21,414 nucleotides of DNA, from positions 1 through 21,414 of IMG/VR virus record IMGVR_UViG_3300027983_000139, one strand, 5' to 3'. Positions 1 to 21,414 of this stretch are shown here, in pieces. Under the pieces are notes generated by a model. That model made no database searches and was not told where the DNA came from. It saw only the letters and a list, made by a program, of their open reading frames with translations. The stretch is from a virus. The translations under genes and the position numbers were made by a program. Positions within the stretch are counted from its first letter, which is position 1. The number at the start of each line of letters is the position of its first letter.

Positions 1-1733
1 CCAAAGATTCCTCCAAAGATTCTTTTAAAGAATCTTTGCGACGATCCTTCATATTCTGGTGCTATAGGATTATCTCCAGCAATTTCGCGACGGCTGTCAG
101 AAAGATTTTTAATAATTATTACATTAAGACTTCCGTCAGCATTTAAAATATCTCTAGATTGTAGATCAGCCTCAATCTCATTTCTTCTTGCTTGAGGTGT
201 TTCAGGATTCTCTAGTTCTTTAATTAGTGCTGAATCTGCTTTACTCATCGCGCCCACAGTTACTGCTTCCCTGGCAAGTTCAGCATTGCTTGCTCCGGGA
301 AATATTTCAGCTACAGTTCTTACTATTTTTTCAATACCTTCCGGAGCAAATTTTTTCATTTGTTCAGATAATTCATTTAATGCGCCTACAACTAAACTGT
401 TGTTTAATTCTTTTGCAATTGCTTCATTAGTTGCACTTGCAACATTAGCTAGTGCTTGTTGGGCTTCATTGAGTGCAACTAATGCTTCTTGGCCGGCTCC
501 TTTACCTGCTACCTGATTTCCTTGTGATGTAATCATGCCGCCTAACATGTTGTTAAATGATTCAGTAAATGATACAGTGCGTCCAAGTTCTAATTCCATT
601 TTTTTAGTATGTGCTGCAACAGCATCAATTATTGGAGCAACTTCTTGCAATACATTTGCTTGACCTTGTGCAATTTCACTTATCTGTCCGTAAGTTCCAA
701 TTGTTAAATTCTGTACTGAGTCTGCACTTTTAACAGTCGCTCGCGCTGCCTCTTCAGCATATCTTTGAGCACCTTCAACATCACCTGCTTTAGTTGCATT
801 AGCTGCTTTCGTTAAGAGTGCACCTGCCTCACTATTCAATGCCATAAAGCTCTTAGTAGCTGCTGTCATTGGTACTCCGGTTTGTACAAGGTCTGCTAAC
901 AAATCTCTTACTACAGCAGGCGATTGTTGTAATGCTGCTGTTGATTTTTCATATGCGGCCCGTGCAGTAGTAATACCTTGTTTTTCTAATAGACGAAGTT
1001 TAGAATCAGTTGAACCGTTACGCATCCGTGCTGTCATATCATCCATTTGTGATTTAGCGTCTTTGCCTGTCAGCTTAGAAACAATGTCCATTTGTTTAGC
1101 AAGCTCTTGAGCTGCTTGTACTGATTGAGCATCAGTTAGACCTTCTACAAGCTGCCTACGACGCATCAATGATGTATTTTTAACTACGAATTCGTTAGCT
1201 TCTTCAATAGTATATCCAAGATTCATAAATCCGTCAATCAACTGTGTGCCGTTTTCTCGAGTCGCAAATAATTCTTTACCTAATGCTGCAACTTTTCGTG
1301 TGCCGCCTTCAACTCCTCCAGCAAAGCCTGCTAACTCTGTGACATTGTTAGAAATCAGTTTTGAAAATTTATCTAACGGTAAGCGAGTTCTTGCAGCACT
1401 TACTCTTAGATCTGATAAGTTTCCATTTAGGCCTGCGCCAACTTTACTTAAACTATTAAATTCAGATTGGGTGTCTTCGAGATATCCAATAATAGCCGTC
1501 GTAACTCCGCCTAATGCTTTACCTAGTATTCCAAATCCTTTAGTAGATGATGTAATACCTTTTGAAAAGTCAGTTAATGATCCACCTGCTTTATTAAGTG
1601 AATTCTTAAAGGCGCTTAAAGGCCCAGTAACATCAAAAGAGTTACTCGGGCCACTATTACTGCTTCCGCTGGATTTTTTAACAAATTGAGCTAGTGCTCT
1701 TGTTAATCCTTCTTCAGTTAATGGTTCAGCCAA
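1..1733 (-). CDS. Tape-measure-like tail structural protein (3' end outside window)
   Basis: The minus strand is open from a TTG start at 1733 to the window edge, giving about 577 residues with the C-terminus missing. The protein is rich in Ala, Ser, Lys and Gln, largely helical, with a hydrophobic Gly-rich stretch around residues 40-55 and long heptad-like segments later, as in tail tape measure proteins, which fix tail length and occupy the tube. The last visible residues are an Arg/Phe/Gly run that may lead into a membrane segment. The TTG start is chosen because AAGGAA lies seven bases upstream and no in-frame ATG occurs between the preceding TAA and this codon. The gene diverges from the gp26-like gene, and late-type promoter elements face both ways between them. 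The tape measure role is inferred from composition, length and neighbour; another elongated virion protein is possible. Confidence 0.62.
   Translation of the reverse strand, partial: MAEPLTEEGLTRALAQFVKKSSGSSNSGPSNSFDVTGPLSAFKNSLNKAGGSLTDFSKGITSSTKGFGILGKALGGVTTAIIGYLEDTQSEFNSLSKVGAGLNGNLSDLRVSAARTRLPLDKFSKLISNNVTELAGFAGGVEGGTRKVAALGKELFATRENGTQLIDGFMNLGYTIEEANEFVVKNTSLMRRRQLVEGLTDAQSVQAAQELAKQMDIVSKLTGKDAKSQMDDMTARMRNGSTDSKLRLLEKQGITTARAAYEKSTAALQQSPAVVRDLLADLVQTGVPMTAATKSFMALNSEAGALLTKAANATKAGDVEGAQRYAEEAARATVKSADSVQNLTIGTYGQISEIAQGQANVLQEVAPIIDAVAAHTKKMELELGRTVSFTESFNNMLGGMITSQGNQVAGKGAGQEALVALNEAQQALANVASATNEAIAKELNNSLVVGALNELSEQMKKFAPEGIEKIVRTVAEIFPGASNAELAREAVTVGAMSKADSALIKELENPETPQARRNEIEADLQSRDILNADGSLNVIIIKNLSDSRREIAGDNPIAPEYEGSSQRFFKRIFGGIF
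14..38. repeat. 12-bp inverted repeat inside the tape-measure-like gene
   Basis: CAAAGATTCTTT (14-25) and AAAGAATCTTTG (27-38) are exact reverse complements around one T. A third copy of CCAAAGATTC starts at position 1 in direct orientation. The segment encodes Arg-Phe-Phe-Lys-Arg-Ile-Phe-Gly-Gly, so codon constraint explains part of it. Confidence 0.6.
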
Positions 1734-1759
1734 TTTAGTTTCCTTAAGGTTATCATACC

Positions 1760-1770
1760 CATAAATACAT
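1760..1770 (+). promoter_or_regulatory. Late-type promoter element for the gp26-like gene
   Basis: CATAAATACAT resembles the T4 late -10 box TATAAATA. It lies about 35 bases before the ATG at 1806, leaving a predicted leader of roughly 33 bases that contains the AAGGA ribosome site. It is one arm of an exact inverted repeat with 1784-1794. Confidence 0.6.
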
Positions 1771-1783
1771 TACAAGTATTACT

Positions 1784-1794
1784 ATGTATTTATG
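1784..1794 (-). promoter_or_regulatory. Late-type promoter element for the tape-measure-like gene
   Basis: Read on the minus strand this is again CATAAATACAT, the exact reverse complement of 1760-1770. It directs transcription leftward into the TTG-started gene at 1733, with a predicted leader of about 48 bases. The two elements form a compact divergent late promoter pair. Confidence 0.6.
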
Positions 1795-1805
1795 TAAGGA
1801 ATAAT

Positions 1806-2669
1806 ATGAGTAGTTTTTTAGAAAAGTACAAAAGACAACCTAAAATTTATATCGACCTACCTAGCAAGGGTGTGTTCTATTCAGATGATGTTTTAGACAA
1901 CGGGCAGTTTGTAAGTTTGCCTGTGTTTGGTATGAGTGCTATGGATGAGATTATTTTTAAGACTCCGGATGCATTATTTTCTGGAGAAGCTACTGCACAA
2001 GTTATTAGGAGTTGTATTCCGGGAATATTGAATCCCTGGGAAATAGTTGGTTACGATTTAGATTATTTGTTAATATCAATTCGCATTGCAACTCACGGTG
2101 ATGCAATACCAGTTAATACATCATGTCCGCATTGTAATGAAGCAACACAAAGTCAAATTAATTTATCAGGGCTGTTGGCAAATTTTGCCAACTACGACAT
2201 TAGAGAAAAATTTGAGATTGGTGATTTAACATTTAATCTCAAACCTATAACTTATAAAAGAACTACAGATTTTGCTATCGAACGTTATCAGCTTGACAGA
2301 GCAATTGTCCAAATTGAAAAAGAAAAATTAACACAAGACGAAAAAAATACACTACTTAATAAGTTATTACTAGACATTACTACATTAAATCTTAGATTAG
2401 CAGTAGCACACGTTGAGTCAGTACAAAACGGTGATGATATTGAAATAGAATCAGATACTATCTATAAATTTGTATCTGAAAATGATGCTGAGTTTTATTC
2501 AAAATTACAACAAGGCATTAAAACATTAACTGAAAAATGGAACTTACCAGCATTTGATGTTGCTTGTGCAAGTGAAACATGTAATGAAGTTTATAAGACA
2601 AGACTGGACTTGGACTATTCAAGTTTTTTCGCGCCACGCTCATCCCTCTCGAGGAATCTCAGATTTTAG
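1806..2669 (+). CDS. gp26: gp26-like baseplate hub / tail assembly protein (zero-frame product)
   Basis: The 287-residue protein starts with ATG six bases after AAGGA. It has the conserved opening of the T4 gp26-type baseplate hub family (short basic N-terminus, then LPSKG, then a segment around residues 45-75 rich in hydrophobic and Pro/Gly positions). Two cysteine pairs, CPHC at 107-110 and C254/C259, could bind one metal ion. In T4, gp26 works with gp28, gp29 (tape measure) and gp51 in assembling the central hub; the tape-measure-like gene next door fits this. The zero-frame stop at 2667 follows a short tail of basic and serine-rich residues that looks non-native, whereas the -1 frame continues with a well-formed helical domain, so this is probably the short form of a two-product gene. 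The family call is from memory of its sequence pattern. Confidence 0.72.
   Translation: MSSFLEKYKRQPKIYIDLPSKGVFYSDDVLDNGQFVSLPVFGMSAMDEIIFKTPDALFSGEATAQVIRSCIPGILNPWEIVGYDLDYLLISIRIATHGDAIPVNTSCPHCNEATQSQINLSGLLANFANYDIREKFEIGDLTFNLKPITYKRTTDFAIERYQLDRAIVQIEKEKLTQDEKNTLLNKLLLDITTLNLRLAVAHVESVQNGDDIEIESDTIYKFVSENDAEFYSKLQQGIKTLTEKWNLPAFDVACASETCNEVYKTRLDLDYSSFFAPRSSLSRNLRF
2624..2630 (+). other. Predicted -1 ribosomal frameshift site (T TTT TTC)
   Basis: The heptamer TTTTTTC sits exactly in the X XXY YYZ phase of the gp26-like frame (AGT TTT TTC, codons 273-275). A one-base backward slip leaves both tRNAs paired with TTT and resumes at CGC (2630), which opens 77 further codons. No strong downstream hairpin or pseudoknot was evident by eye; short complementary pieces (CCTC/GAGG) occur 15-25 bases downstream. 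Confidence 0.6.
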
Positions 2670-2863
2670 CACTAGCTAAAGATTTTGAAAATGATATCAA
2701 ACAAATAAAAGACGATGCTTATCGGCTTGGTTGGTATATGAGAGGAAGTTTTAGTTACGAAGATCTAATGTTTAGGATTTCTAATGAAGATAGAGAGATC
2801 CTAAACAGGATCATCAAAGAAAACATTCAAGCTACAAATGATACTAGGATGCCGTTACTTTAG
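2630..2863 (+). CDS. -1 frame extension of the gp26-like gene (frameshift product C-terminal domain)
   Basis: The -1 frame is open from 2597 to a TAG at 2861-2863. After the slip site it encodes 77 acidic and basic, helix-forming residues, including a RLGWYMRG motif followed by SFSYEDLMF and an ILNRIIKEN helix. This pattern resembles the C-terminal domains of hub assembly proteins in marine T4-like phages. The first ATG in the frame (2738) lies inside the WYMRG motif, and in-frame stops at 2582, 2585 and 2594 block an upstream start, so independent initiation is unlikely. Fused by frameshifting, the long product would be 352 residues. The arrangement mirrors the lambda G/GT tail chaperones, where a minority -1 product bridges to the tape measure. 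Alternatives are a missing T in the T run (sequencing error or mutation) or a non-AUG start. Confidence 0.62.
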   Translation, partial: RATLIPLEESQILALAKDFENDIKQIKDDAYRLGWYMRGSFSYEDLMFRISNEDREILNRIIKENIQATNDTRMPLL

Positions 2864-3710
2864 CAGCTTTGAGCATAGCAAGTAATTTTGGATCGTTCAT
2901 TACCATATCTTTTGAGGCAGCTTTAATTTGTGAAACAGATTCTTGTAATCTAAATTCAATAGCTTCGTCAATTGATTCAGTTGCACCATCACATTGCGGG
3001 AAACTTAGACTAGATAATGTTTCCTTGCTCAACATGGTGTTTGCAATAAAATCACTAATTCCATTAATAATTCCAGTATCTTTAGCAAGTTTACCTAATA
3101 GATATGATATAGCTATACCACTTGCGCCGCCAATAATTGATAGGACCCAGCCAAAGCCAGGAACAACAGTAAAGAATCTTGTTAGCATTGCTAACGAAGC
3201 TGCGGTTGATGCGCCAACTGTTAAGAAACTAACTAAGCCGCCAGCAATATTATCAGTTATTCTAAGTTGAGGAGCATTTAATTCCGGAGCATTAATATTA
3301 CATTTGTTTGCTGCATACACATTTGCATATGTGTCTAAGTCAGTCGATAGTTGTTTAAAAGAAATTAGTGCTCCTATTACTCTTCCTACCGGTGATGATA
3401 AAAATAAGTTATACATAGTTTTGCCAGGCGATTTAACTATTTGTTTAACTGCTTTTTTAACTTTGCTGACAGACTTAGGTGCCTCAGGCTGAGTAGTAAC
3501 TGGTAGCGCCGGAGTATTACTTGGTTTAGGAGCAGCTACATTTGATTTTGCAGTTAAGTTTTTTGCTTTTGCATCTGCTTGTCCACGAATACGTTCTTTA
3601 CCAACAACAGCACCAGTTGTAGGATCTATTATATTAAATACTCTATTCCGACCAGATCCTGCTCTGACTACTGCATAATCTACTTCTGCTAATATGTGAT
3701 GTACTTTCAT
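2844..3710 (-). CDS. Late-expressed protein with a Gly-rich membrane hairpin, function unknown
   Basis: This 288-residue protein starts with ATG at 3710, preceded by AAGGAT eight to nine bases upstream and a GATAAATAAC late-type element. Residues 1-45 form a compact basic domain; 46-90 are a Lys/Pro/Ala/Thr linker; 100-118 are moderately hydrophobic; about 154-206 form two adjacent hydrophobic Gly/Ala/Ser-rich helices separated by a Pro-Gly-Phe-Gly turn, i.e. a membrane hairpin with glycine-zipper character; the C-terminus is an acidic-basic amphipathic tail ending in KAAKVTAS. No signal peptide is apparent. I do not recognise the family. Late promoter type and position between structural genes suggest a virion or lysis-stage membrane protein, for example one involved in DNA ejection. 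Its 3' end overlaps the convergent frameshift ORF by 20 bases. Confidence 0.8.
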   Translation of the reverse strand: MKVHHILAEVDYAVVRAGSGRNRVFNIIDPTTGAVVGKERIRGQADAKAKNLTAKSNVAAPKPSNTPALPVTTQPEAPKSVSKVKKAVKQIVKSPGKTMYNLFLSSPVGRVIGALISFKQLSTDLDTYANVYAANKCNINAPELNAPQLRITDNIAGGLVSFLTVGASTAASLAMLTRFFTVVPGFGWVLSIIGGASGIAISYLLGKLAKDTGIINGISDFIANTMLSKETLSSLSFPQCDGATESIDEAIEFRLQESVSQIKAASKDMVMNDPKLLAMLKAAKVTAS

Positions 3711-3735
3711 TCTGAATAATCCTTAATGCTTGCAA

Positions 3736-3745
3736 GTTATTTATC
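3736..3745 (-). promoter_or_regulatory. Late-type promoter element for the membrane-hairpin gene
   Basis: On the minus strand this reads GATAAATAAC, a close match to the T4 late -10 box. It leaves a predicted leader of about 22 bases before the ATG at 3710, containing the AAGGAT ribosome site. Confidence 0.55.
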
Positions 3746-3750
3746 TATGA

Positions 3751-3819
3751 AAGTGTTTAACTGTTAGTGTATGAGCAAGCTCATACAAGTTTTCGCTAAC
3801 GCTCAAACTACTTACACTT
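3751..3819. repeat. Nested inverted repeats in a gene-free spacer
   Basis: Three complementary arm pairs are nested: AAGTGT (3751) with ACACTT (3814), GTTAG (3763) with CTAAC (3796), and GTATGAG/CTCATAC (3769-3786) around a CAAG loop. On the plus strand the inner 7-bp hairpin is followed by AAGTTTT, so it could act as a terminator for rightward transcription from the gp26 region. On the minus strand there is no clear T run. It lies just upstream of a late promoter. Its role is uncertain. Confidence 0.5.
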
Positions 3820-3851
3820 CGTTTTAATTAAATGATTTATATATGAACAAG

Positions 3852-3873
3852 CAATATTACGAATGTAATATTG
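3852..3873. repeat. Perfect 9-bp inverted repeat with a 4-base loop
   Basis: CAATATTAC and GTAATATTG flank GAAT, a perfect AT-rich hairpin. It lies 23 bases downstream of the stop of the small ORF that ends the minus-strand operon, where a transcript end would be expected. There is no T run after it on either strand, so a classical Rho-independent terminator is not clear; RNA processing or end protection is equally possible. Confidence 0.45.
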
Positions 3874-3895
3874 TATTAATTTCATGTAGATCGTT

Positions 3896-4087
3896 TCAGT
3901 CAGACGGAACTATTTCTAGCTCCGTCGTCTTTAAGATAAACTTCATGTGAGTCTTATCCAGCAATGACATTGGAAGTAGGTAATTATTATACACAAGTTC
4001 ATTGGGCTCTGACCTTTCCCAACCTACATCGACATCATGTAACATAAAGAGCGCATTAACTGTGTTAGTGCTACCTTTATAGTACAT
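3896..4087 (-). CDS. Small hypothetical protein at the end of the recombination operon
   Basis: With the ATG at 4087 this encodes 63 residues; the frame stays open to a TTG at 4156 (86 residues) immediately after a stop. I prefer the ATG because the TTG has no ribosome site and overlaps the closing stem of the adjacent structured element, while GGAAGG precedes the ATG, though closely spaced. The protein begins MYYKGSTNTVNALF, has a DVDVGW segment and ends with an alternating strand-like region rich in Thr, Glu and Ile. There are no membrane segments or cysteines. I recognise no family. It lies in the same orientation as the gp46/gp47 genes but is separated from them by about 220 non-coding bases. 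Confidence 0.5.
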   Translation of the reverse strand: MYYKGSTNTVNALFMLHDVDVGWERSEPNELVYNNYLLPMSLLDKTHMKFILKTTELEIVPSD

Positions 4088-4152
4088 TACCTTCCGCTTC
4101 GTTCCTGTTGCTAAGAAGTTTTTATGAACTATGTTGTGTTTTTCGACTGACA

Positions 4153-4308
4153 GCAATCAATCTATATCAACCTGTGAGCCCAATTTGTTTGGTGGCTTCC
4201 GCACTCTGGTGCGTCGATCAATATGTTACGTGTCCGGATATCACCTCGGGCTTTACACAGCGGTATTATTAAACTGGCCCGCCAACCTTATGTGCTGTAT
4301 TGATTTGC
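4153..4308. ncRNA. Candidate structured non-coding RNA (GC-richer island)
   Basis: This island has stops in all minus-strand frames and only an implausible 60-codon ORF on the plus strand, and it is visibly richer in G and C than its surroundings. Its two ends pair: GCAATCAAT (4153-4161) with ATTGATTTGC (4299-4308), nine pairs with one bulged base. Inside are a perfect CGCAC/GTGCG hairpin with a TCTG loop (4200-4213), CGGGC (4247-4251) with GCCCG (4277-4281), and possible GTGT/ACAC and GCGG/CCGC pairs, some mutually exclusive. It fits exactly between the GIY-YIG gene stop and the small ORF. It has no T-arm consensus, so it is not a tRNA, and no group I intron core was recognised. Strand cannot be decided by eye. 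Confidence 0.35.
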
Positions 4309-4309
4309 C

Positions 4310-4735
4310 TTAGGAATTTTTTTTAAGATGTTCTTTGAGAATGGTTGATCCGCCAACTCTAACATTGATAATACCATTGTAGTATTCATCTGTTTCGAGT
4401 ACTCTACGTTCAAACTGTTCACGGGCCTCTAAGTAACTTGCTATGCCTCTGCTGGGACAAAAATGTAATATTTCACGTGTGAAATTTTCTGCGCCTAACT
4501 CTAAAACGTCTGCGTTAAGTCTATCACTGGAGCCATAATATTCTCTCCAATCACTTTCCTTGGTGCTACGTCTTTTATTCTTCTTGCCTTTAAGCGGGGG
4601 TTTAGTTACTTTAAACTTTGCTAGTTTCTTGCCTACATACATCATGCTATTGGATAGATTTGTTATCAAGTATACAAATGCTTCACATCCTTCCGGAAGT
4701 TCGTCTAGTTGTTTACCTTGATAAGTCCAATGCAT
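4310..4735 (-). CDS. GIY-YIG nuclease-like protein
   Basis: With the ATG at 4735 the protein has 141 residues; an upstream in-frame ATG at 4783 would add 16 basic residues overlapping the preceding gene without a ribosome site. The protein has the GIY-YIG layout: a first strand FVYLITN, a second strand MMYVGKK, a basic insert, then WREYYGSSDRL, an NFTREIL strand, a helix with LEAREQFERRVL carrying the likely catalytic glutamate, and the terminal YYNGI segment seen in stand-alone phage GIY-YIG proteins. Such enzymes cut or nick DNA, and many are mobile homing endonucleases (Seg type in T4). It follows the 70-residue gene by seven bases, so it is probably cotranscribed with gp46. Recognition site and activity are unknown. 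Confidence 0.72.
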   Translation of the reverse strand: MHWTYQGKQLDELPEGCEAFVYLITNLSNSMMYVGKKLAKFKVTKPPLKGKKNKRRSTKESDWREYYGSSDRLNADVLELGAENFTREILHFCPSRGIASYLEAREQFERRVLETDEYYNGIINVRVGGSTILKEHLKKNS

Positions 4736-4742
4736 AACATAC

Positions 4743-4955
4743 TTATTTTGCCTTTTGCTTCTCAGCCGCCTTCTTGGCTGCATAAGCTATATGTATTTCT
4801 TCTTGCCTTAATTTTGCTAACCTTCTAATCTCACGCAACCATTTTCTACTTGCTAGATGTGTTCGATGAGACAAACGAGACTCAAAATTCTCGTTTGCCT
4901 TAAAGTACTCTAAGTAAGCCTTAGTTAACTGATCGTGTATGTCGTCGTTAATCAT
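4743..4955 (-). CDS. Small basic helical protein downstream of gp46
   Basis: This 70-residue protein has its ATG overlapping the gp46 stop region by four bases (ATGA-type coupling), so it is probably translated with gp46. It is almost entirely helical and strongly basic: an acidic-to-neutral first helix (KAYLEYFKANENFE), a central Arg-rich helix (SRKWLREIRRLAKLRQEE) and an Ala/Lys tail. Similar small basic proteins with a KAxxxFE start and a repeated LxxLxxxRxxEI pattern are common in T4-like marine phages, without a known function. Nucleic acid or partner-protein binding would fit the composition, but that is inference. Confidence 0.72.
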   Translation of the reverse strand: MINDDIHDQLTKAYLEYFKANENFESRLSHRTHLASRKWLREIRRLAKLRQEEIHIAYAAKKAAEKQKAK

Positions 4956-6724
4956 TCTACAATGTCAATATCGTTTTCGTAGCTTGTAAAGCCATTTTCT
5001 TTTACAACACGCATAACATAACTTACTCTTCCAATTAATTCGTCTTTGTGTGAGATAAGAAATACATTCTTATCACCTTCACGGCCCATTTTCTTGAGAA
5101 CGCTCAATGAACTTTCAACACCAGCAGTATCCATACCGCTATCAATCAGCTCATCAATAAACAACAAGTTGATCTTTTGATATAGGCTTTCCCAAACATC
5201 GCGGAATGCAAAGCTCATACCTAAGATAAGTCTGTTGCGTTCGCCACGACTCAAGTTATCAAAGTCTAGATCTTGTCCTAGTTGAGTAATTTCAACATTC
5301 AAATCATTCTGGAACACAACTTGATGTGGCAATCCTAGCTTGTCGAGATAATATGTAAGCCTATTGTTCAAATACGCTAGGTTTTGATCAATAATCTTTT
5401 TACGAATGAAGCTGTCTTTATTTGTAAGTAGCTTTAGCAAGAACTCTTGATGCTCTTTGAATGTAGTAAGATCGTTTACAGGAGACCAATCAATTTCTTG
5501 CATAGCTGTTGACAACAATTCATCAATCTGTGCTTGATAAGGATCGTTTTCATTTTGTTTTGTATCAAGCGACTGTTTCAAACTGTCAACGTTTTTACGA
5601 TGCTCATATGCTTCTTTAGCACTTTCATAGAACGTATTAGGCTTTCCGTTGATATCACCAATGTCACTAAGATCTTTAAGCACAGCAGTTAGCTTTTTGC
5701 TAATTTCTAAATGATAGGTGTCTGCATCCTGTAACTCTTTCATCTTTTTGTCAAGAATTTCTTGTTTCTTGTCTGCATGCAGCAGCTGATTACAAGTGTA
5801 ACAGGTAGCATCTTCAAGATTTAAGATGTCTTTTTCAACCTTTTCAACACTAGCCTTTGCACGTAACTGTGCAGTCTCTAATGTGCTTTTCTCTTTATTA
5901 AGAGCCAAAATAGCAGTATTGTGTTGAGTCCAATTAGACAATTTTTCATGTGCTTCTAGTTCAGCATCGATGTCTACGTGCTCTAGTTCTGTAATACCAT
6001 GCTGTAATTTAGCACAGTCTTGCTCCTTTTTAGCAAGCCAAGCACGTTGAGTACGACCTAAGCTATCAATAGTAGTTTGTATTTTTTCGTTTGCACCTTG
6101 AATAGCATTAATTTTTAGTGTTTCGTTTGTAATAGCATCTTTAGTTTGACGAGTTTGTTCTTTAAGAGCTTCGGCCTTTTCACTAAGGATAGTAATACCC
6201 AGCAACTGCTCAATGATAGCACGTTGATCATTAACACGCATGCTTAAGAAAGGCTCAGTGTAGGTGTTAAGTGCAACAATGTGCTTAAACATGTCATGCG
6301 ACATATCTAACAAGTCGTTAATATACTCTTGAGTCTTTCGACTGTCGCCTTGTGACTCATCTGTCATCTCTTGTTCTTGCTCGTCGACAAAGAACTTGAG
6401 TACATTAGGTGATCTACCACGCTCGACACGATAATCAACACCGTTCTTTTCAAAATGCAGTGTAACTAACATGCCCTTTGAGTTTGTCTTGTTGATTAGA
6501 TTGTTACGTTTAATATTAGTGAGTGCTTGTCCGTATAATGCATATGATAATGCATTGATAATGGTGGTTTTACCTGTACCATTACGATTTCCACTATCAT
6601 CTCCGCCTTGATCTAAGTTTTCACCTAGCACAAGTGTTAATTGCTCGCGATTAAAGTTTACAGCTTGGGTCTGATTGCCCACGCTCATAAAATTCTTCAC
6701 AGTCAAATCCTTAATTTTTATCAT
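4952..6724 (-). CDS. gp46: gp46-like recombination nuclease ATPase subunit (SbcC/Rad50 family)
   Basis: The 590-residue protein is the SMC-like ATPase partner of gp47. The N-terminal lobe has Walker A GNRNGTGKT at residues 45-53. Two long coiled-coil stretches (about 180-300 and 320-440) flank a zinc hook CYTC with cysteines at 308 and 311, which joins two molecules. The C-terminal lobe has the ABC signature LSRGERNR at 491-498, Walker B LLFIDEL at 520-526 and a D-loop (SGMDTAG), followed by a SHKDE switch motif. Length matches T4 gp46 (about 560). In T4 the gp46/47 complex resects DNA ends to start recombination-dependent replication and takes part in host DNA breakdown. The ATG overlaps the gp47 stop by four bases, so the subunits are translationally coupled. 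Confidence 0.96.
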   Translation of the reverse strand: MIKIKDLTVKNFMSVGNQTQAVNFNREQLTLVLGENLDQGGDDSGNRNGTGKTTIINALSYALYGQALTNIKRNNLINKTNSKGMLVTLHFEKNGVDYRVERGRSPNVLKFFVDEQEQEMTDESQGDSRKTQEYINDLLDMSHDMFKHIVALNTYTEPFLSMRVNDQRAIIEQLLGITILSEKAEALKEQTRQTKDAITNETLKINAIQGANEKIQTTIDSLGRTQRAWLAKKEQDCAKLQHGITELEHVDIDAELEAHEKLSNWTQHNTAILALNKEKSTLETAQLRAKASVEKVEKDILNLEDATCYTCNQLLHADKKQEILDKKMKELQDADTYHLEISKKLTAVLKDLSDIGDINGKPNTFYESAKEAYEHRKNVDSLKQSLDTKQNENDPYQAQIDELLSTAMQEIDWSPVNDLTTFKEHQEFLLKLLTNKDSFIRKKIIDQNLAYLNNRLTYYLDKLGLPHQVVFQNDLNVEITQLGQDLDFDNLSRGERNRLILGMSFAFRDVWESLYQKINLLFIDELIDSGMDTAGVESSLSVLKKMGREGDKNVFLISHKDELIGRVSYVMRVVKENGFTSYENDIDIVE

Positions 6725-7731
6725 AATTCGCTATAAATGTCCATAAGTGTTTTTTTGTTGAAGTTATCTGAGTCAATTGCAGCGATTTCGCCAGCAACAA
6801 TTTGATCTACACTTTCAAACTGTGCAATGTCTAATTGAGTACTAATATCTTCTAGTGACTTTTGTGGAATCAAACTAATTTCACGACAGTTGTATTGAGT
6901 AATGAATGTTTCCTTAATGAAACTTGCTTCTTCATAGCTGATAGGCAAGTCCAAGTTGACACGCAAGTACATATTGGGCTTAATAAACGTAGTTTGCTCG
7001 TCAATAAGTTTGCTAAGTTTAACTGTACGATACTTTGGACACTCTGGCCAGTTAATGTACTGTGGTTCCTTATCGTTTTCACGATCGAGTACCATCATAC
7101 CACGGTCATCGTCCCATGTATCAGCATAGTTGTGCGGAAATGCATTACCAATGTAATGCACTGCACCTTGTTGTTGACGTTTGTGGAAGTGTCCGCTAAA
7201 AACATACTTTTGATTAACAAAATCTTCTGCACGTAGCTCACCATGATCGGGCATTTGTACCATTGCGTTCATAAAAAACGTAGGAAGTTCAAAGTGACCA
7301 AATATATACTTGCTTTTTAGATGTTTTAGCTTTTTCCACTCGTCGCCTACTAGCCAAGGAACAATAGTTACATCGTCTATGGTGGTAATTTCGTCAACAA
7401 ATGTAATACCTGGAATGTGTTTAGCAAACGCAGTTGAATTAACAGTGCGCTTGTCTTTGTAATACAGGTCATGATTACCATCAAAGAAGAAAAACTGCTC
7501 AAAAGCAGCACCTAGCTTCTCCATACTACGGATAGTTGCATCCATAGTAGTAAGATTTAATGAATTTCGATTGTGATGCCAGTCGCCGCAAAAGATACCA
7601 GTTTCACAACCGTTGGCTTTTGCAGTTTTGATGAACCAATCAACAAAATCTTCACAATCTTGATTGTGAATCTTTGAATTACCCTTTAATCCAAAGTGTA
7701 TGTCTGTAAAGACTGCTGCTTTTTTAAACAA
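6721..7731 (-). CDS. gp47: gp47-like recombination nuclease subunit (SbcD/Mre11 family)
   Basis: The 336-residue protein is a calcineurin-like metallophosphoesterase with all the expected metal-binding motifs: DIHFG (D10, H12), CGDWHHN (D50, H52, H53), GNHD at 85-88, GHFELP near 145 and GHFHKR at 180-185. It supplies the nuclease site of the gp46/47 end-resection complex. Length is close to T4 gp47 (339). The start is TTG at 7731, with GGAG nine bases upstream and a sigma-70 type promoter 30-60 bases upstream. No ATG fits, because the D10 motif follows within ten residues. It is the first gene of the gp47-gp46-70-residue-GIY-YIG run. Confidence 0.96.
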   Translation of the reverse strand: MFKKAAVFTDIHFGLKGNSKIHNQDCEDFVDWFIKTAKANGCETGIFCGDWHHNRNSLNLTTMDATIRSMEKLGAAFEQFFFFDGNHDLYYKDKRTVNSTAFAKHIPGITFVDEITTIDDVTIVPWLVGDEWKKLKHLKSKYIFGHFELPTFFMNAMVQMPDHGELRAEDFVNQKYVFSGHFHKRQQQGAVHYIGNAFPHNYADTWDDDRGMMVLDRENDKEPQYINWPECPKYRTVKLSKLIDEQTTFIKPNMYLRVNLDLPISYEEASFIKETFITQYNCREISLIPQKSLEDISTQLDIAQFESVDQIVAGEIAAIDSDNFNKKTLMDIYSEL

Positions 7732-7764
7732 AAGTTATTGCTCCATAAATTTGTATATCTTTAT

Positions 7765-7793
7765 AGTATACAGGTTAATGTTAATAGTGTCAA
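7765..7793 (-). promoter_or_regulatory. Sigma-70 type promoter for gp47-gp46
   Basis: On the minus strand, TTGACA (7793-7788) is followed by a 17-base spacer and TATACT (7770-7765), one base from the full consensus. Predicted start of transcription is near 7758, giving a leader of about 27 bases with a GGAG ribosome site. It lies directly between the gp55 stop and the gp47 start, in the expected orientation. Confidence 0.82.
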
Positions 7794-7797
7794 GAGA

Positions 7798-8625
7798 TTA
7801 TTTGTTACCTAGTTCTTTTTCTCTACGTTGTTGTGCTTCCCACTCGCCTTGATTTTGTCGTGTAAAGCTAGGATTCATGTTGTTCATTTCTAAAATATCA
7901 TCACGAATGTTTTGATTACGCTTTTCAATGTTAATAACACGCACAAAACTGTTAGTAACTGCGGCTGTATAGTATGCAAACGGATTATCTGACTTTGATT
8001 CGTCAAACTGCAACCCGATTTGTGCTAACTGTAGGATAGCTTGCCCGCGCATTTCATCGTTATAAGTGTATCCACGTACATTACCACGAGTAGCATATCG
8101 ATCACATAGTTTCATCCACATAAGAGCAAGTTTATTTGTAGCCATACCGCCGCCTAGATTAAAATGTCCGTTTTCCATTCCGCTTGACCAATGACTTTTG
8201 CCCACACACTTTAGATTATCTTCTTCATCAAACTTAAAATGTTGGAAAGGTGGAAAGTTAAGTTTTACTTTGTGATCGGCAACTGTCTTTGGTGTCTTCT
8301 TGCGCCCCGGCTCGTCTGGAACATGCTCAAATGTCATAATGCGAAATACTAATGAAGTTTTTTTAATTTTTCTGTAATCAATTTCGCACTCAGCAAGTTT
8401 AATTTTTTCTCCTGCTAGTTTACGAGCTTCAAATGCTTCGTGTTGTAAGCGTTTAGCTTGTACTCTTTTAGCTTCTGCAATAGTTCTAATATTGATTTTG
8501 TCAATATTAGGCAAAATAAGATCAAACTGATGATCAGTATTTGATACAAAGCTACAAAATGTACTCTTTGATTTGTGTATTTCTTTAAGTATATCTTTGT
8601 TATTTAAATAGTTAACTTTTCTCAA
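7798..8625 (-). CDS. gp55: gp55-like late transcription sigma factor with long N-terminal extension
   Basis: The C-terminal part (about residues 160-265) carries the gp55 pattern: LMWMKLCDRYATRGNVRGYTY, then LQLAQIGLQFDESKSDNPFAYYT, then NSFVRVINIEKRNQNIRDD, corresponding to sigma region 2 that contacts core RNA polymerase and the late -10 box. T4 gp55 is 185 residues; here about 150 extra residues precede this domain, including a helical basic stretch and a segment with PGRKKTPK and LNFPPFQHFKF that I cannot assign. The start is taken as TTG at 8625 (275 residues) because GGAGAG precedes it by six bases; a TTG at 8637 would leave almost no leader after the promoter's predicted start. gp55 upstream of gp47 and gp46 keeps the T4 order. 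It should drive the ATAAATA promoters in this window. Confidence 0.9.
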   Translation of the reverse strand: MRKVNYLNNKDILKEIHKSKSTFCSFVSNTDHQFDLILPNIDKINIRTIAEAKRVQAKRLQHEAFEARKLAGEKIKLAECEIDYRKIKKTSLVFRIMTFEHVPDEPGRKKTPKTVADHKVKLNFPPFQHFKFDEEDNLKCVGKSHWSSGMENGHFNLGGGMATNKLALMWMKLCDRYATRGNVRGYTYNDEMRGQAILQLAQIGLQFDESKSDNPFAYYTAAVTNSFVRVINIEKRNQNIRDDILEMNNMNPSFTRQNQGEWEAQQRREKELGNK

Positions 8626-8649
8626 TGAACTCTCCAATAGTTATAATAC

Positions 8650-8678
8650 ATTATAATATACATACTTAATTTTGTCAA
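8650..8678 (-). promoter_or_regulatory. Perfect-consensus sigma-70 promoter for gp55
   Basis: On the minus strand, TTGACA (8678-8673), exactly 17 bases, then TATAAT (8655-8650). Predicted transcription start is near 8643, about 18 bases before the chosen TTG start at 8625. A perfect match in both hexamers and spacer suggests strong recognition by the unmodified host polymerase. Confidence 0.88.
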
Positions 8679-8688
8679 CTAAATAACA
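8679..8688 (+). promoter_or_regulatory. Possible late-type promoter element for the baseplate block
   Basis: CTAAATAACA resembles the other ATAAATAC/ATAAATAAC elements, with C in place of A at the first position. It directly abuts the -35 hexamer of the divergent gp55 promoter. The predicted transcription start (about 8691) would leave the AGGAG ribosome site (8692-8696) at the very 5' end, which weakens the call. Confidence 0.4.
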
Positions 8689-8706
8689 TATAGGAGACAA
8701 CAAATA

Positions 8707-9591
8707 ATGGCAATTAATTTCGGCGGCCTAAAACAACAGGCATCAGCAGCACTTTCGTCAGCAGCATCGCAGGCTCGCAATTCAGTGTCTCCACAAGCAT
8801 CAGCAGCAGTAAACAACCTATTAGGTAGTGCTGCTAGTTTTGGTCAAGGATTAATTGGACAAGCTGGTAACGCAGTAAAAGGCATTGCTGAGGATATATT
8901 TAGTGCTAAAAACTTTATGAGTTTATTGCGTGGCGGCGGCCTTCCTAAGTTTGGTATGCCAGGAGCTGTTGGATTTTCAGAAGTTAGCTGGCAAGGAGCT
9001 GATAACGATGACTGGCGTGTCCGACTTTCTTTACCACCAGGTATGGGTTTAGAACCAACACTTTCGGCAGCATTAGCAGAAACAAACGGAATGATTTTTC
9101 CGTATACGCCTAGTATTATTATGTCGCATAGTGCTACTTACAGCCAAGTTAAACCTACACACAGTAACTATCCTTTTCCTGTTTATCAAAGTAGTCAACC
9201 TGATAACATTCAGATCAGTGGAGATTTTATTATTGAAAATGAATCAGAAGGAGTATATTGGGTAGCAATGGTACACTACTTGAGAAGTGTTACGAAAATG
9301 TCCTACGGTAATTCAAGCAATCAAGGTAGTCCGCCACCAGTAGTACAACTTAACGGCTACGGCGATTATGTTTTTAAAAATGTTCCAGTTGTAGTTCAAC
9401 AATTTACTTGCGAACTGCCGCCAGATGTAGATTATATCTACATACCCTCACTAGATACCTGGGCACCAACTAGATGCAACGTAGCAGTAGTATTGATGCC
9501 GACATACAGCAGACGAGCTGTACAACAATTTAGCCTAGACAAGTTTGTCAGTGGCGGATATGCCAAAGGCAACGGACAAGGATTTATCTAA
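8707..9591 (+). CDS. Baseplate tail-tube cap/initiator-like protein (gp48/gp54 type)
   Basis: The 294-residue protein opens the baseplate block. AGGAG lies ten bases before the ATG. Residues 1-75 are Ala/Ser/Gly-rich and low in complexity. A structured region follows, with conserved-looking segments FPYTPSIIMSHSATYS, HSNYPFPVYQ, IQISGDF, YWVAMVHYLRSVTKMSYG, PPPVVQLNGYGDYVF and a C-terminal strand region. This pattern recurs in baseplate tube proteins of marine T4-like phages, and position before gp53 and gp5 agrees. In T4, gp48 and gp54 sit on the hub and start tube polymerisation. I cannot decide between gp48 and gp54 from sequence alone. Its stop shares one base with the gp53 ATG (TAATG), so translation is coupled. 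Confidence 0.7.
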   Translation: MAINFGGLKQQASAALSSAASQARNSVSPQASAAVNNLLGSAASFGQGLIGQAGNAVKGIAEDIFSAKNFMSLLRGGGLPKFGMPGAVGFSEVSWQGADNDDWRVRLSLPPGMGLEPTLSAALAETNGMIFPYTPSIIMSHSATYSQVKPTHSNYPFPVYQSSQPDNIQISGDFIIENESEGVYWVAMVHYLRSVTKMSYGNSSNQGSPPPVVQLNGYGDYVFKNVPVVVQQFTCELPPDVDYIYIPSLDTWAPTRCNVAVVLMPTYSRRAVQQFSLDKFVSGGYAKGNGQGFI

Positions 9592-9893
9592 TGGCAAATT
9601 ATATTGGAACTAGTCCTTGGTTTAACACACCTACACAAGAAGGTCAGTATCTTGACATTTTAAAAATACGACCTATCCCTGCAGAATCAGACGATGTATT
9701 AGTTACAATACAGCCTCAGTATACACATCGCCCTGATCTGTTAGCATTTGACTTATATGGCGATAAAGACTTATGGTGGGTTTTTGCCCAACGCAATATG
9801 GAAATACTTAAAGATCCTGTATTTGATTTAATAGCAGGAATACAAATTTATGTACCCAAAGGCGCCGCATTATCAAAAGTATTAGGAATATAA
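9591..9893 (+). CDS. gp53: gp53-like baseplate wedge protein
   Basis: This 100-residue protein carries the gp53 family signature: YTHRPDLLAFDLYGDKDLWWVFAQRN followed by ILKDPVFDLIAG and IYVP, preceded by an LDILKIRPIP strand. T4 gp53 is about 196 residues, so this is a short version that keeps the conserved core and lacks the longer T4 N-terminal part. gp53 joins neighbouring wedges into the closed hexagonal baseplate. The ATG overlaps the preceding stop by one base, and the next gene starts two bases after this stop, so all three genes are likely translated in series. Confidence 0.85.
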   Translation: MANYIGTSPWFNTPTQEGQYLDILKIRPIPAESDDVLVTIQPQYTHRPDLLAFDLYGDKDLWWVFAQRNMEILKDPVFDLIAGIQIYVPKGAALSKVLGI

Positions 9894-9894
9894 T

Positions 9895-12642
9895 ATGGCA
9901 GTAGTTCCGCAAAATGTAGCGTCGAGATTAAAAGCAGCAGGAAAAAGTTTTTCTGATACTATTGATGCAGCTACCCCGCAACTAATTTCATCGGCTAAAA
10001 AGTTTGCGCAAAGCGGTAATATTTCAGTTGACGGAGTTTTAGATTCTGTATCGGGATCTGTACAAGACTTAAAAGGTGCAACAGTTAATCTTGCAAATAG
10101 TTTAAATGGGTTAACTGGCCCAGGAATAGGACAAAGTTTAGTTGGTAACATTGCTAGTGGGTTAGGCGGCGGCATAATGGATAGAATTAAAGGCGGCCTA
10201 GGCGGATTTTTAGGAGCATCGTTCGGTGGCGGCTTTGGATCACCAAACGGAATGAGCGGCAGTGTACTTCCTAATCCGCTAGAACAATTTACCAGCTTCA
10301 ATTATGTCTTTACGTTGGGATGCCTAACAGCACAAGAACTATCATTTCCAGATGTCACATACCGTCGTAGGGATCCCAGTATTGTAATACTTAGAAGCGG
10401 CGGCGGCCCAACACCCGGCAGTGCAACGTTGTATGAAGCAAAAGGAAAAATTGAATACTTTATTGATGATGTTGAAATTGCAACTATTGTCGCCGGCAAT
10501 GACGGTACTCGGTCTACAAATGCAACAAGTATTAGTTTTAAAGTAACCGAACCTTACAGTATGGGGTTATTTTTACAAGCATTACAAGTATCAGCAATAC
10601 GAGCAGGTTATCCTACTTACATTGATGCTCCGTATCTTCTTACTGTAGAATTTAAAGGATACAATGATGCTGGACAATTTATTCATGCAAGTAACTTACG
10701 CAGAATGTTTCCTTTAAAACTGGTAAACATTGAATTTGATGTAACAGAATCAGGCAGTGTATATTCCGTAACTGCAATTCCTTATCAAGAAACTGCATTA
10801 ACTGACGAAACACAAACAACACATACTGACACAACCTTTACAGGAGCATCTGTTGCTGAAATGTTACAAACAGGAGCTAATAGTTTAACCCGTATTATAA
10901 ACGATAGACAACTTGCAGGCGAAAAAGCCGGCAAAACAAAAAAAGCTGATCAATATATTATAATGTTTCCAAACACTTCATCTTCAAATGAAGAATCGCA
11001 ACAGTTTATGATGGGACAACCGGAAGAGACAGCAGACGATACTGCAACTACTCGAGAATTTACTGACGAAGAAATAAGAAAATTTTATATATCGCAAACA
11101 GGAGACATAAATGGAAAAGTTCCAGTTGATTATAGAAATGAAATAAAAAATGCTGCCGGAATAACAATTAAACGATCTAGTATTGGAGAAAATATTCGCG
11201 AGTATGCCGAAAAAACACAAAACATGAACGACATTGGCAAAGCTAAGATTACTAAATCTAATTTTGACAGTAGCAAACGACCACTTGCAACACCTACTAA
11301 TTCAGAAAGTGAAACAATCAAAGGCAAAGTAGATAGATGCAAAATACAAATATCGGGCGATGTACGCACTGGTACATTTGCAGCAGGGCAAAAAATACAA
11401 ACTATAATTGAAGAAGTTATTATTGCTAGTGATTACGGCAGAGCAATTGCATCTAAGACGCCAGACAAATATGGAATGGTTCCTTGGTTTAGAATTCAAA
11501 CGCAAGTTTATAATAGTGACTCTAGTCCCGAAGTAGTTTCACAAACCGGAACACCGTCAAGAATATTTGTTTATAGAGTTGTGCCGTATCTTGTACATAT
11601 AAGTATATTTCAATCTGCTAGTGCAAAAAGCCCTGGCATTCCTCAATTAAAAACCCAAGTAGCTAAAGAATACAATTATATCTATACAGGAAAAAATAAA
11701 GATATTATTAATTTTGATATTAGATTTAATACTGCATTCTTTTCAAGTATTGCCGGCGACCTTGGTCAAGCAGGTGCAGATAGTAAAACTGCTATTAAAA
11801 ATGAAACTACTTCGAGTGGTCAAAGAGCAACACCTAGTACTTCTAAAGGAAATGCGTCAGCAGGAAATCTTGGCAAAACTCTAGATAGAGTAGTTACTCA
11901 AAAAAATAAGACTACGTTAGATGGTGCCCATCCTGAATCGCAAGTTGCTAGAATGTTTAATGATGCATTAGTTAATGGTAGTGTTGATTTAGTTATGGTT
12001 GATTTAGAAATACTAGGCGATCCATATTATATTTGTGATAGCGGTATGGGCAACTATAATGCATTGCAAGTTCCAGGAGTACTAAACATTACAGCCGACG
12101 GCACAATGAATTATGAAAATGGGGAAGTTGATATTGCACTTAACTTTAGAACTCCATTAGACTACGGTCCAAATGGTTATATGGAATTTCCAGGCGGCGG
12201 CACTACTCCTGTAGGAGAATTTAGTGGATTATATAAAGTAATATTTTGTGCTAATAAATTTAGTAACGGACAATTTACACAAACTTTACAAACTATACGT
12301 AGACCAAGGCAGGATGACGATAATCTTGCACCAGCTACTAGCACGCTAGTTAATACAGATAATGCAGGAGGACAAATAACTACTACTCCGGCTAACCCAG
12401 CTGTTGGTGCAAGTTCAGAAGGCACAGCAGGCGAAGCTGCTGCAAGAAGAAATGTAAACGGAGCATCTAACTCAGGAGCTGGTACACAATCAGAAGGCAC
12501 TGCTGGCGAAGCTGCTGCACAACGACTAGCTAGTAAGCCAAATCCGGCTGCTGGAAGTACGTATGATGATGCACCGTTAAGAGCGTTGAGAGCAAAACAA
12601 GCAGCTAATATCTCTGCACAACAACAATCAGGATCGTTCTAA
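9895..12642 (+). CDS. Large baseplate hub protein (915 residues) with C-terminal repeats
   Basis: Residues 1-125 are Gly/Ala/Ser-rich and hydrophobic (repeated GG and GLGG), possibly flexible or membrane-active. A domain from about 130 to 310 starts EQFTSFNYVFTLGCL and includes YEAKGKIEYFIDDVEIAT and LLTVEFKGYND, typical of hub proteins in marine T4-like phages; position just before gp5 suggests the gp27 role, the torus on which gp5 sits, but gp27 has only about 390 residues and homology is not proven. The middle and 680-800 are strand-rich. The C-terminus has SEGTAGEAAA twice (about 840-850 and 866-877) and then YDDAPLRALRA (890-900), a two-part motif shared with the next gene. The stop overlaps the AAGGA ribosome site of gp5. 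Confidence 0.78.
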   Translation: MAVVPQNVASRLKAAGKSFSDTIDAATPQLISSAKKFAQSGNISVDGVLDSVSGSVQDLKGATVNLANSLNGLTGPGIGQSLVGNIASGLGGGIMDRIKGGLGGFLGASFGGGFGSPNGMSGSVLPNPLEQFTSFNYVFTLGCLTAQELSFPDVTYRRRDPSIVILRSGGGPTPGSATLYEAKGKIEYFIDDVEIATIVAGNDGTRSTNATSISFKVTEPYSMGLFLQALQVSAIRAGYPTYIDAPYLLTVEFKGYNDAGQFIHASNLRRMFPLKLVNIEFDVTESGSVYSVTAIPYQETALTDETQTTHTDTTFTGASVAEMLQTGANSLTRIINDRQLAGEKAGKTKKADQYIIMFPNTSSSNEESQQFMMGQPEETADDTATTREFTDEEIRKFYISQTGDINGKVPVDYRNEIKNAAGITIKRSSIGENIREYAEKTQNMNDIGKAKITKSNFDSSKRPLATPTNSESETIKGKVDRCKIQISGDVRTGTFAAGQKIQTIIEEVIIASDYGRAIASKTPDKYGMVPWFRIQTQVYNSDSSPEVVSQTGTPSRIFVYRVVPYLVHISIFQSASAKSPGIPQLKTQVAKEYNYIYTGKNKDIINFDIRFNTAFFSSIAGDLGQAGADSKTAIKNETTSSGQRATPSTSKGNASAGNLGKTLDRVVTQKNKTTLDGAHPESQVARMFNDALVNGSVDLVMVDLEILGDPYYICDSGMGNYNALQVPGVLNITADGTMNYENGEVDIALNFRTPLDYGPNGYMEFPGGGTTPVGEFSGLYKVIFCANKFSNGQFTQTLQTIRRPRQDDDNLAPATSTLVNTDNAGGQITTTPANPAVGASSEGTAGEAAARRNVNGASNSGAGTQSEGTAGEAAAQRLASKPNPAAGSTYDDAPLRALRAKQAANISAQQQSGSF
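12406..12594 (+). repeat. SEGxAGEA repeats plus YDDAxLR motif, hub protein C-terminus
   Basis: In-frame coding repeats: GASSEGTAGEAAARR (12406-12450), SEGTAGEAAAQR (12490-12525) and YDDAPLRALRA (12562-12594). The same two elements, in the same order, end the next gene at 14078-14176. Nucleotide identity between copies is only partial (different Gly, Ala and Ser codons), so the resemblance is at protein level and not a very recent duplication. Confidence 0.85.
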
Positions 12643-12652
12643 GGAATAAACA

Positions 12653-14227
12653 ATGGCAACAGAAGCAAGAACCCCAGGTGATAATATATTTGAAGGCCCT
12701 GGTCCCTTTTTGGCTGTGGTGCGCAATCACTTAGACACCGAGTACATGGGTTCACTAGAAGTTGAATTGTTAAAATCATCAACTGAAGGAAACACCACAG
12801 ACGTTACTGGCGAAATGGCAATAGTAAGTTATCTAAGTCCGTTTTACGGAATTACACCTTACGACGGAACAAGCGACAACGACGGATTTGATTATACTCA
12901 AAAAAGTTACGGAATGTGGGCAGTGCCACCGGACGTCGGGACACAAGTACTAGTTATATTTGCAGAAGGAAATAAAAGTCGAGGATTTTGGATCGGCTGT
13001 GTACAAGAAAAGTTTATGAACTTTATGGTACCTGGAAATGCAAGTACAAAATACAACAAAGAAAATCAAACTGCAATTTCTCCTGTTGGAGAATACAACA
13101 AAAGAAATGAACCAGGCGTTGGTAACGACCCTACGCAGTTTTTAAAACCTGTTAACACAGATGCAATAGCACAACTTACTAAAGCCGGCTTACTTAGTGA
13201 TCCAATTAGAGGCACTACTAGTTCCAGTGCTAGACGAGAAGTACCTAGTATGGTATTTGGAATGAGTACACCTGGCCCGCTAGACCGTAGACCAGGAAAG
13301 CCTAAAGTAAAAGTAGGTGCTGAAAATGCACAAACAGAAATTCCATCATCGAGACTAACTGGTTCAACTTTTGTAATGGATGATGGCGATCCTAGTTTGT
13401 ATAGAAAAGGCCCAGCTGCAACAACTCCTAGTGAATATGCAACATTAGATCAAGGCGGTGATCCAACACTGCCTATGAACGAATTAGTAAGAATTAGAAC
13501 ACGTACAGGACATCAGATACTTTTCCACAATACAGAAGACTTAGTGTATATTGCACACGGAAGTGGTCAAAGTTGGATTGAAATGACAGCCGGCGGAGCA
13601 ATAGAAGTTTATTCAAAAAACAATATTAGTTTTAAATCAGATAATGATATAAATTTTACTGCTGCAAAAAATATTAATTTAAAAGCTGGAGCAGATGTTA
13701 ATATAGTTGCAGCAAATCAGATGGCAACACAAACTGGTGCAAACTGGGATTTATTAGTGGGCGCTGACGGTAGATTAACTTGCGCAGGAACTAGTAATAT
13801 TGCTAGTGCAGGCCATTACGAAACTGCATCGGTTATACATATGAACGGGCCGTCGGCAGCAGTTGCTGCGGCCCCGTCTCCGCCATCGGTAATACCTAGC
13901 GGATCAGGAAGTGCATCTGGAACTCCGGTTGCTGTAAAAGACGGTGCTACAGTGCCTTTAGGAGATACGTATGAAAAATGTGCTCCGGGTACAGTTGCAG
14001 CATCGGGATTAACATCAGCAGAACGAGCAGCAATAAGTAATACAACTGTTACAAGCACACCTTCGAGAAATGCATCAGGTGCAAGTTCCGAAGGAGCAGC
14101 AGGAGAAGCAGAAGCAAGAGCAGGAGCAGTTACTACACCGCCTTATGATGATGCTATTTTAAGGCAAGCAAGAGCCGGAGCAGCAACAGTTACTAGTACT
14201 CTGTCTAGAACAGGCCGACAAGATTAA
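12653..14227 (+). CDS. gp5: gp5-like baseplate hub spike protein without lysozyme domain
   Basis: The 524-residue protein starts with ATG after AAGGAATAAACA. Residues about 18-120 form the OB-fold domain (FLAVVRNHLDTEYMGSLEVELL, then VGTQVLVIFAEGN and GFWIGC). A linker follows where T4 gp5 has its lysozyme; no lysozyme catalytic pattern is visible. Residues about 285-375 are the beta-helix spike: LVRIRTRTGHQILFHNTE, then a run of short repeats (EMTAGGAIEVYS, NISFKSDNDINFTAAKNINLKAGADVNIVA) like the VgrG/gp5 triple helix that pierces the outer membrane. Residues 385-470 are a Pro/Ser/Ala linker. The C-terminus carries SEGAAGEAEAR (478-488) and YDDAILRQARA (498-508), shared with the upstream hub protein, and could reach the spike tip. 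Confidence 0.88.
   Translation: MATEARTPGDNIFEGPGPFLAVVRNHLDTEYMGSLEVELLKSSTEGNTTDVTGEMAIVSYLSPFYGITPYDGTSDNDGFDYTQKSYGMWAVPPDVGTQVLVIFAEGNKSRGFWIGCVQEKFMNFMVPGNASTKYNKENQTAISPVGEYNKRNEPGVGNDPTQFLKPVNTDAIAQLTKAGLLSDPIRGTTSSSARREVPSMVFGMSTPGPLDRRPGKPKVKVGAENAQTEIPSSRLTGSTFVMDDGDPSLYRKGPAATTPSEYATLDQGGDPTLPMNELVRIRTRTGHQILFHNTEDLVYIAHGSGQSWIEMTAGGAIEVYSKNNISFKSDNDINFTAAKNINLKAGADVNIVAANQMATQTGANWDLLVGADGRLTCAGTSNIASAGHYETASVIHMNGPSAAVAAAPSPPSVIPSGSGSASGTPVAVKDGATVPLGDTYEKCAPGTVAASGLTSAERAAISNTTVTSTPSRNASGASSEGAAGEAEARAGAVTTPPYDDAILRQARAGAATVTSTLSRTGRQD
14078..14176 (+). repeat. SEGxAGEA and YDDAxLR motif, gp5 C-terminus
   Basis: GASSEGAAGEAEAR (14078-14119) and, eight codons later, YDDAILRQARA (14144-14176). 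They match the C-terminal elements of the upstream 915-residue protein in order and near-identical sequence, though the rest of the two proteins differ. Confidence 0.85.
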
Positions 14228-14239
14228 GGTAAATACAGT

Positions 14240-14689
14240 ATGAGCACACTAGAGAAAAATCTTTATAAACAAATTACTGTAAAAGGTACTACTCGTCCTG
14301 ACTATGGTATAGGTGAAAAAACCTATAGGGGATTTTCTACAGTTAATCCAAACAATGTTGGATTTCAACTGTATGATTTACAAATTGTAAAACAAGATAT
14401 TATTAATCACTTTCATATTCGTCAAGGCGAACTTTTAAGCAATCCTAATTTTGGTACAATTATTTGGGACATTCTATATGAACCATTAACTGAAAATATC
14501 AAACAGATTATTGCTGAAAATGTAACTACTATTATTAACTACGATCCTAGAGTAAGTGTTACTAACATAGTAGTTGATCAGTACGAAAGTGGCTTACAAA
14601 TAGAAGCAACATTGATATTTTTACCCTACAATATTGTAGAAAATATGCAATTAATATTTGACCAAAATAACGGATTTTTAGCCAATTAA
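14240..14689 (+). CDS. gp25: gp25-like baseplate wedge protein
   Basis: This 149-residue protein belongs to the gpW/gp25 family. The core shows the family order: a central helix-strand region with IRQGELLSNPNFGTIIWDILYEPLTENIKQIIAENV, including the conserved W-x-x-L-Y-E-P element, then INYDPRVSVTNIVV and a final strand region ending LIFLPYNIVENMQLIF. Length is near T4 gp25 (132), with a short N-terminal extension containing Tyr/Gly-rich GIGEKTYRGF. gp25 is the conserved wedge/sheath-initiator subunit of contractile injection systems and contacts gp6 and gp53. It starts 12 bases after gp5, with AAGGT overlapping the gp5 stop. Confidence 0.93.
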   Translation: MSTLEKNLYKQITVKGTTRPDYGIGEKTYRGFSTVNPNNVGFQLYDLQIVKQDIINHFHIRQGELLSNPNFGTIIWDILYEPLTENIKQIIAENVTTIINYDPRVSVTNIVVDQYESGLQIEATLIFLPYNIVENMQLIFDQNNGFLAN

Positions 14690-14713
14690 TTATATACGTG
14701 GTTTATTCAAATT

Positions 14714-14723
14714 AATAAATACA
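14714..14723 (+). promoter_or_regulatory. Late-type promoter element for gp6
   Basis: AATAAATACA in the 60-base gap between gp25 and gp6 matches the ATAAATAC element found before other structural genes. Predicted leader of about 23 bases includes AGAGGAA, ten bases before the gp6 ATG. This gap is one of the few in the block, consistent with a fresh late promoter. Confidence 0.55.
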
Positions 14724-14749
14724 CTATAAGTTAAGAGGAAAGCAAATCC

Positions 14750-17700
14750 ATGTCAAGTACAGACAGACAAAACCGTTTATTAGTAGCAGAAGATTGGAAG
14801 CGTATCTATCAGAGTTATAGAAACGCCGACTTCAAATCATACGACTTTGACAATTTACGTCGAACAATGATCAATTACATTCGTCAAAATTATCCAGAAG
14901 ATTTTAACGATTACATTGAAAGTTCAGAGTACCTTGCACTTATTGATCTAATTGCTTTCCTAGGTCAAAACATTGCTTTCCGTACTGACTTAAATGCACG
15001 TGAAAACTTTTTAGAGCTTGCAGAACGTAGAGAATCAGTTCTCCGTCTTGCACGTTTGCTTTCCTACAATCCTAAACGTAATCAAGCAGCAAACGGGTTG
15101 CTTAAAATTGAAAGTGTTAACACAACAGAAGTTGTTAGAGATTCAAATAACATAAACTTAGCAAACCAAACAGTTATCTGGAACGATCCAAGCAACCCTA
15201 ATTGGCAAGAACAATTTACTAAAATTTTAAATGCAGCGCTGCCTGTTAATTCTAGTATTGGACGCCCTGCAAAAAAAGATACAGTTGCAGGTGTACCTAC
15301 AGAGCAGTATAGATTAAGTAGTGCTAATACTGAATTGCCAGTATACGGATTTAATAAAACAATTAGCGGATCAACTAGTAGATTTGAAATTGTCTCAACT
15401 GATGTAGACAACGGCGAAATTAAAGAAGAAGCACCGTTTCCAGGAAACAACTTTGCATTCCTTTACAGAAACGACGGCAAAGGTCCTGCAAGTTCTAATA
15501 CTGGTTACTTCTGTCACTTTAGACAAGGTGCAATGGACCAAGGTACATTTACAGTTGACAGTCCGAGTACTAATCAAGTTGTTGCAATTGATGCAACTAA
15601 TATTAATAACTCTGATGTATGGTTGTATAAAGTTGACAACTTTGGTCTTGAAGAAGAACTATGGTCAAAGGTTGATGCTGTTGAAGGCAACAACGTAATC
15701 TACAATAGTTTAAGCAAAAGTATTAGAAACATCTACAGTGTACTTACAAGAGCAAATGATAGAATCAGTTTAATATTCTCTGATGGTACATTTGGTAACT
15801 TGCCACAAGGTAATTTTAGAGTATATTACAGAACAAGTAAAAATCAGCGTATCGTAATTGAGCCGGCAGATATGCGCGGTGTTAGTATTAAAGTTCCGTA
15901 CATCAGTAAAACTGGTAAAACAGAACAGGTTACAATGGTATTTCAATTAAAGTATACTGTTGATAATGCAAGTTCAAGCGAATCAAGTGCAAGTATTAAA
16001 CGCAATGCACCTGCAACTTACTACACACAGAACAGAATGATAACTGCTGAAGATTATCAAATTGCTCCGTTAAGTATTAGTCAAGAAATTATTAAAGTAA
16101 AAAGTGTTAACAGAACTGCAAGCGGAATTAGTCGTTATCTAGATCTAGTAGATGCAACTGGAAAATACTCTAAAACTAACTTGTTTGGCATCGATGGTAT
16201 TATAACAAAAGAGTTTTTAATACCTAAATTAAAATTTAGTTTTATTTCTAAAACTGATATTGAAGGTGCAATTGCAAATATTATAGAACCTATACTCACT
16301 GATAAAAAAATTAAAAACTATTACTATAATAGTTTTCCTAAAACTCTAGTAGGCGACTTAGGAATAACTTGGAATAGTCAAACAGTCGATACAAATCAAA
16401 ATACAGGATATTTTACTAACACCGTTGGCACACGTTCTCAGCTAAGTGCATTTACTGCAAGTACATTGAAATTATTAAAACCAGGAACACTTGTTAAATT
16501 TGAACCACCGGTAGGAAAGTATTTTCAAAGTGAAAATGATAATAAATTAGGTAATATACTTAGTTCGGGTATACCGTCAGGCGGCACGTTATACAAATGG
16601 ACTAAAATTATCAGTGTAGTAGGCGACGGAACAGCAACAAATGCAGACGGCACCGGACCAGTAATGCTTAATGATAATATTCCAGGTGATTTACTGGACG
16701 TAGCAAATCGTGCAAGGCTTACACAAATAATACCTAGACTAGCAACAGAATTACAACCAGCTGTTTCTCTACAATTGATTGATCAAGTATTTGCATACAA
16801 TAGCTTTGGTTTAAGATTTGACGTTAATATAGGCGAATGGCGAATAGTTACAACTAACAACTTAAACATTGACAGTCTCTTTAGTATTGGTAAAACTGGT
16901 GATACAACTAATCAACAATTAGATGCAAGTTGGTTATTACTGTTTGAAACAAACGGTGAAACATATACAATTACATATCGTGCTAGTAGATATGTATTTG
17001 AAAGTGCTGAAGAAATTAGATTCTATTTTGATAGCTCGGATAAAATTTACAACAATAGAACTGGTAAAATTATTAAAGATAAAATTTCAGTTTTAAACAT
17101 TAATAAGTCTCCTGATTTAACTTCGCCGTTTGCTGTTGATTTTGATTGGGAAATCGTTGAAGAATATAGAGACGCCGAAGGTTATGTAGACAGTAGCAAA
17201 ATTCAAGTTAGCTTTTTTGACGGTGACGACGACGGTGTAGTTGATGATCCTCAAATATTTGATGAAATAGTAAATGAAACTGTTAATCCGTTAACCAAGT
17301 ATGTATTTCAATTAAAGACAACTACTATTGATGGTGTAGAAGAATATAATTATATTTCAACAGCCGTTTCAACGGACCTTGGAAAATATGTATTCTCAGA
17401 TGGTACAGGCAGTATACAAGTAATTGATACTAAGATTTCTTTATCTAATACAACAATGGCTGATAATAATCAAATATTTTATTTTATAGCAGAAGATTTA
17501 TTTCAGATTTTAAATAAAACAACAGGCGTTCTTACTACGACACAAAGCTATCTTGCTAAAATTGGTCGCGATAAACTTAAATTTCATTATGTACATGCAG
17601 CAGATGCAAGTAGCAGAATTGACCCAAGTGTAAGTAATATTGTAGATGTGTATCTATTAACAAAGTCATATGATAATAACTTTAGGCTTTATATTGACGG

Positions 17701-18265
17701 CACAGTAAGTACAAAACCTCTTTCACCGAGTAGTGATCAATTGTATTTAAATTACGGACAATCACTTAACAAAATTAAGTCAATTAGTGACGAAATTATT
17801 TATCATCCAGTTAAGTATAAGATACTGTTTGGAGAAATAGCCGATGCAACACTACAAGCAAAATTTAAAATTGTAAAGAATCCTGATATTGTGATTAACG
17901 ATAATGACATTAAAACTAGAGTAATTGCAGCAATCAATGAATTTTTTGCTCTAGAAAATTGGGAGTTTGGAGAACCGTTCTATTTTACAGAGTTGAGCAC
18001 ATACGTTATGCAACAATTAACACCTAACTTAGTAACATTTGTAATAGTTCCAAACCAAGCAGCACAAACGTTTGGTAGTTTATTTGAAATAAAATCAGAG
18101 TCTGATGAAATTTTTATAAGCGCAGCAACTGTTGCTGACATTGAACTAATTGACGCTGTAACTGCTACAAGGCTTCGTTCAAGTGGTGCTATTACTACAA
18201 ATGCAACAACAGTTAACACAGGTTTAACAAGCAGTGGATTATCTATAACTGGAGGGCCTTATTAA
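14750..18265 (+). CDS. gp6: gp6-like baseplate wedge protein, oversized
   Basis: The 1171-residue protein is nearly twice T4 gp6 (660). The N-terminal 150 residues carry the gp6 / baseplate-J type signature: YDFDNLRRTMINYIRQNYPEDF, then SEYLALIDLIAFLGQNIAFRTDLNARENFLELAERRESVLRLARLLSYNPKR (positions about 27-105), where two gp6 arms dimerise. The middle is long and strand-rich with many Asp/Asn/Tyr turns. The C-terminal 150 residues (TRVIAAINEFFALENWEFGEPFYFTELSTYVMQQL near 1050-1085) resemble the C-terminal dimerisation domain of gp6 and P2 gpJ proteins. gp6 forms the inner ring of the baseplate wedge. The extra mass lies between the two conserved ends. The next gene starts two bases after this stop. 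Confidence 0.88.
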   Translation: MSSTDRQNRLLVAEDWKRIYQSYRNADFKSYDFDNLRRTMINYIRQNYPEDFNDYIESSEYLALIDLIAFLGQNIAFRTDLNARENFLELAERRESVLRLARLLSYNPKRNQAANGLLKIESVNTTEVVRDSNNINLANQTVIWNDPSNPNWQEQFTKILNAALPVNSSIGRPAKKDTVAGVPTEQYRLSSANTELPVYGFNKTISGSTSRFEIVSTDVDNGEIKEEAPFPGNNFAFLYRNDGKGPASSNTGYFCHFRQGAMDQGTFTVDSPSTNQVVAIDATNINNSDVWLYKVDNFGLEEELWSKVDAVEGNNVIYNSLSKSIRNIYSVLTRANDRISLIFSDGTFGNLPQGNFRVYYRTSKNQRIVIEPADMRGVSIKVPYISKTGKTEQVTMVFQLKYTVDNASSSESSASIKRNAPATYYTQNRMITAEDYQIAPLSISQEIIKVKSVNRTASGISRYLDLVDATGKYSKTNLFGIDGIITKEFLIPKLKFSFISKTDIEGAIANIIEPILTDKKIKNYYYNSFPKTLVGDLGITWNSQTVDTNQNTGYFTNTVGTRSQLSAFTASTLKLLKPGTLVKFEPPVGKYFQSENDNKLGNILSSGIPSGGTLYKWTKIISVVGDGTATNADGTGPVMLNDNIPGDLLDVANRARLTQIIPRLATELQPAVSLQLIDQVFAYNSFGLRFDVNIGEWRIVTTNNLNIDSLFSIGKTGDTTNQQLDASWLLLFETNGETYTITYRASRYVFESAEEIRFYFDSSDKIYNNRTGKIIKDKISVLNINKSPDLTSPFAVDFDWEIVEEYRDAEGYVDSSKIQVSFFDGDDDGVVDDPQIFDEIVNETVNPLTKYVFQLKTTTIDGVEEYNYISTAVSTDLGKYVFSDGTGSIQVIDTKISLSNTTMADNNQIFYFIAEDLFQILNKTTGVLTTTQSYLAKIGRDKLKFHYVHAADASSRIDPSVSNIVDVYLLTKSYDNNFRLYIDGTVSTKPLSPSSDQLYLNYGQSLNKIKSISDEIIYHPVKYKILFGEIADATLQAKFKIVKNPDIVINDNDIKTRVIAAINEFFALENWEFGEPFYFTELSTYVMQQLTPNLVTFVIVPNQAAQTFGSLFEIKSESDEIFISAATVADIELIDAVTATRLRSSGAITTNATTVNTGLTSSGLSITGGPY

Positions 18266-18267
18266 TA

Positions 18268-21200
18268 ATGTCTTACGATAACGACCAAAATGAATCAGCG
18301 TTGCCAGCAGACGGCACTAACAAACGCAGCAGTGAATCTTTCCTTCCAAGATTTTTTAGAACAATTCCAAACAAGAAGTTTTTAAATAGTACATTAGACC
18401 AATTAATACAGCCAGGCGTAGTTCAAAAACTCAACGGATATATTGGTAGAGAAACTGCTAGAGCATTTACTGCGAGTGACAATTATATCGGTGATGTATC
18501 AGCTGATAGGTTTAACTATCAATTAGAACCAGCGGCAGTTATCAAAGACAATTTAGATAATGTTACTTTTTACAAAGACTATAACGACTTTGTTAATCAG
18601 TTAAACAATTTTAATAAATCTAACGACAATCATAGTGTGTTCAACCAGCAAGAACAATATGCATGGAATCCTAATATTGATTGGGATAAGTTTAGTAACT
18701 TTCGTGAATACTACTGGTTACCTTTAGGTCCGCAGACAATTGGAATTGCAGGGAATACAGTTGATGTTGAAAGTACTTACACTGTTCGCATCGGTGATAA
18801 TGTTGATAATAACACTTATGTATTCAGTCCAGACGGATTAACACAAAACCCTACAATTACTCTTTATAGAGGAATTACCTACAAGTTTGATATTGATACT
18901 CCAAACTTACCATTTACAATTAAGACAAAGAGAACACTTGAAGACGGATTTGAGTTAGATAGTTCAAGTATTCTAGTGCTTGAAGGTGTTAGTGTACAGG
19001 GACTAGAAAAAGGTATTAGTACATTACAATTAGGTACAGATACCCCTGAAGTATTATACTATGTAGCAGCAAACGACCTAGAAGCAAGTGGTACTATTAT
19101 TGTTAAAGACATTAGCGAAGCAACTTTTATTGATGTTGAAAAAGAAGTAGTCGGTAAGCGTTTCTATAAAAGTAGTAATGGTATAGAACTATCAAACGGA
19201 ATGAAAATTGAGTTTACCGGCGAAGTAGAACCCGCTGCTTATGCAAACGTTACATTTTATGTTGAAGGTGTTGGTAGTCGTATTAATCTTATTGCAGAAA
19301 CAAGTTTAAATGTTCCAACAGCATTTACTGCTAATATTGATGTAGAATTTGATGCACAAGGATTTGATAGACTTCCTTACAGCGTAGCAATTGGCTATCC
19401 AGAAGATAAAGATTACATCGTAATCAATCGTGCAAGTATCGACGGCAACTTGTGGAGTCGTTATAACCGTTGGTTTCATAAAAGTGTTATTGAAACAGCA
19501 GCAACAGCAAATGGACAAATTGTTGATGTAGATCAGTTACAACGTGCTAAACGTCCTATTATTGAATTTGAAGCAGATCTAAAATTAAATCAATTTGGTA
19601 CTGTTGCTAAAACAGATGTTAATTTAGTTGATGATTTTACGATAGATGCATTTTCAACTATTGAAGGATCGCCAGGATACAACGTTGATGGCATTGATCT
19701 TGCCGACGGCATGCGTATTATGTTTACAGCAGACACTGATATATTAGTATCTGGTCGAATTTTTAAAGTTCAATTTATTAACTTTGCAAGTGGTGCCGCA
19801 ACTAACAGGCAAATCACATTAATTCCAGAAACTGATTCAGTTCCACAAACTAATGAAGTTGTGTTAGTATTAAATGGCACAACTTACAAAGGTAAGATGT
19901 TGTATTATACTGGTATAGAGTGGAAACTTACACAAGATAAAACACAAGCTAATCAGCCTCCGTTATTTGATATTTTTGATATTAACGGTAAATCTTATGC
20001 AGACACAACTGTATACCCGTCTTCAACATTTGCAGGGAACAAACTGTTTAGTTATCGAGTAGGAAATGGCACACCTGATGACGAGTTAAAGTTTCCACTT
20101 TCTTATAGAAGTATTAATAATGTCGGTGACATTGTTTTTGATTTTAATTTATTATTTGATTCGTTTACCTACACATCTGTAAATAACGCTTTTACTAAAA
20201 ATACTGATATTGGATTTTTAAGAAAATATTCTGCATTAGATACATATATTACCTTATCAGGTTGGAAAAAAATTAATGTACTTAGCGAACAACTAGTAAT
20301 TAGACAATATATATTTGACAATACTAGTGTTGGGTTTATTATTGACATGTATGACAATAGTGGCCTATTAACTGATCTTTGGACAAGAGTATATTTAAAC
20401 AATAAATTACAATTTGAAGGTACAGATTATACTATTACTACTAATGTTAATAATAATGCAATAGTAACATTTATAAATTCATTAACTTTAAATGACGTAG
20501 TTCTTATTAAGGCACGTAGTGCAGCTACAAAAAATGCAAACGGGTATTATGAAATTCCAGCTTCCTTAGAAAGAAATCCTGGAAATGAAAATATTACAGA
20601 ATTTACGCTTGGCGAAGTAAATGATCACGTTGCTACTATTGTAGAACAAAATGATGAATTTGTAGGAACATATCCGGGTACAAGTAATTTAAGAGATATT
20701 GGAAATGTAACAGAACTAGGTCGTAGATTTGTACAACATAGTTCACCAATGAATCTTGCAATGTATCATATGTTAGATAACGATGCAAATGTTGTAAAAA
20801 GTTTAAAGTTTGCAATGCTGCAATACTCAACTTTTAAAAGATTATTCTTACAGACAGCAGAAGATATAAGTTTTAGCGGTACTATTAAATCACATGTAGA
20901 TGCAATTCTAACAGAAATTAATAAAGATAAAACTTCTACACAACCGTTTTTCTTTAGTGACATGATTCCTACCGGTGCAACTAAGAAACTAACTACTGCC
21001 GTAATTGATGCCGACGAATTGTATTACCCGTTGTCAACAGCATTTTCATTAAGTACACCTTCAAGAATAGCAGTGCAAGTATACTTAAATGAAGTACAAT
21101 TAGTTCAAGGTAGAGATTATACGTTTAACACTGAAGGTTATGTTTTAATTACAGCGGCTAAACAGCCTGATGATATAGTTGATATATATGAATATGAAAC

Positions 21201-21414
21201 TACTAACGGCAGTTACGTTCCACCTACGCCAAGCAAGCTAGGCCTGTATCCTTCATACGAGCCTGCAAAATACTTAGACGATACCTATCAAACTCCGAGA
21301 TATATTATTCAAGGACACGACGGTAGTAAGATTGCAGCGTTTGATGATTATAGAGATGACTTATTACTAGAACTTGAAAAAAGAATTTTTAATAACATTA
21401 AAGTAGGATACGAT
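18268..21414 (+). CDS. Giant baseplate/virion structural protein after gp6 (3' end outside window)
   Basis: An open frame runs without a stop from ATG 18268 to the window edge, 1049 codons so far. GGAGGG lies 12-17 bases upstream at the end of gp6, so it is cotranscribed with gp6. The N-terminus (FLPRFFRTIPNKKFLNSTLDQLIQPG, later NPNIDWDKFSNFREYYWLPLGP) and the closing region (IQGHDGSKIAAFDDYRDDLLLELEKRIFNNIK) look like the giant structural proteins encoded next to gp6 in marine T4-like phages. Between them are repeated strand-rich segments with Asp/Asn/Gly turns. No catalytic motif, signal peptide or membrane segment is visible. Position matches T4 gp7 (1032 residues, the wedge core next to gp6), so a wedge role is plausible, but homology to gp7 cannot be claimed from sequence. 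Confidence 0.85.
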   Translation, partial: MSYDNDQNESALPADGTNKRSSESFLPRFFRTIPNKKFLNSTLDQLIQPGVVQKLNGYIGRETARAFTASDNYIGDVSADRFNYQLEPAAVIKDNLDNVTFYKDYNDFVNQLNNFNKSNDNHSVFNQQEQYAWNPNIDWDKFSNFREYYWLPLGPQTIGIAGNTVDVESTYTVRIGDNVDNNTYVFSPDGLTQNPTITLYRGITYKFDIDTPNLPFTIKTKRTLEDGFELDSSSILVLEGVSVQGLEKGISTLQLGTDTPEVLYYVAANDLEASGTIIVKDISEATFIDVEKEVVGKRFYKSSNGIELSNGMKIEFTGEVEPAAYANVTFYVEGVGSRINLIAETSLNVPTAFTANIDVEFDAQGFDRLPYSVAIGYPEDKDYIVINRASIDGNLWSRYNRWFHKSVIETAATANGQIVDVDQLQRAKRPIIEFEADLKLNQFGTVAKTDVNLVDDFTIDAFSTIEGSPGYNVDGIDLADGMRIMFTADTDILVSGRIFKVQFINFASGAATNRQITLIPETDSVPQTNEVVLVLNGTTYKGKMLYYTGIEWKLTQDKTQANQPPLFDIFDINGKSYADTTVYPSSTFAGNKLFSYRVGNGTPDDELKFPLSYRSINNVGDIVFDFNLLFDSFTYTSVNNAFTKNTDIGFLRKYSALDTYITLSGWKKINVLSEQLVIRQYIFDNTSVGFIIDMYDNSGLLTDLWTRVYLNNKLQFEGTDYTITTNVNNNAIVTFINSLTLNDVVLIKARSAATKNANGYYEIPASLERNPGNENITEFTLGEVNDHVATIVEQNDEFVGTYPGTSNLRDIGNVTELGRRFVQHSSPMNLAMYHMLDNDANVVKSLKFAMLQYSTFKRLFLQTAEDISFSGTIKSHVDAILTEINKDKTSTQPFFFSDMIPTGATKKLTTAVIDADELYYPLSTAFSLSTPSRIAVQVYLNEVQLVQGRDYTFNTEGYVLITAAKQPDDIVDIYEYETTNGSYVPPTPSKLGLYPSYEPAKYLDDTYQTPRYIIQGHDGSKIAAFDDYRDDLLLELEKRIFNNIKVGYD

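Follow-up and report, generated by a model that had tools for sequence, protein, structure and literature searches.

The gene studied here raises the question of whether one reading frame, or two, is used to make its protein product. It lies in a 21,414-nucleotide stretch of viral DNA (IMG/VR record IMGVR_UViG_3300027983_000139; hereafter the window) and ends shortly after a run of six Ts, and the –1 frame remains open beyond its stop codon. An earlier note on this DNA had proposed a programmed –1 frameshift that adds a C-terminal domain to a gp26-like tail assembly protein. We found that this proposal is very probably right: with this gene, a T4-like marine myophage, probably a jumbo phage, would make its tail-assembly chaperone in two forms, a short form of 287 aa and a –1 frameshifted form of 352 aa.

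A slippery heptamer lies in phase near the end of the gene

Within the 287-codon ORF at 1806-2669, the zero-frame codons at the heptamer read AG[T] TTT TTC, and there are 13 codons, stop included, from the heptamer to the zero-frame TAG that ends at 2669 (Table 1). The open –1 frame extends from 2597 to 2863, and the product of a slip would have 275 + 77 = 352 aa. Between the upstream stop of the –1 ORF and the fifteenth codon after the heptamer, the window has no ATG, GTG or TTG in that frame. The phase and coordinates of the heptamer, its distance of 13 codons from the stop, the extent of the open –1 frame and the absence of a usable start all agree with what had been reported earlier. The window is AT-rich and TTTTTTC alone is not rare in it (11 occurrences vs 9.5 expected); for a heptamer that coincides with a long open –1 frame where a gene ends, the simulated chance is about 6.5e-5. 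A second in-phase heptamer, T TTT TTA, is found at 1814-1820 near the start of the same gene, where it covers Ser-Phe-Leu codons.

Table 1. Features of the chaperone locus in the window.
Feature	Position	Strand	Remarks
T TTT TTC slippery heptamer; next base G	2624-2630	+	In –1 slippery phase; T6 in phase at 73/75 loci
Zero-frame ORF, 287 aa; probable short (G-like) tail-assembly chaperone form	1806..2669	+	PF12322, phrog_150, conserved Cys
–1 frame extension, 77 aa + stop; predicted T-like C-terminal helical domain of the 352-aa form	2630..2863	+	
Short-form-only tail APRSSLSRNLRF + stop, overlapping the –1 frame (putative dual coding)	2631..2669	+	
Tape-measure-like gene running off the window edge, ≥577 aa	3..1733	–	Divergent from chaperone gene

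The heptamer and the frame change are kept in distant relatives

We collected homologues from IMG/VR and from annotated phages, and the zero-frame ORF of each was located by profile search. The earlier note had suggested aligning homologues as a check on its proposal, and we found that an in-phase T6 heptamer near the zero-frame stop, together with an open –1 extension of 57–80 aa, is present at 73 of the 75 distinct homologous loci. The survey set comprises 40 clusters at 60% and 15 clusters at 40% protein identity; its loci are not phylogenetically independent and some were retrieved via the extension itself, and one IMG/VR search and the search of phage records used the zero-frame protein alone as query. 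Among the 73 loci, the T run is exactly six long in 70, and the seventh base of the heptamer is C in 70 (TTTTTTC) and T in 3.

The survey includes the jumbo phages RaK2, 121Q, Munch, GAP32, CBB, BF, PA5oct, Atu_ph07, Phosso, XacN1, SCTP-2 and Vibrio phage 2.275, as well as cyanophage S-PM2, pelagiphage HTVC008M and KVP40; by inspection, the same arrangement was seen in Delftia phage phiW-14 and Sinorhizobium phage phiM9. In the jumbo phage records (L007-L016, L019, L020), the extension appears as a separate hypothetical protein or is omitted (PA5oct, RaK2), and none of these records fuses it to the hub gene. In two phages, we found an extension-like reading in the +1 (= –2) frame: Rhodothermus phage RM378 (L037, ~2000-2270), where the match is marginal (E 0.015), and the uncultured phage LR756508 (L036, ~2220-2550), where the match is significant (E 5.8e-6 in a tiny search). 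These may be other types of frameshift or, for LR756508, an assembly error.

The heptamer is constrained and the extension evolves as protein

To describe selection we used 56 marine relatives whose extension matches that of the window in length. The sequence TTTTTTCG (T TTT TTC G) is invariant in 56/56. The base preceding the two Phe codons is always T, while the residue encoded there can be Ser, Asn, Asp, Thr, His, Arg, Ala or Tyr; in the rest of these genes, 38% of codons end in T. An invariant T despite a varying residue indicates a constraint on nucleotides and phase that goes beyond Phe-Phe. Downstream of the zero-frame stop, pN/pS is 0.38 in the –1 frame (832 pairs) as compared to 0.92 and 1.40 in the other phases; judging from these ratios, the –1 extension evolves as protein and is under purifying selection. 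Taken together, the survey and the pN/pS of the extension support the view, already put forward in the earlier note, that the 287- and 352-residue products form a frameshift pair.

The tail of the short form may have a role of its own

In all 34 marine relatives with a long overlap (11–14 codons) between the frames, the motif SR[NTS]L is kept in the short-form tail (34/34). Three Ser and three Arg codons are used for this motif across the 34 relatives, and the residues encoded by these bases in the –1 frame differ (LEES, LSES, LSEP, LSDS, LSQS, LTDS, LSQP). The constancy of SR[NTS]L with varying codons points to a protein-level role of the short-form tail in the marine clade, as judged from these related sequences. 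In the long-overlap clade, the third positions of –1 codons carry 1.27 bits of information in the overlap and 0.85 after it; the corresponding values in the short-overlap clade are 0.45 and 0.55. The AF2 model predicts the short-form tail to be disordered (pLDDT < 50 at residues 277-287). The putative dual-coding stretch is about 36 bases long (window 2631-2666).

We consider it an even call whether, in the marine clade, the tail translated after the slip site, which carries SR[NTS]L close to its end, has a function of its own and both frames over these bases are selected. If this is true, the short form would not merely be a truncated long form and would carry a signal absent from the long form. 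The earlier impression that the zero-frame tail looks non-coding is contradicted by the protein-level constraint in related marine phages.

Family membership and predicted structure

The zero-frame ORF is a member of the Pfam family T4_baseplate (PF12322; E 3.3e-10, 40.5 bits, cut-off 24.5) and matches phrog_150 (baseplate hub). Four cysteines are conserved in the short form (C107, C110, C254 and C259) and give a CxxC...CxxxxC pattern, a putative zinc ribbon. Each of four complete frameshift-type phages (S-PM2, HTVC008M, KVP40, XacN1) has one PF12322 match, and T4 has two. T4 gp26 (208 aa) ends in ...KEFFELL, i.e. at the FF position, and T4 gp51 (249 aa), which is a single ORF, continues beyond this position into a C-terminus that resembles the –1 extensions. 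When profiles were compared, the extension set that includes jumbo phages matched the T4-like extensions, gp51 C-terminus included, with a probability of 88.8%; the marine-only extension set gave no significant match to the T4-like extensions (3.6%). The window's own extension had no convincing match in Pfam and PHROGs, and no match to a chaperone family; in extension set A2, 6 of the 16 sequences hit phrog_18291 (best E 8.8e-38), for which no function is named.

The AF2 model of the short form has a pLDDT of 86.1 and that of the extension, at 86.8, is a helical domain, which is what the earlier note had expected of the –1 frame. Against a viral structure library, the short form hit T4-like proteins of baseplate hub assembly (best E 1.4e-19), and the extension gave only weak hits (best E 0.028). 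In the PDB, Foldseek found no match to the short form at E ≤ 0.001 and a sequence search found no significant match; the Foldseek matches of the extension, when re-examined, were only middling matches to histones and other helical proteins (best Z 4.1). Over 83 residues, the part of the short-form model at 131-245 aligns with YqbN (3klu) at Z 6.1, and YqbN has been described as a tail-assembly chaperone (PMC9603447); because unrelated helical chains reach similar Z, we take this match only as supportive.

Neighbouring genes

The tape-measure-like gene lies divergent from the chaperone gene and not directly downstream of it. Its product is 46.7% identical over 424 residues to that of a 758-aa gene of the related locus L004, which sits between a gp26-like gene and a 581-aa portal-like gene. 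It also weakly matches the genes at the same position in GAP32 and RaK2, and the annotation of the RaK2 gene points to similarity with a tail tape measure protein. No Pfam or PHROG family matches the gene, and tape-measure-like here refers to length, position and weak similarity. The earlier claim of an adjacent tape-measure-like gene on the opposite strand is borne out in part: the position is the one at which jumbo phages have their tape-measure or virion structural gene, beside the portal gene, and the weak similarity agrees with it, but there is no family match.

On the minus strand, the gene at 2844-3710 encodes a protein of 288 aa that matches no Pfam or PHROG family and is also present in L004 (282 aa); this gene and the extension, which lie on opposite strands, share 20 bases at their 3' ends. 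A SegE-like GIY-YIG homing endonuclease gene at 4310-4783 (minus strand) lies beside gp46/gp47-like genes, and the PHROG label 'NAD synthetase' for its family looks like a naming error.

Alternative explanations and the proposed mechanism

The –1 ORF could instead be a separate small gene with its own start, as several jumbo phage records list it, and at some loci an ATG is found soon past the heptamer. However, 42 of the 73 loci, including the window, lack a start codon in the –1 ORF between its upstream stop and the fifteenth codon after the heptamer, and the conserved FFR residues precede any start; a separate gene would also leave the third-base and phase conservation of the heptamer unexplained. 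We therefore regard a separate gene as very unlikely. Slippage of RNA polymerase on the T run, which would give mRNAs one base shorter, is suggested by the homopolymeric nature of the site. Reported bacterial slippage takes place on about nine consecutive A or T (PMC5009743), and because the run here is one of exactly six Ts at nearly all loci, transcriptional slippage is less likely; the prevalence of C as the seventh base and a codon phase that is always that of tandem slippage also speak against it, and we give it only a slim chance.

Homopolymer errors are common, and a T lost in sequencing or assembly would split one continuous ORF; the earlier note had named seven Ts at 2624-2630 as one observation that would overturn its proposal. 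In three other assemblies (L001-L003), the heptamer has six Ts and both it and the encoded protein are identical to those of the window, which excludes a lost T in the window. The identical frame change is present in isolate genomes, e.g. KVP40, S-PM2 and RaK2. Because independent genomes carry the same site and frame change, sequencing error was rejected, and we consider its probability negligible.

We favor ribosomal –1 frameshifting at the heptamer. Most ribosomes would terminate at 2669 and give the 287-aa short form, and a minority would move back by one base at T TTT TTC, where both Phe tRNAs would re-pair in the –1 frame; these slipped ribosomes would produce the 352-aa long form, with its helical domain at the C-terminus. 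If lambda gpG/gpGT is a guide (PMC5009743), the portion common to both forms would cover the tape-measure protein and the extension would bring in subunits of the tail tube. RNAalifold found no consensus structure around the heptamer in the 56 relatives or in the 34 with a long overlap, the mean fold z there being –0.4 to –0.9, and an upstream Shine-Dalgarno-like motif was found in only 2 of the 56. Given no conserved RNA structure or SD-like element, the heptamer alone, or undetected elements, would set the efficiency; some phage frameshift sites are not known to need a stimulatory RNA element.

Comparison with known systems

Apart from T4, long noted as the exception, long-tailed phages conserve G-T frameshifting (reviewed in PMC5009743). 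According to PMC10885494, which cites Vladimirov, Gautam and Davidson (2022, Virology 566:9), some T4-like phages instead have a short gene and a long fusion gene. The earlier note was unsure whether frameshifting had been described for T4-like gp26 relatives; because PMC12846349 attributes polyT slippery sites in the chaperone genes of T4-like phages to Vladimirov et al. 2022, this class of chaperone frameshift is already known and not new. An open-access literature search found no paper joining jumbo, frameshift and tail assembly chaperone. The details that appear to be new are that the long form is split or omitted in jumbo-phage records, that the SR[NTS]L tail is conserved in the marine clade and that two distant phages seem to have a +1/–2 arrangement.

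These data support a simple picture of the T4 superfamily, with one frameshifted chaperone gene in most members examined and two genes in T4. Jumbo and T4-like genome records hold truncated or split chaperone annotations, and most miss the frameshift; this can be fixed by the rule of an in-phase TTTTTTC with a –1 extension of about 57–80 aa, and cultured members, e.g. KVP40 and 121Q, allow direct testing.

In lambda, the slippery site of G/GT is G GGA AAG, unlike the T TTT TTC of the window. The lambda gpG/gpGT pair of tail-assembly chaperones was reportedly described by Xu, Hendrix and Duda in 2004. As in lambda, the chaperone gene of the window would give a short form and a –1 frameshift long form, with the shift near the 3' end and a C-terminal extension, and by analogy would share the functional link to the tape measure gene (reviewed in PMC5009743). 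In contrast to lambda, the short form is much larger and has the Cys ribbon, and the tape measure gene is divergent; no sequence similarity is shown between lambda gpG/gpGT and the window chaperone. The Vandenendeviridae/Andersonviridae chaperone (phage Adele, GTTTTT motif; PMC12846349) is from a different phage group and likewise has a conserved –1 frameshift, a T-rich site and an extension missed by annotation. T4-like gp26/gp51 belongs to the same PF12322 and follows the same short/long principle, with polyT sites credited to T4-like members as noted above; the window and its relatives have one gene with a frameshift, whereas T4 has two genes. The comparison of T4 gp26 (short) and gp51 (long, one ORF) with the frameshift relatives suggests that this family behaves as the lambda G/GT pair does.
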